NCBI GenBank assembly: GCA_903834145.1
Contig: CAILHY010000032.1
Coordinates: 1 to 64,000 of the forward strand
From: an uncultured Actinomycetes bacterium
GTDB taxonomy: Bacteria; Actinomycetota; Actinomycetes; Nanopelagicales; Nanopelagicaceae
Direction: 5' to 3'
DNA length: 64,000 nt
A program made the translations under genes and the position numbers. Positions 1-64,000 of this stretch are shown one piece after another. A model generated the notes under the pieces. It was not told the DNA's origin and searched no databases. It was given only the letters and a program-made list of their open reading frames with translations. Every line of letters starts with the position of its first letter. Positions within the stretch are counted from its first letter, which is position 1.

Positions 1-702
1 ATTCTTGACGCCTAGCTTTGCAAAAAGGCTCACGGCGTCTTTGCGGATCGTGGATTCGCTATAACCCAATTCCTGCGAGATTTCTCGGTTGGTCATTTCT
101 TGTTTCATTAAACCTTGTACTTCCAATTCTCGAGAAGTCAACGGGAGACCGCGCATTAGAGTTTTATAGGCACTCGTTATTTGCGAACTCGAGAATTGCT
201 CATGTTTGATTGTCTCTGCTAGAAAGAGGGAGATCAATTCCAGATATTTCATGGCATCAATAGTGGGTTTCTCTTCGGTCCCGACAATTCCTAATGCTCC
301 AATTGTTATTCCACTTTTGAACAAAGGTACTACGATCACTGGCGCCGTATACCTATTTGGTTCAGCATTTGCGGTCAACGGGTACTCGAGGTTCATCTGC
401 TCCATACTTTCGATCCAAACAACTCGGCCATTGCACATTGCATCGACCATCGGGGTTCTCGCATCGAAAGAGGAATTCGTATATTTCTCCTTCGTGCCCG
501 CGGGAAATCCAAAGGTGGAGGTCAGCGCATACGTTCTATCTGCAGTCAAAGTAGCAATCCCAACGCCCCGACAAGGATTCTCTGGGAAGATTTTCATTCC
601 AATAATTTGGCAAGCGTCATCTTGAGTAATAAAGTCTGATTGAATCAGTCTTCCTATTTCTAAGGCATTCCCTAGGTAATGGGATAGTTTGAGGCTGTTC
701 AC
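1..702 (-). CDS. GAF-LuxR transcriptional regulator (3' end cut by window edge)
   Basis: Reverse-strand frame open from a GTG at 702, preceded by a good GAGGAG ribosome site, to the window edge. The 234 visible codons resemble the protein at 1312-2040 along their whole length, so only about eight C-terminal residues are missing. The N-terminal 160 or so residues are GAF-like (FPENP and FGFP motifs shared with the paralogue). The C-terminus is a LuxR/NarL helix-turn-helix with LTSRE, TNREISQELGYSESTIRKD and LFAKLGV. There is no phosphoacceptor receiver domain, so it is probably a one-component regulator that senses a small molecule or redox state through GAF. The ligand is unknown. An inverted repeat shared with the paralogue lies 65 bases upstream. 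Confidence 0.85.
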   Translation of the reverse strand, partial: MNSLKLSHYLGNALEIGRLIQSDFITQDDACQIIGMKIFPENPCRGVGIATLTADRTYALTSTFGFPAGTKEKYTNSSFDARTPMVDAMCNGRVVWIESMEQMNLEYPLTANAEPNRYTAPVIVVPLFKSGITIGALGIVGTEEKPTIDAMKYLELISLFLAETIKHEQFSSSQITSAYKTLMRGLPLTSRELEVQGLMKQEMTNREISQELGYSESTIRKDAVSLFAKLGVKN

Positions 703-767
703 TCAAGCTCCTCACATTGATATCCAACAACCCTAAATCTTTTCCCCCGCGGTGAAACATTTCTCAG

Positions 768-782
768 GGGGGGTGTCCCCCC
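768..782. promoter_or_regulatory. G6/C6 inverted repeat upstream of the first LuxR gene
   Basis: GGGGGG, TGT, CCCCCC. On the coding strand of the downstream gene it reads GGGGGGACACCCCCC. It sits 65 bases before the GTG start. An almost identical element is 68 bases before the start of the paralogous regulator (2109-2122). Operator or promoter role is inferred from this conserved position. Confidence 0.5.
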
Positions 783-916
783 GAGAGTAATTACTCATGA
801 ATGAAATACATAAGACCGACTTGCCCCAAATATATGTATTCGCAGTAAACCTGCAGCGCCTAGCGTCTATGTTCGAAGACTTCGATTGAGTATTTTCAGA
901 ATTATTGAAGGTGAAG

Positions 917-1165
917 CTACTGCGAAGAATCAGGAAAATGGCGAACTAAATTGATTTCTTTTTCCGAAGCCTTGCAAAGTATTGCTACTCTCAGAACGCC
1001 AGTTTCATTGTTAACGCAAACTTTCACATACTGCCCTTGATTCGAACTTAAGATCTGCGTTGGCGCAGGTTTAACCACGGCAATAATTGTCGCGGCTACT
1101 ATAAATGCCGCTATCGCGAGTCCGGCAATAAACATTGCAATTCTTTCCATTCGCTCTTCAAACAT
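917..1165 (-). CDS. Small single-pass membrane protein with CVNxxTG-type motif
   Basis: 82 residues. Residues 8-32 form one hydrophobic helix (FIAGLAIAAFIVAATIIAVV). The rest is an extracytoplasmic tail with YVKVCVNNETGVLRVA and a second Cys (ILCKASEKE). This two-cysteine pattern recalls a short module often found at the ends of secreted actinobacterial proteins, and a similar stretch occurs in the HtrA protein at 53120-54262. Function unknown. The start is uncertain: no clear ribosome site precedes 1165, and Met6 or Met11 are alternatives. It lies between the two LuxR paralogues on the same strand. Confidence 0.6.
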   Translation of the reverse strand: MFEERMERIAMFIAGLAIAAFIVAATIIAVVKPAPTQILSSNQGQYVKVCVNNETGVLRVAILCKASEKEINLVRHFPDSSQ

Positions 1166-1311
1166 ATCTATTTTTGATGCTCAAAAAGTATGAACTCTCT
1201 TCTCATCTCCCCGCATCTCCTTTCCAACTTAAAGGACAATCGAAGAGTATTCCCACGAGAATCTAGTTATCCACTCAATATCCAGACCTATCCAGACCAA
1301 CTTTCATAATC

Positions 1312-2040
1312 TCAGAGCAGATCTCCAGCGTCTTTTCTGTTGTTAACGCCTAGTTTTGCGAAAAGGCTTACAGAGTCTTTCCGAACCGTCGACTCACTGA
1401 AACCCAGATCAACGGAAATCTCTCGGTTAGTGCTACCTCCGCCCATCATCGCTTGAATGTCCTTTTCTCTCGGGGTAAGAGGTAAACCGAGTAAGAGACC
1501 TTTAATAGGTCCAGCGATTTCTAAAGCTAAAAGGATTTCGCGTCTGAAGTTTACAGACAACAAATTCGCAATGAGTTCCAAATACGTTATGGAATCAGCG
1601 CTTAGTTCTTCCCTGGTGCCAGTTACGCATAGAGCCCCAACGGCAACACCACGATTGAGTAATGGAATAGCAATTATTGGGGCACAGAATTTAATAGGTG
1701 AATCCTTTGCCCAATTGGGGTATTCCAGGTTTAAGACTTCTAAATTCTCTACCCAAACAACTCGAGAATTTCTTATTGAATCCACTATTGGTGAAGATAT
1801 TTCCAGGGTTACGGGATTACTCAGTCCTTCTATGTTCTCTGGGAAACCAAAACTATGGGTTAATGAGTAAGCGCCATTGGAATGTATTGTGAAGAAACTA
1901 ACGGTCTTGGGAGGATTCTCCGGAAAGATCATGAGCCCAATAATCTTGCAGTAATCGCTTTGGGTAACTAGCTCTGATCCAATTATTCTTGAAAGCGCTA
2001 ACGCGCTTTTCATGTATTTTGATGGCGAAGACTCGGTCAT
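1312..2040 (-). CDS. GAF-LuxR transcriptional regulator
   Basis: 242 residues from the ATG at 2040 (an in-frame TTG at 2052 is less likely; a G-rich stretch just before the ATG may serve as ribosome site). Residues 1-165 form a GAF-like sensory region. Residues about 185-240 form a LuxR helix-turn-helix (LTPREKDIQAM, TNREISVDLGFSESTVRKD, LFAKLGVNN). No receiver domain, so phosphorylation by a partner kinase is not expected. It is a close paralogue of the truncated gene at 1-702, with a shared upstream inverted repeat, so the two probably control related or mutual targets. The pullulanase gene lies upstream on the same strand. Confidence 0.88.
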   Translation of the reverse strand: MTESSPSKYMKSALALSRIIGSELVTQSDYCKIIGLMIFPENPPKTVSFFTIHSNGAYSLTHSFGFPENIEGLSNPVTLEISSPIVDSIRNSRVVWVENLEVLNLEYPNWAKDSPIKFCAPIIAIPLLNRGVAVGALCVTGTREELSADSITYLELIANLLSVNFRREILLALEIAGPIKGLLLGLPLTPREKDIQAMMGGGSTNREISVDLGFSESTVRKDSVSLFAKLGVNNRKDAGDLL

Positions 2041-2108
2041 CGAATCCCCCAATCATGCGGTGTTTCAATAAAAGTAGCGCCTTTTTCTTTCTGGGCGCTG
2101 GACAGTCT

Positions 2109-2122
2109 GGGGGTATCCCCCC
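2109..2122. promoter_or_regulatory. G5/C6 inverted repeat upstream of the second LuxR gene
   Basis: GGGGG, TAT, CCCCCC; on the coding strand GGGGGGATACCCCC, 68 bases before the ATG at 2040. It matches the element at 768-782 except for one spacer base and run lengths. A second hairpin (AGCGCC/GGCGCT) lies between it and the gene and could be a leader structure. Confidence 0.5.
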
Positions 2123-2142
2123 TTTATACTTGAAGGGAACAC

Positions 2143-2163
2143 AAAAAAGCCCCATAGGGCGGC
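2143..2163 (-). terminator. Rho-independent terminator after the pullulanase gene
   Basis: On the minus strand a GC-rich stem (GCCC, short loop, GGGC) is followed directly by six T. It is about 140 bases beyond the stop of the pullulanase gene and upstream of the LuxR promoter region, where termination is expected. The stretch between 2164 and 2303 shows no gene. Confidence 0.65.
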
Positions 2164-2303
2164 TCCAGACTCACCTCACGCTCAATGAGAAGGTCGTCCC
2201 GCAGTTTGCGCTAACACTTCTTCAACAATCTTCTTGGCACGCTTATTGGTAACTCTCTGTTGCCGAGATTTCCACGAGTCAGTGCTAGAACGATGCTTCG
2301 AAT

Positions 2304-4934
2304 CTACTTTTCGACCACCAAAGTAGACATCGCTGGAACTGAAACCGTTGATGCGCCTTTCAAGGTTTGAATTGCTTTCGTTCCAGCTTTACTACCTTGA
2401 ACGACAATCTTCCAATCACCTTTACTTGGTAGCACAATGTTTGCAGCCTTTGCACTTGGGTTATGAACGACAACCGTGGATCCCCATGAATCCTTCACGG
2501 CGGATCCTTGAAGTGAGTAAGCGATTACGCCACTTGGAGCTTTAATGAAAGTGAGCCCCTTAACTACCTGAGCCGTTGTGTTGAATCTGAACTCTGGATG
2601 CGCTTTGCGAATTGCAATAAGCCCCTTGTAATAATTCACCGTAGATGCGTTCTTGCTACGCAAACTCCATTTGATGGAGTTGATGGCATCGCTTGATTTG
2701 TAACTGTTTGAATCGCCGTCCTTGGACCGCAAAAACTCTTGACCTGCCTGCATAAATGGCACCCCTTGAGCAAGTAGCGCGATGGAGGCAGATAACCGAT
2801 CGAGAGATTCAATTTTCACAGCGGACGCGTTGGGAACGCTCGCGGTTAATTTATCAAAGAGAGTGAGATTGTCATGGGCTTCTACATAGTTCACACTCTG
2901 AGTTGGGTCAGTGGTAATCCACTTTCCCAAAACGCTCCGACTGTAAAAAACATTACCAACAATTCCTGCTTGTGTGCTCGTAGACGCAGTCGTTTTCCCG
3001 GTGGCGAATCCATTATCGGATGCATTGAATACCGATCCCTTAATGGCATCACGCAATTCATCATTAAATGCAGCAATCCCCGGCAACTTGTCAATGTTCT
3101 TCTGATTGCTCTTGATGGCTTCAGGCAAAGTACCCCTGTCCCAACCTTCGCCGATGATTAAAATTGTAGGGTTGATCTTTGTTAGTTCGGCGCGCACTTG
3201 TTGCATGGTTGTGAGATCAATCAGACCCATAAGGTCGAATCGGAATCCGTCCATGTTGTATTGCGTCGCCCAATATTTAAGCGAATCCACAATGAACTTG
3301 CGTACCATCGGCCGTTCTGATGCCACATCATTGCCACATCCGCTGCCATTGGTGAGGGATCCGTCCGCATTCTTGCGGAAGAAATAGCCTGGAACAATCT
3401 TCTCTTCGCTGAAGGCTTGTGATGCAAATACATGGTTATAAACAACATCCATCATCACTCGTAAGCCTTGATCATGCAGTGATTGAATTCCGCTCTTAAG
3501 TTCAGTGATTCGAACGGCAGGTTTATTTGCATCAGAGGAATACGAACCTTCAGGGACATTGTAATTTTGTGGGTCATAGCCCCAGTTAAAGGATGGATTA
3601 AGTTCATCCACGGATGCATAATCAAAGATCGGTTGAAGTTCTACATGGGTGACGCCTAGGTCTTTGATCGCGGTAACACCAGTCTTTGTGCCATCTGCCG
3701 TTGTTGTATTCATATCAGTGAGCGCTAGGTACTTACCTTTATGCGCTGTTGGAATTCCGCCGGATGAATCCATGGATAGATCCCGGATATGCAATTCATA
3801 AATCACCGCGTCGGTAGCCTTGCCACTAAATGCTGGTTTAGAACTCTTCCAGGTGGATGGGTTCGTTTTAGAAAGGTCCACAACCACGCCATGTAAACCA
3901 TTTGCTGTCGCTGCCCGAACATAAGGATCCACTGCGTCATTGATCGTGGAACCCAACGTGACTCGATAATCATAGATCGTGCCGTTTTGATCACCACTCA
4001 AAGTTGCTACCCAAGTTCCCTTATCGGATGCAATCATGGGTGTAACTGTTGGATCCGCAGTTGCTGTCGCATATGTCAAAAGACTGACCGCATTAGCGGT
4101 CGGTGCCCAAACGCGAAATGCGGTTGAGGAACTCGTATAGGTGTTGCCCAAATCATTTCCTGTGTACAGGTAGCGTGCATTAAAAGCATCCGATTCAATA
4201 ATCTTTCCCGCAGTGACTTTGGCATTTCCAAAATCTTTTTGACTGAGCGTGTAGTCAGTTCCAATAGTCGCATCGGAATCTAGAGTGAGCTGCACGCGCG
4301 TGGTTGCGGTGGCACTTCCATCAAGAGCCTTAACCGACAAAACCTTTGGCCCACCAGTGATCGAGAATCCTTCATCTCCGGTACCTGTCAGTGTCATTTT
4401 TTGACTCAGGTCGACTGAGATTGTTCGAAAGTCATCCAGCGTTGCCGATTTAATGGTTTTAACGGGTGCCGGTAGAGATGTATAGATCCTCGGATCACCT
4501 TGCACGAGCCAAATCTCGGCATTGCCAGAAGCATCAAAGTTGGTGATGAATCTATTGGTCTCAACATCTTTAGAAATCCACGCACCTTTGCGAACAATAA
4601 TTCCTACATTGTCGAATGCACTCATTCCTGTGATGTCACCTTGAAAGACCTTGCCAAATGAATCCGATCCAGTGAATGCGCTTCCCTCGGAAGGAGAAAA
4701 AGCCGCATCTTGAGTATCCGTACCTTGGTCATTTCCGACGATGATGTTCTTCCACAACCACAAATTCCAACTCGTGTAGTCATCTGCAGGACGTTGATAG
4801 TGCACAGTCAAGTGAACCGTTGACGGGGTCGCGGCATGCGCCTGCAACGGGGCACTCATCATCACTAGCACTACTGAAATTCCTAGTGTGATGGCGCGCA
4901 TAAATGATCTACTGAGGCGACTGCGTGTGCGCAT
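2304..4934 (-). CDS. pulA: Secreted type I pullulanase (GH13 debranching enzyme)
   Basis: 876 residues. Hydrolyses alpha-1,6 branch points of pullulan, glycogen or starch-like glucans outside the membrane. An N-terminal signal peptide ends near APLQAHA at residue 34. Next come a CBM41-like module (VHLTVHYQRP, WNLWLWKN), a CBM48-like region near residue 260-360 (FRVWAPTANAVSLL) and the GH13 barrel. YNWGYDP-type motif (FNWGYDPQNYNVPEG) is diagnostic of pullulanase. Catalytic residues: nucleophile Asp about 567 in FRFDLMG, acid Glu about 596 in IIGEGW, and Asp about 688 in EAHDNL. There is no sorting signal at the C-terminus. A GGGAAG ribosome site precedes the ATG. Monocistronic with its own terminator. 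No maltodextrin importer is seen next to it. Confidence 0.93.
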   Translation of the reverse strand: MRTRSRLSRSFMRAITLGISVVLVMMSAPLQAHAATPSTVHLTVHYQRPADDYTSWNLWLWKNIIVGNDQGTDTQDAAFSPSEGSAFTGSDSFGKVFQGDITGMSAFDNVGIIVRKGAWISKDVETNRFITNFDASGNAEIWLVQGDPRIYTSLPAPVKTIKSATLDDFRTISVDLSQKMTLTGTGDEGFSITGGPKVLSVKALDGSATATTRVQLTLDSDATIGTDYTLSQKDFGNAKVTAGKIIESDAFNARYLYTGNDLGNTYTSSSTAFRVWAPTANAVSLLTYATATADPTVTPMIASDKGTWVATLSGDQNGTIYDYRVTLGSTINDAVDPYVRAATANGLHGVVVDLSKTNPSTWKSSKPAFSGKATDAVIYELHIRDLSMDSSGGIPTAHKGKYLALTDMNTTTADGTKTGVTAIKDLGVTHVELQPIFDYASVDELNPSFNWGYDPQNYNVPEGSYSSDANKPAVRITELKSGIQSLHDQGLRVMMDVVYNHVFASQAFSEEKIVPGYFFRKNADGSLTNGSGCGNDVASERPMVRKFIVDSLKYWATQYNMDGFRFDLMGLIDLTTMQQVRAELTKINPTILIIGEGWDRGTLPEAIKSNQKNIDKLPGIAAFNDELRDAIKGSVFNASDNGFATGKTTASTSTQAGIVGNVFYSRSVLGKWITTDPTQSVNYVEAHDNLTLFDKLTASVPNASAVKIESLDRLSASIALLAQGVPFMQAGQEFLRSKDGDSNSYKSSDAINSIKWSLRSKNASTVNYYKGLIAIRKAHPEFRFNTTAQVVKGLTFIKAPSGVIAYSLQGSAVKDSWGSTVVVHNPSAKAANIVLPSKGDWKIVVQGSKAGTKAIQTLKGASTVSVPAMSTLVVEK

Positions 4935-5052
4935 TTTTCAACTTCCCAAAAAGAGTAAAGAGCAACCTAGGAATCTAAGCACGGGAGAGTTCTTTGCTAC
5001 ATCTATTGGTGCCTGAAATCCCTCATCTTTAGCAAATCGTTATGGGCGGTGA

Positions 5053-5106
5053 GAATTTCAGCACGAAATGAGGCTTATGCCTCGCTCTGGCCGAGGAATT
5101 TCAGCA
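5053..5106. repeat. Direct repeat pair in the pulA / lipoprotein intergenic region
   Basis: GAATTTCAGCA occurs at 5053-5063 and again at 5096-5106 (43-base period), with a GAGGC/GCCTC hairpin at 5070-5083 between them. The 228-base divergent gap between the two genes has no other gene. The repeats may be operator half-sites, but nothing proves it. Confidence 0.35.
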
Positions 5107-5162
5107 TTATGCGCTGATAGACTCCGCGCTGTCGAATAGAAGACTTACCTGAAGGGGTCACC

Positions 5163-5678
5163 ATGAATAAGAAGCTCATTGGAATTATCGCCATTTCTGC
5201 AATCGCACTCACTGCGTGTGGCGGATCCAAAACGGCATCCTCTTCGAGCTCTACCTCCACTGCGACTGACGCAGCGAGCGCCCCCGCAGCAACGGGTGGC
5301 TTTGGTAGCGCACTTGATCTTGGTGCCGGAGTTTCACTAACTCTAAGCGCTCCCGTAACTTTCACCCCCGGTCACTTCGCAACAAACTACCTTGCTGGAC
5401 AAGTGGCAAACACTTTTGATGTCACAGTCAAAAATGGTGGTAGTGCAGCCCTTGATCCTTCAACAATTCTCATTCAAACAGGATCTGGTGCAAACACATG
5501 CACCGATGTTTTAGATGGCGACAATGGAATTGCTGGCGCACCAACGGATCCCATTGCTGCTGGAACATCAATTTCCTTTAAGTTTGCAATCGCATGCAGT
5601 GCAAAAAGTGGAGAGCCACTACATGTCAGCGTGAGCGTTGGCGGCGGCAGTGCTTCAATCGATGGGAAGCTAGCCTAA
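5163..5678 (+). CDS. Small secreted lipoprotein, DUF4352-like
   Basis: 171 residues. Type II signal peptide with lipobox LTAC at residues 16-19, then a Ser/Thr/Ala-rich linker. The beta-rich domain starts near residue 50 with a pattern (FDVTVKNGGSAALDPSTI, DNGIAGAPTDPIAAGTSISFKFAI) resembling the immunoglobulin-like DUF4352/telomeric-repeat-binding-factor fold of many monoderm lipoproteins. Probably anchored on the outer face of the membrane. Function unknown. GAAGGGG ribosome site before the ATG. It converges on the ABC operon to its right. Confidence 0.8.
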   Translation: MNKKLIGIIAISAIALTACGGSKTASSSSSTSTATDAASAPAATGGFGSALDLGAGVSLTLSAPVTFTPGHFATNYLAGQVANTFDVTVKNGGSAALDPSTILIQTGSGANTCTDVLDGDNGIAGAPTDPIAAGTSISFKFAIACSAKSGEPLHVSVSVGGGSASIDGKLA

Positions 5679-5679
5679 A

Positions 5680-5709
5680 CTTAAGCAGGTTCTGGCCTTA
5701 AGCAGGTTC
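5680..5709. repeat. 17-base tandem duplication spanning the dppF-like stop codon
   Basis: CTTAAGCAGGTTC occurs at 5680-5692 and 5697-5709 (period 17). The second copy contains the end of the ABC ATPase gene including its stop; the first lies just beyond it. It looks like a recent small tandem duplication with no effect on the protein. Confidence 0.6.
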
Positions 5710-6696
5710 CGGGAAGTGGCAGGCAAGTCGGTGCCCATTTCCCATCTGGACATTTCCAATCTGGAGCAGTGGCGGTACTTCCACGCGGCATTGCTCTTGA
5801 ACTTTCCAACAGCGCGTGTTGAAGACGCAACCAGCTGGTGGATTCATTGGACTAGGTAAATCCCCCTGCAAAATAATCTTTTCGCGGGCGCGACTCTTCT
5901 TGGGATCAGGAACTGGTACCGCCGAAAGCAAAGCTTTTGTGTAGGGGTGGCGAGGTGCACGGAAAAGATCGTGCTTGTTGGCATCTTCCATAATCTTGCC
6001 GAGATACATAACGACAACACGATCTGAAATGTGCTGAACCACCGAAAGGTCATGGGCGACAAAGAGGTAGGAAAGATCAAATTCTTCTTGCAAATCATCA
6101 AGGAGATTGACCACCTGTGCCTGAATGGAAACATCAAGTGCTGAAACAGGTTCGTCAGCGACGATTAGCTTTGGCTTGAGAGCAATAGCACGTGCAACAC
6201 CGATGCGCTGGCGTTGTCCACCCGAGAACTCGTGTGGGTACCTGTTTACGTGTTCTGGGTTGAGTCCCACGCGTTCCATGAGACGTTCCACTTCTTGTTT
6301 TATGCCACCTTCTGGAGTGATCCCCTGGATCTCAAAAGTGGCACCAATCAAAGTTCCGACAGTGTGACGTGGATTGAGTGAAGCATATGGATCCTGGAAG
6401 ATCATCTGCATCTGAGCACGGATCGGCTTCATTTCATGGGCGGACAAATGTGTGATGTCTTGTCCGTTAAAAGTGATTGTTCCCTCTGTAGGTTCGTAGA
6501 GTTTGAGAACGGTGCGACCTACCGTTGTCTTGCCGCACCCAGATTCACCGACAAGCCCAACTGTTTGTCCTGGCATGATCTCTAGATCTATGCCATCAAC
6601 AGCCTTGACGATTCCCTTTTTCTTATTAAATATTCCACCCGAAGTTGACTCAAAATACTTCTTGAGTCCTTCAAGTTTAAGAATCGGCTCGGTCAT
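5698..6696 (-). CDS. Peptide/nickel-type ABC transporter ATP-binding protein (DppF/OppF)
   Basis: 332 residues. Cytoplasmic ATPase of an oligopeptide-type importer. Walker A GESGCGKTT near residue 50, signature FSGGQRQRIGVARA, Walker B LIVADEPVSALD, and switch His in VAHDLSVV. The C-terminus carries the oligo_HPY extension with four cysteines (CVFNTRCW, QCRVE, LACHF), the pattern seen in DppD/DppF proteins. Its start overlaps the stop of the DppD gene by four bases. Last gene of the left-hand importer operon (DppC, binding protein, DppB, DppD, DppF). Confidence 0.93.
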   Translation of the reverse strand: MTEPILKLEGLKKYFESTSGGIFNKKKGIVKAVDGIDLEIMPGQTVGLVGESGCGKTTVGRTVLKLYEPTEGTITFNGQDITHLSAHEMKPIRAQMQMIFQDPYASLNPRHTVGTLIGATFEIQGITPEGGIKQEVERLMERVGLNPEHVNRYPHEFSGGQRQRIGVARAIALKPKLIVADEPVSALDVSIQAQVVNLLDDLQEEFDLSYLFVAHDLSVVQHISDRVVVMYLGKIMEDANKHDLFRAPRHPYTKALLSAVPVPDPKKSRAREKIILQGDLPSPMNPPAGCVFNTRCWKVQEQCRVEVPPLLQIGNVQMGNGHRLACHFPEPA

Positions 6697-7727
6697 AGCA
6701 CTGCACCTGTGGAAACTCGAGCCTTCTTCAATTGATCCTCCGTTAAATGGCAGCGAGAAAAATGCCCGCTAATCTTTTGATCTAAATCCGGTACCGCTGT
6801 CGCACAAAGATTATTAGGAACTTGCGAGGAAAAAGAACAACGTGAACGGAAAGAGCATCCCGCCGGCAAGGAAATAAGTGAAGGAGGTTGACCCGGGATA
6901 GCAATGAGGCGCCTTCCCTCAAGTTGATCTACTCGAGGAATCGAATTCAACAGTCCGATTGTGTAGGGATGATCGGGCTGATAATAAATATCATCGATAC
7001 CAGCTTGCTCAACAATCTTTCCGGCGTACATAACGCTTACGCGATCGGCAACCTCGGCTACAACACCAAGGTCGTGAGTGATAAGGATAACCGCCATGTT
7101 AAATTCTTTTTGCATGTTCTTGAGCAACTCTAGAATTTGCGATTGAACGGTTACATCAAGGGCGGTTGTTGGCTCATCTGCAATCAGCAGAGATGGGTTA
7201 TTCACGAGAGCCATTGCGATCATCACACGTTGGCGCATGCCTCCCGAGAACTGATGCGGATATTCAAGAACGCGCTTTGCCGCTCCTGGGATTCCCACAA
7301 GATCGAGCATTTCTGTGGCACGTTTGATGCCAGCTTTCTTATCACCATCGTTATAGAGGCGCCACGCCTCTGAAATCTGATCACCAATTGTGTAATAAGG
7401 ATGAAGGGCGGACATCGGATCTTGGAAGATCATCGCCATGGATTTTCCGCGCAATTTGCGCACGACATCCGGAGAGGCAGAAATCGTATCGATTGGACCA
7501 CTCTCTAAATTCAAAATTGCCTGCCCAGAAATCTGTGCGCTGCGTCGATCGTGAAGGCCCATGACTGCTAGGGAGGTCACGGATTTACCCGACCCGGATT
7601 CACCAACCACTGCAAGGGTTTCACCGCGTGCAACAGTGAAGGAAATGTCGTTGGACGCGCGAACGAGCCCATCTTCGGTGGGGAAGGAAACTGTTAAGTT
7701 TTTAACTTCCAAGAATGGCTGGCTCAT
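6693..7727 (-). CDS. Peptide/nickel-type ABC transporter ATP-binding protein (DppD/OppD)
   Basis: 344 residues. Partner ATPase to the following gene. Walker [10 protein letters not shown], signature [15 protein letters not shown], Walker [14 protein letters not shown], and switch His in ITHDLGVV. The C-terminal oligo_HPY segment has the usual cysteine cluster ([19 protein letters not shown]). Overlaps both neighbours by four bases, so translation is coupled. Substrate cannot be read from the ATPase. Confidence 0.93.
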
Positions 7728-8722
7728 GCAACACGCACTCTCGGATCGATGTATGCATACAAGATATCCACCACCAAGTTCATAACGACTACAAACACTG
7801 CAGCCAGCAAGGTTGTTGTGAGAATTACGGGTAGATCGTAATCAACAAGTACGGCACGAATGGAAAGTCTTCCTAGGCCAGGTAAGTTGAAAATATTTTC
7901 AGTAATAATCGCTCCACCGAGTAAGCCTGCAAAATCCAAACCTGCGATCGTAATAATTGGTGCTAACGCTGCACGAAGGGTGTGCTTGCGAAGAATAACT
8001 TTCTCGCTCAGGCCCTTCGCACGCGCCGTGCGAATGTAGTCCTCGCTGGAAGTTTCCAGAACATTCGAACGTGTAAACCGCGTATAAGTGGCTGCAAATG
8101 CAAGAGCCAAAGTAATCCAAGGAAAAATAAAGTTACGAGCCCAGCCGATGGGGTCGGTAAAGGGCGAAACCCATCTGCCCATTTCAATCGGATCAATCAA
8201 ATTAAATTTGAGGGCTAAAAGCAGGATCAAAATTCCAGAAATAAATGTGGGCAGAGATATACCCACTAAAACGAATGCGGTACTTGCTTTGTCCTGCCAT
8301 TTGCCTTGCCTCTTTGCCGCAACAACGCCAAGAGATACGCCGATAAGCAACCACAGGATAAATGATCCGATGGCCAAACTGAAAGTCACAGGAAATGCAT
8401 CGGCTATAAGAGTAGAAACACACGCGTGTTTATTAAAAGAGTATCCAAAAGCCGGAGCTGGACAATCAAAACTAGCTACGCCTTCACCATAATGCCGGCC
8501 AGCAACAAGGCCTTTAACAAATCGACCATATTGCACTTGCACAGGAACATCTAGACCTAAACGATGACGGTTGGCTTCGATGATGCTAGGCGTACACGCC
8601 TTGCCGCACGTTAAACGAGCGGGATCCATAGGCAGATAAGCAAAGATTACGAAGACAGACATACTGACGAGGGTTATGACAAGTGCTGTTGCCGCTAAGC
8701 GCCTGATTAGATACTTAAGCAT
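7724..8722 (-). CDS. Peptide-type ABC transporter permease (DppB)
   Basis: 332 residues with six predicted membrane helices and the DppB/OppB layout: N-terminal helix, a large extracytoplasmic loop at about residues 40-115, then the core with the coupling motif EDYIRTARAKGLSEK and a C-terminal helix before DILYAYIDPRVRV. It pairs with the DppC-type permease, which here lies upstream of the binding protein rather than next to DppB. It overlaps the ATPase gene and is separated from the binding-protein gene by 143 bases with a strong hairpin. Confidence 0.92.
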   Translation of the reverse strand: MLKYLIRRLAATALVITLVSMSVFVIFAYLPMDPARLTCGKACTPSIIEANRHRLGLDVPVQVQYGRFVKGLVAGRHYGEGVASFDCPAPAFGYSFNKHACVSTLIADAFPVTFSLAIGSFILWLLIGVSLGVVAAKRQGKWQDKASTAFVLVGISLPTFISGILILLLALKFNLIDPIEMGRWVSPFTDPIGWARNFIFPWITLALAFAATYTRFTRSNVLETSSEDYIRTARAKGLSEKVILRKHTLRAALAPIITIAGLDFAGLLGGAIITENIFNLPGLGRLSIRAVLVDYDLPVILTTTLLAAVFVVVMNLVVDILYAYIDPRVRVA

Positions 8723-8792
8723 TTCACCCTCACTGTTAGTTCACCATCTACAAATGAAACCTAGTAAAAAGATTTATCAGAACTGGGGCGAA

Positions 8793-8825
8793 GTTGAGGG
8801 TGGCTCTTTCGAAACCACCCTCAAC
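8793..8825 (-). terminator. Intercistronic hairpin after the binding-protein gene
   Basis: An 11-base-pair perfect stem (GTTGAGGGTGG / CCACCCTCAAC) around an 11-base loop lies 41 bases beyond the binding-protein stop and before the permease gene. There is no T tract on the minus strand. It therefore fits an mRNA-stabilising or partially terminating structure that raises binding protein over permease. Confidence 0.55.
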
Positions 8826-8865
8826 CAGCCTTTACAACGTTACTGCTATCTACCGTTTGGGGAAA

Positions 8866-10635
8866 TTATCCCTTTACGTAGAGCTGTCCGAAACCAAAGG
8901 TTCCTTGTGGCTCCCAGAAGTAGACGCCTCCAACTTTGGAACCCCACTCTTCTTGACCCTTAGAGAAAATAGGGTTCAAGATCCAGTATTGGTCCATCGC
9001 ATATTGTGCAAGCTTCTTCCATTGTGCTGCTTGCTTTGGTCGATCTGTCATAGCCAGTGCTGCATCGGACATAGCCTTAAATGCTGGGAAGGCTGGATCC
9101 TTTGAGTTCTGGGTGTAGTTGTTCGAGCTTGGGTATGAGAACAACGGTGGAATAACCGTTGAAGCATTCGCCCAGTCAGCACCCCAACCAGCGCGAGAAA
9201 GATCGCCCTGCTTTGTTGTGTCTCCGATTGTGGAGTAGTACTGACCTGGTGGAATGAAGTTGAACTTCACTACGATGCCAGCAGCGTCCATTGCAGCTTG
9301 AATCAAGACTGATGCCTTCTGCTGAGTTGCTGACTTTGCAGTGTCATAGGTGAATCCCTGTGCAGGATCTGTAACACGTGCATAGGTTGCAGGACATGAA
9401 ATCTTAGCTGCGGCAAGAAGTTCCTTCGCCTTGGCTGGATTTCCACCAATCTTGTATGCAGGATCGTGAATGTTGCCCGTCGTTGGGGCATAGTCAAGAC
9501 CAAGCACTGTCTTAATTGGGTTATCTCCCGGTGTTCCGTAGAACACTGTTCCGCCAGCAAGGTCAATCAGCGCTTGTGTATCCCAAGCGAAGAAGATGGC
9601 CTTGCGAACATCGAGGCAATCCAAGTGTCCTGCAGAAACGTTTGCTGCTGCATAACGTGTGTATGGATCAAAGACGTTCAGGCGTTGTGATGCACGCTTT
9701 GGATCAGCAAAGAATGTACGTAGGTTTGCTGGTTGTAGACCGTCGAGGTTAACCGCGTTTGGAATGGAATCATCCAAAGTGATTTGATCACGAACGTTCT
9801 CATCCATACCGAAACGTACGACGATGTCATCTGGGTAAGGAGTGCGAACTGTGTCGCTCTTCTGACTCCACTTTGTATTGCGCACTAGGTGCATTTCATC
9901 GCCAATTTTGTATGTAGCGATCTTGTATGGACCATTTGAGTATGGACGTAGGTCGTACTTGTCGCCCTTATCCTTTGATGCAGGAACTGGTGCACCTGCA
10001 GGGTAGGTCATCGCATAGTTAAAGTCTGCAAATGAACGGTTAAGGTTGAAAGTAACAGTGGTTCCCTTACAAGTAACAGCCTTGTCAAATAGAGCCTGGC
10101 CTGTCTTCTTGTATGGACCCTTGTACTGGGAACTTCCATCTGCATTCTTAGGAATCGCAAGCGCATCCACTAGGTACTGTGGTCCGTTTGTGATGATGTC
10201 AGTTGCGAATGGACGTGAAACTCCGTACTTAACGTCAGCGCACGTTACTGGGCTTCCATCTTCCCATGTGACGCCTGGACGCAAAGTGAACTTCCAAGTC
10301 TTTGCACTATTACTTGGTACACCTGTGTTTGTGGCTAGGTCAGGAACAAGTGATGATCCTGCGGCACCAGCAGTTGGCTTGTATGAAACCAAGTTGCGGT
10401 AAAGGTATGAGTTGAAGAACGCGATATCGCGACCTGTGTAAACACGGGCTGGATCGACGTTATCAAATTGTTGAGCATTGGTGATGAAGTACAACGTTCC
10501 GCCCTTAACTGCGGTTGCGGCGTTTGCACTTGATGCCGTTCCTACGAGCACGCCTGCAGCAAGCAAAGCTCCGGCTGCAGTAGTGGCCACGAGGCGGCGG
10601 CGGAAATGACGTTGAGTCATTTTCGAACCGGACAT
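8866..10635 (-). CDS. Peptide-type ABC substrate-binding protein (family 5)
   Basis: 589 residues from the ATG at 10635, chosen because AGGAGG lies six bases before it. Cleavable signal peptide with an arginine-rich N-region (RHFRRRLV) and a probable signal peptidase I site at SSANA-AT; there is no lipobox cysteine. The mature part has the extended family-5 fold (DppA/OppA type): WKFTLRPGVTWEDGSPVTCADVKYG and a ligand-cleft region with GPYKI. It binds the substrate outside the cell and hands it to DppB/DppC. For a single-membrane organism the lack of a lipid anchor is unusual. Confidence 0.9.
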   Translation of the reverse strand: MSGSKMTQRHFRRRLVATTAAGALLAAGVLVGTASSANAATAVKGGTLYFITNAQQFDNVDPARVYTGRDIAFFNSYLYRNLVSYKPTAGAAGSSLVPDLATNTGVPSNSAKTWKFTLRPGVTWEDGSPVTCADVKYGVSRPFATDIITNGPQYLVDALAIPKNADGSSQYKGPYKKTGQALFDKAVTCKGTTVTFNLNRSFADFNYAMTYPAGAPVPASKDKGDKYDLRPYSNGPYKIATYKIGDEMHLVRNTKWSQKSDTVRTPYPDDIVVRFGMDENVRDQITLDDSIPNAVNLDGLQPANLRTFFADPKRASQRLNVFDPYTRYAAANVSAGHLDCLDVRKAIFFAWDTQALIDLAGGTVFYGTPGDNPIKTVLGLDYAPTTGNIHDPAYKIGGNPAKAKELLAAAKISCPATYARVTDPAQGFTYDTAKSATQQKASVLIQAAMDAAGIVVKFNFIPPGQYYSTIGDTTKQGDLSRAGWGADWANASTVIPPLFSYPSSNNYTQNSKDPAFPAFKAMSDAALAMTDRPKQAAQWKKLAQYAMDQYWILNPIFSKGQEEWGSKVGGVYFWEPQGTFGFGQLYVKG

Positions 10636-10776
10636 AGGTCCTCCTAGTTGGTAGTTCATTGCCTAATCGCGGCCGCGACCAGGTTGCGAGTCATCCCAAA
10701 GAAGTATGCGAACTTCCTGGTACCTGGGAATTGTTCTTGATACTTCCCGCATTGCTGCGGAAATCTAGTGCGGCGC

Positions 10777-11769
10777 TCATGCTTTTACCGCCTTGGGATC
10801 GAGCGCGTCGCGAATGGCATCACCGAGAAGGTTTAATGAAAGAACAATGATGATCAAATACACGGAAGGAATAATTAAGTAAGCAGGATCATCGCGCCAA
10901 TACGTCACAGCATCCGAGAGCACTAAACCAAAAGTCGAAGCGGGTGCTTGAACGCCAACGCCGAGGAACGAGAAAACTGCCTCTGCCGCTAGGTACCCAG
11001 GAAGTGAGATAGAAAGGAAGACGATGGCAGTTGGCCACAAATTAGGTAAGAGTTCTCGCGTAATAATGCGCCAGCTGGAGGCGCCGAGTGCTTGAGCGGC
11101 CATAACGAAATCACGTTCGCGCATGCTAAATGCCTGGGAGCGGATTAAACGGGCGAAGCCTGGCCACCCAAAAAACACAAAGAAGACCACAAGTACAACA
11201 ATGCGCGCGCCATTGCCTTTTGCAATTTTGAGCGCTTCCACACGTTGCGTGAGTGGCAGCGCCAACGCAATGATCATGAATGTCGATGGGAAAGAAAGGA
11301 GAAAATCAGAGAAACGTCCGACAATCGCATCTACTTTTCCGCGGAAATACCCGGTAGTAATGCCAATCAACATGCCAAGTCCGATTGAAGCAACACTGGT
11401 AATTACGGCGACTGAAAATGAGATTCGTGAACCATAGAGAAGAAGTGAAAGAAGATCTCGCCCTGCACCTGGTTCAACACCCAATGGGTGTGTCAGCGAC
11501 ATGCCACCTGAGGCGCCAATAGGCATAGCAAAATTATTCAGCGTCGTTGAATAGGTAAGCGTGTTACTCAAGCCAAGAATGCGAGTAATTACCGGAGCAA
11601 GATAGGCGGCTAAAAAGAAGAAACCAGCAACACACGCTGAGACAACACCTACTTTATTGCGCTTAAAACGCATCCACGCAATTTGGCGGGGTGTGCGCTG
11701 GACAATGGAGAAAGTTGCCACATCATCCTCAACCTGCTCTGCCTGCTCAACCTGCTCAACCTGAGCCAC
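10777..11769 (-). CDS. Peptide-type ABC transporter permease (DppC)
   Basis: About 330 residues. Two adjacent GTG codons could start it (11775 and 11769). The GGGAG upstream is well spaced only for 11769. The N-terminus is hydrophilic, with a 9-base coding repeat giving VEQVEQAEQVE. It then has the DppC layout: N-terminal helix, extracytoplasmic loop with HPLGVEPGAGRDLLSLLLYGSRIS, and the coupling motif RDFVMAAQALGASSWRIITRE. First gene of the left-hand importer. Having dppC first and dppB after the binding protein is an uncommon order. A small hairpin (CCGCA/TGCGG, 10747-10760) follows the stop. Confidence 0.9.
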   Translation of the reverse strand: MAQVEQVEQAEQVEDDVATFSIVQRTPRQIAWMRFKRNKVGVVSACVAGFFFLAAYLAPVITRILGLSNTLTYSTTLNNFAMPIGASGGMSLTHPLGVEPGAGRDLLSLLLYGSRISFSVAVITSVASIGLGMLIGITTGYFRGKVDAIVGRFSDFLLSFPSTFMIIALALPLTQRVEALKIAKGNGARIVVLVVFFVFFGWPGFARLIRSQAFSMRERDFVMAAQALGASSWRIITRELLPNLWPTAIVFLSISLPGYLAAEAVFSFLGVGVQAPASTFGLVLSDAVTYWRDDPAYLIIPSVYLIIIVLSLNLLGDAIRDALDPKAVKA

Positions 11770-11775
11770 TGTCAC

Positions 11776-12120
11776 GCTCCCGTTCTAGCTCTTCACACTG
11801 GTGCAGGCGCTGGCCAAGCACCAGCGTTGGTGAACAACAGCGCAACGTTAGCCAAATTTCAGAAAAATAGGAACCTAAATGGGCTGCTCAGACGAGAAAT
11901 TACTCACGTATTTGACCATGTACACCCCACTTCAGGACCTCACGTGAACTAGGGATTCCAGGTCTTCAAGAAAGTGAGTACATAAATAGGTCCCAAAAAG
12001 CCTTGTTTTCTTGCTCAATTGCCTGTTTCATCAGTCCTTATACCAACTGAACATCAATCCATAACCAACCCATAACCAACCCATAACCAACCCGAATACA
12101 TCGATAGGAGTACCCCCCGT
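11776..12120. promoter_or_regulatory. Divergent promoter region between two peptide importers
   Basis: 345 bases without a gene, between two divergently transcribed ABC operons. On the left it holds an inverted repeat CGCTGG/CCAGCG (11808-11826) in the leader of the DppC gene. On the right it holds three tandem 11-base repeats just before the second operon. A shared regulator site is possible; I see no recognised operator. Confidence 0.45.
12059..12091. repeat. Three tandem copies of an 11-base repeat
   Basis: CCATAACCAAC occurs head to tail at 12059-12069, 12070-12080 and 12081-12091, ending 29 bases before the ATG of the right-hand binding protein. Spacing of one helical turn per copy is what direct-repeat operators show. 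It could also be a slippage-prone simple repeat. Confidence 0.7.
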
Positions 12121-13629
12121 ATGAAGAAGTCCATCGGACGTCTGCTCATCCCGACAGTGCTTATCGTCGGCTTGATCAGTTTCGCGATCCCGCAATCAAA
12201 CGCTGCGACGGCTGTTGCCGATCCCAACGCCACCATCACTTTGGGTGTCGACCTTGAGCCTACGAGCCTTGATCTGACAAGCACTGCCGGTGCACCAATT
12301 CCTCAAGTGCTTTTGGATAACGTCTACGAGAGCTTGGTACGGATCACCGATAAAGGTGTAATTGTCCCAAATCTTGCAAAGTCCTACACGATTTCATCAG
12401 ATGGCAAGACTTACACATTCAAACTCGCAGCAGCAAAGTTCCATGACGGCTCAACATTTACATCGGCCGACGTTGTCTGGAGTTACCAACGCATCACGGC
12501 AGCGGATTCAACAAATCCATTTAAAGCGCAGTTCGCAAATGTTGACTCAGTTTCTGCTCCTGATGCATCCACTGTTGTTATCACAATGAAGAATCGCGAT
12601 AACAGTTTTCTCTTTAATCTCACCGGGCAAATTGGTGTCGTTTTAAAGAAGGGTGCGACAAATCTCGCATCAACTGCAAACGGAACTGGACCTTACAAGT
12701 TCTCTAAGTGGAATCGTGGATCAAGTATCACCCTTCTTCGTAACGATAAATATCGTGGAGTAAAGGGCAAAGCAAAGACCGTCGTATTCAAATACATCGC
12801 AGATCCAAATGCACTCAATAACGCATTCCTTTCTGGTCAAGTTGATGTTCTCACAACAGTCCAAGCTCCTGAAATTTTGAAGTTCTTCGCTGCTAACGAC
12901 AAGTTCAAAGTTGTTGCAGGAACGACAAATGCCGAAGTGACGATGAGCATGAACAATGAGAATCAGTACCTCAAGGATCCAAAGGTTCGCCTTGCAATCC
13001 GCGAAGCCATTGATCACAAGGCACTGATTAAAACCGCATGGTCGGGATACGGCACTGCAATCGGTAGCTTCGTGCCACCTACAGATCCTTGGTATGAAGA
13101 TCTCACCGGGCTTGCTCCTTACGACGTCGCAAATTCCAAGGCACTTCTCACGGCCGCTGGATACCCAAATGGCTTCAAATTGACGCTGGAGATTCCACCA
13201 ATCGGATACGCGACTGCCTCATCTGAATTCATCCAGGCATCACTCAAGAAGGTCGGCATCGACGTCACCATCAACAATGTTGGTTGGGGCGAATGGATTG
13301 ACCGTATTTTCACAAAGGCTAATTACGACATGACAATCGTTGCTCACGTTGAGCCACACGATATTGCCATCTACGGAAATCCTCAGTACTACTTCCGTTA
13401 CAACAACCCACAGGTGCAAGCCTGGCTCAAAGCTGCTGATGAGGCAGCAACGGATGCAGAGCGCACCGCACTTCTTAAGAAGGTCGGTCGTCAATTAGCA
13501 ACAGATTCAGCCAGCGATTGGTTGTTCCTATTGCCAAATACCCAGGTCATCACAAAGAAGATCTCGGGAATACCTACGAACTCATTAGGTATGTCTTACT
13601 ACGTGGCTTCGATTGCGAAGACCAAGTAA
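12121..13629 (+). CDS. Peptide-type ABC substrate-binding protein (family 5)
   Basis: 502 residues. Signal peptide of about 28 residues ending at QSNA-AT, again without a lipobox cysteine. The mature protein has the family-5 pattern: ITLGVDLEPTSLD, YTFKLAAAKFHDGSTFTSADVVWS, GTGPYKFSKW and RLAIREAIDHKALI. It is some 90 residues shorter than the left-hand binding protein and clearly a different subfamily, so the two importers likely take different substrates. AGGAG lies ten bases upstream of the ATG. First gene of an operon that runs on through transport genes into four enzymes. Confidence 0.9.
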   Translation: MKKSIGRLLIPTVLIVGLISFAIPQSNAATAVADPNATITLGVDLEPTSLDLTSTAGAPIPQVLLDNVYESLVRITDKGVIVPNLAKSYTISSDGKTYTFKLAAAKFHDGSTFTSADVVWSYQRITAADSTNPFKAQFANVDSVSAPDASTVVITMKNRDNSFLFNLTGQIGVVLKKGATNLASTANGTGPYKFSKWNRGSSITLLRNDKYRGVKGKAKTVVFKYIADPNALNNAFLSGQVDVLTTVQAPEILKFFAANDKFKVVAGTTNAEVTMSMNNENQYLKDPKVRLAIREAIDHKALIKTAWSGYGTAIGSFVPPTDPWYEDLTGLAPYDVANSKALLTAAGYPNGFKLTLEIPPIGYATASSEFIQASLKKVGIDVTINNVGWGEWIDRIFTKANYDMTIVAHVEPHDIAIYGNPQYYFRYNNPQVQAWLKAADEAATDAERTALLKKVGRQLATDSASDWLFLLPNTQVITKKISGIPTNSLGMSYYVASIAKTK

Positions 13630-13674
13630 TACAAGTAAGAGCATAAGATAGGCACTACTAGCGATTAGGAGGAG

Positions 13675-14640
13675 ATGGCGAGCGTGAACATTATTGTGTT
13701 CGGCGCTCGTCGTCTCCTTCTTTTTATCTCATCGCTCGTTGTTTCTTCAGCGCTAGTTTTTTCTTTACTTCGCCTTCTTCCAGGTGACTTGGCGCAAGCG
13801 AAATTAGGTATTCAAGCAACGCCTGAGGCACTTGCAAACTTACGTCACGAAATGGGACTGGATAAATCCCTCGTGGCACAATATTGGACGTGGTTATCAC
13901 ACGCACTTCGCGGTGATCTGGGAATTTCATACCTCAGTGGAGCAAACATCACGTCAGAAATTGCGCAGAAAGCAACAGTCACTGTTCCGCTAGTAATTAT
14001 GGCTTCGATCTTGGCAGTACTGATTTCCATTCCGCTTGGCATGTACGCAGCGCTTCGCTACCGAAATATGGATGGCGTCGCAACTTCAGCAATGAGCCAG
14101 TTTGGAATCGCTATCCCAACATTCTGGACCGGACTATTGATCTCCACATTATTCGCTGTTGTATGGCAGGTACTACCTGCGGGTGGATTTCCAGAAGCGG
14201 GTTGGAGTGAGCCAGGAAATGCTTTTAAATCAATGGCTTTGCCCGTCTTCACGCTAGCACTTGGGCAGGGCGCAGTCCTTATGCGCTTTGCGCGCTCGGC
14301 AACTATCGACACCTTGCAGCAGGATTATTTCCGCACTGCCCGAGCAACGGGATTAACGAAAGTTCAAGCGCTTCGCAAGCACGGAGTTCGTAATGCGCTA
14401 ATCCCCGTGATCTCTGTTCTTGGAATGCAGATGGCAACGCTAATCGTTGAGGCAATTATTGTGGAAAATGTTTTTGCCCTACCAGGTATCGGCCAAATGC
14501 TTCTGCAGGACGTGAACAATCGAGACTTACTGAAGGTTCAAGGCATCATCGCCGTTACTACATCCATCGTCTTTTTCGTGAGTTTCCTCGTTGATTTGGT
14601 TCTTGGTTTCCTTGACCCACGAGTAAGGCAATCGTCATGA
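13675..14640 (+). CDS. Peptide-type ABC transporter permease (DppB)
   Basis: 321 residues, six membrane helices, DppB type: N-terminal helix (LLLFISSLVVSSALVFSLLR), extracytoplasmic loop with LGIQATPEALANLRHEMGL, coupling motif QDYFRTARATGLTKVQAL, and C-terminal VDLVLGFLDPRVRQ. AGGAGG lies only two bases before this ATG and eleven before an in-frame GTG at 13684, so the start may be either. Its stop overlaps the start of the next gene. Confidence 0.92.
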   Translation: MASVNIIVFGARRLLLFISSLVVSSALVFSLLRLLPGDLAQAKLGIQATPEALANLRHEMGLDKSLVAQYWTWLSHALRGDLGISYLSGANITSEIAQKATVTVPLVIMASILAVLISIPLGMYAALRYRNMDGVATSAMSQFGIAIPTFWTGLLISTLFAVVWQVLPAGGFPEAGWSEPGNAFKSMALPVFTLALGQGAVLMRFARSATIDTLQQDYFRTARATGLTKVQALRKHGVRNALIPVISVLGMQMATLIVEAIIVENVFALPGIGQMLLQDVNNRDLLKVQGIIAVTTSIVFFVSFLVDLVLGFLDPRVRQSS

Positions 14641-15467
14641 GAAAAGCCATGAAGGGAAATGTTTCACTAATCGCTGGCTCCATCATGGTCTCCATCACCT
14701 TTGCCCTTTTGATTCTTTCCTTCATCTGGACGCCTTACGACCCACTTGCAGTCAATCCTGAAGATTCCTTCGCTGGGGTTTCCATGCGCCACATACTGGG
14801 CGCGGACAAAATTGGTCGAGATATTTTGAGCCAGATAATTGTTGGCTCTCGAGTGACTTTGTTTGTTGCCGCATTGGCGGTAACGGTTGCGATGACACTC
14901 GGAGTCAGCGCTGGCATCCTGATCGCTGTTGCATCGCGTAGGTATCAATCTCCCATGATTTATGCGGTCAACATTGCACTGGCCTTCCCTGCGGCGCTCT
15001 TGGCAATCATTCTTGCAGCGGTATATGGCGCATCAACGATTACCGCCGTGACCGCAATCGGACTTGCCACTGCCGCGGCGGTGGCGCAAGTAACGCGTAG
15101 AACTGCCCATGGAATTCTTGCCTCCGATTATGTATTAGCTGCTCACGCATCTGGTGCAAGTACATGGCGCATTATTCGAAAGCATGTAATGCCCAATCTT
15201 CGCGCCTCACTTCTGATTCAGGCGTCAGCTGCTGTATCGGTCTCGGTATTGGCTGAATCATCTCTGTCCTATTTAGGACTTGGTACACCGCCACCTGCGC
15301 CATCATGGGGCCGCATGTTGGCCGGCTCCCAGCAGTACCTTTTTGTCAATCCTCTACTTGCAATCTGGCCTGGCATTGCCATCGTTATTGTCGTATTGGG
15401 ATTCAACCTTGTGGGCGACGGCGTGCGAGAAGTTTTCGACCCAACTCTGCGAAGGAGCGACTCATGA
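14637..15467 (+). CDS. Peptide-type ABC transporter permease (DppC)
   Basis: 276 residues. DppC-type permease: N-terminal helix, FAGVSMRHILGADKIGRDILSQIIVGSRVTL, further helices, coupling motif SDYVLAAHASGASTWRIIRKH and GDGVREVFDPTLRR at the end. Overlaps the upstream permease by four bases and the ATPase by four bases. The N-terminal cytoplasmic tail is short compared with the left-hand DppC. Confidence 0.92.
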   Translation: MRKAMKGNVSLIAGSIMVSITFALLILSFIWTPYDPLAVNPEDSFAGVSMRHILGADKIGRDILSQIIVGSRVTLFVAALAVTVAMTLGVSAGILIAVASRRYQSPMIYAVNIALAFPAALLAIILAAVYGASTITAVTAIGLATAAAVAQVTRRTAHGILASDYVLAAHASGASTWRIIRKHVMPNLRASLLIQASAAVSVSVLAESSLSYLGLGTPPPAPSWGRMLAGSQQYLFVNPLLAIWPGIAIVIVVLGFNLVGDGVREVFDPTLRRSDS

Positions 15468-16264
15468 GCCTTCTTGAAGTACGCGATCTGACGATTTCCT
15501 TTGGAAGTAAGAAGGTTGTTGATTGCATATCTTTTACTTTAGAAAAAGGCGCACGCATTGGTTTGATTGGTGAATCAGGTTCGGGAAAGTCGATGACTTC
15601 CCTTGCAATCATGGGGTTGCTTCCTGACACAGCAACAATCTCTGGAAGTATTACCTTTGAAGGGCAAGAACTCATTGGGCTTTCTGATCGCGAACATTCA
15701 CGTCTTCGTGGAAACAGAATCGGAATGGTGTTTCAAGAACCGCTTACTGCGCTAAACCCATTGATGCGTATCGGAAAGCAAATTGCAGGCCCATTGATGA
15801 TTCACAAAGGTTCCTCACTTAAGGAAGGGCTCAAGAAGGCACTTGAGCTGTGCACCAAAGTTGGACTGCCTGATCCGGATCGAATCCTGCGAGCCTATCC
15901 TCACCAACTCTCTGGTGGGCAACGTCAACGAATCGGTCTTGCTATTGCACTTGCCTGCGAACCGGCACTGTTGATTGCCGATGAACCAACAACTGCACTC
16001 GATGTCACGGTGCAACGAGAAGTTCTTAATCTCATTAATGCCCTCGTTGACAAAGAAGGTTCATCACTCATATTTGTCACCCATGATCTACCAGTTGTTT
16101 CAGCGATGACTGAAAATGTTGCCGTTATGCAATTGGGAAAGATTGTTGAGAACGCAAGCGTTGCCTCGCTCTTTCATGAACCGGCTCATGAGTACTCTCG
16201 CCGCTTGATTAGCGCGGCACGACTTGCAGAGGATTCATTCTCAGGCAAAGGCGGGCAACTATGA
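15464..16264 (+). CDS. Peptide-type ABC transporter ATP-binding protein (DppD)
   Basis: 266 residues from the ATG at 15464 (GAAGGAG site, overlap with the permease stop). Walker [11 protein letters not shown], signature LSGGQRQRIGLAIAL, Walker [14 protein letters not shown], and switch His in VTHDLPVV. Unlike the left-hand DppD it ends soon after the ATPase core and lacks the cysteine-rich oligo_HPY extension. Overlaps the next ATPase by four bases. Confidence 0.92.
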   Translation: MSLLEVRDLTISFGSKKVVDCISFTLEKGARIGLIGESGSGKSMTSLAIMGLLPDTATISGSITFEGQELIGLSDREHSRLRGNRIGMVFQEPLTALNPLMRIGKQIAGPLMIHKGSSLKEGLKKALELCTKVGLPDPDRILRAYPHQLSGGQRQRIGLAIALACEPALLIADEPTTALDVTVQREVLNLINALVDKEGSSLIFVTHDLPVVSAMTENVAVMQLGKIVENASVASLFHEPAHEYSRRLISAARLAEDSFSGKGGQL

Positions 16265-17046
16265 GTCAACTAGTTTTAGAAGCTAAAAATCTTTCACGCA
16301 CCTACAAATTAGCTAAGGGTGCTTCCGGTTCTGGTAGAGCGCTTCGTCACGCGCTCATTGATATGAATATGAAAATCAACTCCGGAGATCGCGTGGGCAT
16401 TGTCGGTGAATCCGGGTCCGGCAAAACCACTCTTGTGCGCCTTCTTCTTGGTTTGGATACTCCAACATCGGGCAGCGTTGAATTCAAAGGTCAAGCCCTT
16501 ATCGCAGGAAAAATGCCATGGCTGCGCAAAGAGGTGCAGATCGTTTTTCAAGATCCTCGGAGTTCTCTAGATCCCCGCATGAAAATTTCGGAAATCATTC
16601 GCGAACCACTGGTCTGTCTCAATATCCAGGAAGATCACAATGCCCGCATTGATGAAGTCCTCGATTCGGTGGGGTTAGATCGCGCCATGCGCGATCGCTA
16701 TCCCCACGAACTCTCCGGCGGTCAACGCCAGCGCGTGGCTATCGCTCGGGCTTTAGCGCCACGCCCCACCGTGTTAATTGCCGACGAACCTGTCAGCGCG
16801 CTGGATGTCTTAGTTCGCGATCAAATCCTTGAACTCATAGCCGCCCTCACAAATAGCCTCGGAATAACGCTCATTCTTGTCTCTCATGACCTCAGCGTTA
16901 TCGCCAGGCTTTGCGATCGTGTCATTGTCATGAAAGATGGGGTGGTGGTCGAATCCGGAAATACCCGACAAGTCTTTGATGCACCTGCGCATGAATTCAC
17001 TCGCGCACTCATTACTGCAATCCCGCGATTGCCAGAGTCCCGATGA
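16261..17046 (+). CDS. Peptide-type ABC transporter ATP-binding protein (DppF)
   Basis: 261 residues. Walker A GESGSGKTTL, signature LSGGQRQRVAIARAL, Walker B VLIADEPVSALDV, and switch His in VSHDLSVI. Also short, without the C-terminal cysteine cluster. Completes a five-gene importer (binding protein, DppB, DppC, DppD, DppF) and overlaps the start of the aldehyde dehydrogenase by four bases, tying transport to the following enzymes. Confidence 0.92.
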   Translation: MSQLVLEAKNLSRTYKLAKGASGSGRALRHALIDMNMKINSGDRVGIVGESGSGKTTLVRLLLGLDTPTSGSVEFKGQALIAGKMPWLRKEVQIVFQDPRSSLDPRMKISEIIREPLVCLNIQEDHNARIDEVLDSVGLDRAMRDRYPHELSGGQRQRVAIARALAPRPTVLIADEPVSALDVLVRDQILELIAALTNSLGITLILVSHDLSVIARLCDRVIVMKDGVVVESGNTRQVFDAPAHEFTRALITAIPRLPESR

Positions 17047-18512
17047 GTATTTTTACGCAAGATTTTCCTGCCGGTCTTCCGATCGGAAACGGCTGGTCTC
17101 TCACGAGAGAGAGCGCCCCAGTGATCTTTCCATTTGACGGGACAGTGGTATGTGATGCACCTGTGGGCAATGTTGAAGATGCCAATGCTGCGCTTGAACA
17201 TGCCCTCGGGATCCGCAAAGCGGTGGAAAATCTTTCTAGCTATGTGCGCAAAGAATTACTCGCTCGCACTCAAGCAGCACTGGTGGCAAGAACAACTGAA
17301 TTTGAACAACTCTTGGTGTTGGAAACTGGGAAGCCACTTCGAGATTGCAAAGTGGAAGTTGCCCGCACGGTTCTCACTCTTGAAACTGCCGCGGGTGAAG
17401 TTTCTCGACTCCACGGAGAAACTGTTCCGCTAGATCTCCTACCCAGTGGCGAAGGCATGACGGGCTTTTGGGTACGCAAACCCATTGGCGTCGTTGTTGG
17501 AATAACTGGTTTTAACTATCCATTGCTCCTGGCATCTCACAAGATTGCTCCTGCGATCGCTGCCGGTTGCCCTGTCATCATTAAACCTGCACCGCAAACT
17601 CCGCTCTCCACCTTGTGGCTGATACACATCATGCGCGAAATTGCAGCCCAACTATCTATTCCTCAAGGGGTGGTTCAGTTAGTGACCGGCGATGCAAATG
17701 TCGGAGCAACACTTGTTTCTGATCCGCGTATCGGAGCAGTTTCCTTTACCGGTTCAGCCGGCGTTGGCCACGCAATTTCACGATTGGCTGCGCCACGTAA
17801 AACGCTACTTGAACTTGGATCAAACTCAGCGCTTGTAGTCGATGAGAGTGCCAATGTGGGCGCCGCTGCAGCAGCAGCAGTTCGCGGAAGTTATTACGCA
17901 TCAGGGCAAGCATGCATATCGGTGCAACGTGTCATAGTTCTTGAGGCCATCGCACAAGAATTCATTTCATCGCTCAAAAAACATATGGCTAACGTTGTTG
18001 TTGGAGATCCGCGTGACGGCGCCACACATATTTCTGCACTCATTAATGAAGCGAGCACGTCGCGAGTATCGGATTGGATTGCCCAGGCAGTAAGTGCCGG
18101 CGCAGTTATTGCTCATGGTGGAACTTTGCAGGGAAAGGCATTTGCCCCCACAGTGATTCTCGAACCTCCAACTGCTTCGCTGGTGTGGCATGAAGAAATC
18201 TTCGGACCTGTCATGTGCGTTCGCACTGTTGCCACCATTGATGAAGCATTCGCACTTGTGAATGAATCACGATATGGATTGCAAGCGAGTATTTTCACAT
18301 CTTCTCTGGCCAACACTTTTGCCGCACTCAATACTTTGGAGGTCGGTGGGGTTGTTGTAAATGACGTACCAGGATTTAGATCCGATTCCATGCCATATGG
18401 CGGAGTGAAAGATTCAGGAATTGGACGGGAAGGGCCTCGTTTTGCAGCGGAAGAATTCACGATTACGCGGATGGCAATCATTCGCCCTGACATCAAAGGA
18501 GCGAATTCATGA
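17043..18512 (+). CDS. NAD(P)-dependent aldehyde dehydrogenase
   Basis: 489 residues, normal family length. Oxidises an aldehyde to an acid. Catalytic Cys291 in GQACISVQR and general base Glu257 in LLELGSNS. Cofactor region ITGFNYPLLLASHKIAPAI and SFTGSAGVG. The overall style is nearest to the lactaldehyde / non-phosphorylating glyceraldehyde-3-phosphate / phosphonoacetaldehyde dehydrogenase branch, but the substrate cannot be named. Overlaps both neighbours, so it is part of the import operon. A natural role is oxidising an aldehyde from the amine part of an imported amide. Confidence 0.88.
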   Translation: MSIFTQDFPAGLPIGNGWSLTRESAPVIFPFDGTVVCDAPVGNVEDANAALEHALGIRKAVENLSSYVRKELLARTQAALVARTTEFEQLLVLETGKPLRDCKVEVARTVLTLETAAGEVSRLHGETVPLDLLPSGEGMTGFWVRKPIGVVVGITGFNYPLLLASHKIAPAIAAGCPVIIKPAPQTPLSTLWLIHIMREIAAQLSIPQGVVQLVTGDANVGATLVSDPRIGAVSFTGSAGVGHAISRLAAPRKTLLELGSNSALVVDESANVGAAAAAAVRGSYYASGQACISVQRVIVLEAIAQEFISSLKKHMANVVVGDPRDGATHISALINEASTSRVSDWIAQAVSAGAVIAHGGTLQGKAFAPTVILEPPTASLVWHEEIFGPVMCVRTVATIDEAFALVNESRYGLQASIFTSSLANTFAALNTLEVGGVVVNDVPGFRSDSMPYGGVKDSGIGREGPRFAAEEFTITRMAIIRPDIKGANS

Positions 18513-19285
18513 GCCTTGATTATTCCACTCTCTTTCGTATAGATAATAAGCGGGCGTTAGTAATAGGTGCTGGGAGTGGAATCGGACGAGAATGCGCCCT
18601 TGCGCTAGCAGGTCAAGGCGCGTACGTATTTGCAGCAGATCGCGATCTTGCCACTGCGCAAGAAACGAAATCAATGATGGGCGAAGGCGAGGCAATTTCG
18701 CTGGATGTCACGGATTCCAAAGACGTCGCGCGCATTGCATCTTTGGCACCTCTTGATATTTTGGTGCATACACCTGCAATCAACGTACGCAAATCAATTC
18801 TTGGTTACACGATGGAAGAATTTGATCGAGTGATCGCTCTGAATCTTCGTGCAACCTTCGATGTGCTTCGCACCGCTGGCGGATTAATGGTTGCTCAAGG
18901 AGGCGGATCAATTGTTGTGTATTCATCGATTCGCGCAGCAGCAACCGAGCCTGGACAAAGTGTGTACGGGGCAACAAAAGCCGGACTCGAATCTTTCGTG
19001 CGTACCGCCGCCGCCGAATTTGGGCCACACAACGTGCGAGTCAACTCCATTCGTCCCGGAGTTGTCGAAACTCCTTTGACTGCCCCACTTCGAGCTAATG
19101 CCGAATGGAACACTGCCTACGCCCAAAAATCTGCCCTGGGTCGTTGGGCTCGCGCTGATGAATTAGCTGGGGCCGCAGTATTTCTCTCCTCCCCTGCAGC
19201 ATCATTTATTACAGGATCAACACTGACCGTCGATGGCGGATGGACGGCAATTGATGGCCGCTACACGCCACCGCTTCCACAATAA
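18509..19285 (+). CDS. Short-chain dehydrogenase/reductase (SDR)
   Basis: 258 residues, classical SDR. Nucleotide-binding GAGSGIG near residue 20. The active site has a Ser in VVYSSIRAA followed by YGATKAG (YxxxK). C-terminal ITGSTLTVDGGW is typical. The usual NAG motif is altered to TPAIN. It likely oxidises an alcohol or reduces a ketone in the pathway served by the adjacent aldehyde dehydrogenase and amidase. Four-base overlap with the gene before it and one base with the next. Confidence 0.88.
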   Translation: MSLDYSTLFRIDNKRALVIGAGSGIGRECALALAGQGAYVFAADRDLATAQETKSMMGEGEAISLDVTDSKDVARIASLAPLDILVHTPAINVRKSILGYTMEEFDRVIALNLRATFDVLRTAGGLMVAQGGGSIVVYSSIRAAATEPGQSVYGATKAGLESFVRTAAAEFGPHNVRVNSIRPGVVETPLTAPLRANAEWNTAYAQKSALGRWARADELAGAAVFLSSPAASFITGSTLTVDGGWTAIDGRYTPPLPQ

Positions 19286-20715
19286 TGCGCACGACTCTCG
19301 CTGATTCCAGCGCAAGAAATTTAGTCCAGGGATATCGCACGGGTGAATTTTCTCCACGTGAAGTAATTGATGCAGTATTAGCGCGCATCGATGCACGTGA
19401 ATCCGTCGTGAACGCACTTTGGGCGCACAACCGCGATGAGGTAATCGCACAGGCCGATGCAAGTACTCAACGCTGGCTCAAAAAAGAATCAATCGGCGCA
19501 CTCGATGGCGTTCCGATTACTATTAAGGAAAACATTGCCACTAAGGCAATCGCAGTTCCACTAGGTGCGGCTTCCACAGTTTTAACTCCAGCAGGTGAGG
19601 ATGCACCACCATCGGCGCGAGTTCGCCAAGCCGGTGCAATCATTCTTGCTAAAACCACAATGCCTGATTTAGGGATGCTCTCTAGCGGGCTTTCAAGTTT
19701 CCATAAGTTGACATCAAATCCATGGAATCCGACGTGGAATCCCGGAGGCTCGAGCGCCGGAGGCGGAGCAAGCGCCGCCGTTGGATATGGACCACTCCAT
19801 ATGGGAACAGATATCGGCGGTTCATTACGCTTGCCTGGCGCATGGAATGCAGTCGTCACACTTAAACCAAGCAATGGTCGAATCCCTATTAATCCTCCCT
19901 TCTTTGGTCGTGTGGCCGGACCCATGACTCGCACAACTGCCGATGCCGCTTTGCTCATGAGCGTTGTCAGCGCGCCGGATGCGCGCGACTATATGAGTTT
20001 GCCTCCAGCGGATATTGCATGGGATTCCTACAATGAGTTTTCACCCAAAGGCAAGCGCATTGCGCTACATCTTGATGCAGGTTGCGGCCTTGCCGTTGAA
20101 CCGCATACCGTGGCAGCAATCACGGCCGCGGCGAAAACATTTGAAGATGCTGGTGCCATTGTTGAACTCATCCCGCCATTCTTCTCAGAAGAGGCACTCC
20201 ACGAATTAGATACTTTTTGGAGAGTGCGCGGATGGGTGGATTACAACGACATGCCTGCAGAACGACGCAAACTCCTTCTGCCCTTTATTATCGAATGGCT
20301 CAGTGCTGGTGAAAACGTTTCTAGCGTGGAGCTAATGCGGTGTGTGAATCGTAAACTGGAGGTCCGTAAAACTACGCAACTAGCAACTGAAAAATATGAC
20401 TTCGTTCTTTCCCCCGTTTCCCCAGTGCTTACGTATCCCGTTCACTGGGCCATGCCTACTAACGATCCTGCAAATGCTATGGCGCACATCGGATTTACTG
20501 TCCCCTACAACATGTCCGAGCAACCTGCTTCATCAATCAACGCAGGTTTCGCGCCCGATGGTCGCGCAATTGGTTTACAAATATCTGGTCGCCGATTTGA
20601 TGATTTAGGAGTCTTGCAAGCAACGCATTGGTATGAAAAGGCGCGTCCTGCGGTAGCCAATCCTGATTGGGAGATACCCTCAAACGCAGATTCCTATGGA
20701 GGGGATTTACTATGA
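19285..20715 (+). CDS. Amidase (amidase signature family)
   Basis: 476 residues. Hydrolyses a C-N bond in a carboxamide. The Ser-cisSer-Lys triad is visible: Lys81 in VPITIKENIA, cis-Ser156 in NPGGSSAGGG, nucleophile Ser180 in TDIGGSLRLP. The 24-residue distance between the two serines matches the family, including 6-aminohexanoate cyclic-dimer hydrolase (NylA). There are no GatA-specific partners (gatB, gatC) nearby, so it is catabolic rather than tRNA-dependent. Start overlaps the stop of the SDR (TAATG). Confidence 0.9.
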   Translation: MRTTLADSSARNLVQGYRTGEFSPREVIDAVLARIDARESVVNALWAHNRDEVIAQADASTQRWLKKESIGALDGVPITIKENIATKAIAVPLGAASTVLTPAGEDAPPSARVRQAGAIILAKTTMPDLGMLSSGLSSFHKLTSNPWNPTWNPGGSSAGGGASAAVGYGPLHMGTDIGGSLRLPGAWNAVVTLKPSNGRIPINPPFFGRVAGPMTRTTADAALLMSVVSAPDARDYMSLPPADIAWDSYNEFSPKGKRIALHLDAGCGLAVEPHTVAAITAAAKTFEDAGAIVELIPPFFSEEALHELDTFWRVRGWVDYNDMPAERRKLLLPFIIEWLSAGENVSSVELMRCVNRKLEVRKTTQLATEKYDFVLSPVSPVLTYPVHWAMPTNDPANAMAHIGFTVPYNMSEQPASSINAGFAPDGRAIGLQISGRRFDDLGVLQATHWYEKARPAVANPDWEIPSNADSYGGDLL

Positions 20716-21767
20716 CTTTGCAACCTGGTCCAACAAATTCACTGACCGACCTCGAAGGTTTACGGGTGGGGCATCACACTGCAAATGGAGATGGTTATTT
20801 AACCGGCACGACAGTTATCGTTGGAGAAGCCGATGGTTTTGTTGCGGGCGTCGATGTGCGTGGCGGTGCACCTGGATCTCATGAAACAGATTTATTAGAT
20901 CCCATGAACGCGGTACAACGTATTCATGCTTTGGTATTGGGCGGTGGAAGCGCCTTTGGTTTAGCAGCAATTGCGGGCGTCCAAAATGCGATGCGCGCTC
21001 AAAACTTGGGGCTCACAGTTATGCCGGGCATTACCGTTCCTATTGTTCCAGGCGCGATAATTTTCGATCTGGGCAGAAGTGGCACAGTCACATCAACACC
21101 CGATGCAACATTTGGTGTTCATGCCTTTGAAGATGCAATGAGCGATGCAGGAAGCGCCAAGGTACGCACCGGAAGCATCGGTGGTGGAACAGGTGCCATG
21201 GCAGGTGGCATTAAGGGCGGGGTGGGATCAGCAAGTGTTGTACTTGAAAATGGCACGACGGTCGCTGCGCTTGTTGTTCTCAATAGCGTGGGCTCGGCAA
21301 TCAACACTAAGACCGGTGAAATTTATGGCGCAGCCTTTGGATTGCCGGGCGAATTTGATTCGCTGAAAAAGCCTTCACAATCAGATATCGATAACGCTCC
21401 ACCGCATATGGCGCTTTTAGATAACGGTCTCTTCCCTGATGTGATTTCCCTCAACACCACTATCGCATTCTTAGCCACGGATGCGACGCTAACTAAGGCC
21501 GAATGTAAGAAATTGGCGGGAATTGGCCAGGACGGATTAGCGCGTGCCATTCATCCTGTGCACACCATGTTCGATGGAGATACAGTCTTTGGTGGATCCA
21601 CGTCGAAACGACCGGCGCCCAGCCCTCTTGAATTCCACCACCTGCTCACAGTTGCGGCAGATTGCATGTCACGTGCGATTGCTCACGCATTGTTGGATTC
21701 GGCCGCTGTCAGCACGCCTGCAATCGCGCTTCCTAATTACTTAGAGATCTACCCTTCTGCCAAATAG
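20712..21767 (+). CDS. P1/S58 family aminopeptidase (DmpA/NylC-like Ntn hydrolase)
   Basis: 351 residues from the ATG at 20712, which overlaps the amidase stop and has GGAGGGG before it. The family makes itself active by cutting its own chain and exposing an N-terminal Ser or Thr. Members cleave N-terminal residues, beta-peptides or nylon oligomers. Visible motifs: RGGAPGSHETDLLDP near residue 50, GGGSAFGLAA, GGGTGAMAGGIKGGVGSAS, and VVLNSVGSAIN. By analogy with the Asn-Thr cleavage of NylC and ThnT, the likely scissile bond here is Asn191-Ser192 (inference). It is cytoplasmic, as no signal peptide is seen. Placed after a peptide importer, it fits hydrolysis of imported small amides. Confidence 0.88.
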   Translation: MTLQPGPTNSLTDLEGLRVGHHTANGDGYLTGTTVIVGEADGFVAGVDVRGGAPGSHETDLLDPMNAVQRIHALVLGGGSAFGLAAIAGVQNAMRAQNLGLTVMPGITVPIVPGAIIFDLGRSGTVTSTPDATFGVHAFEDAMSDAGSAKVRTGSIGGGTGAMAGGIKGGVGSASVVLENGTTVAALVVLNSVGSAINTKTGEIYGAAFGLPGEFDSLKKPSQSDIDNAPPHMALLDNGLFPDVISLNTTIAFLATDATLTKAECKKLAGIGQDGLARAIHPVHTMFDGDTVFGGSTSKRPAPSPLEFHHLLTVAADCMSRAIAHALLDSAAVSTPAIALPNYLEIYPSAK

Positions 21768-21787
21768 GAAATTTATAGAGGCGCAGG

Positions 21788-22678
21788 GTGTTTGATTGGG
21801 CCATGGATCACCTACCAGTAAAGAAATGGAGCGCCAAAGATTGTAGGCGCGCATTTATTGTTCCAACATCCCTCGACCATAAATATTCTCGCGGAGTCAT
21901 TGGCATGGTCACAGGTTCGGTGCAATATCCGGGTGCTGCTGTTTTAAGCACTCATGCCGCAATGGCAACCGGTGTCGGAATGGTGCGATTTATTTCCCTC
22001 AATGAAAGTTGGAATTGGCAACCACTTCGCTTTCTGGATCAGTTGGTGCTTGCGCGATCCCCCGAAGTTGTAACGCACCCCGGAAAAGTTTCAGCCTGGC
22101 TATTGGGTTCCGGAGTTCCCAGTAAGGGTATGGGCGGATTCACTACGCGACTTCGCCATCGTGACTTCAATAAGGCGCGCAGGCAATCTGTTCCGATGGT
22201 CTTGGATGCCGGTGCTCTTTATTTGGCGGGAACCTTCAACCAGCCCACTCTCATAACGCCTCATGTCGGCGAGCTCTCGGATTTATTGAATTCTCGTGGC
22301 ACCTCTGTAACTTCAAGTGCCATCGAAGGTGACCCACGCAAATGGGCTCAGATGGCGGCGCAGATTCTTAAAGTCAGCGTTTTGCTCAAAGGTTCGATCA
22401 CGTATTTAGCCGACGAAGCTCAGGTAATAGAACTGCCAGAAGCTACTGCCTGGTTGGCCACGGCAGGCACAGGCGATGTCCTGGCAGGTGTGATCGGAGC
22501 ACTTGTTGCCACGAATTCCGTAGCCATTACCAGCGGCGATATTTCGATTCTTGAAGTGGGTGCCACCGGAGCAATGATTCACGCAGAAGCTGCAGAGCTT
22601 TCATCCACTGGCGGTCCGCTCACGGCGATGCGAATTACAGATTCAATTCCCTTTGTTGTGAGAAAGATGCTCCCTTAA
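21788..22678 (+). CDS. nnrD: ADP-dependent NAD(P)H-hydrate dehydratase
   Basis: 296 residues, ribokinase-like fold. Repairs hydrated NADH/NADPH using ADP. Motifs: GVIGMVTGSVQYPGAAVLS near residue 35, PMVLDAGAL, ITPHVGELSDLL, and the nucleotide/catalytic TAGTGDVLAGVIGAL. It is the stand-alone dehydratase without the epimerase (NnrE) domain. GTG start at 21788 with GAGG seven bases upstream; ATG at 21803 is an alternative. It follows the peptidase by 20 bases, but its role is general housekeeping. Its stop overlaps that of the convergent kinase gene by four bases. Confidence 0.85.
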   Translation: MFDWAMDHLPVKKWSAKDCRRAFIVPTSLDHKYSRGVIGMVTGSVQYPGAAVLSTHAAMATGVGMVRFISLNESWNWQPLRFLDQLVLARSPEVVTHPGKVSAWLLGSGVPSKGMGGFTTRLRHRDFNKARRQSVPMVLDAGALYLAGTFNQPTLITPHVGELSDLLNSRGTSVTSSAIEGDPRKWAQMAAQILKVSVLLKGSITYLADEAQVIELPEATAWLATAGTGDVLAGVIGALVATNSVAITSGDISILEVGATGAMIHAEAAELSSTGGPLTAMRITDSIPFVVRKMLP

Positions 22679-24465
22679 TGAAGATTGAGAGTTAACGTTG
22701 TGAGCTCTTTCTCGACGTCTCGGGTGAGAGACCAGTTACCCTGAGTATGAATGGAAAATATCTCACTTCCTAAACGTGATTTTTCTACGCCATTAAACTC
22801 CCCATCATTCACAACGGTAACTAAAACCGAACCAGAACTTTGAGTGATTAATGTGATCCATATATGGGAAGCGAAAGCATGGCGCACCGCATTGGAGATT
22901 GCCTCTTCCAGGATTTCGCCTAGATCGGAAACCCAGATTAACGCAGGCAATGACGAGAATTGTGTGTGGTCGTAGGAAATATCGACGAGTGCGTTCCATA
23001 GATTGACTCGGTGTTGCAACTCTTGCTCGGCACTTCTTAGTACAGGAGCGGGTGCCTCCCCAAGTGAGGCCAGAAGTAAGTGTGCCTCCGCAAGTGCGCT
23101 CTTCATCTGGGCCGCATCCCCTGACCTCTCGGCTTGATCGATCACTAGAGACGATGCCAGCAAATCAGATTGCACACGGCCATGAAGCTGCATCGCCCAT
23201 CGCTTGCAGATCTGCGCTATTTCAGCATTAATCACATTTTGTCGTACGGCTTCTAGGGAAACCCGGTGTGAGAAAGCATCTATGGCTGCGCTTTTGGTGA
23301 GTAACGAACCTTTTGCAAGGTCTAAAATAAGTTGAATTCCAACAAATAATACAAAGTATAAGATATTGATAGGTGTGCCAGGGCGGTGAATATCATTGGC
23401 AGGAAGAAAGTTCACAAAGAACGAGCGATTAACTTTCATAATCATGTAGATAAGCAATGAAAGTAAAACCCATATTAAGAATATCTGCGTCCCTGGCACT
23501 CGTTTCGTACGAAAAAGATATTCGCACAAGATCGAAGTGAACAAGACAACACTCAGGATAAGCAATACCGCGACAACGCCCCCGTGAAAACCAAAATTTC
23601 TCAATATAATAGTTCCGAGAATGGATGTTGCTATCGTTGGGGTGAACCAGAGATTTAAGGGTTCTACGTCTATTCCTGTTTTTAGTGTACGCAGGGCAGA
23701 GTTTCTTAACTTCCCCTTGAGTGGGTCTTCGTACTTGATATCTCCCCCAGATTTCCATAGTCGATCTGCCATATTATGAATGTCACTCGTTGCTAGCGTT
23801 GCTAACACATCACTCGCTTTCATTTCTTGATTTCCCGCATGTACGTTCGCGTCCAAATTCTGTTCGGCTGCATGAGCTGAGACTCGAAGCTCAGCCTTAA
23901 GCCCTTCCTCCACCGAACTTGCAATAAGAGAAGTGATGTCTCTCTGAAGAAGTCGAGTCCGCTCCTTGGCAACGAGTTCTGTGCCAATCTCTTCTTCAAT
24001 CTTCTCAAAATTGTCAAGCGAGTACACAATTACCGCTTCCAGCGGTAACCAGAAGAGCACAATGAAAAATCCTGAAATTGCTCGGGTAGAAATGCTAATG
24101 GGAGATTCGAGATGGAAGATTATAAGTGTGGCTCCCGTGATGGCCCCTTGAATGCTCCCTCCTACCCCGCTCACAACGAATAGGCGAAGCCAAGAGCCCC
24201 ATTGAATATTCATACTGCGACGCACTCTCTTAATGATCGCCCAAAAGATCCACATCGCGCCAAATGCAAAAGTGTTTGCAGTCAATAAAATTGCTATATC
24301 TGCCGGTACTTTTACCATGGTTCTATCAACGGCAACGGTCATCGGTAGAGCCAGGAGTGAAAAGATGACGAATAACCGCAACGTAAGAACGGATGCACTT
24401 GTCGAATTACTCTTTAACGCCTTCCAATCAATGGGCGAGGCACCGCGAGTTTTATCTGGAGTCAT
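22675..24465 (-). CDS. Orphan membrane sensor histidine kinase, split-bundle type
   Basis: 596 residues. Four membrane helices at about 25-140, a cytoplasmic helical region of about 130 residues, three more helices at about 255-375, then a kinase-like part. The H-box is WAMQLHGRVQSDLLAS near residue 435, aligned to HisKA_3 LHDxVQ but with Gly in place of the acid. The N-box is EEAISNAVRHAF. The G1 region reads NDGEFNG, and the usual DxGxG is incomplete; LGSEIFS follows. The same architecture and motifs occur in the kinase at 41826-43562. No response regulator is adjacent. It may pair with the regulators at 41177 and 43775 or act without phosphate transfer. Confidence 0.8.
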   Translation of the reverse strand: MTPDKTRGASPIDWKALKSNSTSASVLTLRLFVIFSLLALPMTVAVDRTMVKVPADIAILLTANTFAFGAMWIFWAIIKRVRRSMNIQWGSWLRLFVVSGVGGSIQGAITGATLIIFHLESPISISTRAISGFFIVLFWLPLEAVIVYSLDNFEKIEEEIGTELVAKERTRLLQRDITSLIASSVEEGLKAELRVSAHAAEQNLDANVHAGNQEMKASDVLATLATSDIHNMADRLWKSGGDIKYEDPLKGKLRNSALRTLKTGIDVEPLNLWFTPTIATSILGTIILRNFGFHGGVVAVLLILSVVLFTSILCEYLFRTKRVPGTQIFLIWVLLSLLIYMIMKVNRSFFVNFLPANDIHRPGTPINILYFVLFVGIQLILDLAKGSLLTKSAAIDAFSHRVSLEAVRQNVINAEIAQICKRWAMQLHGRVQSDLLASSLVIDQAERSGDAAQMKSALAEAHLLLASLGEAPAPVLRSAEQELQHRVNLWNALVDISYDHTQFSSLPALIWVSDLGEILEEAISNAVRHAFASHIWITLITQSSGSVLVTVVNDGEFNGVEKSRLGSEIFSIHTQGNWSLTRDVEKELTTLTLNLH

Positions 24466-24486
24466 TAAAAATATATCTTGATTATT

Positions 24487-25251
24487 TTAAGAGGCGTAAC
24501 GAGCATGAAGCCCGCCATCTACCATCAGATCAGCCCCGGTGATAAAGGATGCTTCATCCGAGAGAACAAAAGTTACAACTTTTGCAATTTCACTAGGCAA
24601 TCCCACTCGACCCATCGGCTGAACCGCAACCGCATTGGCTCCGGCTTCGGGAAATTGTTCGAAGTATCCTTTGAGCAGTGGGGTAAGCGTGTAACCAGGC
24701 GATACTGAATTTACGCGGATACCATGCTTGGCCTCATCCAAGGCTAGGTTACGAGTCATCCCGACGATTCCATGCTTGGCGGCTGAGTAAGGGAAGAAAT
24801 TAGGTGACGTCATACGTCCGTGGATGGATGCAATATTTACAATCGATCCTTTATGGGCTTTTCGCATTTCTGGAAGACATAACTTTGCAACATACCAAGT
24901 GGATTTTAGGTCTAGAGCAAAGAATGATTCCCATTCTTCATCGGCATACTCCACAGGATCTGCATAGGAATTTCTGCCGGCATTAGAAACGGCAACAGTT
25001 ACTGGGCCAAAACTCGCAATGAGCTTGTCAAATGCTTCTTTAAAATCTGCAAACTTAGAGACATCGCCATGGTGAAACTGAACTTGATGGCCCTTCTCGG
25101 TCAAAGATTTCACAAGGGCTACCGAATGCGCATCGTCGATATCTACAAAAGACACCCGAGCACCTTCATTGACTGCGCTAATAACTATTGCCTCGCCAAT
25201 ACCTTGTGCGCCACCGGTAATAAGTAAGTGTTCGCCTTTGAGTCTCATCAT
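24487..25251 (-). CDS. Short-chain dehydrogenase/reductase (SDR), tandem copy 1
   Basis: 254 residues. TGGAQGIG cofactor motif, VSNAGRNSYADPVEYADEEW, active-site Ser in NIASIHGRM and YSAAKHG (YxxxK), and ITGADLMVDGGL at the end. It closely resembles the gene just upstream and arose by tandem duplication. As last gene of the uronate importer operon it probably oxidises or reduces a sugar acid, keto-acid or uronate. Overlaps the other SDR by four bases. The start ATGATG leaves a choice of two Met. Confidence 0.88.
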   Translation of the reverse strand: MMRLKGEHLLITGGAQGIGEAIVISAVNEGARVSFVDIDDAHSVALVKSLTEKGHQVQFHHGDVSKFADFKEAFDKLIASFGPVTVAVSNAGRNSYADPVEYADEEWESFFALDLKSTWYVAKLCLPEMRKAHKGSIVNIASIHGRMTSPNFFPYSAAKHGIVGMTRNLALDEAKHGIRVNSVSPGYTLTPLLKGYFEQFPEAGANAVAVQPMGRVGLPSEIAKVVTFVLSDEASFITGADLMVDGGLHARYAS

Positions 25252-26006
25252 GCCGACCTTGCACTAAGTCCACCGTCAACGGCCCAGTCGGAACCATTTA
25301 CGAAGGATGCATCATCGGATAAGAGAAAGGAAACTACTTTGGCAATTTCTTGCGGTTGACCCATTCTCCCCAACGGTTGAATCGCCAGCGATCTCTCCAT
25401 GCGCCCTGGTTGCGAATCGAGCCAACCTTGTGTGAGAGGAGTCAGAACATAGCCAGGAGCAACAACGTTGGTGCGAATATTGTGTTTACCTTCATCAACG
25501 CCGAGATTGCGAGTGAGACCAATAACTGCAGCTTTTGCGGCACCGTAAGGAAAGAAGTCCGGGAAAGTTAGGCGGCCGTGAATGGATCCGATAATCACGA
25601 TGGCACCTTTATGGGCAGCACGCATGGCAGGAAGTGCCAGCTTTGCAGTCAGCCAAATTGCTTTCATATCAATGGCGAAGAATGCATCCCACTCTTCATC
25701 TGTCATCGTAACTGGGTCAGCGTAGGAGTTGACCCCTGCGTTATTGACAACACCAGTTACCTCGCCAAACTGTGCGACAAGTGAGTCATACGCCCGTGTT
25801 AATTCCGCAAAATCTGCAACATCGGCTCGCGCAAAGGCAACAGGAAATCCCGAATCTTGCATCTCTTTTGCAAAACTCTCTCCAGCAGGGACATCGATAT
25901 CGACAAATGAAACTTTTGCGCCAGCTTCAGCGCAATCACGAACGATCGCCTTACCAATTCCTTTAGAGCCACCCGTGACGAAAATATGGTTATTGGCAAG
26001 TTTCAT
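25248..26006 (-). CDS. Short-chain dehydrogenase/reductase (SDR), tandem copy 2
   Basis: 252 residues. TGGSKGIG, VNNAGVNSYADPVTMTDEEW, Ser in IGSIHGRLTFPDFFPYGAAKAA and VNGSDWAVDGGL. Shares the SYADPV.....EW and HGR...FFPY.AAK signatures with the following SDR. Lies three bases after the KDPG aldolase gene. Uronate, 2-keto-3-deoxy acid or polyol dehydrogenase activity would suit the locus; the exact substrate is not readable. Confidence 0.88.
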   Translation of the reverse strand: MKLANNHIFVTGGSKGIGKAIVRDCAEAGAKVSFVDIDVPAGESFAKEMQDSGFPVAFARADVADFAELTRAYDSLVAQFGEVTGVVNNAGVNSYADPVTMTDEEWDAFFAIDMKAIWLTAKLALPAMRAAHKGAIVIIGSIHGRLTFPDFFPYGAAKAAVIGLTRNLGVDEGKHNIRTNVVAPGYVLTPLTQGWLDSQPGRMERSLAIQPLGRMGQPQEIAKVVSFLLSDDASFVNGSDWAVDGGLSARSA

Positions 26007-26009
26007 AAG

Positions 26010-26630
26010 TCAGGACTTTACCTCTCTTGCTCGCACAATGGCATGCATAAAAGCATGAACATTTGCTCCAATATTTTCAGCACCGCCCTTGATAAGTGGT
26101 CCCCCGAGCCCAACAAAGGATGCACCAGCATCAAACCATGTGGGTACGGACTCAACACTTACCCCACCCGTCGGACACCAGACATTTCCTGGGTAGGGAT
26201 CGCGAAGCGCTTTGAGATGAGCGGGTCCATACGAGGAGGCCGGGAAAAGTTTTAAAACATCGGCTCCAGCTTTGAGCGCCATACCAACTTCGGTGGCGGT
26301 TGCTACTCCTGGACATGACACTAATCCAGCAGCCTTGGTAGCGGCGATGACATCTATATCTGTATTTGGAGAAACAACAAATAGTGCCCCTGCGCTCTTT
26401 GCTCGTGAAACATCTGCTGTTGTCACGACGGTACCAACGCCTACACACACTTCACTGCGTGAGGCGAGTGATTCGATAATTGCCAGTGCGCCAGGATTCG
26501 TCATGGTGACTTCAATGCAAGTAAGACCAGCGCTGACAATTGCATCGGCGATACGTTGTCCAGTTGCTTGATCAGCCGCTCTCACGATTGCAAGGGCGCC
26601 ACTCGTTGTCATTCTTTCTAGAACATTCAT
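26010..26630 (-). CDS. eda: 2-keto-3-deoxy-6-phosphogluconate aldolase
   Basis: 206 residues. Splits KDPG into pyruvate and glyceraldehyde-3-phosphate, the last step of uronate and Entner-Doudoroff catabolism. Class I TIM barrel with Schiff-base Lys about 127 in ADVLKLFPAS, catalytic Glu in CIEVTM, and phosphate site PTGGV and GLGGPL. Start overlaps the stop of the KDG kinase gene by four bases, matching consecutive steps. Confidence 0.93.
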   Translation of the reverse strand: MNVLERMTTSGALAIVRAADQATGQRIADAIVSAGLTCIEVTMTNPGALAIIESLASRSEVCVGVGTVVTTADVSRAKSAGALFVVSPNTDIDVIAATKAAGLVSCPGVATATEVGMALKAGADVLKLFPASSYGPAHLKALRDPYPGNVWCPTGGVSVESVPTWFDAGASFVGLGGPLIKGGAENIGANVHAFMHAIVRAREVKS

Positions 26631-27583
26631 GAGCGTGCTCCCTTGGTAATTTCTGCAATTATTGCAGGATCAGTGCGGCCATGTATTCCTGTTGGTAAAC
26701 CCGCCCAATCTCCGAAATGGCTGGCAACACGAGCACCTGAGATCGATCCTTGCACAATCGCCTCGTAGGCGGTGAGCCCACTCAGTAAACCGGCAATAAC
26801 CCCACCTGTAAATGCATCTCCAGAACCAACAGGATCAACAGCCTGCACTTTTGGTGGCGTGATTTCTCCGAAAACTCCTTCAATGCAATAGCGAATTGGT
26901 TGATCGCCTTTTGTCATGACTGCAATGGCACAACCGCGCGAATAAGCAATCTCCATAGCTCGATGTGGATCCGCCTCACCAAATACCAGTTGGTACTCAT
27001 CTTCACCACCGATCAAAAGATTTACATCGTGAGCTAGTGGTTCCAAAACTTTCCTGGCCGAATCTGGGCTCCACAATTTACGGCGAATGTTGAGATCAAA
27101 ACTTGCCGGAATATGGTTTTCTCTTGCCTCATCTAAAGCGAATTCGACGGCGTGTGCAGCTGACTCTGATATGGCGCACGTAATTCCGGTGACATGCAAC
27201 CATCGAGCTTGTGCAAGAAGATGGGTGTCGATATCGCTCGGAGCAATTGTGGAAGCCGCAGAACCTTTTCGCAGATACGTTGGTTCAACCGCTCTCGTGG
27301 TCCCGGGATTTCGAATCAATGCTCCGGTAAATTCAGGTACTCGTTTTACAGCAGACACATCAACACCTTCAGCAATAAAATCACTGAGTACGGCGCTACC
27401 GAGTGCATCGCTGCCTAGATGTGTGTAGAAATGAACGTCCAACCCTAATCGGCTTAGAGCCACCGCCACATTGCCTTCAGCTCCTGCCGTGCTTCGAGAG
27501 TATTTCAGGGCGCTAATAACATCATCAGTATCCGTGGAGAGAAACAACGCCATCGCTTCGCCAAAGGTGTACAGATCAGTCAT
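26627..27583 (-). CDS. kdgK: 2-keto-3-deoxygluconate kinase (PfkB family)
   Basis: 318 residues. Phosphorylates KDG to KDPG. PfkB motifs: N-terminal GEAMALF and STAGAEGNVAVALSRLG, and C-terminal signature DPVGSGDAFTGGVIAGL with the catalytic Asp. Its position directly before eda makes KDG the obvious substrate among PfkB sugars. Start overlaps the stop of the SMP-30 gene (TAATG). Confidence 0.9.
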   Translation of the reverse strand: MTDLYTFGEAMALFLSTDTDDVISALKYSRSTAGAEGNVAVALSRLGLDVHFYTHLGSDALGSAVLSDFIAEGVDVSAVKRVPEFTGALIRNPGTTRAVEPTYLRKGSAASTIAPSDIDTHLLAQARWLHVTGITCAISESAAHAVEFALDEARENHIPASFDLNIRRKLWSPDSARKVLEPLAHDVNLLIGGEDEYQLVFGEADPHRAMEIAYSRGCAIAVMTKGDQPIRYCIEGVFGEITPPKVQAVDPVGSGDAFTGGVIAGLLSGLTAYEAIVQGSISGARVASHFGDWAGLPTGIHGRTDPAIIAEITKGARS

Positions 27584-28458
27584 TACGCTCCAAAGAGTGT
27601 GGTCTTTTGTCCTTGAACACCTGGGGAGGCAATGAAGACAAACCCAGCTTCAGGGTGTGCTTCAAGGTCGCAATTTTCACTTGCACTCGTGATGATAAGT
27701 TGATCAAGATTTTCACCAGCAAAGACACATGACGTGATCATTGGAGCGGGACAGGCGATCTCGGCTAGTTGAGCTCCTGTCTTTCCATCAAAACACCGAA
27801 CTGCCGATCCCATCCAAAATGCAACCCATATATTTCCATCTGCGTCAGCCGACATTCCATCGGGAGAGCCCATGCTCTCTGGAAAGTGCACTAAGGTCCG
27901 GCGATTTTTAATTTCTCGCTCTTCAACATCAAATATATCTACTCGCGCTAGTGGAGTGTCGATGTAAAACATCGTCTTTCCATCCACGGTCCAATCCAAA
28001 CCATTGCTGATGCTCACATCGCCAAAGAGGCGGCGCATATGTCGGCCATCGCCACGCATTTGATAGAAGGCTCCAGCATTCGTCGTAAAGTCATATGCCA
28101 TCGAGCCCAGAAATAGATCTCCTGAAGGGGAAACTTTTGCATCATTCCAGCGAACTATTTGGCTCGCTTTGTAGCCATCTGCATCTACACGCGTTGGCAA
28201 AAGATGCAAAGTCCCATCAACATCGCGAAGCAAAGGACCGTTCTGTGTTCCGATGACTTCCCCACCGTTCAATCGTGGTATCGCAAAGCCCACATCTTCG
28301 GTTGTTTCATATTCAGAGATTTCACCGTTAACCAAATGGCGCGATCGCACCTTTTTTCCGTAGAGATCCACCCACTTGACGTCTTCATTTTTTGGCCCCG
28401 TGGCAGTTGGACCTTCGCCCAATATATTTCGGCGTTCATCAAAAATGCTTGCTTTCAT
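27583..28458 (-). CDS. SMP-30/gluconolactonase family lactonase
   Basis: 291 residues, six-bladed propeller. Opens sugar-acid lactones. Metal ligands expected in this family are visible: Glu in ILGEGP near residue 15, Asn in ISNGLDWT, and Asp in GSPDGMSADADGNIWVA. Its presence implies that a lactone forms in this locus, for example from dehydrogenation of a uronate or aldose by one of the two SDRs. Ten bases after the permease gene. Confidence 0.88.
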   Translation of the reverse strand: MKASIFDERRNILGEGPTATGPKNEDVKWVDLYGKKVRSRHLVNGEISEYETTEDVGFAIPRLNGGEVIGTQNGPLLRDVDGTLHLLPTRVDADGYKASQIVRWNDAKVSPSGDLFLGSMAYDFTTNAGAFYQMRGDGRHMRRLFGDVSISNGLDWTVDGKTMFYIDTPLARVDIFDVEEREIKNRRTLVHFPESMGSPDGMSADADGNIWVAFWMGSAVRCFDGKTGAQLAEIACPAPMITSCVFAGENLDQLIITSASENCDLEAHPEAGFVFIASPGVQGQKTTLFGA

Positions 28459-28468
28459 GGTTGCAACC

Positions 28469-29365
28469 CTAACCTTTGAGTGAGCCGCTGAGCAATCCCC
28501 TTAGGAAGTAGCGTCCCAAGAACATGTACACCAATAGCGTTGGAATGGATGCCATCAGGGATGCTGTCATATTCACGCCGTAATAAGTTTGATTCGAACT
28601 TCCCGTTAAGAAATTCAGAGCCGTGGTCGTTACCTGAAGATTTGGGGATCCGCCGGTGAGGAAGATTGCAAAAAGAAAATCATTCCAAGCGGAGGTGAAC
28701 TGCCAAATGAGCACGACAACAAATCCGGGGATCGAGAGCGGCAAGATCAAGGATCGATAAATACGAACCATCGACGCACCATCTACTCGGCCCGCTTCTA
28801 TAAGTTCGTCAGGAATCGTCGCGTAATAGTTTCTAAAGATTAAAGTGCAGATAGGAATACCGTAGATCACATGTGCGAGAACTAATACGTAGATTGAGCT
28901 TCCCAGCCCTGCCCATGTGTTGAACTGAACCAAAGGAATCATGATCGCTTGATACGGGATGAACATTCCGAAAAGAAAGAGGATGAAGATCATTCTCGAC
29001 CCACGGAATCTCCACTTGGAAAGTACGTATCCATTAATAGAGCCTAAAATTGCCGAAATGATCGAAGATTGAACGACAAAGAAAAGTGTTCGAAACATCG
29101 CCCCGCCAAGGACTGCCCATGCCTTGGGCCATGTTTCGACTGTCCAATGCGTTGGCCATTTCAGGGCATCTTCAAGAAATACCGACGTTCCCTTAAAGGA
29201 GTTAACAACGAGAACATAGATCGGCAAAATAACTAAGGCAAGAATAAAGAAAAGTGAAATATAACGAAATATCAGCCAAAACTGCGCAGTCCCACTGAGC
29301 TTTCGATTCTTTGCCCTATGTGATGGCACATGTGCAGTAATCCGGTCGACGATATCTGAACTCAT
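28469..29365 (-). CDS. Sugar ABC transporter permease (MalG-type)
   Basis: 298 residues, six membrane helices. Cytoplasmic N-terminus, then the CUT1 inner-membrane pattern and coupling motif ELIEAGRVDGASMVRIYRSLILPLSIPG. Second permease of a sugar importer; its start overlaps the stop of the MalF-type gene by one base. No ATPase gene is present in the operon, so a shared MsmK/UgpC-type ATPase elsewhere must power it. Confidence 0.92.
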   Translation of the reverse strand: MSSDIVDRITAHVPSHRAKNRKLSGTAQFWLIFRYISLFFILALVILPIYVLVVNSFKGTSVFLEDALKWPTHWTVETWPKAWAVLGGAMFRTLFFVVQSSIISAILGSINGYVLSKWRFRGSRMIFILFLFGMFIPYQAIMIPLVQFNTWAGLGSSIYVLVLAHVIYGIPICTLIFRNYYATIPDELIEAGRVDGASMVRIYRSLILPLSIPGFVVVLIWQFTSAWNDFLFAIFLTGGSPNLQVTTTALNFLTGSSNQTYYGVNMTASLMASIPTLLVYMFLGRYFLRGLLSGSLKG

Positions 29366-30279
29366 TATCGGTACTCCTCACTCTTGTTGACATATCGAAG
29401 GTAAGGAATAACGACAATCGCAACCATGAACAAAATGACCATGGCAATCGCTGCGCCCTTTGCATAGTTAGTAAAATCAAAGGTCACTTGCCACATGTAA
29501 ACAGCAAGTACATCGGTGACGTAACTCTTCCCGGAAATACCAATAATCAGGTCGAAAACCTTCATGGAAATGTGCCCGAGAATGATCAGTACGGTCAAGA
29601 ATGTTGGGCTCAGTTGAGGAAAGAGCACATACCGATAGATTTTGGCTTCACTAGCTCCATCTACTCGAGCCGCCTCGCGCATATCATCTGGAATCGCGCG
29701 AAAGCCTGCAAGAAAGAGCGCGAGCACATAACCACTCATCTGCCAGATTGCAGGAAGAGCCATCGCGTACATCGAACCTTTTTGAGAGATGTACCAATCG
29801 TTTTGCAGAAAACCTAAATGGAGTTTGAGAAGGATGAGATTGAGCCCGCCTGCACCTTTATCGTGGGTGGAATTCATTAACCAGTTCCACACGGTACCCA
29901 TAGCGATGAAAGAGATGGCCATCGGGTAGAGATAGATCGAGCGAAAGAGTCCTTCTCCTGCAATCCCCTTTTCTAGGAGAAGCGCCATAATGAAACCAGA
30001 GATAAGAGTTCCAAAAATAAAAACGACCGTGAATTTTGCTAAGTTACCTAAGGCGTGAGTGAATCGAGCATCATGAAGAAGTGATGTGTAATTGACGAAT
30101 CCAACATATTTTGGATTGTGTACTGCGGAAGAATTCTTATTCGTTAATGAAATGTTAAGTGTCCACGCGATCATGCCGTAGACGAAAATTCCTACTGCAA
30201 TAATGGATGGCAAAACAAAGAAGAATCCGCCCCAGCGGCTCGTGACTCCGCCGCGACCTTTAACTTTTACTTTTGTCAT
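29365..30279 (-). CDS. Sugar ABC transporter permease (MalF-type)
   Basis: 304 residues, six helices, with the CUT1 coupling motif DDMREAARVDGASEAKIYRYVLFPQLSPT. Forms the membrane channel with the next gene product. A strong hairpin separates it from the upstream binding-protein gene. Confidence 0.92.
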   Translation of the reverse strand: MTKVKVKGRGGVTSRWGGFFFVLPSIIAVGIFVYGMIAWTLNISLTNKNSSAVHNPKYVGFVNYTSLLHDARFTHALGNLAKFTVVFIFGTLISGFIMALLLEKGIAGEGLFRSIYLYPMAISFIAMGTVWNWLMNSTHDKGAGGLNLILLKLHLGFLQNDWYISQKGSMYAMALPAIWQMSGYVLALFLAGFRAIPDDMREAARVDGASEAKIYRYVLFPQLSPTFLTVLIILGHISMKVFDLIIGISGKSYVTDVLAVYMWQVTFDFTNYAKGAAIAMVILFMVAIVVIPYLRYVNKSEEYR

Positions 30280-30309
30280 TCACGACCCTTCACGCTGACT
30301 CACAATGAT

Positions 30310-30347
30310 AGTTCTGGCGGGCGATATTTCTACCGCCCGCCAGAACT
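30310..30347 (-). terminator. Intercistronic hairpin after the sugar-binding protein gene
   Basis: A perfect 14-base-pair stem (AGTTCTGGCGGGCG and its complement) with a 10-base loop between the binding-protein stop and the permease start. There is no T tract. Likely stabilises the upstream mRNA or gives partial termination, so that binding protein is made in excess. Confidence 0.65.
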
Positions 30348-30395
30348 TATTTCATTTCCTACTGATTCCTACTGTGTGCAAGTGCAAGATATTGC

Positions 30396-31676
30396 TTAGG
30401 CCTGTCCCGCTACGTATGCAGCGGCAAGATCCTTAGCAAGTCCAGCATTGTCTTTTGCTCCACCGGAAAGATACTTACCGGCGGCTGCATCGAATGCAGC
30501 CATCAGAGCGTTATTGCCATTTACGCCGTGGACAGTTGAACCGACGAGGCGGTCTGTCTTCCATTGCGCAGCAGCAGCTTGTAGGTAGGAGTCATAGAGC
30601 GTGAGATCGGAATCTGTACGAACAGAGATTGAACCCTTCTTAGGGTTAAATGCATCTTGTCCAGCCTTCGATCCGCAAACCTTCAACCAAGCAAGGGCTG
30701 CATTGCGATCCTTGGCTCCGATTGGGAGAGTAAAGGAATCTGATAGCCACTGATAGATGTTGGTTGTTCCTGGAGCTGCTGCCCATGTGTAATCAGTGCC
30801 TAACTTGAGGCCATCTGATTGCCACTGTGCTGAAGCCCAGTCACCCATAATGAAGAATCCAGCCTTACCGCTTGTAATTAACTTACCTGCGTCTGGCCAG
30901 TCAAGGTTTCCTGCATCTTTGTTACCGAAGGAGAGTGCCTTCTGGAAGTTGACAAGTGCTGCGGCAACTTCTGGACCAGTCCATGAAGTTGTTCCCTTGA
31001 AGAGACCTTCGTACTTGTCTGCTCCCATTGTTGCCAGCAACAAGTAATCCATGAGCTGAGCGATCGCCCAGTCACCTTTGCCTGCAAGTGCAATTCCAGG
31101 AATTCCGATTGCCTTGAACTTTGCAAGATCTGCAAAGAACTCATCAAGTGTTGTAGGTGCAGTCGTGATTCCGGCCTTTGTTGCAGTTGCTGGGTTCCAC
31201 CAAAGAACGTTTGCGCGGTGGATGTTTACTGGAACGGAATAAATCTTTCCACCCACAGTAAGTGTCTTTAGCAAGTCCGCTGGGAATACTTTGTCCCAAC
31301 CTTCTGATGCATAAAGAGAAGTAAGGTCCTCAAGTTTGCCTGACTTTACATATCCATCGAGTTCCATACCAGCGTGTGCCTGGAAGGAATCAGGTGGGTT
31401 GTTCGCTTCAAGGCGGCTTGCGAGAACTGCCTTGGCGTTTACACCAGCGCCACCAGCAACAGAAGCATTAATGAACTTCGTATTTGGATTTGCTGTTGTA
31501 AAGACTGAAGTCATTGCATCGAGACCAGCTTTTTCTCCGCCTGAAGCCCACCAGGTGAAGATTTCTAATTGCTTATCTGCGGCAGTACTTGACGTCTTCG
31601 TGGAAGACGAGCAACCAGTTACAACGAGCGCAACGGCAGCTAGTGCGGCAGCAAGACGAACTGAACTTTTACGCAT
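30396..31676 (-). CDS. Sugar ABC transporter substrate-binding lipoprotein (family 1)
   Basis: 426 residues. Type II signal peptide with lipobox VVTGC at residue 22. The mature part has CUT1 features: LEIFTWWASGGEKAGLDAM, GKIYSVPVNIHRANVLWWNP, AGFFIMGDWASAQW. Binds the imported sugar, presumably a uronate or uronate oligomer given the downstream genes. First gene of the minus-strand uronate operon (binding protein, two permeases, SMP-30, kdgK, eda, two SDRs). In contrast to the two peptide-binding proteins it is lipid-anchored. Confidence 0.92.
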   Translation of the reverse strand: MRKSSVRLAAALAAVALVVTGCSSSTKTSSTAADKQLEIFTWWASGGEKAGLDAMTSVFTTANPNTKFINASVAGGAGVNAKAVLASRLEANNPPDSFQAHAGMELDGYVKSGKLEDLTSLYASEGWDKVFPADLLKTLTVGGKIYSVPVNIHRANVLWWNPATATKAGITTAPTTLDEFFADLAKFKAIGIPGIALAGKGDWAIAQLMDYLLLATMGADKYEGLFKGTTSWTGPEVAAALVNFQKALSFGNKDAGNLDWPDAGKLITSGKAGFFIMGDWASAQWQSDGLKLGTDYTWAAAPGTTNIYQWLSDSFTLPIGAKDRNAALAWLKVCGSKAGQDAFNPKKGSISVRTDSDLTLYDSYLQAAAAQWKTDRLVGSTVHGVNGNNALMAAFDAAAGKYLSGGAKDNAGLAKDLAAAYVAGQA

Positions 31677-31851
31677 TCATAGTCCATTCTCTGCGAGGGT
31701 AATTGGGTGTAGCAGAACTACACAGGCACATGTTCAACCAAAGGAGTTGGCCTGTCAATGATTTCTTACTTTCTTTTTGAGCGTATGTCATGTCTTAAAT
31801 TGCATGACGAAAACCTTTGAGAAAAGTCGGCATTGCCTCTACCGTGTGGTC
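31677..31851. promoter_or_regulatory. Divergent regulatory region of the uronate locus
   Basis: 175 bases between two divergent operons. It contains an inverted repeat GTGTAG/CTACAC (31707-31723) and another GTCATG/CATGAC (31787-31808), the latter ending eight bases before a -35 element. Either could bind the missing uronate regulator. No regulator gene is found in the locus. Confidence 0.5.
31817..31851 (+). promoter_or_regulatory. Promoter for a leaderless rraA-like mRNA
   Basis: -35 TTGAGA (31817-31822), 17-base spacer, -10 TACCGT (31840-31845), then six bases to the ATG at 31852. The start codon falls where transcription should begin and no Shine-Dalgarno sequence is present. Leaderless translation is common in actinobacteria. 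Confidence 0.6.
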
Positions 31852-32502
31852 ATGAGCCTTGACTTGCAGATGCTACGTCCAATCTTCTCGGCCTCCCTTG
31901 CCTCGGATGCACTAGATGGATTGGGCCACCGAAATCAGGTACTAGCCGCCTCCATTGAAATGCTTTCGGGTGAAGGCACCCTCATGGGTTTTGCTTTCCC
32001 CGTTGAGATTGAGGTGGTAACCCGCGCTCCAGAGATTGCCTATGTGGGGCTCTTGTCAGCATTGGACGCGGTGGGCAAGGATCAGGTTTACGTAACGCCC
32101 ACTCAGCGCTTGGGCCATGCGTCGTTGTGGGGTGAATTGCTCTCTACTGCCTGCTCATTTAAGGGCGTTGCGGGCGCTCTGACCGATGGACCAGTTCGCG
32201 ATCTCACGCGTACACGTGCCATGGGATTCAAAGTATTTGGCGTTGGAAGCAGTCCGCTAGATATCAATTCCCGATATGAGGTAATTGCACACAATGTTGC
32301 CGGAGTCATTGACGGAGTAACAATTCATCCTGGAGATTTAATCGTCGCCGATGTTGACGGCGTTGTCATCGTTCCAATTTCAGCAATCGATTCTGTCATT
32401 TCTCACGTCAAAGAGAAAGACTCGGGCGAAAGCGAATTCCGCAAAGCAGTTAAATCTGGAATGAGTCCTAGCGCGGCTTTTGCAAAGTTCGGAGTTTTGT
32501 AA
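31852..32502 (+). CDS. RraA-like / HMG aldolase family protein
   Basis: 216 residues from the leaderless ATG at 31852; upstream in-frame codons lie in the promoter. RraA fold with the conserved GALTDGPVRDL (Gly...Arg-Asp) metal and pyruvate site and a C-terminal DLIVADVDGVVIVP. In metabolism the family cleaves 4-hydroxy-2-oxo acids such as 4-hydroxy-4-methyl-2-oxoglutarate, or decarboxylates oxaloacetate. First gene of the plus-strand operon, so an aldolase or decarboxylase role on a sugar-acid product is more likely than RNase E inhibition. Confidence 0.82.
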   Translation: MSLDLQMLRPIFSASLASDALDGLGHRNQVLAASIEMLSGEGTLMGFAFPVEIEVVTRAPEIAYVGLLSALDAVGKDQVYVTPTQRLGHASLWGELLSTACSFKGVAGALTDGPVRDLTRTRAMGFKVFGVGSSPLDINSRYEVIAHNVAGVIDGVTIHPGDLIVADVDGVVIVPISAIDSVISHVKEKDSGESEFRKAVKSGMSPSAAFAKFGVL

Positions 32503-32512
32503 TGTGTACCCC

Positions 32513-33556
32513 ATGGATTTAGGGCCCTTCGCCGATATTCCACTGGCCCTGAAATTCTCGCCTCCGTTTCCTCCGACGATTAATTCTGATGGACTCTTTA
32601 CACATCTAGGGGTGTTGCCAGAATTTCCTACTGACTTTGCAATCGCCCGAGGAAACGTTTCTTCCATCGATGGCGTCACTGTTACTGAAATAAGTTGGAG
32701 TACGGGATACGGCCCACGCACCGAGGCACTCTTGCTTACGCCAGAAGGTGCGACATACCCCCTTCCCGGTGTTCTCTTTCTGCATAGCCATGATGACGTA
32801 AAAGAATTCGGAAAAGAAAAAGTGGCCACAGGAGCAAGCGAACTCCCCGACCATCTTCAGTGGGTACGACGCGATCACTACGGAAACAGAGCCCCTGCAA
32901 ATGAACTAGCTAGGCGAGGGTTTGCAGTACTTGCCTTCGATTGTTTCCTGTGGGGCTCACGACGATTCTCTTTAACAAATATGCCTGAACGGCTTCGCGA
33001 AATCTCTGGGTCGCAAAACTATGAAAATTTGGCGGTGATGCATGAATCCATGGTGCTTTCAAAGTACCTATCTCTTTTTGGTGCAACCCTCGCAGGACTT
33101 CTAAACTTTGATGACCGAGTGGCTCTGGCCGTTGCACAGACATTGCCAGAAATAAACGAATCAATATCAGCGATTGGTCTCTCAGGGGGTGGATGTCGGG
33201 CGATCTATCTCCATGCAACTTCACCAAACGTTAAAGCAACAGTTTCGATCGGTGCGATGGCCACGTATGAATCGATGTTGGATCACCACGTTGCACCGCA
33301 TTCTTGGATGTTCTTCCCTCAAGGCCTGGCAAGAGATTCAGAATGGCCAGGTGTCGCCGTACTTGGTTCACCACGTTCACTCTATATTCAGTTTTGTGGG
33401 AACGATCAGCTCTTCACTCAGACTGGAATGCAAAAAGCCGACGCCCTTATCCGTAGCGTTCATGCAAACTATGAAAGCGACACCTATCCAGTTTCACATT
33501 CTTTTACTGTAGAAATGCAAGAAGATGCCTTTGATTGGCTGGAAGCCCATGTATAA
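32513..33556 (+). CDS. Alpha/beta hydrolase (acetyl-esterase/dienelactone-hydrolase type)
   Basis: 347 residues from the ATG at 32513, ten bases after the previous stop; no clear ribosome site. Nucleophile elbow GLSGGGCRA, with an N-terminal oxyanion-type segment (GVLFLHSHDDVKEFG) and a C-terminal His in SHSFTVEM. No signal peptide, so intracellular. The shape recalls large acetyl-xylan-esterase-like or DUF-type hydrolases. Removal of acetyl or methyl groups from imported uronates would suit the setting but is inference. Confidence 0.75.
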   Translation: MDLGPFADIPLALKFSPPFPPTINSDGLFTHLGVLPEFPTDFAIARGNVSSIDGVTVTEISWSTGYGPRTEALLLTPEGATYPLPGVLFLHSHDDVKEFGKEKVATGASELPDHLQWVRRDHYGNRAPANELARRGFAVLAFDCFLWGSRRFSLTNMPERLREISGSQNYENLAVMHESMVLSKYLSLFGATLAGLLNFDDRVALAVAQTLPEINESISAIGLSGGGCRAIYLHATSPNVKATVSIGAMATYESMLDHHVAPHSWMFFPQGLARDSEWPGVAVLGSPRSLYIQFCGNDQLFTQTGMQKADALIRSVHANYESDTYPVSHSFTVEMQEDAFDWLEAHV

Positions 33557-34919
33557 AGATCGATTCCTTGGAACAGATCCACAGTCACTTCCGCTAGCTC
33601 GAGAACTTTATGAAATCATGCGAGCACTCCCCATTCTCTCCCCACATGGGCATGTGGATGCGCGCATGCTTCGAGAAAATGAACCTTTCGCAAATCCTGT
33701 TGAAATGCTGATAAAACCTGACCACTACATCACTCGGATGATGGTGAGTCAGGGGGTGAGTTACGAGAAGATTATCTCTGGGGACCCGAAGGAAGTTTGG
33801 AATATTTTCGCGCACCATTGGAAAGCTTTTCGTTCAACACCCTCAAGAATTTGGCTTCTCGAAACTTTTGATTCACTTTTTGGGATATCCGATGTTGATC
33901 TAACAAAGCGGCCGGAGTATTTTTATGATCACATCCAAGAGCGCTTGAACAGCAAAGAATTTCTACCTCAAGAGCTCTTTCGAAGTTTTGGCATAGAGGT
34001 TCTGGCAACCACCGATTCAACATCCAGCACGCTCGAAGATCATGCCGCCTTGTCATCGCTCAATTTGGGAGGGCGGATAATTCCCACATTCAGGCCCGAC
34101 GACGTCAGCGACCCTAATCGAACTAGTTGGATGGCGTCATTGGCCCAATTATCTTTAGCCACCGGCGAGGATTGTAAGAGTTTTGATTCTTTCACAAGCG
34201 CCCTTCGAAATCGTCGCGCGCATTTTAAGGAACATGGCGCCACAGCAACTGATCATGGGGTACTCAGCGCTCGGACGGTTGATCTTCCTCTGGAGGAAAA
34301 AGAAAACCTCTTCGCCCTTTTACTTTCAGGGAATTTTCAAGCGCACGAGGCGGAAAGATTTCGCGCGGTCATGCTTTTTGAGCATGCTCGAATGGCAAGT
34401 GAAGATGGCTTAGTGATGCAACTGCACCCTGGTTCGCTTCGGAATTACGATGCGAATTTTGCTAGCGAGTTTGGAGCCGATAAAGGTTTCGATATTCCTT
34501 TGGAGACACATTTTGTTAATGAGTTGCGACCGCTCTTGGATGCATTCGGATTTAATCCAAATTTTCGAATGGTTCTTTTTACGCTCGATGAGAGCACATA
34601 TTCACGCGAGCTTGCTCCCCTTGCTGGTGCATATCCGGCATTGAGGTTGGGTCCTCCATGGTGGTTCCATGACAGCCTGAACGGAATGGATCGATGGAGA
34701 GAATCCGTGACGGAGACTGCTGGTTATTACAATACAGTCGGATTCATCGATGACACCCGTGCTTTTGCATCTATTCCTGTACGACATGATGTGGCGCGAC
34801 GCTTTGATGCAAGCTACTTAGCACGTGAAGTCGCGCGCTATCGTATTTCAAAGTCGGATGCTTTCGAGCTTGCCGCCGACATTGCCTACAACTTGAGCAA
34901 AGACTTTTTTCATTTGTAA
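33549..34919 (+). CDS. uxaC: Glucuronate/galacturonate isomerase
   Basis: 456 residues from the ATG at 33549 (GGAAG before it; an earlier Met at 33525 would overlap the hydrolase more). Converts glucuronate to fructuronate or galacturonate to tagaturonate. UxaC-family signatures: YEIMRALPILSPHGHVDARML with the HxH metal site, the DPKEVWNIFA region, and LHPGSLRNYD. Overlaps its upstream neighbour by eight bases and the reductase by one base. Confidence 0.92.
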   Translation: MYKDRFLGTDPQSLPLARELYEIMRALPILSPHGHVDARMLRENEPFANPVEMLIKPDHYITRMMVSQGVSYEKIISGDPKEVWNIFAHHWKAFRSTPSRIWLLETFDSLFGISDVDLTKRPEYFYDHIQERLNSKEFLPQELFRSFGIEVLATTDSTSSTLEDHAALSSLNLGGRIIPTFRPDDVSDPNRTSWMASLAQLSLATGEDCKSFDSFTSALRNRRAHFKEHGATATDHGVLSARTVDLPLEEKENLFALLLSGNFQAHEAERFRAVMLFEHARMASEDGLVMQLHPGSLRNYDANFASEFGADKGFDIPLETHFVNELRPLLDAFGFNPNFRMVLFTLDESTYSRELAPLAGAYPALRLGPPWWFHDSLNGMDRWRESVTETAGYYNTVGFIDDTRAFASIPVRHDVARRFDASYLAREVARYRISKSDAFELAADIAYNLSKDFFHL

Positions 34920-36283
34920 TGAGACAACTCAATCGTGACAACCTTGGCGAGATTACTTCCGTCGAGAAACCCTCCTACAACCTCGATGATGTAAAAATTG
35001 GCGTACTTCACATGGGGCTCGGTGCATTTCACCGAGCCCATCAAGGTGTCTTCTTCGATAACGCGCTGCGCGCCGGCAAGCTTGGCTACGCAATAGCTAG
35101 CGTCTCCCAACGCACTCCTTCGGTTTCTAATATTTTGTCTCAGCAAGATGGCCTTTATACGGTCAACTCAGCGGATCAGTATGGAAATGTTCCTAGGATT
35201 ATCGGTTCCATCCGAGAGGCTGCTTTCTTCTCAGCAGATGAAAGACGTTTACTACATTTGGCACAAAGTTCCGACCTTCGCCTCATCACAATCACCGCCA
35301 GCGAAAAGGCTTACCATCAATCATTGCCATCGAGATTAGCGCTTCTCTTACATGCTCGATATGAAGTGGGCCTACCAGGAATTGCAATCATTTCGTGCGA
35401 TAACTTGCCTAGCAATGGAGAATTCACAAAGGGCGTCATTGACCAAGCTATTGCTGATTATTCAGACGGATTTAAGCAGTGGATAAAAGGGCACGTGCGT
35501 TTTCCTAACTCTATGGTCGATCGCATCGTCCCTGCGATTACCCCCTCCAGCATTGAGGTGTTCGAGAGTCGTTACGGCTATCGCGATGAATCATTGATCA
35601 CAGCCGAACCTTTTAATCAGTGGGTGATAGAACATGATCCACTCGAGGAAGATCTTTCAGAGACTGGCATCAGATTTGTTGATGATATTGCTCCTTATGA
35701 ACTGGCAAAGATTCGACTATTCAATGGAGTTCACTCCACTTTGGCATACCTTGGTCAGATTTTGGACATCAAGTTTGCCGCTGATGTAATTATCGATCCG
35801 CGCACAAGAAAATTTCTCAGTGATATGCAAATTAAGGAGATATCAAATTCCTTTAACGCGCCACAAGATCTCGATCTTGTGGCTTACTCCGCCGAAATTC
35901 GGGGGCGAATGAGTAATCCGGCGCTCTTACATCGAACTGAGCAAATTGCCATGGATGGTTCTCAAAAACTGCCTCAAAGGCTCTTCAATACCGCCAATGA
36001 TCTGCTCTCTAGGAATCTTCCAACTCCTCGAACGTGTCTTGCCATCGCCCTTTGGATTCATTACCTAGCAATCTCAACTGTTATCGATGATCCAATGCGG
36101 ACCGAACTCAAGGCGGCGGCAACAACTAATAATGCCTATTCCGCTGTAGCAAAGTGTCTGACCCTCGATTTCGCAACCAAGATTAACCCAGCACTCTTCC
36201 CGCCCATTGGCCGTTGGTTGGAACTTTTGCGGATTAATTCCCCCTGGCACGTACTATCTATTCTAGAAAGTGAAAACGTATGA
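34919..36283 (+). CDS. uxuB: Fructuronate/tagaturonate reductase (mannitol dehydrogenase family)
   Basis: 454 residues. NAD-dependent long-chain polyol dehydrogenase. Gly-rich N-terminus HMGLGAFHRAHQGVFFD and the catalytic KxxxxNxxH pattern in KIRLFNGVHSTLAYLG. After UxaC it would reduce fructuronate to mannonate. Mannitol or arabinitol dehydrogenase is the alternative by family, but the context favours the uronate function. TAATG overlap with uxaC and four-base overlap with the next gene. Confidence 0.87.
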   Translation: MRQLNRDNLGEITSVEKPSYNLDDVKIGVLHMGLGAFHRAHQGVFFDNALRAGKLGYAIASVSQRTPSVSNILSQQDGLYTVNSADQYGNVPRIIGSIREAAFFSADERRLLHLAQSSDLRLITITASEKAYHQSLPSRLALLLHARYEVGLPGIAIISCDNLPSNGEFTKGVIDQAIADYSDGFKQWIKGHVRFPNSMVDRIVPAITPSSIEVFESRYGYRDESLITAEPFNQWVIEHDPLEEDLSETGIRFVDDIAPYELAKIRLFNGVHSTLAYLGQILDIKFAADVIIDPRTRKFLSDMQIKEISNSFNAPQDLDLVAYSAEIRGRMSNPALLHRTEQIAMDGSQKLPQRLFNTANDLLSRNLPTPRTCLAIALWIHYLAISTVIDDPMRTELKAAATTNNAYSAVAKCLTLDFATKINPALFPPIGRWLELLRINSPWHVLSILESENV

Positions 36284-37512
36284 TGTCTCCAATGAAAGTC
36301 CAAAGACAATTTCCGAGGTGGAAGACAGTCAAGCCACTTCTTGGGTGGCACCTGCCTCGTTTTGATGGAGTCGATCGAAAACTCCAAAGATGTATCACCA
36401 TCCAAGACCTTCGTACATTGGCAACCCACCGGGTTCCCAAAGCCGTATATGACTATGTCGATGGAGCCGCTAACGAAGAAATTAGTTTAGGGCGGGCACG
36501 CGAAACATTCAGTCGTATTGAATTTCGCCCCCGTGTTTTGCGAGATGTTTCCAGTGTCGATTTAAGCACCACGATTCTTGGTCGGAGCTCTGACCTACCC
36601 ATCATCTTTGCGCCCACTGGCTATACACGCATGATGCATTACAGCGGCGAAATCGGTATTGCCACCGTTGCCACCCAACACAATCTTGTTTACTCACTCT
36701 CCACAATGGGCACAACATCGGCCCAAGAACTTGGCGATGCCGTTTCGCAATCTCGAAGGTGGTTTCAACTTTATGTGTGGCGCGATCGCGAACAAACACG
36801 CTCCTTTGTTGCGCAAGCCAAGGATGCAGGATTTGAAGCACTGATACTCACGGTCGACACTCCAGTTGCTGGGCAACGAAATCGAGATATCCGAAATGGT
36901 TTAACGGTTCCACCAAAGATCAACTCTAAAACTTTCTTTAACATGGCCACCAAAATGAAATGGTGGTTTAACGTACTTACTACTCCTGCGTTAGAGTTTG
37001 CGACGTTTCGTCAATTTACTCGCCCTCTCTCTGAAATAGCAGCAACGTTTTTTGATGCCTCTGTTACTTTTGAAGACCTCGCATGGCTTAAATCTATTTG
37101 GGGTGGCCCCATTATCGTCAAGGGAATCCAGTCCGTGGCCGATGCAAAGATGCTCGCAAAAATGGGAGTGGATGCAATCGTTCTTTCCAATCATGGAGGT
37201 AGACAACTCGATTGCGGTGTCGTTCCCCTGGAATTACTTCCAGAAGTTGTCGCAGCCGTTGGTAAAAAGATGGAAATTTACATCGATGGTGGCGTTATGA
37301 GTGGTAAAGATATTTTGGCCGCCATTGGCTTTGGCGCCGATGCGGTACTTATCGGACGCGCCTATCTCTACGGCGCGATGGCCGGAGGAATGGCCGGAGT
37401 AGAGAAGTGCATTGAAATATTGGCGCAAGAAATGAAAACCACTATGCAACTTACCGGCGTGACCAGCATTGCTGAATTTACAAGCGAATACGTGAACCTT
37501 CGCCAGAATTAA
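36280..37512 (+). CDS. FMN-dependent alpha-hydroxyacid dehydrogenase (LldD/glycolate oxidase family)
   Basis: 410 residues. Oxidises L-2-hydroxy acids such as L-lactate to keto acids. FMN site and barrel motifs VPKAVYDYVDGAANEE, FAPTGYTRMMHYSGE, and catalytic His in VLSNHGGRQLD, followed by IYIDGGVMSGKDI. N-terminal 50 residues are longer than in LldD. Last gene of the plus-strand operon; its stop overlaps that of the convergent IlvD/Edd gene by four bases. Confidence 0.9.
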   Translation: MMSPMKVQRQFPRWKTVKPLLGWHLPRFDGVDRKLQRCITIQDLRTLATHRVPKAVYDYVDGAANEEISLGRARETFSRIEFRPRVLRDVSSVDLSTTILGRSSDLPIIFAPTGYTRMMHYSGEIGIATVATQHNLVYSLSTMGTTSAQELGDAVSQSRRWFQLYVWRDREQTRSFVAQAKDAGFEALILTVDTPVAGQRNRDIRNGLTVPPKINSKTFFNMATKMKWWFNVLTTPALEFATFRQFTRPLSEIAATFFDASVTFEDLAWLKSIWGGPIIVKGIQSVADAKMLAKMGVDAIVLSNHGGRQLDCGVVPLELLPEVVAAVGKKMEIYIDGGVMSGKDILAAIGFGADAVLIGRAYLYGAMAGGMAGVEKCIEILAQEMKTTMQLTGVTSIAEFTSEYVNLRQN

Positions 37513-39242
37513 TGCGAGTGACGTCCCACTTCATTTCCTGATCCCCCAACGAGGAAATCAAGATCTGCTCCGGTATTTGCTTGCATGACGTGATCCACAT
37601 ACAACTTGCTCCAACCTCGGGTAGGCCCGCCCGTTGGTGCAATCCATTTGGCTCTGCGTTGCGCCAGAACTTCGGGTGAGACAAGGAGATTGAGCGCTCT
37701 CTTTTCTACATCGAGTTCAATCTCATCGCCAGTTTCAACTAAGGCTAATGGTCCACCGACGGCGGCCTCTGGAGAAATATGCAAAACAACTGTGCCATAG
37801 GCAGTTCCACTCATGCGAGCATCAGATATACGAATCATGTCCATAATCCCTTGAGCCATTAACTTACGAGGCATAGAAACATTTCCAACCTCAGGAAAAC
37901 CTGGATATCCCTTAGGCCCTGCATTTTGCAAAACGATGATGTCGGTTGCTTCGATATCCATATTCATATCATCAGCGGCAATGTTGTAATCCTCGATATT
38001 GCTGAAGACTCGAGCTTTACCGCGATGCTTAAGAAGATGCGGAGATGCGGCAGAGATTTTTAGCACGCAACCATCTGGTGCCAAAGATCCAGTAAGAACA
38101 ACTGTTCCAGAGCCTGCTCCTTGGAAAGGATTACTTTTGGGAGTAATTACATCTTCATTCCAATTCTTGGCTTTCTCGATATTTTCAGCGACAGTTTTCC
38201 CCGTCACCGTGATGTGATCACGGTGGATCAAATCGCCGAGTTCGGACATCACGACAGGAATACCTCCTGCGTAATAGAAATCTTCCATCAAATATTTACC
38301 CGATGGCATGAGGTTTACTACAACGGGAATATCCCGCGCCAATGAATCAAAATCTGAAAGCGCCAACGGTACTCCCACTCTTCCAGCAAGTGCTAAGAGG
38401 TGGACAACCGCGTTCGTTGATCCACCCACTGCGGCATTAACTTTGATCGCATTTTCAAAAGCATCGCGAGTAAGGATTTGTGAAAGTTTAAGATCTTCCT
38501 TCACCATTTCAACAATGCGTCGTCCTGCCATTTGCGCAAGGGAATAACGACGCGAATCCACAGCCGGGATTGCGGCGCTACCCGGTAACTGAACACCCAG
38601 GGCTTCGGTTACTGATGCCATCGTTGACGCAGTTCCCATCGTCATGCAATGTCCTGCACTTCGGGCCATGCACGTTTCGGCTTCGGTAAATTCTTCCTCT
38701 GTCATGGTTCCATTTCGAACCTCATCGGCAAATTTCCAGACATCTGTCCCTGAACCAATATCTTTGCCCCGGAACTTACCGTTGAGCATGGGTCCGCCCG
38801 TCATCATGAGCGTTGGCAAATCCACACTGGCGGCGCCCATCAACATTCCTGGAGTGGTCTTATCGCAACCAGCCAAAAGTATGACGCCATCCATAGGATT
38901 TGCACGGATGAGTTCTTCAATTTCCATGGCTAACAAATTTCGGAAGAGCATCGTGGTTGGGCGCATAATCGGTTCGCCCAATGACATTGCAGGAAATTCA
39001 AGTGGAAAGCCTCCGGCCTCCCAGACGCCTCGTTTTACAGATTCGGCAACTTTATTGAGGTGAGCATTACAGGGTGTGAACTCTGACCAGGTAGAACCAA
39101 TCCCGATGACAGGACGGCCATCAAAAAGGTCGGGCGCGAAGCCTTGATTGCGCATCCACGAGCGGTGAATAAATCCATTTTTCCCAGTGCCGGCAAACCA
39201 TTCAGAACTTCTACGTTTTCCCTTATTTAGATCATCGCTCAT
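37509..39242 (-). CDS. IlvD/Edd family sugar-acid dehydratase
   Basis: 577 residues. Dehydrates an aldonic acid to a 2-keto-3-deoxy acid using an Fe-S cluster and Mg. Cluster-type cysteines in FTPCNAHL, LAGCDKTTPG and SAGHCMTMGTAST. The segment GKDIGSGTDVWKF marks the pentonate/hexonate branch (arabinonate, xylonate, related acids) rather than dihydroxyacid dehydratase IlvD. As no UxuA-type mannonate dehydratase is seen, this enzyme is the best candidate for making KDG from mannonate, or it acts on an imported pentonate. Last gene of a three-gene operon. Confidence 0.88.
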   Translation of the reverse strand: MSDDLNKGKRRSSEWFAGTGKNGFIHRSWMRNQGFAPDLFDGRPVIGIGSTWSEFTPCNAHLNKVAESVKRGVWEAGGFPLEFPAMSLGEPIMRPTTMLFRNLLAMEIEELIRANPMDGVILLAGCDKTTPGMLMGAASVDLPTLMMTGGPMLNGKFRGKDIGSGTDVWKFADEVRNGTMTEEEFTEAETCMARSAGHCMTMGTASTMASVTEALGVQLPGSAAIPAVDSRRYSLAQMAGRRIVEMVKEDLKLSQILTRDAFENAIKVNAAVGGSTNAVVHLLALAGRVGVPLALSDFDSLARDIPVVVNLMPSGKYLMEDFYYAGGIPVVMSELGDLIHRDHITVTGKTVAENIEKAKNWNEDVITPKSNPFQGAGSGTVVLTGSLAPDGCVLKISAASPHLLKHRGKARVFSNIEDYNIAADDMNMDIEATDIIVLQNAGPKGYPGFPEVGNVSMPRKLMAQGIMDMIRISDARMSGTAYGTVVLHISPEAAVGGPLALVETGDEIELDVEKRALNLLVSPEVLAQRRAKWIAPTGGPTRGWSKLYVDHVMQANTGADLDFLVGGSGNEVGRHSH

Positions 39243-39260
39243 GTTGCTTATCTTAATCTT

Positions 39261-40175
39261 TCAGGTGGCGTTGACAATCCCATCGATAATGATGTTGGCC
39301 AATTTTTGGCCCGAGGAAATTCTTTGAAGTTGTTCTTCTACAAGTTTGCGGGCACGGGGTTCAAAGGCACTGGTATTGCCACCTACGTGAGGGGCGATGA
39401 ACACATTCTTCGCACTCCACAATGGATGGCCTTCGGGCAAGGGCTCAGGATCGGTCACATCAAGCGCGGCGCTTATGCGGCCAGAGTTGAGTTGCGACAC
39501 AAGTGCATCGGTATCCACAATAGGTCCGCGAGCAACATTGACCAGCAGGGCGCCGTCCTTCAGAAGCGCCAATCGTTTAGCACCAAATAATCCACGGCTT
39601 GAATCATTGAGCGGAAGAATCAGAATGACGACATCGAGGGTGGGTAGATAGGTATCAAAGTGATCCATAGTCATAGAACCATCTCGTCCAGAGTTGGAAA
39701 AACCAATGACCTCTACATCAAAGCCTGAAAGATTTCGAGCGATCCTTTGACCAATGGAACCAAAACCGACAATGCCAATTCGCTTATCGTTTATCGACTG
39801 ATACTTTGCATGGCGCCATTGCATCTGATCTTGCGCTCGTACAAGAGTAGGAAATCCTCGTAAGCTCGCTATGGTCATACCCACCGCCAATTCCGCGGTA
39901 GAGGCATCATGAATTCCGCTTCCATTACAGAGCGTCATACCGGGTCTCATAAATTCGAGTGCATCGTCATATCCAGCATTAGGCATCTGTAAAACTTTTA
40001 AATTGGGCATTTTCTTTGTGAATTCCAGAGCTGCTCGACCGCCCATATATGGAGGCACATAGAAGTTAATGGCTGAAAGATCAGCGCTTTCAAGCGGAGT
40101 ATCTGCTGGTGAACATCCGACAATTCCTTCAGGGATTTTTATATCATCCCATTGAGTCCATGCAATCATTTTCAT
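39261..40175 (-). CDS. D-isomer-specific 2-hydroxyacid dehydrogenase
   Basis: 304 residues from the ATG at 40175, four bases after the upstream stop. NAD-binding GIVGFGSIGQRIARN, then catalytic Arg in NVARGPIVDTDAL, Glu in DVTDPEPLPEGHPLW and His in IAPHVGG. Reduces a 2-keto acid to a D-2-hydroxy acid or the reverse. A glyoxylate/hydroxypyruvate reductase-type activity on sugar-acid fragments is plausible. Confidence 0.88.
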   Translation of the reverse strand: MKMIAWTQWDDIKIPEGIVGCSPADTPLESADLSAINFYVPPYMGGRAALEFTKKMPNLKVLQMPNAGYDDALEFMRPGMTLCNGSGIHDASTAELAVGMTIASLRGFPTLVRAQDQMQWRHAKYQSINDKRIGIVGFGSIGQRIARNLSGFDVEVIGFSNSGRDGSMTMDHFDTYLPTLDVVILILPLNDSSRGLFGAKRLALLKDGALLVNVARGPIVDTDALVSQLNSGRISAALDVTDPEPLPEGHPLWSAKNVFIAPHVGGNTSAFEPRARKLVEEQLQRISSGQKLANIIIDGIVNAT

Positions 40176-40179
40176 TCTA

Positions 40180-41058
40180 TTAACCAATTCCTAGCGTGAG
40201 GTTATGAATATTTTCATCGATCCTTACCACTCTATTTGAGAGAATTCCGATTTCGTCAACGGAAATCGTAACAACATCGCCATCTTCTAAAGAAATATCT
40301 AGCGGCGGAACAATTCCGGTTCCAGTAGAAAGAATGACACCATCGGGAAAGATTTGGCATCGAAACAAGTAACTCACAAGATCTTCAAAAGTTCGATGGA
40401 GGGCGCCTAACGAAGTTTGTGCTTGCCATACCAACTCAGTGCCTCGTGTTATGTGAGCGGAAATTCCCAACGTGCCAATGTCGTCTACATCCCAGATGGG
40501 GGTGATCATTGGCCCCATAGCCGTGGACCCGACATAAATCTTTGCTTGAGATAAATACAAAGGATTTTCACCTTCGATCGTTCGAGCTGTTACATCATTG
40601 CAAATGGTCAGCCCGATTATTTCTTGGTAGATATTTACAACTATTGCAACTTCAGGTTCTGGCACGGATGCGGCGCTATCTGCACGAATACCAATGTCAT
40701 GGGCTGTGCCGACTGTTCGGCGTGCATGTGATTTAAAAAATAGCTCTGGCCGATCTGCCTCGTAAACGCGTTGGTACACATCCGGTACACCGCTCTCTTC
40801 TTTGCGTGCATCACGCGAGCGCAGATACGTAACTCCCGCGCCCCAGATCTCAATTTCTGGCGAAATCGGCGGTTGTAATGTTCCAAAGCACTCTTTGCCC
40901 GATGAATCATTGACCCTGGCACGTAATTCATCCGCCCTCATATGCAGGGCATCGGTCAGGGTCGAGACCCCTTCAATAGAGAAAAACTTCGAGTCTTTGT
41001 AGGTCACGCAGCGGAACGGGTTCTCGGCTGTTGCGATAACAGCTATCTTCAAGGACAT
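40180..41058 (-). CDS. Fumarylacetoacetate-hydrolase family protein (keto-deoxy-acid dehydratase candidate)
   Basis: 292 residues. FAH-fold C-terminal half with the metal-binding ExE pattern in PEPEVAIVVN and ICNDVTARTIEGENPLYLSQAKIY. The subgroup with an ILSTGTGIVP segment and an N-terminal domain like this includes 2-keto-3-deoxy-D-arabinonate dehydratases, which make 2-oxoglutarate semialdehyde. With the IlvD/Edd gene two places on, a non-phosphorylating (Weimberg-like) route is possible. First gene of the operon. Confidence 0.82.
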   Translation of the reverse strand: MSLKIAVIATAENPFRCVTYKDSKFFSIEGVSTLTDALHMRADELRARVNDSSGKECFGTLQPPISPEIEIWGAGVTYLRSRDARKEESGVPDVYQRVYEADRPELFFKSHARRTVGTAHDIGIRADSAASVPEPEVAIVVNIYQEIIGLTICNDVTARTIEGENPLYLSQAKIYVGSTAMGPMITPIWDVDDIGTLGISAHITRGTELVWQAQTSLGALHRTFEDLVSYLFRCQIFPDGVILSTGTGIVPPLDISLEDGDVVTISVDEIGILSNRVVRIDENIHNLTLGIG

Positions 41059-41176
41059 GTCGCATCCTAACTTGGACTTTCACTGTGCGCCCATCCCTTG
41101 CCAATGGGCATCCACGATTGGCTAAACTTGCCTGTAGCCACACGCCCAGTGGTGACTCAAGAGAATAGGACCGCGA

Positions 41177-41833
41177 GTGCAAATCAAGGCGTTGCTCATC
41201 GATGACGATGACTTCACTCGCCTGCTTCTCTCCTCAACTCTCAAAGACTTGGGCTATCAAGTCATTGCCGATGCTGCTACCGCTGCCGGCGCAATCAAAG
41301 CAGCAACGGAGCACTCGCCCGATTTGGCTATCGTGGATTTAGACCTAGGTGAGGGCCCGACCGGCATTGACGTGGCCCATGGGCTTCGACGAATTCTTCC
41401 CGAAATTGCTTTAGTAATGCTCTCCTCGTATGAGGAGCCACGTTTGATCAAGGCAAAGCAACTCGAATTACCCGAAGGCACGGTCTATGTCGTAAAAAAA
41501 GTGGTCGGTACTCCAGAAATCTTAGAAAAGGCAATTAGTTCGGCCTTGAATCAAGAAGGATTTAGCGCTGACTTGATTGAAGAAGATAATAAAGTTAAAC
41601 GGTTGAGAAGGCTCAGTGATTCCCAAGTAGAAATCATGAGACTCGTGGCCTCAGGCTTAACCAATTCAGCGATCGCCAAACGCCAATTTCTCACCGAGGC
41701 TTCCGTTGGTAAAGCAGTTGCCCGTTTGATTCGCCAACTCCATATTGTTGCTACCGAAGAGCAAAATCAACGAGTACTCATCGCTCAGGCGTATTACGAG
41801 TCAATCGGACCATCTACTATTCGCCGTGGATAA
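41177..41833 (+). CDS. Response regulator, NarL-like (REC-HTH)
   Basis: 218 residues, GTG start. Receiver domain with acidic cluster LLIDDDDF (residues 9-11), phosphoacceptor Asp54 in AIVDLDLG, Ser in VMLSSYEE and Lys in VYVVKK. The DNA-binding part (LSDSQVEIMRLVASGLTNSAIAKRQF) is NarL/LuxR-like. TAGGAC five bases before the GTG may be a -10 of a leaderless mRNA or a weak ribosome site. It precedes and overlaps the kinase gene by eight bases. Confidence 0.88.
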   Translation: MQIKALLIDDDDFTRLLLSSTLKDLGYQVIADAATAAGAIKAATEHSPDLAIVDLDLGEGPTGIDVAHGLRRILPEIALVMLSSYEEPRLIKAKQLELPEGTVYVVKKVVGTPEILEKAISSALNQEGFSADLIEEDNKVKRLRRLSDSQVEIMRLVASGLTNSAIAKRQFLTEASVGKAVARLIRQLHIVATEEQNQRVLIAQAYYESIGPSTIRRG

Positions 41834-43562
41834 CGATTTACCGAGTATTCAATCCCGACTCGGGGGCAAATGGCTTTTGTCATGGCAAACGCTCGCTCTG
41901 AGCATGCCGCTATTACTCCTCAATACAGGAGCCAATATTGGAACGCCCGACCAAAAGTTTTTCAATTTCCTACCAATCATTCCGATAACCATAGGAATCT
42001 CCGCTGTCCTTGGAATTTTAGGTGCCATTTGTGACAAGGTGATCTTCACTCACCGAGAGGAATCACCTTTACCTCTCACGACTGTTCTTGCGGGATTTTT
42101 CTTTGCAGGTTTTGGCATAGGTGTTGCCTCTTCATACGCACTAGAGAGGTTCGACATCAATGTTGCTCGCGGAATGTTCATCAATGGAATTCTCGGAGGA
42201 ATATTTCTCGTGTGGTGGGGCACGATGGTGACCCTACTTCTGGATGGACGAGACCGCTTCAGCCGGACTCGTGACCTTCTGGTCGAGAATGCAGTGCAAA
42301 TTGAACTTGCGCTATTGCAGGAAGCGGAAGTATCCGAACTTCTTCGAACATCTATCCGTAATGAAATCAATATGGAACTCACCAATGCCCGGGAGGCATT
42401 TGCAAAGAGAATCGAGGGAGGTGAATTTAGGATTCGCCCCAGCGAATGGACAGATATTGCCACATCAATTAGAGACACTGCAAGCAACGTCATCAGACCC
42501 ATGAGTAAACGCCTTCAAGAAAAAGCTGAAGCGATCTATCCAAAACCAAGTCTGAAAACTTTCTTCTGGAACATCATTCACTTCCAGCAATTTCGTCCAG
42601 GTGCTTTCACTTTGGTTTATCTCCTTCGAACCGGACCGATTGAGGTGCAACATTTCGGAATCCGCATCGGCCTTATTTCTTATGCTGTCGCGACGATCAC
42701 GATTTTCATCACGATGCAATATTCCAATTACCTCATGGTGAAATTCCCAAGAGTTCATGCCTGGATATTCGTTGATGCAATTCTCATCATCCAACTTCTC
42801 TACCTTGTACTTCATTTAACGAGAGAGTTCTATACAGGAATTCAAATCCCAAACCAAGAACTTTTTACAAATCTCATCATAAGCGTGCTGCTCATACTCG
42901 TCACATCTGGATTCGGTACCTTTAGAAATATCCATCAAGATATGACTACTTCTTTCAAATCAAGAGTCAAAGAAAGCCAAATTGAAGTGATGGCTCAAAG
43001 TATTCAGCTCTCACGGTTGGCCTCTGAAGCAGCCGAACTTTTACACGGACAAGTACAGACAAAACTCATCAGCTGCGCAGCTGCGATCGATCAAGCGCGT
43101 GCATCCGGCAACGTCGAACAATTTAATCGCGCACTTTTACAGGCGCGCGCCATTCTTGAATTACCGATTCAAGATCGCCCTATCCAACTCGATTCGACCA
43201 TAGAGCGAGAAGTCGCTAGAAAATGTGACCTCTGGAATGGTTTATGCGAATTTAATATTTATATCGATCCTCATTTACTCGAAGAGCCAGGAACTCTTGC
43301 GCATCAGGTTGGAAGCATCATTGAAGAGGCAATATCCAATGCAATGAGACATGGTGGTGCCACAAAGATTGACATTACGATCATTGAGGTTGCTCCTGGA
43401 AATATTTTCATCTCGGTTGCCGATAACGGCATCGGTCCACAAGGTGGTGTCACAGGTTTAGGTAGCGAGATCATTTCTCGGTACAGCAATGGCAGTAATA
43501 CTCTGGCCCCAAATCCATCCGGCCCAGGCTCCGTACTTACTCTTCATCTGGGGCGATCCTGA
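41826..43562 (+). CDS. Membrane sensor histidine kinase, split-bundle type
   Basis: 578 residues from the GTG at 41826, which overlaps the upstream regulator stop. Four N-terminal membrane helices, a charged cytoplasmic helical stretch of about 130 residues, three further helices, then HisKA_3-like and HATPase parts. H-box AAELLHGQVQTKLISC has Gly where an acid follows His in HisKA_3 kinases. N-box EEAISNAMRHGGA; G1 box ADNGIGPQGG is intact, and LGSEIISR follows. Paralogue of the kinase at 22675-24465. It lies between two response regulators. Confidence 0.85.
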   Translation: MDNDLPSIQSRLGGKWLLSWQTLALSMPLLLLNTGANIGTPDQKFFNFLPIIPITIGISAVLGILGAICDKVIFTHREESPLPLTTVLAGFFFAGFGIGVASSYALERFDINVARGMFINGILGGIFLVWWGTMVTLLLDGRDRFSRTRDLLVENAVQIELALLQEAEVSELLRTSIRNEINMELTNAREAFAKRIEGGEFRIRPSEWTDIATSIRDTASNVIRPMSKRLQEKAEAIYPKPSLKTFFWNIIHFQQFRPGAFTLVYLLRTGPIEVQHFGIRIGLISYAVATITIFITMQYSNYLMVKFPRVHAWIFVDAILIIQLLYLVLHLTREFYTGIQIPNQELFTNLIISVLLILVTSGFGTFRNIHQDMTTSFKSRVKESQIEVMAQSIQLSRLASEAAELLHGQVQTKLISCAAAIDQARASGNVEQFNRALLQARAILELPIQDRPIQLDSTIEREVARKCDLWNGLCEFNIYIDPHLLEEPGTLAHQVGSIIEEAISNAMRHGGATKIDITIIEVAPGNIFISVADNGIGPQGGVTGLGSEIISRYSNGSNTLAPNPSGPGSVLTLHLGRS

Positions 43563-43584
43563 TTGGTTAGGTGCTACCCTTACA

Positions 43585-43615
43585 GAGAAAGGCAGTGCCA
43601 GTGTTGCCTCTTCTC
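43585..43615 (+). terminator. Possible terminator after the kinase gene
   Basis: Imperfect stem GAGAA-GGCA with TGCC-TTCTC and a 10-base loop, 22 bases after the stop, followed by an AT-rich stretch but no clean T run. The rest of the 212-base gap to the next regulator is AT-rich and carries no gene that I can see. Confidence 0.35.
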
Positions 43616-43774
43616 AAGAAAACTTATTTCAATTATTTTTGTTACAACATTTTAATCTAGGGTTCTCCCCATATTGTTTTGTAAATAATTTGTGCTGAGA
43701 GAATCCTGTAACTAATTTTTCTTCATATCAACATCACCTTCTGCTAAATAATGTTTTATGCGCTACCGTGAACC

Positions 43775-44449
43775 GTGATGCAAAAAGTCCTATTAATAAC
43801 AGATGACGCATTTGAGTTATCTACTCTCGCGGCAGCTATGCGACTCCATGGCGTCAATATCGTAGGTGAATCCAATTCCCACGAACATGCACTTTCCATT
43901 TTTCGCACCATGCACCCAGAAGTTGTTGTCCTTGATGTCCAATTTGCCTCCCATGGAGGCGTTCCTTTTGCACACGAATTGCGAAAACTCAATCCAAAAT
44001 TAGGAATCGTTCTTACAACCGCCTGCCCCGATCTGCGTCTATTGGGTTTGGAAGAAAAAGAGATTCCTCTTGGCACTCTGGTTGTTCTAAAGAGATCAGT
44101 AGCTGATCTTGATGTTATCTGCGAGGCAATCCCCGAATCAATAACTGCTTGCGAAAATCGTGAAGCGATGATTTGGCTCAACGATCACTCCTCCCTTCAT
44201 GACAACGCCTTTACATCGGTTCTTCACAAACTCACCAATACTCAAATCGAAACTTTGCGCCTCGTTGCTACAGGTTTGAGTAACTCCGAAATTGGGAGAA
44301 CTCGATTTGTCAGTGAAAAAGCCGTAGAACAGATCGTTGCGCGAGTTGCCCAACAGCTCAACTTGATTCCTGATCGCCGCACAAATTTGCGCGTACTTAT
44401 GGCAGGGGAATACTTCAAATGGATTGGCGCACCCCGCCACCCCTTATAG
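43775..44449 (+). CDS. Response regulator, NarL-like (REC-HTH)
   Basis: 224 residues; GTG at 43775 or the next-codon ATG. Receiver with TDD near residue 10, phosphoacceptor Asp in VVVLDVQF, Thr in VLTTACPD and Lys in VVLKRSV. The HTH reads LTNTQIETLRLVATGLSNSEIGRTRFVSEKAVEQIVA, matching the style of the regulator at 41177. -10 TACCGT ends six bases before the GTG, so the mRNA is probably leaderless. It likely shares the preceding kinase with the other regulator. Confidence 0.86.
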   Translation: MMQKVLLITDDAFELSTLAAAMRLHGVNIVGESNSHEHALSIFRTMHPEVVVLDVQFASHGGVPFAHELRKLNPKLGIVLTTACPDLRLLGLEEKEIPLGTLVVLKRSVADLDVICEAIPESITACENREAMIWLNDHSSLHDNAFTSVLHKLTNTQIETLRLVATGLSNSEIGRTRFVSEKAVEQIVARVAQQLNLIPDRRTNLRVLMAGEYFKWIGAPRHPL

Positions 44450-44505
44450 ACCTGCAGGAACCAAAAACTCTTCAATATGCATGTGAGTCGGGTATCGTCA
44501 CGAAT

Positions 44506-44766
44506 ATGAACCTGTTAGAACTTCGAGCCGGTTGGACAGAGGTTCTGGATCGCCTGGAGCGCAAGAACCGAATCGCATGGATTGCCTTCTTTGATGCAAG
44601 ACTCGAAAGTCTCACAGAATCTACGTTGATGCTAGATTTTTCTGACAGTTCAAAATTCGCAACCGGCCACGAGTATTCATCAATTCGAGATAGCCATCGA
44701 TTGGCGCTACAGAGTGCCATCCAGGAAGTCTTTGGCGTTGAGCTCACTATTGTCGAGAAAGAATAA
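44506..44766 (+). CDS. Small protein resembling the C-terminal domain of DNA polymerase III gamma/tau
   Basis: 86 residues from the ATG at 44506. A -10 like TATCGT ends seven bases before it. The sequence MNLLELRAGWTEVLDRLE, RIAWIAFFDARLESL, LMLDFSDSSKF and ALQSAIQEVFGVELTI follows the pattern of the tail domain of actinobacterial DnaX (about 80 residues), here without ATPase or linker. A stand-alone tail could be a split dnaX part or a domain reused for something else. The family assignment is from memory of the pattern and is uncertain. Confidence 0.55.
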   Translation: MNLLELRAGWTEVLDRLERKNRIAWIAFFDARLESLTESTLMLDFSDSSKFATGHEYSSIRDSHRLALQSAIQEVFGVELTIVEKE

Positions 44767-44772
44767 TAAATC

Positions 44773-46422
44773 TTGCGAAATCGACTTTTGATTATTTTTA
44801 CCACACTTCTTGTGGCAATTATGAGCGTTGATCTTTCTCCTGCCGTCGGCGCATCTGCCACGCTCTCTCTCACGCTCAAGCAAACGCCAAGTACAACTGA
44901 ACCGATTGTCACGATGTATGGAATCCTAAAGCCGGCCAAAGTTGGCCTCAAGGTTTGTGTTCAAGTAGAACTCGATAAGAAATGGCAGACTTCAGATCTC
45001 TCCAGCAAAACCACATCAGGTGGTGCTTGGAAGATCGAAGCGGTGGCCACTGCGCTCAGTGCCAGCGTAAAATATCGTGTATTCACAAAAGTTGGTAACA
45101 CGACAATCTTTTCACTTCCTAGGTCCATTGTTATTAAGCAAATACCTGAGATGGCAAATGTAGACAGCACGACTCTGATGGATCTTGCTGGACCTGGTGG
45201 ACGTATTCACGGGGTGGACATCAGTCGTTGGCAACATCCCAATGATGCGCCGATTGATTTCACCAAAATGTATTCTGCCGGTGTGCGCTTTGTCATGATC
45301 AAGGCTGCTGATTCTCGCGATTCCTCTGATGCTCAAGCGTTGAAGTATGTGGTTATGGATCACAATGCCGCACAAGCAGCAGGAATAGTCACCGGTTTTT
45401 ATTACTACGCCACATTGCCCGACTCCACAGATCCATCGGTCATTATCAATGATGCAATGGCACAAGCCCAGCGGGCCATCTGGCGTTTGGCAAGTATTGG
45501 CGGCTACAACAACCGTGATCTCTCCTTCGCTCTGGACCTTGAACAGAACTGCGTTCGAGTTGCTAGTAACGGCAATTGCGCGAAATACGCATCACGAAAT
45601 GCAGTAACTCTTTGGGCTACAACCTGGCTTGCCACGTTGAATCTGCGCACAGGGCGAACCCCGATCCTTTATTCCTATCCGCAATTCCTGGAAACCGCGA
45701 TGATGCGAAGTGCAGACCTCACCAAATACCCACTCTGGCTGGCACATTACGGAATTAATCCCGCTGATCCGCTTGCTCAACCCGGTCAGAAAAATGGGGG
45801 ATGTTTTGTTCATTCATGGACTACATCAAATTGCTCTGTTTCCTGGAGCATGTGGCAGTACACCTCATGTGGGATCGCCAGTAAATATGGGGTACCAGGT
45901 ACGCGTTTGGATTTAGATGTTTTTCGCGGTACGCCCAGCACATTCCTAGATTTAATAAAAGGAACTTGGCTTCCAGAGGTTGCCGACCTAATGCCGGTTC
46001 AAGAACCAAGTACGACAATCATTAATTCCTTCACCGCCAGCGATACAAATAAACCCGTTATCTTTAACGTTAGCGTCAATCGGCCTACAGGCAATCCAGT
46101 CGTTACCGGCACAGTTTCATTTGTTCCAGACCAGCCTTTTGCCTCACCCATCGCCTTGACGCAAAGCGCGGTGAGGGCATCGAGTGGAAACTGGACTTTA
46201 ACAGTGAAGGCAATTCCTGCAGGTTCATGGAGTGGATCAGTTGTCTTCAAAGATGTTTCAGGAACTCATGCAACGAGTTCGGCACCAGTGACTCTAACAA
46301 TTACACAAGGTGTGATCCCCACGCCCAAGCCAACAACGACACCCAAGCCAACAACGACACCCAAGCCAACAACGACACCTGCTCCTGTCGTTGATTCATG
46401 CAAGAACCAGATCAGGAATTAA
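44773..46422 (+). CDS. Secreted GH25 muramidase with Ig-like domains and TP-rich tail
   Basis: 549 residues from a TTG start with a purine-rich stretch before it. Signal peptide of about 28 residues (ends SPAVGA). A beta-domain (about 30-130) is followed by the GH25 catalytic domain: Asp149 in GVDISRWQ, Asp255 and Glu257 in FALDLEQN, and WLAHYG and WSMWQYTS. A second Ig-like domain (about 415-515) comes next. Three TPKPTT repeats and a short tail DSCKNQIRN close it. Cleaves peptidoglycan glycan, for cell-wall turnover or against other cells. Its end overlaps the convergent glpD by 11 bases. Confidence 0.9.
   Translation: MRNRLLIIFTTLLVAIMSVDLSPAVGASATLSLTLKQTPSTTEPIVTMYGILKPAKVGLKVCVQVELDKKWQTSDLSSKTTSGGAWKIEAVATALSASVKYRVFTKVGNTTIFSLPRSIVIKQIPEMANVDSTTLMDLAGPGGRIHGVDISRWQHPNDAPIDFTKMYSAGVRFVMIKAADSRDSSDAQALKYVVMDHNAAQAAGIVTGFYYYATLPDSTDPSVIINDAMAQAQRAIWRLASIGGYNNRDLSFALDLEQNCVRVASNGNCAKYASRNAVTLWATTWLATLNLRTGRTPILYSYPQFLETAMMRSADLTKYPLWLAHYGINPADPLAQPGQKNGGCFVHSWTTSNCSVSWSMWQYTSCGIASKYGVPGTRLDLDVFRGTPSTFLDLIKGTWLPEVADLMPVQEPSTTIINSFTASDTNKPVIFNVSVNRPTGNPVVTGTVSFVPDQPFASPIALTQSAVRASSGNWTLTVKAIPAGSWSGSVVFKDVSGTHATSSAPVTLTITQGVIPTPKPTTTPKPTTTPKPTTTPAPVVDSCKNQIRN
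46324..46377 (+). repeat. Three 18-base coding repeats (TPKPTT)
   Basis: CCCAAGCCAACAACGACA three times in a row at 46324, 46342 and 46360, perfectly conserved. Encodes a Pro/Thr linker at the C-terminus of the muramidase; the copy number is likely to vary between strains by slippage. Confidence 0.85.
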
Positions 46423-48085
46423 CTGCGCTCTTATCTTCAAAAAGCGAAGCGACTGCTTCCCGCTCACGATGAACAATTGCCATGTACTCATCAATGGAAA
46501 GTTGTTTCTCATTCTTATTCCACCCCAGTGCAGGAGCAATAATGTCGGCAATCTGTAGTACTAAAGTTTCAGCGTTTTCTGGAGCCTCAAAAGTTAAGCG
46601 TGTGCGTCTCGAAATGACATCATCGACACTTTGAGCACCTTCATGAGTTACAGCGTAAAGAATTTCAGCTTTAATGTAAGGGAAACTTGGATGCAAGGAC
46701 GTTGCAAGTGAAACATCACTTGCAATCAACTCAAGGATCTCACTGATGAGTGATCCATAACGATTGAGCAAGTGTTCAATGGTTGCAGCGCTCAGCCCTG
46801 ATTCGCTTTGAAGTGCAGGAATTTGCTGCATGAGCGCCAAATATCCATCGGCTCCGACAATCGGCAATTTATCCGTAACTGAATTAGGAACTGCTCGCTT
46901 GAGTTCCTTTGAGGCAATATCAACGGCATCAGTGGCCATGATGCGATAAGTCGTGTACTTCCCACCTGCAATGCTCACAAATCCTGGAGCCGGGCGGTCC
47001 ACTGTGTGTTCGCGAGAGAGCTTTGATGTGGAAGAGTCTGCTTTTCTTGATACCAGTGGTCGAAGCCCTGCATAAACTCCGATAATTTCGGCTTCACTCA
47101 ACTTTGGCTTAAGAACTCTATTGGCTTGATTAAGGATGTACTCAACATCCTCACGAAGCGCTAGAGGTTCATTTCGATCACCGGTGTACTCGGTGTCAGT
47201 CGTGCCGACAATCCATTCGTTATTCCATGGAATCACAAAGAGCACTGAGGTAGGGGTCTTGAGAATAATCCCCGACTGCGAATTTATTGCTGACTTGGGC
47301 AAAACTATGTGAACACCTTTACTCATTCGTACTTCGTATCCAGCTTTTAACCCAAATTTTGCGTGTAACTCATCGCTCCACACTCCAGCACACATAATGG
47401 TGACTGCAGCTGCGATGTTTATTTTCTTGCCGCTCACGGTGTCTGTGGCCACCACTCCAATAACCTTCTTGCCCTCGAATATGAGAGACTCACAACGAAC
47501 GCGCGTTGCAATAACGGCGCCATGTCGAGCAGCTGTTCGGGCAACCATCATTGTGTGGCGGGCATCATCAACTTGAGCATCAAAGTATTTGATTGCGCCG
47601 GTCACAATATCTGGGCGAAGTGAGGGCGCAATCGCCGCGATGCTCTTTTGGCTAATGTGTTTGTGCCAGGGAAGTGCACGGTTGAATCCTCGCAAAACAT
47701 CATAAAGAGCAAGCCCTGCACCTACATAAGTGCGATCTTTAATTTTTTCATGCAATGGATAGAGAAAAGCTACCGGTTTAACTAAATGGGGAGCCAACAC
47801 GGTAACCAGGGCTTCGCGCTCCTGCAGTGCTTCGCGAACTAACTTGAAATCGTATTGTTCAAGGTAACGAAGTCCGCCATGAATCAATTTGCTGGAGCGA
47901 CTCGAAGTCCCGCTGGCAATGTCATTAACTTCGACAAGGGCGACCCGTAGCCCGCGTGAGGCGGCATCTAAGGCGGTACCGACTCCTGTTACTCCACCAC
48001 CGATTACTAACACATCAAAATTCTGAGTTTCAAGGGCGTGGAGTGCGTTCTCTCGTTGGTTCGGATCCAAACGCGAATTAAACAT
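46412..48085 (-). CDS. glpD: Glycerol-3-phosphate dehydrogenase (FAD)
   Basis: 557 residues. Oxidises glycerol-3-phosphate to dihydroxyacetone phosphate at the membrane and feeds quinones. FAD-binding VIGGGVTGVGTALDAASRG near residue 30, SSRSSKLIHGGLRYLEQY, and FVSIAGGKYTTYRIMA, with the C-terminal helical DAO_C part. GGGAGA before the ATG. Divergent from glycerol kinase with a 58-base shared regulatory gap. Confidence 0.94.
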   Translation of the reverse strand: MFNSRLDPNQRENALHALETQNFDVLVIGGGVTGVGTALDAASRGLRVALVEVNDIASGTSSRSSKLIHGGLRYLEQYDFKLVREALQEREALVTVLAPHLVKPVAFLYPLHEKIKDRTYVGAGLALYDVLRGFNRALPWHKHISQKSIAAIAPSLRPDIVTGAIKYFDAQVDDARHTMMVARTAARHGAVIATRVRCESLIFEGKKVIGVVATDTVSGKKINIAAAVTIMCAGVWSDELHAKFGLKAGYEVRMSKGVHIVLPKSAINSQSGIILKTPTSVLFVIPWNNEWIVGTTDTEYTGDRNEPLALREDVEYILNQANRVLKPKLSEAEIIGVYAGLRPLVSRKADSSTSKLSREHTVDRPAPGFVSIAGGKYTTYRIMATDAVDIASKELKRAVPNSVTDKLPIVGADGYLALMQQIPALQSESGLSAATIEHLLNRYGSLISEILELIASDVSLATSLHPSFPYIKAEILYAVTHEGAQSVDDVISRRTRLTFEAPENAETLVLQIADIIAPALGWNKNEKQLSIDEYMAIVHREREAVASLFEDKSAVNS

Positions 48086-48102
48086 CTTCTCCCATTTTCT
48101 AC

Positions 48103-48124
48103 CTCTTGCCCATTAGGGTAAGAG
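48103..48124. promoter_or_regulatory. Palindromic operator between glpD and glpK
   Basis: CTCTTGCCC, ATTA, GGGTAAGAG: nine-base arms with a single mismatched pair around a four-base centre, in the middle of the 58-base gap between the divergent glpD and glpK genes. The position suits one repressor controlling both; its identity is unknown. Confidence 0.65.
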
Positions 48125-48143
48125 TAACAGGGGGTGTAGTTGA

Positions 48144-49646
48144 ATGTCGTCTTACATCGGGAGTCTGGACCAGGGCACTAGCAGTACTCGCTTTATTATT
48201 TTCGACCACAGTGGAAACATTCTCGCAAGCGCCCAATCCGAACACGACCAACACTTTCCAAACCCTGGATGGGTCGAACATGACGCCTCACAAATCTTGG
48301 AGCGTTGCCAAGAAGTAGCGCTTCGCGCTCTTGCAACCGCAGGAATATCGGCCGGGCAGCTCTCGGCTATTGGTATCACTAATCAACGTGAAACCACAGT
48401 GATCTGGGATCGGCTCACGGGAAAACCGCTACACAATGCCATCGTCTGGCAGGACATGCGGACCGCCGAATACTGTCAGGCGTTCTCCCCCGAAATTCAC
48501 AACCAAGTGCGCCACCGAACAGGGCTACCTATTGCTCCCTATTTTTCTGCAAGTAAAATCGCTTGGCTGATCTCCCATGTGCCCGAGGTTGCAACCTCCA
48601 TCTCATCAGGCACCGCTATGTGCGGAACTATCGATTCTTGGATTCTCTGGAACCTTTCGGGTGGAATTAATGGCGGGGTCCATGTCACCGACGTGACCAA
48701 CGCGTCACGTACCTTGTTACTCAATCTTGAAACTATGGATTGGGATGAGGAACTACTAGCGATATTTGCAATCCCCCGAAATATTTTGCCCGTTATTCGA
48801 TCATCTTCTGAGATTTATGCGCACACACGTAGCGATCGATTTCTTGGCGCAGCAGTACCGATCGCTGGAATTCTGGGAGATCAACAAGCGGCCATGGTCG
48901 GTCAAGTCTGCTTTGAGATCGGCGATGCAAAGACCACCTACGGCACCGGAAACTTTGCGCTCGTGAATACTGGAACAGAAATTGTTCGATCCCACCATGG
49001 ATTGCTTTCCACTGTCTTGTATCAACTAGGAAGCAAACCCGTCCATTACGCGCTGGAGGGATCGGTGGCTGTCACGGGTTCGGCCGTGCAATGGTTACGC
49101 GATCAGATAGGCATTATTCAATCGGCAAGTGAAGTCGAAACCCTCGCGTCGAGTGTTGAGGATAGTGGCGGGGTTTATTTTGTACCAGCTTTTTCTGGCC
49201 TCTTTGCCCCGTACTGGCGAAGTGATGCTCGCGGAGTCATAGTTGGTCTTTCTCGAGCAACAACAAAATCCCATATTGCTCGGGCAACACTCGAAGCAAT
49301 TTGCTACCAAACTAAAGAAATTCTTGATGCGATGGTCGCCGACAGTGGGGTGGAGTTAACTTACATGCGCGTTGACGGAGGAATTACCTCCAATGAATTA
49401 TGCATGCAAATGCAAGCCGACATCATGGGAGTTCTCGTGAAGCGTCCGCGAATTATTGAAACCACTGCCATGGGCGCTGCGTATGCAGCAGGCCTAGCAG
49501 TCGGATTTTGGAATAGCGTTGAAGAACTTAAGAACCAATGGAAAATTGATAGAGAGTGGGCGCCTAAGAGCGACCTGCCGACTCGCGAAGCGGGATTTAG
49601 AGGTTGGAAAAAGGCGATAGAGCGGAGCTTCGACTGGGTAGAGTGA
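48144..49646 (+). CDS. glpK: Glycerol kinase
   Basis: 500 residues. Phosphorylates glycerol. FGGY-family motifs: GSLDQGTSSTRFIIFD at the start, WVEHD, GITNQRETT, IVWQDMRT, and GGVYFVPAFSGLFAPYWRSDARG. Ribosome site AGGGGG before the ATG. No glpF facilitator is adjacent. It leads directly (7-base gap) into galT, so glycerol and galactose genes share one transcript. Confidence 0.94.
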   Translation: MSSYIGSLDQGTSSTRFIIFDHSGNILASAQSEHDQHFPNPGWVEHDASQILERCQEVALRALATAGISAGQLSAIGITNQRETTVIWDRLTGKPLHNAIVWQDMRTAEYCQAFSPEIHNQVRHRTGLPIAPYFSASKIAWLISHVPEVATSISSGTAMCGTIDSWILWNLSGGINGGVHVTDVTNASRTLLLNLETMDWDEELLAIFAIPRNILPVIRSSSEIYAHTRSDRFLGAAVPIAGILGDQQAAMVGQVCFEIGDAKTTYGTGNFALVNTGTEIVRSHHGLLSTVLYQLGSKPVHYALEGSVAVTGSAVQWLRDQIGIIQSASEVETLASSVEDSGGVYFVPAFSGLFAPYWRSDARGVIVGLSRATTKSHIARATLEAICYQTKEILDAMVADSGVELTYMRVDGGITSNELCMQMQADIMGVLVKRPRIIETTAMGAAYAAGLAVGFWNSVEELKNQWKIDREWAPKSDLPTREAGFRGWKKAIERSFDWVE

Positions 49647-49653
49647 GCGCACT

Positions 49654-50772
49654 ATGACTCATTCGCACCCGCTATCCAACGGCATCATCCGCAACGACCG
49701 AACCATGTCCGATGGCAGGACTATTCGTTACTACGACACCCAAGGGCAAACTCGAACGGCGGCCGATCAACGCCCTCAAGAGGATCAACCGGGTATCGGT
49801 GAATTGCGTCTTGATTCATTGGTCAACGAATGGGTTGCGATTGCCCCGCACCGTCAAGGTCGAGTTTTCCTGCCACCTAAAGAATTATGCCCCTTGTGTC
49901 CAACAGTGGGCGATCTTCTTACAGAGATCCCCGACTCAACTTATGAAGTAGTGGTCTTTGATAATCGAGCACCTTCACTTCGGGCACCTGGAGATGGATG
50001 GGAACTTCCCGATCGCCTCGGACCACAAACGCCAAACGCACCTGCTGCAGGTAAATGTGAAGTCGTCTGCTTTACCTCTGAGCATGGAAATTCTTTTGCG
50101 GATCTTTCCGAGCATCAAGTACGTACCGTTCTTGAAGCCTGGCGCGATCGCACTCGAGAGCTTTCACAATTAGATTTCATTGAACAAATCTTTCCCTTTG
50201 AAAACCGCGGCGAAGAAGTCGGAGTCACTCTTTCGCATCCTCATGGCCAAATTTATGCGTATTCATTCCTGCCTTCTCGGGTGGAACGAATGTTATCCGC
50301 GGCGCAAAAATATAGAGAAGATACGGGGAGAGTTCTCTTCGATGATCTCGTTGCTCGTGAGATTAAAGACGAAGTTCGCATCATTGCAAGAAATGAGCAT
50401 TGGATTGCGTTCACGCCTTACGCGGCTCGATACCCCTTTGAAATCCACGTCACTCCACTCGTTCCTGTTGCCGACATGACCGAACTTTCCCCAGCAGCAT
50501 GCGACGCCTTTGCCTCGGTTGCTCTTGAAGTTCTCAAACGTCTCGATGCAGTTTTTGGGATTCCCATGGCATACATCGCGGCATGGCATCAAGCCCCTGT
50601 TCGCCAAGGTCGCGATCTGTTGCGATTACATTGGCAGATCACATGTATCCGTCGGGCGCCTGGAAAGTTGAAATACCTAGCAGGATCGGAATCTGCAATG
50701 GGAGCATTTATTATGGATATGAAGCCAGAACAATCGGCCCAACAACTTCGAGACGTCGTACTCGGGTCATAA
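49654..50772 (+). CDS. galT: Galactose-1-phosphate uridylyltransferase
   Basis: 372 residues. Exchanges UMP between UDP-glucose and galactose-1-phosphate. Zn-type CPLCPT near residue 77, active-site His in SHPHGQIYAYSFLP, and a second His-rich segment HQAPVR...LHWQ near the end. Stop overlaps the galE start (TAATG). Confidence 0.93.
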   Translation: MTHSHPLSNGIIRNDRTMSDGRTIRYYDTQGQTRTAADQRPQEDQPGIGELRLDSLVNEWVAIAPHRQGRVFLPPKELCPLCPTVGDLLTEIPDSTYEVVVFDNRAPSLRAPGDGWELPDRLGPQTPNAPAAGKCEVVCFTSEHGNSFADLSEHQVRTVLEAWRDRTRELSQLDFIEQIFPFENRGEEVGVTLSHPHGQIYAYSFLPSRVERMLSAAQKYREDTGRVLFDDLVAREIKDEVRIIARNEHWIAFTPYAARYPFEIHVTPLVPVADMTELSPAACDAFASVALEVLKRLDAVFGIPMAYIAAWHQAPVRQGRDLLRLHWQITCIRRAPGKLKYLAGSESAMGAFIMDMKPEQSAQQLRDVVLGS

Positions 50773-51731
50773 TGAGAATTCTTGTGACCGGTGGAGCCGG
50801 CTATATCGGATCCACCGCTGTGAGAATGCTGATTGAAAAAGGGTTTGATGTCACCGTATTAGATGACCTCAGCACTGGTCACCGTGATGCAATTTCATCT
50901 TCTGCCACATTCATTGAAGGATCAATACTCAATCCAGATGATGTGACCACGGCGCTGAAAGAATGTGATGCCGTCATTCATTTCGCTGGAAAGTCTCTCG
51001 TGGGTGAATCGGTTCTTAAACCAGACTTGTATTGGTCAGTCAATGTTGAAGGCACTCGCATCCTCTTGGACGGTATGCGAAAAGCTGGCATCACAAGAAT
51101 GGTTTTCTCATCCTCGGCTGCCACCTACGGAGAGCCGCTCACTACTCCTATTCTTGAAACAGATCCCACCCTGCCTACTAACCCATACGGTGCGACAAAA
51201 GCGCGCATCGATGAAATGTTGGCCGTGGAATCAGATCACTACGGACTTTCTGCAATTAGTTTGAGATACTTCAATGTTGCTGGAGCACTATCAACGTCAC
51301 AAGGGTGGCTTGCTGAGCGCCACAGTCCAGAAACCCATTTGATCCCCAACGTTTTACGAAGTACACAAGAGAACCCCGTCAGTGTTTTTGGCACAGATTG
51401 GCCCACATCTGATGGAACCTGCATCCGCGACTACGTTCACGTTGTTGATCTTATTGAAGCGCACATAAAAGCCCTGGGCGCGCTAAATTCGCCCACCCAT
51501 ACGATAATTAATTTAGGAAGTGGACGCGGATATTCTGTCTTTGAAGTAATTGATGCCGCATCGGCTGCCTTAGCGCGTGAAGTTCATCGAAGAAAGTCCC
51601 CGAGACGCGACGGCGATCCGGCGGTTCTTGTCGCTGATATTTCTCGTGCCAAAACATTATTGTCCTGGGCTCCTACTAGAGATATTGCGCAGATGGTTCT
51701 GGATTCCGCGCATGCCTTGGAACTCATATGA
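50772..51731 (+). CDS. galE: UDP-glucose 4-epimerase
   Basis: 319 residues from the ATG at 50772. Extended SDR with NAD motif GGAGYIGS at residue 7, Ser in VFSSSAATYGEP, YGATKAR (YxxxK), and the GalE segment RYFNVAGA. Interconverts UDP-galactose and UDP-glucose, closing the Leloir cycle. Overlaps galK by four bases. Confidence 0.93.
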   Translation: MRILVTGGAGYIGSTAVRMLIEKGFDVTVLDDLSTGHRDAISSSATFIEGSILNPDDVTTALKECDAVIHFAGKSLVGESVLKPDLYWSVNVEGTRILLDGMRKAGITRMVFSSSAATYGEPLTTPILETDPTLPTNPYGATKARIDEMLAVESDHYGLSAISLRYFNVAGALSTSQGWLAERHSPETHLIPNVLRSTQENPVSVFGTDWPTSDGTCIRDYVHVVDLIEAHIKALGALNSPTHTIINLGSGRGYSVFEVIDAASAALAREVHRRKSPRRDGDPAVLVADISRAKTLLSWAPTRDIAQMVLDSAHALELI

Positions 51732-52867
51732 ACATTCTGGAAGAATTTGTTCGCATATTTCACCACGAACCTGACCTTATTGCGAAGGCACCTGGGCGCG
51801 TAAATGTAATTGGTGAACACATAGATTTTAGTGACGGTTTCGTTTTGCCCTTTGCGATTCATGATTACACCACTGTGGCAATGAGAAAACGTGAGGACTC
51901 CATAATCCGCGTTCTCTCTCATCAACGTCCGGGTCAAATATTTGAGACATCCATCCCTGAGCTCAACCCCTCCGGAAAGGGAGATTGGGAGCGTTACGCA
52001 CTAGGCGTTCTGTGGGCAATGCAGATTTCATCAGGAGTTGATTTGTTCATCGATGGACAGGTACCGCTCGGTGCTGGACTCTCATCTTCGGCAGCGCTGG
52101 AGTGCAGCATCGCTGTAGCAGTCAACGATCTCTTTACCCAGGGGCACACCCTTCAAGCACTCGCAAGAATTACTCAGCGAGCAGAGAACGAATATGTCGG
52201 AATGCCCTGTGGGATTATGGATCAATCCGTTTCCTTGATGGCGCAAGAGGGTTATGCCTTGCTCCTTGATACTCGCGATCTTTCTACTCAACAAATTCCT
52301 ATTGACTTAGCTTCCAATGGACTTGAACTTCTGGTGATCGATACTCAAGTACATCATGCACTTGTTGATGGCGGATATGCCGAACGTCGCGCAGACTGCG
52401 AAGCCGTCGCTAAGAAATTTGGCGTTAAGGCATTGCGCGATATATCTATGCCCGATCTCCTTGCGCGGAAAAACGAACTCACTGCCAACGAATTTGTACG
52501 TGCAACTCACGGCATCAGTGAAATGGTGCGGGTGCATCAGGCAGTTGCAGCGCTAGAAGAAAATAACTTTGTTACTTTGGGTCAGATCATCAGCGCCTCA
52601 CATACATCCCTACGTGATGATTACACGGTCTCGTGCCCCGAGCTCAATGTGGCGGTGGACGAGGCCATGATTCAAGGTGCTTTAGGTGCTCGCATGATTG
52701 GTGGAGGTTTTGGAGGAAGTGCTATTGCACTGATCCATTCAAAAGAGTCAGATCGCACTATTTCTGCAATTGCGCAGGCATTCGAGAAGAATGGCTACAA
52801 GAAACCGCGGTTTTTTACTTCACTTCCGAGCGCAGGTGCAAGCGTTATTCAACGGGTAGGACTTTAA
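51728..52867 (+). CDS. galK: Galactokinase
   Basis: 379 residues, GHMP kinase. Signature GRVNVIGEHIDFSDGFVLP near residue 24, ATP loop PLGAGLSSSAALECS, and GGGFGGSAIAL near the end. Phosphorylates galactose. Last gene of glpK-galTEK. Its stop overlaps the convergent ACT-protein gene by 23 bases. Confidence 0.93.
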   Translation: MNILEEFVRIFHHEPDLIAKAPGRVNVIGEHIDFSDGFVLPFAIHDYTTVAMRKREDSIIRVLSHQRPGQIFETSIPELNPSGKGDWERYALGVLWAMQISSGVDLFIDGQVPLGAGLSSSAALECSIAVAVNDLFTQGHTLQALARITQRAENEYVGMPCGIMDQSVSLMAQEGYALLLDTRDLSTQQIPIDLASNGLELLVIDTQVHHALVDGGYAERRADCEAVAKKFGVKALRDISMPDLLARKNELTANEFVRATHGISEMVRVHQAVAALEENNFVTLGQIISASHTSLRDDYTVSCPELNVAVDEAMIQGALGARMIGGGFGGSAIALIHSKESDRTISAIAQAFEKNGYKKPRFFTSLPSAGASVIQRVGL

Positions 52868-53084
52868 GAACTTCTACTCCCCCGATATCGCCAAGGATGT
52901 TGAGCAAATCAGTCGGATCATTTCCAGGAATCGCCACGGTAATGTCGTCATAACCTCGGCCGTCTTCACTTTTCATAACGACCAGCCCGCGGATATCGCC
53001 CCCCGCAAAACCAATAGCGGATGCAACAGCCCCAAGTGATCCTGGTCGATCAGGAAGGGAGACATGCAATCGAAATAAAGCCAT
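52845..53084 (-). CDS. ACT-domain protein
   Basis: 79 residues, a single ACT domain: FRLHVSLPDRPGSLGAVASAIGFAGGDI and a matching second half. ACT domains bind amino acids or similar small ligands. No catalytic domain is attached, so it is a free-standing regulator or sensor of unknown target. GGGAG-like sequence is not evident upstream; the GalK gene converges with it. Confidence 0.82.
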   Translation of the reverse strand: MALFRLHVSLPDRPGSLGAVASAIGFAGGDIRGLVVMKSEDGRGYDDITVAIPGNDPTDLLNILGDIGGVEVLKVLPVE

Positions 53085-53119
53085 GTCTCACTCTATCCTG
53101 GTCAACTCAAAGTGCACGA

Positions 53120-54262
53120 TTAATTTGATGGCGCGGATCCCAAAATAACTTTGAAAGTCTTCGAGGTTCCATCGGCAAGTGTCACAGCTACTGAGGTAGT
53201 TGCCCCCGGAGCATAAGATCGAATACGCACTATTGCACTGATTTGATCGGCAATACGGAAGCCGTCAATGGACGTAATGATTCCACCTGCTGGAATACCG
53301 GCCTTGTCGGCACCTTCACCCGGACTCAATTTGAGAATCTTTGCGCCAACACCTGTGTAGGTCGTGTCAAAGAAGACGCCCAATACTGGTCGTGTAGATG
53401 TTCCTGTATCAATAATTTCATTGGCGATGCGTTTTGCTTCATTGATAGGAATTGAGAATCCAAGACCGATGCTTCCGCTTTGCCCACCCGATGTCAGTGT
53501 TGCAATTGCAGAGTTCACGCCAACAATGCGACCTTGCGCATCCAAGAGTGCACCTCCCGAGTTGCCTGGGTTAATTGCTGCATCAGTTTGAATCGCATCA
53601 ATGTAGGACTCCGCGCCAACGCTTCCCGTTGTGACTGGGCGATTAAGGGCGGAGACGATTCCACTTGTGACCGTACTTGCTAATCCCAGTGGTGAACCAA
53701 TTGCCACGACTGGATCGCCGATACTGAGCTGGGATGAATCACCAAATTGAATAACGGGCAAGTTGCCTTTTTGAATTTTCACAACGGCAAGGTCGTATGT
53801 GGTATCGCGACCGACAATCGTTGCCGGAGACATGTCTCCGTTATTGAATTGAACGGTAATAGTCCCACCTGATGCGGCACCTTCAACCACGTGGTTATTT
53901 GTTAAAATATAACTTGATGTAGCGCTCGTTCGAATGATGGAACCTGATCCTGTTCCAGATCCCGATGGAGTGACCACATTGATCGAAACAACACTAGGTG
54001 TCACTGCTGCGGCAATCGCCTTCACGCTAATTCCGCCAGTGCCTAAGTCCACCAGTGTGCGGGTCTTGATACAGGTGCCATTAACTGCTAAATACATTGC
54101 TTGAGTCTTGGTATCTACGCAGGCTTTCACTGCTGCCACAGGTGGGGTTACCGCCGTTGCAATCCCGCTTGCAAGGGATGCGCCGAGCACAAATGCCACA
54201 CCAACTTTGAGTCCAGTGGAATGAGCGAATTTGTTTTTCAGGGAAGACAATGACATATGCAC
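53120..54262 (-). CDS. HtrA/DegP-type serine protease with PDZ domain
   Basis: 380 residues (GTG start at 54262; ATG at 54256 possible). Membrane-anchored or secreted through one N-terminal helix (about 16-40). Residues about 43-75 hold a CVDTKTQAMYLAVNGTC module like the one in the protein at 917-1165. Trypsin-like domain with His124 (LTNNHVVEG), Asp157 (TYDLAVVK) and Ser235 (GNSGGALLD), then a PDZ domain from about 290 (GVGAKILKLSPGEGADKAG). Degrades misfolded or damaged proteins outside the membrane. Confidence 0.92.
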   Translation of the reverse strand: MHMSLSSLKNKFAHSTGLKVGVAFVLGASLASGIATAVTPPVAAVKACVDTKTQAMYLAVNGTCIKTRTLVDLGTGGISVKAIAAAVTPSVVSINVVTPSGSGTGSGSIIRTSATSSYILTNNHVVEGAASGGTITVQFNNGDMSPATIVGRDTTYDLAVVKIQKGNLPVIQFGDSSQLSIGDPVVAIGSPLGLASTVTSGIVSALNRPVTTGSVGAESYIDAIQTDAAINPGNSGGALLDAQGRIVGVNSAIATLTSGGQSGSIGLGFSIPINEAKRIANEIIDTGTSTRPVLGVFFDTTYTGVGAKILKLSPGEGADKAGIPAGGIITSIDGFRIADQISAIVRIRSYAPGATTSVAVTLADGTSKTFKVILGSAPSN

Positions 54263-54372
54263 GAGTGAGTGACCTTTCGTAGTTGTAACAAGTCAGACGC
54301 TATATCGGAATACTTTGAAATAGACCTTAGTAATCTGAAAGTTTCCTCAGAATCTCCAAATTATTGCAGGTG

Positions 54373-55266
54373 TTAGACCAGAACTACCCACGCCCCACTT
54401 ATTGCAACTTTCACTGAAGAAAGCGGAGTATTTGTGGGCCCGCCGAGCACGGCAGCGGAATTAAATGGGTCATACGCTGCGCCATGGCATGGGCAAAGAA
54501 GAGCCTTATCTGCTGGCGAATACGCAACGGTGCAGCCCTGGTGGGTGCACACTTCCGAATAAGCAAAGACCCCATTTTTGGTGCGAAAGACAATGGCTGG
54601 TTGCCCATCCGGTGTAGAGAATTCATGAGTCTGACCTACGGGAAAATCCGCTAATTTGATGAGTTGCTTGCCACTGGTTGAACCACTTCCCGTGGATGTT
54701 CCGGCAGCACTCTTTTGAGCACCCCGTCCCACGAGCATTGCGGCAATCGCTGCGACACCGACGGCTCCAATACGGATTGCTCCGCGCCGATCCAAGGAGA
54801 CATCGATTTTACGTCGCTTCCCCACAAGGTGAAGAAAGTAGGCAAGCCACAAAACTGCATACGCCGTATCGCTGCCTAAGAAATAGGGCTTCACATGCCA
54901 TGTCACTGCAATCCACAAACCGAGGGACATCGTGAACCCGACAAAGGCGGTCATCGTTGGAGCAATCCATAGCAAAGTCGCGATACCAATTGCGAATTCC
55001 AAAATCATGACCATAACGCCGATTGCTGTGGAGCGCTCAATCATGTGGCGAAAGAGAAATCCAAGTGGAGATGATTTCGAGTAGCCGATTAATTGCTTGC
55101 TAATAGATGTGGTGGATGTCTTACCCAGGAAGCCCGGATCTGTTGCCTTGTCCCAACCACCATAAATCCATGTAACACCAAGCCAGAAACGAATCAGGCG
55201 GATAGCAGGAGATTGGTTTCGCCACGAGGCAACGACGGATCGAAGGTGAGTGCGCATTGTTGTCAT
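54373..55266 (-). CDS. DoxX-like membrane protein fused to a Rieske [2Fe-2S] domain
   Basis: 297 residues from the ATG at 55266; an ATG at 55257 is an alternative. The N-terminal half has about four membrane helices with a DoxX/DoxD-like pattern (RFWLGVTWIYGGWDKATDPGF). A Ser/Gly-rich linker precedes a C-terminal Rieske domain with ligands in CTHQGC and CPCHGAAYD (CxH...CxxH). Likely passes electrons between a membrane quinone-type site and an outer-face partner; DoxD proteins act in thiosulfate:quinone oxidoreductase. Starts 33 bases after the tRNA-Asn gene on the same strand. Confidence 0.85.
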   Translation of the reverse strand: MTTMRTHLRSVVASWRNQSPAIRLIRFWLGVTWIYGGWDKATDPGFLGKTSTTSISKQLIGYSKSSPLGFLFRHMIERSTAIGVMVMILEFAIGIATLLWIAPTMTAFVGFTMSLGLWIAVTWHVKPYFLGSDTAYAVLWLAYFLHLVGKRRKIDVSLDRRGAIRIGAVGVAAIAAMLVGRGAQKSAAGTSTGSGSTSGKQLIKLADFPVGQTHEFSTPDGQPAIVFRTKNGVFAYSEVCTHQGCTVAYSPADKALLCPCHGAAYDPFNSAAVLGGPTNTPLSSVKVAISGAWVVLV

Positions 55267-55299
55267 GTCCCGAAGAATAAACGGTGAACCTGTGAATTG

Positions 55300-55372
55300 C
55301 TCCCTGACTTGGACTCGAACCAAGAACCTGCCGGTTAACAGCCGGCTGCTCTGCCAATTGAGCTATCAGGGA
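55300..55372 (-). tRNA. tRNA-Asn (GTT)
   Basis: 73-base cloverleaf on the minus strand. Acceptor TCCCTGA/TCAGGGA, D-arm AGCTCAATTGGCAGAGC, anticodon loop CTGTTAA with GTT at 55337-55339, T-arm GGTTCGAGTCC, discriminator G. CCA is not encoded. A TTAGAA-18-TAGAGT promoter-like pair lies upstream. It may be read through into the Rieske gene. Confidence 0.97.
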
Positions 55373-55478
55373 CTACTGCATCTGGCGCAGGCGCAAACTC
55401 TAGCGCACCATAGGCGCTCCTTCTAATTCACGAGTAAATCACATGAAAACCACTTGTTCATTGGATTAATGGGAGAAA

Positions 55479-57311
55479 TTAGAGTTCTCCCAGCGCCAAA
55501 TCATGCAAAGTTCGCCGTGTTGCCTCTAATCCCACGAGTTCGGTGAACAAGGCGGTGTATTCGACCTCCTGCGTGACGGGGTTAAGGCGCTGGAGGGTGG
55601 ATTTCACTTCGGCTATGGCCCGACTCATTGTTACCTCGCGAAGCCTGGCAATAATGGATTCCACATATCTGGCAGAAACCTCGCCGTCGGAGCGGATGGG
55701 CTCCACAGAAAGTTCTGCGATCAGCGATTTCATATTCACATCATCTATCGCATCCATTCGTACCGAGGAATCACCATGTTGATCAATGACAAAGCGCAAT
55801 TGTTTATAGGCCGGATGCGTGAAGGCGTCGGATTCAATATCCTTCCAACCCTTTGCCAAATCTGGCATTTGTAGGCGTGATTTCAATACTTCTCGCTCGA
55901 GGGCCAATCGTGGTTCGGAAGGATTTGGACGCCAATCGGCATCAACGACCAGGTCGGTGCTTTCAACGGCAGGCAGACTCTTTACCGAACGCGCAACGAC
56001 GGCAGAAACGGTTTCTACTTCAACGCCTAACCACCCAGCCAAGAGCCTGGTGTATTCGGGGCGTAAAGATTTATCACGGATCTGACTCACAAGTGGGGCC
56101 GCAGCATTGAGTGCATTGACGCGACCCTCTGCCGAATCCAACTTGTGCTGCTTGAGTTCTGTGCGGATAGCAAATTCGAAAAGTGGGACACGACGTGCAA
56201 TGAGGTCACGCAAGGCAAGATCACCTTTTTGTTGGCGAAGGTCGCTCGGGTCTAAACCATCTGGCTCAACCGCAACAAAAGTTTGGGTAACAAATTTCTG
56301 ATCATCATTAAATGCTCGGAGAGCCGCTTTTTGACCCGCGGCATCACCATCGAAAGTAAAGATCACTTCACCGCGAAATGCATCATCATCCATTAATAAG
56401 CGGCGCAAGATGCGAATGTGATCAGTACCAAATGCAGTACCGCAGGTAGCAACAGCAGTAGGAATTCCCGCTAAGTGAGCGGCCATTACATCTGTGTACC
56501 CTTCAACGATTACTGCTTGACGCTTCTTGGCAATTTCTTTCTTAGCAATATCTAGCCCATACAAAACCTGACTCTTCTTATAAATTGGAGTCTCGGGGGT
56601 GTTGAGATATTTCGGTCCACTATCCACATCATCGCTGGCTAACTTGCGAGCGCCAAAACCGACTACGTCACCTGAAATATCGCGAATAGGCCAAGTCAAA
56701 CGATTTCGGAAGCGATCAATCGGTCCGCGTTGCCCCATCTTGGAAAGTCCAGCTACTTCAAGTTCTTCAACGCTAAATCCTTGTGCCCGCAAATGCTTAG
56801 TCAGCGCATCCCATTCATCCGGTGCATAGCCGACTTCAAAAGTTGCGCAAGCGGCTTTATCGAATCCACGTTTTGTTAAAAGGTCACGACCAAATTGTGC
56901 ACCTGATGATTCATTGAGTTGCGTTTGATAGAACTTAGCCGCTGCAGCATTCGCGGCGATCAAACGAGATCGCTGGCCCGGTGGTGTGGATTTACCCGTG
57001 GAATTCTCGTCATATCGCAAGGTGTATCCGATGCGTTCTGCCAGGCGCTCTACCGTTTCAGTAAAGGAAAGGTGATCAATCTTCATCACAAAAGCGATGA
57101 CGTCCCCGCCCACCTGACAGCCAAAGCAATGGAAATAACCTTTACTTGGGGTTACATGGAATGAAGGTGATTTCTCATCGTGAAAGGGGCATAAACCTTT
57201 TTTCTGTCCGCCGCCGGCATTTTTGAGTTGTACATAATCCCCGACGATCTCATCAATCGGCGCTCGGTCACGGATGTAGGCAACATCCTCATCATTGATT
57301 CGACCGCTCAT
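55479..57311 (-). CDS. dnaG: DNA primase
   Basis: 610 residues. Makes RNA primers at the replication fork. N-terminal CHC2 zinc finger (CPFHDEKSPSFH...CFGC), TOPRIM core with VEGYTDVMAAHLAG and FTFDGDAAGQKAA, and a C-terminal helicase-binding region. AGGAT/GGGA before the ATG; a short repeat AGGATAGGC covers the gap to dgt. Conserved actinobacterial neighbourhood with dgt, dus and glyS. Confidence 0.95.
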   Translation of the reverse strand: MSGRINDEDVAYIRDRAPIDEIVGDYVQLKNAGGGQKKGLCPFHDEKSPSFHVTPSKGYFHCFGCQVGGDVIAFVMKIDHLSFTETVERLAERIGYTLRYDENSTGKSTPPGQRSRLIAANAAAAKFYQTQLNESSGAQFGRDLLTKRGFDKAACATFEVGYAPDEWDALTKHLRAQGFSVEELEVAGLSKMGQRGPIDRFRNRLTWPIRDISGDVVGFGARKLASDDVDSGPKYLNTPETPIYKKSQVLYGLDIAKKEIAKKRQAVIVEGYTDVMAAHLAGIPTAVATCGTAFGTDHIRILRRLLMDDDAFRGEVIFTFDGDAAGQKAALRAFNDDQKFVTQTFVAVEPDGLDPSDLRQQKGDLALRDLIARRVPLFEFAIRTELKQHKLDSAEGRVNALNAAAPLVSQIRDKSLRPEYTRLLAGWLGVEVETVSAVVARSVKSLPAVESTDLVVDADWRPNPSEPRLALEREVLKSRLQMPDLAKGWKDIESDAFTHPAYKQLRFVIDQHGDSSVRMDAIDDVNMKSLIAELSVEPIRSDGEVSARYVESIIARLREVTMSRAIAEVKSTLQRLNPVTQEVEYTALFTELVGLEATRRTLHDLALGEL

Positions 57312-57335
57312 AAGTCCCGATCCTACCTATCCTGC

Positions 57336-58559
57336 CTATCCTGGGTGCGAGATCAGCCGCGCGTGAAGAGCGTAGGCGCCAGGATCGGTCAAACTCGCGA
57401 TCTGGTCGATCACCACCCGCAATCTTTGCGAGTCCGAAGAGGCGCGATGCCAATCTTCAAGAAAAAGTGAGTCAAGGGCAATGGGTGCACTTTCATAAAG
57501 GGCTTCAACTAATTGCGTAATGACCACCCGTTGTTTGGCATAACGCTCTTGGGCAAATGGGGCGCTGATCAGGTAATGCCCTGCCACTGATTTAAGGAGA
57601 CCTACTTCAATACGTTGCTCCATAGGAACTTCCAGATCAGCGAAATACCGCGTCAATTTTCCGTCACCATGGATTCTGCGCGTCTCGAGTTCAGCCGAAA
57701 GTACAAAGCGCCCGATCAGTTGGCTCGTCAAATCTTTTACGCGTGCCAGTGATTTATGAGTGCCGTCATAATGTGCCGGCCAACATGAGAGTTTTTGCAA
57801 TCTCGCCAACGCGTCTCGGGCATCAGATTCCGTGACGTCGATTCCATAATCCTCGCGCATAACCTTATGAAGCAAAGGAAGATCCGCTTCAAATTGGGCA
57901 ATAGTCAATTGCCCAGCTACTAGTGCATCTTCTAGGTCATGCACCGAATAGGAAACATCATCTGACCAATCCATAATTTGCGCCTCAATACAGCGCGCCC
58001 TATCTGGAGTGGCTGATCGCATCCAGCTAAATATTTCTAAATCATCGTCATAGACGCCGTATTTTCTAACGCCTTCAGATTTCCCCCACGGATATTTCGT
58101 CACGGCGTCCAGTGATGCCCTCGAAAGATTCAGACCGACAGAGCGGCCATGAGGTGTCAGCGTTTTCGCCTCAAGACGAGTTAGTAAACGAAAACTCTGC
58201 GCATTACCTTCAAAACCTCCACAACCTTCGGCGAGTATTGCCAATGCACCCTCGCCATTGTGACCAAAAGGTGGATGCCCAAGGTCGTGAGATAAACATG
58301 ACGTGTCGAGAAGATCAGGATCGGCCCCGAGTGAATCACCGAGCTCACGACCAATTTGCGCGACTTCTAGTGAATGAGTCAGTCGTGTGCGTTGGAAATC
58401 ATTCTCCCCGGGCACGGCAACTTGGGTTTTAGCGCCAAGGCGGCGAAGGGATGCTGAGTGAATGACGCGAGCGCGATCTCGCATAAATTCTGTGCGACCG
58501 GAACGTTTTGCTGGTTCATAAACAAAACGTTCTAAATCGCTCTCGCTATAGCCGTTCAT
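57336..58559 (-). CDS. dgt: Deoxyguanosinetriphosphate triphosphohydrolase-like protein
   Basis: 407 residues from the ATG at 58559; a GTG at 58592 would overlap the upstream gene by 20 bases. HD-domain dNTPase: THSLEVAQIGRELG and CLSHDLGHPPFGHNGE carry the metal-binding His and Asp, and the longer substrate pocket MDWSDDVSYSVHDLEDA follows. Controls dNTP pools; set beside primase as in many actinobacteria. Confidence 0.92.
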   Translation of the reverse strand: MNGYSESDLERFVYEPAKRSGRTEFMRDRARVIHSASLRRLGAKTQVAVPGENDFQRTRLTHSLEVAQIGRELGDSLGADPDLLDTSCLSHDLGHPPFGHNGEGALAILAEGCGGFEGNAQSFRLLTRLEAKTLTPHGRSVGLNLSRASLDAVTKYPWGKSEGVRKYGVYDDDLEIFSWMRSATPDRARCIEAQIMDWSDDVSYSVHDLEDALVAGQLTIAQFEADLPLLHKVMREDYGIDVTESDARDALARLQKLSCWPAHYDGTHKSLARVKDLTSQLIGRFVLSAELETRRIHGDGKLTRYFADLEVPMEQRIEVGLLKSVAGHYLISAPFAQERYAKQRVVITQLVEALYESAPIALDSLFLEDWHRASSDSQRLRVVIDQIASLTDPGAYALHARLISHPG

Positions 58560-58572
58560 ATCTCCAATGTTA

Positions 58573-59217
58573 TTACTGACCAAGGTGATCACTCACATGA
58601 ATCCCGCGACGCCCCAACGTTACGTAGGCTAAATAAGCGCCTGTCTCTCGAATTAAATAATGAAAGGAGACCTTCCCTAGGGAATTAGGGCCGGTTCGCA
58701 CCGGCGAGCAGTAGCTTTTTGCGCCCATATCGTTGGCAATCGTCGTGGCTCTAAAGCAGTGGTAGGGATCAGTAACGATCAGAACGCTATGGATATTTCT
58801 GCGCTTCATCTCTGCGATATAACTTTGAGTGCTAACGAATGTGTCCCGCCCTTTTTCAATTGCCATCACTGCTGACTTCTTAATGCCATGTGCAAGCAAC
58901 CAGGCTTTGCTAGATGCTGCCTCAGTTGTGCGGTCACCTGGCGCGCCAGCGCCCACGGTAATAATCGCGGGTGCTTCACCAAGATCAAAAACTCGTTTTG
59001 CCTCAATGAGTCGCGCTTCCAGTGCCTGCGTAGGGACTCCATTGAATTGGGCAGTACCCAGAACCACTATTACATCGGCTACATCGGCTACATCGGCGTG
59101 AGCAATAGTTTGGTTATGCGCGGCGTAATAGGTTTTTATGACGACAAAGGTCGGAACCACGAGCACCAACAAAATAAAAGCACCCACCACTTTGCGAAAT
59201 ATTTTGAAAGCAAACAT
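58573..59217 (-). CDS. YdcF/DUF218-like membrane-anchored protein
   Basis: 214 residues from the ATG at 59217, just after the dus stop. One N-terminal membrane helix (VVGAFILLVLVVPTFVVIK) followed by a DUF218 domain: VIVVLGTAQFNGVPTQALEARLIEAKRVFDLG, TVGAGAPGDRTTEAA and LIVTDPYHCFRA. Members affect envelope polymers; the precise role is not known. Confidence 0.85.
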   Translation of the reverse strand: MFAFKIFRKVVGAFILLVLVVPTFVVIKTYYAAHNQTIAHADVADVADVIVVLGTAQFNGVPTQALEARLIEAKRVFDLGEAPAIITVGAGAPGDRTTEAASSKAWLLAHGIKKSAVMAIEKGRDTFVSTQSYIAEMKRRNIHSVLIVTDPYHCFRATTIANDMGAKSYCSPVRTGPNSLGKVSFHYLIRETGAYLAYVTLGRRGIHVSDHLGQ

Positions 59218-59218
59218 C

Positions 59219-60385
59219 TCAACCGCCCGAAAATGCATCTTCGAGTTCAACATGTGCTAACTCGTCAGGATCCTTAAGCCATCCATCAGGAAGCGTGACC
59301 GGTCGGCCATGGCTAGTACGTCCGCGAGGCGCATCTCCTACTGAAATTGGATAAGGCTGATCAACAAGCTGATCAAGAAGTCCGCGAAATTCTGCCAGGG
59401 TGGAGACCATTCCAAATTGACGACGAAGCGCGCTATGGACTCTAAAACCTTTGAGATACCAAGCCATATGTTTGCGCAAATCACGACAGCCACGTTCTTC
59501 AGATTCGAAGTAGTCAACGATTAATTCTCCGTGACGAAACATAATCTCGCGCACTTCAAAAAGAGTAGGAAGGTGCCTGGTTTCATCCCCCGCAAACGCA
59601 GCAACTAAATCAGTAAATAGCCAAGGACGGCCTAGACAACCGCGACCTACAACAACACCCGCACATCCGCTTTCATTCATCATGGCCATGCCATCGGCGC
59701 CGCTCCAAATATCTCCATTACCTAACACGGGCACTCCCGTGGGTTTGAGGTGCTCAACAAGGCGGGTGATTGCACTCCAATCCGATTTTCCTTCATACAT
59801 CTGAGCCGCGGTCCTTGCATGAAGAGCCACCCAATTAACGCCGAGATTCGCTGCAGTGGTTGCGGCCTCTAAATACGTTTCATGATCGCTATCAATGCCG
59901 ATTCGCATCTTCACAGTGACAGGTATTCCAAATGGTTTGGCCGCTTCTACCGCCGCTCCAACAATTGCAGAAAAAAGCCGGCGTTTATAAGGCAGAGCGG
60001 CTCCCCCACCTTTGCGCGTTACTTTAGGCACGGGGCAACCAAAATTCATATCAATGTGGTCGGCTAAGTTTTCACTTCCCAGCATTGTTACAGCAGCTTT
60101 CATCGCATCGGGATCCACGCTATATAACTGAACGGATCGAGGCCACTCACCTTTGCCGGGCACAATCATGCGAAGCGTTTCCGGACGGCGTTCAATCAAG
60201 GCACGTGCCGTCACCATTTCAGAAACAAAAAGGCCAGCACCTTGTTCGCGACAGAGAGTGCGAAAGGGAGCATTAGTAATGCCCGCCATCGGAGCCAAGA
60301 CCACAGGCGGATTAATTGAATAATCCCCCGTAGCTAACCGAAGGGTTAAGGGATTTATGACCCGAGAAGTCGTGGCGCTAACCAT
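59219..60385 (-). CDS. dus: tRNA-dihydrouridine synthase
   Basis: 388 residues. FMN enzyme that reduces uridine in the D-loop of t[21 protein letters not shown] near residue 30, [20 protein letters not shown] with the catalytic Cys, [15 protein letters not shown] and GNGDIWSG. It starts inside the end of glyS (31-base overlap) because there is no later good start. Confidence 0.93.
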
Positions 60386-61734
60386 GCCTCTACTTGATCA
60401 AGTGCAATGCGCTCTTGTCCCATGGTGTCGCGGTCGCGAATTGTTACAGCGTGGTCATCGAGAGTGTCGAAGTCCACGGTGATGCAATACGGGGTTCCGA
60501 TTTCATCTTGGCGACGATAACGACGACCGATAGCACCGGCATCATCGAAATCAATATTCCAATTCTTACGTAACTGCGCAGCGAGATCGCGCGCTTTTGG
60601 CGAGAGATCGGCATTGCGAGATAAAGGCAACACTGCAGCCTTAACGGGCGCCAGACGATGATCAAGTTTGAGCACGGCACGCTTTTCCATTTCGCCCTTG
60701 CTATTGGGGGCCTCATCTTCAGTAAAGGCGTCCATCAAAAAAGTAAGTGTGCAACGGTCAACTCCTGCTGCGGGTTCGATGACATAAGGAGTCCATCGCT
60801 CATTCTTTTCTTGATCAAACCAAGAGAGATCTTTGCCCGATGCTGACGAGTGGGCTTTGAGGTCGAAATCACCACGGTTGGCAATGCCTTCAAGTTCTCC
60901 CCATTCAGTGCCAGCAAATTCAAATTTGTATTCGATATCTGCAGTCCGTTTGGAATAATGCGACAACTTCTCTTTTGGGTGATCGTAAATGCGAAGACGC
61001 TCTGGGTTAATACCAAGATCTGTATACCAAGCCATCCGAGTATCGAGCCAATATTGATGCCAATCTTCGTCGGTCCCTGGCACAACAAAAAATTCCATTT
61101 CCATCTGCTCGAATTCGCGAGTACGGAAAATAAAGTTTCCTGGAGTAATTTCGTTGCGGAAAGATTTACCAATTTGGCCAATGCCAAATGGCGGCTTCTT
61201 CCGCGATGTTGTTGCTACGTTATCGAAGTTGATAAAGATTCCTTGGGCGGTCTCAGGACGCAAGTACGCTAAACCAGATTCATCCTCGACCGGTCCAAGG
61301 TAAGTCTTGAGCAATCCTGAGAACTGTTTTGGCGTAGTGAATTGACCCTTGTTGCCACATGCTGGGCAATTTACTTCTGCCAAAGATTCAGGTTGGCGCT
61401 TATTTTTAGCTGCAAATGCTTCTTCCAAATGATCAGCGCGATAGCGCTTGTGACATGACGTACATTCAGTGAGCGGGTCAGAGAAAGTTGAGACGTGACC
61501 AGAGGCTTCCCATACTTCGCGCGCCAAGATGACGCAGGAATCTAATCCCACAACATCATCGCGACCGGTGACCATGGATTTCCACCATTGACGTTTCACA
61601 TTGTTCTTGAGTTCGATCCCCAGGGGACCGTAATCCCACGCAGCTCGAAGGCCGCCATAAATTTCGCTGGAAGGGTAAACAAATCCTCGGCGCTTGGCCA
61701 AACTCACAATGGTTTCTAAACGATCAGTGGCCAT
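60355..61734 (-). CDS. glyS: Glycine-tRNA ligase (single-chain type)
   Basis: 459 residues from the ATG at 61734 (GGAG six bases upstream). Class II synthetase. Motifs: [17 protein letters not shown] near the start, motif 2-like [34 protein letters not shown]-terminal anticodon-binding domain. Cysteine pairs ([13 protein letters not shown]) bind zinc in the insertion. The homodimeric actinobacterial form. Confidence 0.95.
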
Positions 61735-61803
61735 ACAAATCTCCATCCGGCTGGCTGTCGGCGGTGAACAACTGGTGAAAGTTGCAACCCTTATTGAATA
61801 AGT

Positions 61804-62088
61804 TTACTGGCTCTGACTATTTTCATAGGCACCGGGTTCATCAAGGGCCTGGGCCAATAATGGAATTACTTCCATTTTCACTTTCGTGGAACTCAGCGCC
61901 CTGCGATAGGAGCCCACATTTGCCCATTTCGTCATCAAGACCCACAAAGTTGAGTCATCAAGATTCTGGCCTGATTCACCATCTAGGTATCCAGCGCATT
62001 CACTCAGAGCACCACGCGCTGCCTCGAGTTGAGCTTGGAATTGCCCAGCATCAGACAAGGGGACGCTAAAGCGGGCAATTGCGAGCAT
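61804..62088 (-). CDS. ABM-fold (monooxygenase-like) protein
   Basis: 94 residues. Ferredoxin-like ABM pattern: AIARFSVPLSDAGQFQAQLEAA, GYLDGESGQNLDDSTLWVLMTKW, and IPLLAQALDEPGAYE. A gene of this kind is regularly found next to glyS in actinobacteria. Biochemical role unknown. Its promoter (-10 TAGGCT at 62095-62100, -35 TTGTCA at 62119-62124) lies partly inside the Zur-type box, and the mRNA appears leaderless, so zinc control is likely. Confidence 0.82.
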   Translation of the reverse strand: MLAIARFSVPLSDAGQFQAQLEAARGALSECAGYLDGESGQNLDDSTLWVLMTKWANVGSYRRALSSTKVKMEVIPLLAQALDEPGAYENSQSQ

Positions 62089-62094
62089 GGACCG

Positions 62095-62124
62095 AGCCTA
62101 GCCCCTTGAAAGTGAAAATGACAA
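62095..62124 (-). promoter_or_regulatory. Promoter of the ABM-fold gene
   Basis: On the minus strand -35 TTGTCA (62119-62124), 18-base spacer, -10 TAGGCT (62095-62100), six bases to the ATG at 62088. Leaderless. The -35 overlaps the Zur-type box. Confidence 0.55.
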
Positions 62125-62133
62125 TCATTTTCA
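62113..62133. promoter_or_regulatory. zur box: Zur-type operator, perfect 9-3-9 palindrome
   Basis: TGAAAATGA, CAA, TCATTTTCA: perfect nine-base arms around three bases, matching the Fur/Zur family consensus. Both -35 elements of the divergent ABM and ZIP genes lie within it. The Fur-family gene next to the transporter is the obvious binder. Confidence 0.85.
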
Positions 62134-62146
62134 TTTCTGTTACCTT
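62118..62146 (+). promoter_or_regulatory. Promoter of the ZIP transporter gene
   Basis: -35 ATGACA (62118-62123), 17-base spacer, -10 TACCTT (62141-62146), then six bases to the ATG at 62153. No ribosome site, so the mRNA should be leaderless. The -35 lies within the operator. Confidence 0.6.
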
Positions 62147-62152
62147 TTTGCC

Positions 62153-62890
62153 ATGAACATTGCCATCGTCTTTGCCGCCTTAACGGTCGGGGCAACAACT
62201 CTGGGCGGATACGTTGCGTTGCGATCGAAGGATCGCTTCCACTTGCTGCTGGGACTTTCAGCTGGATTGCTGCTGGGCCTTGTCGGCTTTGATCTTCTGC
62301 CGGAAGTCTTTAAAGACAATCACCAAGTAGTCGGTGGCGTTCGGGCCGTCTCCATTGCCATCGTTGGCGGATTTCTCCTGCTGCACATTTTGGAGCGACT
62401 ATTTGGTTCGCACGAACCTGCTGAATCTGATTATGGACACGATCACGAACACCACAACATCGCCGGCACCTTAGGTGCAATTGCCATGGGTGGCCATGTC
62501 TTTCTCGATGGCATAGGTCTGGGCGTCGCATTCCGTGTCAGTAATGCATTGGGTATAGCCGTCTTCCTTGCCATTGTTGTCCATGCCTTTAGCGATGGAC
62601 TCAACACCGTCTCACTCTTGATCAAAAGTGGACAATGGAGTGAACGGGCTAAATTACTTCTTGTTGTTGATGCTGCCGCGCGATTATCCGGCGCCGCTAT
62701 CGGTTCCTATCTCGCACTAAATTCTTCATGGCTCTCACTCTACCTCGCATTATTTTCTGGTTTCGTTATCTACTTGGCAACTTCACATATCTTGCCCGAA
62801 GCACATTCCAGACACCCATCCAAATGGACACTCGCTGCAACTGCACTGGGCGTTGGGATCATGTGGTTAGTCGTGGCTTTCAGTGCGTAA
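62153..62890 (+). CDS. ZIP family metal (zinc) transporter
   Basis: 245 residues, about eight membrane helices. His-rich loop YGHDHEHHN near residue 95, metal-path motifs HVFLDGIGLG (about 120) and HAFSDGLNTV (about 142). Brings zinc or a similar divalent ion into the cytoplasm. Derepressed when zinc is scarce, judging by the operator over its promoter. The last eight bases overlap the zur start. Confidence 0.9.
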   Translation: MNIAIVFAALTVGATTLGGYVALRSKDRFHLLLGLSAGLLLGLVGFDLLPEVFKDNHQVVGGVRAVSIAIVGGFLLLHILERLFGSHEPAESDYGHDHEHHNIAGTLGAIAMGGHVFLDGIGLGVAFRVSNALGIAVFLAIVVHAFSDGLNTVSLLIKSGQWSERAKLLLVVDAAARLSGAAIGSYLALNSSWLSLYLALFSGFVIYLATSHILPEAHSRHPSKWTLAATALGVGIMWLVVAFSA

Positions 62891-63248
62891 ATCCGTTAGC
62901 GGTGTATTGGCGACTCTCGAACATGTCGGTGGATTTGCCAGTGCGCAGGAGCTCTACCAACTGATGCATCGCGATGGGGCAAAAATTGGCCTCACCACCG
63001 TATATCGGTCTCTCCAAACGTTAGTTGAGGGAAATCTCGTAGATATTTTGCGACGCGAAGATGGCGAAGCTATTTATCGTCTCTGCGGTGAAAACCATCA
63101 TCACCACTTAGTGTGTAAAAGTTGTGGCAAAACTGTAGAAATTGAAGGCGGCGCCATTGAGAAGTGGGCAAAGACCATTGCTAGCGAAAATGGTTTCCGC
63201 GATGTCGGACATACTGCCGAACTCTTTGGAACCTGCGCTAACTGCTAA
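62883..63248 (+). CDS. zur: Fur-family zinc-responsive repressor
   Basis: 121 residues, GTG start. Winged helix with GFASAQELYQLMHRDGAKIGLTTVYRSLQTL, then a dimerisation domain with HHHHLVCKSCG and a final CANC, the two CxxC pairs of the structural zinc. Shares a transcript with the zinc transporter and should bind the box at 62113. Stop overlaps the convergent hydrolase by 11 bases. Confidence 0.9.
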   Translation: MRKSVSGVLATLEHVGGFASAQELYQLMHRDGAKIGLTTVYRSLQTLVEGNLVDILRREDGEAIYRLCGENHHHHLVCKSCGKTVEIEGGAIEKWAKTIASENGFRDVGHTAELFGTCANC

Positions 63249-64000
63249 GTTCCCTAAAGAGATTTGCATGTGCAAGTGAATGCTCAGGCGTTGTTGCCAC
63301 AGGCAGCGATGAAAATTTTACGATCACTGTTTGCGTAACCGGATCAATCCACAAGTGTTGTCCGTAGATTCCCACGCCATATATTTCTTTGTGTGCGCCA
63401 TGAGTGATCCAGAATTGATTTCTATAGGAGCCACCTGGGTGCACTTTTTGCATTGAATCTACAATTGGCGACCCACTAGGCGCGCCTGTCACTGTGTCCA
63501 AAAGCCACTCAGGGGTGGCTATTTGATGACCATTAATCACTCCCCCGTTCAGAACCATCTGCCCGAAGAGCGCTAAATCGCGAAGCGTTGTTGAGACTCC
63601 GCCATTAGCAAGTGGCGACCCGTAATTGTCCATGGTCATATTTGCGGAATACGTAGCACCCAACGGTTTCCAAATCCGATCACTGAGAAGTTGCACGTAG
63701 GGTATCCCCGTAACCGCCTCTGCCACCCAGGCAAGTACATCTGTATTTGCAGAGCAATATTGAAAGTACTTTCCATGTTCGCGCTCTTTTGAGATCATCG
63801 GCAAGAAGGCTCGCACTCCTTCTGGGTCTCCTGAGTGAGAACTCCTCCACCCCGATACGCGATCAATGACCTGTATCTCTGAATCGAGGTCGTGGTATTC
63901 CTCGGAGAATTTCACACCTACACACATATCCAAAGCGTTTTGTACTGTGGCATCTGAATAACCTGAGTTTTGCATTTGGGGAAGGTAGTAGCCAATAGTT
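63238..64000 (-). CDS. Beta-lactamase-family serine hydrolase (N-terminus beyond window)
   Basis: The frame is open from 64000 down to the stop at 63238; about 253 C-terminal residues are seen. The start and the SxxK nucleophile motif lie beyond the window. Visible: ATVQNALDMCVGVKFSEEY, Tyr motif YFQYCSANTDVLAWVAEAVTG, and a C-terminal region with WITHGAHKEIYGVGIYGQHLWI. This is the class C-like esterase family that includes 6-aminohexanoate-dimer hydrolase (NylB) and EstB; activity not assignable. Confidence 0.85.
   Translation of the reverse strand, partial: TIGYYLPQMQNSGYSDATVQNALDMCVGVKFSEEYHDLDSEIQVIDRVSGWRSSHSGDPEGVRAFLPMISKEREHGKYFQYCSANTDVLAWVAEAVTGIPYVQLLSDRIWKPLGATYSANMTMDNYGSPLANGGVSTTLRDLALFGQMVLNGGVINGHQIATPEWLLDTVTGAPSGSPIVDSMQKVHPGGSYRNQFWITHGAHKEIYGVGIYGQHLWIDPVTQTVIVKFSSLPVATTPEHSLAHANLFRELSS

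Follow-up and report, generated by a model that had tools for sequence, protein, structure and literature searches.

The 64,000-nucleotide stretch of DNA analyzed here (the window) contains a palindrome resembling the binding site of a zinc regulator, located in the short spacer between two divergent genes. One of these encodes a ZIP-family metal transporter and is followed by zur, while the other, adjacent to glyS, encodes a small protein with an ABM domain. This arrangement raises the question of whether the palindrome serves the importer and its regulator only, or whether it also places the ABM gene under the control of zinc, as the original prediction had proposed.

Genetic organization of the locus

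The source genome is 1.75 Mb in size and 98.6% complete. The following genes were recognized at the locus:

60355-61746, minus strand: glyS, downstream neighbour of the ABM gene (NF003211, E 9.2e-204)
61804-62088, minus strand: ABM-domain protein, 94 aa (PF03992, E 4.7e-7; AlphaFold2 model, pLDDT 90; PDB ABM-fold matches)
62153-62890, plus strand: ZIP-family metal transporter, 245 aa (PF02535, E 1.6e-17)
62883-63248, plus strand: zur (PDB 3mwm, E 4.7e-41; PDB 2o03, E 6.8e-39)

The spacer between the divergent ABM and ZIP genes spans positions 62089-62152 (64 bp). The first 8 bp of zur are shared with the 3' end of the ZIP gene, and the two genes may be translationally coupled. The transporter was assigned to its family with a score of 64.2 bits (PF02535 cut-off, 35.1). 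It was the only ZIP found, as a search of the genome for a second ZIP or for ZnuA gave no hit.

The ABM domain was assigned in the same manner (30.3 bits; PF03992 cut-off, 23.1), and the AlphaFold2 model (pLDDT 90) displays the ABM fold, matching ABM structures in the PDB with TM values of up to 0.82. These structures include SnoaB, Rv0793 and LsrG, but at only 10-21% identity to the protein they give no indication of its enzymatic role. By profile and predicted fold the protein appears to be a member of the ABM family, and any monooxygenase activity is putative.

The closest solved relatives of the zur product, 3mwm and 2o03, are Zur of S. coelicolor and FurB/Zur of M. tuberculosis, respectively. 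Inspection of the alignment by eye revealed that the cysteine pairs and the HHHH columns are identical, in agreement with conserved zinc ligands and with orthology. The window protein is clearly a zinc-type regulator of the Fur family. A more divergent Zur (45-47% identity) was observed in some other acI genomes (loci L163, L164, L165 and L175), where no ZIP gene lies beside the ABM gene.

A predicted composite Zur-type operator in the spacer

A perfect 9-3-9 palindrome, TGAAAATGACAATCATTTTCA, is located within the spacer at positions 62113-62133. It overlaps a 10-1-10 core of the actinobacterial type (62116-62136, centre 62126), in which 9 of the 10 arm positions are paired. The window box therefore fits the pattern of actinobacterial Zur boxes (21 bp, 10-1-10 or 7-1-7, of the TGANAAT-N-ATTNTCA type). 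To define the operator, 44 related boxes were compared; this set omits two boxes retrieved in the wrong orientation (L036 and L117) and three that lie outside the list of distinct boxes (L038, L042 and L045), a list that already excluded L014, L031, L034, L035, L050 and L087. On average, the 44 boxes kept 8.84 of 10 pairs when read as 10-1-10 around the equivalent of position 62126, compared with 7.91 of 9 pairs when read as 9-3-9. The conserved block spans 24 bp and consists of the 10-1-10 core and an overlapping second heptamer half:

62113-62136, no strand: predicted Zur operator, conserved block (sequence; conservation of 44 related boxes; unique in the genome)

The palindrome is not easily attributed to chance. 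In first-order Markov simulations, a perfect 9-3-9 inverted repeat arose in a spacer of this size with a probability of about 2e-4, and 0.3 such repeats were expected in the 64-kb window, compared to the two that were found. When the 1.75-Mb genome was scanned with the 21-mer pattern, one site matched perfectly and three others carried 2-3 mismatches, each of these three lying in a coding frame or at its start. A sequence model of 25 positions, built from 29 related boxes with the window site in the training set, scored this site at 31.1 bits (E 4.6e-7) and the runner-up at 16.6 bits. The runner-up is a terminator-like hairpin between convergent genes. All candidate boxes of this genome other than the window site (L002, L003, L004, L066 and L172) were rejected because they lie in coding frames or in such a hairpin. 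Looser searches were at chance level: a 15-mer with up to 3 mismatches gave 6 matches in the window (3.7 expected), and TGANAANNNTTNTCA with up to 1 mismatch gave 68 in the genome, compared to 71 for the reversed control. The palindrome had thus been correctly predicted, and no other strong match exists in the genome.

The same prediction had assigned the site to one repressor dimer, which is doubtful in view of the 24-bp composite structure with its overlapping second heptamer. A single dimer should not be assumed because several Zur dimers are reported to occupy one site in S. coelicolor (PMC11077047). We infer that Zur binds the window site in a zinc-dependent manner, with more than one dimer on it.

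The inverted repeat could instead be the target of another metal regulator, such as Fur or IdeR, or have arisen by chance, an explanation that we regard as very improbable. A similar sequence does occur in the classical Fur box. However, a search of the genome for the Fur family returned two genes only, zur and one whose best match is PDB 3eyy (E 8.2e-44), an entry for Nur. Moreover, the box is unique in the genome, and among relatives it co-occurs perfectly with zur, as described below.

Predicted divergent leaderless promoters

On both sides of the spacer, a putative promoter was identified at a distance consistent with a leaderless transcript:

62118-62146, plus strand: predicted ZIP-zur promoter (-35 ATGACA, 62118-62123; 17 bp; -10 TACCTT, 62141-62146; 6 nt; ATG at 62153)
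62095-62124, minus strand: predicted ABM-gene promoter (-35 TTGTCA, 62124-62119; 18 bp; -10 TAGGCT, 62100-62095; 6 nt; ATG at 62088)

Both predicted -35 elements fall inside the operator, so that a single box lies over two core promoters, each predicted to be leaderless. A strict E. coli-type sigma-70 scan of the spacer yielded no promoter, and the assignment accordingly rests on position and conservation. Among 77 relatives with the same divergent gene pair, a TAnnnT motif is present 6-7 nt before the ZIP start in all 49 loci with a box and all 28 without one, and equally before the ABM start (49/49 and 28/28); for L087 the ZIP start was moved upstream before counting. Within the window, a TAnnnT -10 was found at a possible start in 13 of 55 larger genes, compared to 5.9% at internal start-like codons (the ABM gene is below the size cut of this count). 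Leaderless transcription from both sides is likely, because the -10 position is fixed in 77/77 relatives and the motif is in excess at the starts of window genes. The -35 hexamer of the ABM gene is not conserved, its best match reaching 3 of 6 positions or fewer in 21 of the 49 box loci, and the element is weak at the majority of loci.

In the window genome, the geometry of the sequence therefore agrees with what had been claimed for it: ATGACA and TTGTCA are each correctly spaced from a -10, and the box covers both -35 regions. The proposal of divergent leaderless promoters is well supported by the -10 motifs kept on both sides in every readable relative.

The box accompanies zur and the importer

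The distribution of the box was analyzed in 80 loci retrieved from species genomes with the ABM protein as the query. Many are titled Candidatus Planktophila, Nanopelagicaceae or uncultured freshwater actinobacterium, while some MAGs carry different names in their titles (Streptomyces griseus, Bifidobacterium breve, Streptomycetaceae). The window itself probably comes from an acI-type genome (Nanopelagicaceae). The loci comprise (i) 45 with ABM, ZIP, zur and the box, (ii) 27 with ABM and ZIP, and neither zur nor the box, (iii) five cut by a contig end before zur becomes visible (four with a box, one without), and (iv) three without ZIP (L096, L098 and L124). The states of box and zur agree in 72/72 informative loci in which ABM is divergent from ZIP. 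In the glyS tree, box and zur agree in all six independent pairs located on well-supported branches (sign test, p 0.031; 18 pairs when all branches are counted). The ABM and ZIP trees yielded three and one well-supported pairs, all agreeing and too few for a test. A whole-genome search for a true Zur in the 28 no-box genomes was negative in 28/28: in 22 the only hit to the Fur family is a weak one (E 3e-13 at best), and six contain none, compared to 4e-61 and 1e-58 in two box genomes searched in the same way. The identification of the site as a Zur-type box is thus supported, and its conservation in relatives, put forward earlier as a check, was found in all 45 of these loci in which zur was judged present.

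The ABM-ZIP spacer measures 60-79 bp in loci with a box and 31-32 bp (51 bp in one) in loci without. In 48 of the 49 box loci, 18-20 bp separate the right-hand heptamer pair from the ZIP start; the outlier is L087 (37), where the box centre was found in reverse orientation. By contrast, the distance from the box to the ABM start drifts between 25 and 45 bp among the 49 box loci, and in L034 box and ABM are 80 bp apart. The 21-bp box fully overlaps the ABM -35 zone, taken at 17-bp spacing, in 30/49 loci, and overlaps it by 2 bp or less in 16/49.

Within the genus, ABM was found in 10 of the 20 genomes searched, and zur in the other 10. In the ABM-less genomes, where glyS follows directly behind the spacer, the box is kept in 9/9 readable loci, five times letter for letter and four times with one substitution; the tenth locus (L037) is cut by a contig end before the ZIP promoter. 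The predicted operator therefore belongs to the importer (ZIP-zur) and not to the ABM gene, as indicated by its fixed spacing toward ZIP, its drifting spacing toward ABM and its persistence after loss of ABM.

These observations favour ZIP-zur alone as the conserved target. They would also fit the view that the box serves ZIP-zur only and that ABM is expressed independently of zinc, abutting the operator because the genome is compact. The ABM gene also keeps its -10 in loci without a box. We consider this a serious alternative, although somewhat short of an even chance. Against it, the window box covers the ABM -35 zone in full, and a repressor bound at that position should block RNA polymerase.

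A second alternative is that Zur represses ZIP-zur and, in some lineages with a box-ABM offset of 40-42 bp, activates ABM or is neutral toward it. The offsets do cluster, at 31-33 bp (25/49) and 40-42 bp (15/49), the latter placing the box one helical turn further upstream of ABM, and the trees contain 8-10 changes of offset class. Zur of S. coelicolor, moreover, is reported to activate zitB from an upstream box (PMC5472717). However, offsets of 25, 28, 34, 37 and 45 bp also occur, and helical phasing, suggestive over all loci, shows no clear periodicity over distinct offsets. The window box itself overlaps the ABM -35, which is a repressing position. On balance, we judge this alternative to be improbable.

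Our preferred reading, which we hold to be likely, is that the site is the Zur operator of ZIP-zur and that bound Zur probably lowers divergent ABM transcription as well. Zinc-loaded Zur would bind the 24-bp composite site and cover the -35 of the leaderless ZIP-zur promoter, so that importer and sensor would be made only when zinc is short. Repression of ZIP-zur, and with it negative autoregulation of zur, is very likely on this comparative evidence. Because the spacer is only 64 bp long, bound Zur would also cover the ABM -35 zone, and ABM transcription would probably be lowered in the window organism and its close relatives; taken by itself, ABM repression has about even chances. Of the joint control originally proposed, the part concerning ZIP-zur is supported by co-occurrence and fixed spacing. 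The part concerning ABM is plausible from the geometry, but the box tracks zur and the importer and survives the loss of ABM.

Possible alternative alleles of the ZIP segment

On the glyS tree, the no-box state requires 18 changes, of which six or more are forced by well-supported branches, compared with only two on the ZIP tree; the state is scattered on the former and nearly clustered on the latter (both are quick trees, and glyS is very conserved). Two loci, L125 and L151, have identical glyS segments and differ in box state. These results provide a lead that lineages may have exchanged the ZIP segment, which would then exist in two allelic forms, one with zur and the box and one without zur.

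ABM and ZIP remain divergent in the 28 loci without a box. The zur-less acI alleles (L089, L090, L093, L095, L099, L109, L110, L120, L121 and others) have ABM-ZIP spacers of 31-32 bp. Here, the two -10 boxes are only about 7 bp apart, so that the promoters should exclude each other. Such relatives, lacking zur and the box yet retaining the divergent gene pair, constitute a natural experiment on the purpose of the operator.

A recurrent glyS-ABM-zinc importer neighbourhood

Relatives of the ABM protein were detected in 175 of the 296 genomes of the class that were searched. A total of 60 class regions were analyzed: 45 chosen as one per genus among the listed matches of the class search, seven from a family with boxes at ZnuA, and eight re-fetched from the genus-level ABM search. 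glyS lies within 1.2 kb of ABM in 50/60 regions, an importer or zur is present on the other side of ABM in 34/60, and the importer is directly divergent from ABM in 13/60. A Zur-like box occupies the shared spacer in 9 of these 13, a proportion that should not be read as an unbiased rate, since boxes had already been seen when seven of the regions were selected. Of the 27 class loci with an importer, 23 have a box at the importer. The box motif matched 35 times in the 425,625 bp of class regions and not once after shuffling. None of the 60 regions combined a box at 150 bp or less from ABM with the lack of an importer, which again favours ZIP-zur alone as the conserved target.

In the ZnuA-type family, the divergent gene was ZnuA in 6/6 cases tested. 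The idea that boxes occur near ABM only together with ZIP was rejected, as they are also found where ABM faces ZnuA. In six loci of this family (L246-L250 and L252), the spacer between the divergent ABM and ZnuA genes contains two Zur-like boxes, the second extending as far as the ZnuA start codon in several. This arrangement counts in favour of the ABM half of the preferred reading.

That two unrelated types of Zur-controlled importer lie opposite ABM supports a zinc-related neighbourhood, though not direct control of ABM. The proposed link between ABM and zinc status is thus supported at the level of a recurrent glyS-ABM-importer neighbourhood, and membership of ABM in the Zur regulon is putative. 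A more far-reaching reading, which we hold to be unlikely, would have the ABM protein cooperate in zinc import in Actinomycetes and retain its place between glyS and the importer at hand, whether ZIP or ZnuABC. The ABM promoter would then be coupled to that of the importer in two alternative ways: (i) through the shared Zur operator, repressing when on the ABM -35 and possibly activating one turn upstream, and (ii) in zur-less acI, through 31-32-bp spacers that would admit one polymerase at a time. The repeated occurrence of this uncharacterised protein at a position flanked by glyS and a zinc importer is a concrete lead to its role.

Comparison with known Zur systems

The placement of one Zur box between two divergent leaderless promoters has been published before. 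In C. glutamicum, one 21-bp box is reported in the short spacer between cg0042 and cg0043, which have divergent promoters (PMC2823685). As in the window, the box has a 10-1-10 motif and overlaps both core promoters; the transcripts are reported as leaderless, although the start of cg0043 is also described there as deduced by prediction (PMC2823685). The systems differ in that both sides of the C. glutamicum box are parts of a zinc ABC transporter, for which binding and expression were measured (PMC2823685), whereas the window sides are ZIP-zur and an ABM protein.

The Zur protein closest to that of the window is from S. coelicolor, whose operators share a TGAAAATGATTTTCA-type 7-1-7 core (quoted in PMC2823685). 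This regulator is reported to repress znuA and to activate zitB (PMC5472717, PMC11077047). Unlike in the window, activation of zitB proceeds from a box located 8 nt upstream of the -35 (PMC5472717), more than one dimer is reported to bind, with several on one 33-bp site (PMC11077047), and the consulted parts of these reports mention no ABM gene. The mycobacterial smtB-zur locus resembles the window in the autoregulation of Zur and differs in being an smtB-zur operon, the consulted part of the source mentioning no divergence from ZIP or ABM (PMC7174638). A figure legend in a further study lists glyS as a neighbour of fur homologues in actinobacteria (PMC2464607). In the titles and abstract openings of the open-licence literature, no description of a Zur box combined with an ABM/glyS/importer arrangement was found. 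What is new here is the acI example, the zur/box and zur-less alleles, and the recurrent glyS-ABM-zinc-importer neighbourhood.

The kind of regulation is thus ordinary, and it is the attached natural experiment that is useful. The locus appears to represent a minimal zinc regulon of a small-genome freshwater actinobacterial lineage, with apparently one strong operator, one recognised importer and one sensor.

Finally, an Rfam search of positions 61600-62300 returned no family at or above the gathering score. The glyS leader, just upstream of glyS (61741-61761, minus strand), contains CCGACNNCCAGCCGG(ATGGAG), which was found in 121/125 glyS leaders at the family level and in 38/56 at the class level. 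It matched 38 times in total on both strands of the 60 class regions (425,625 bp), and possibly represents an uncharacterised glyS leader element.
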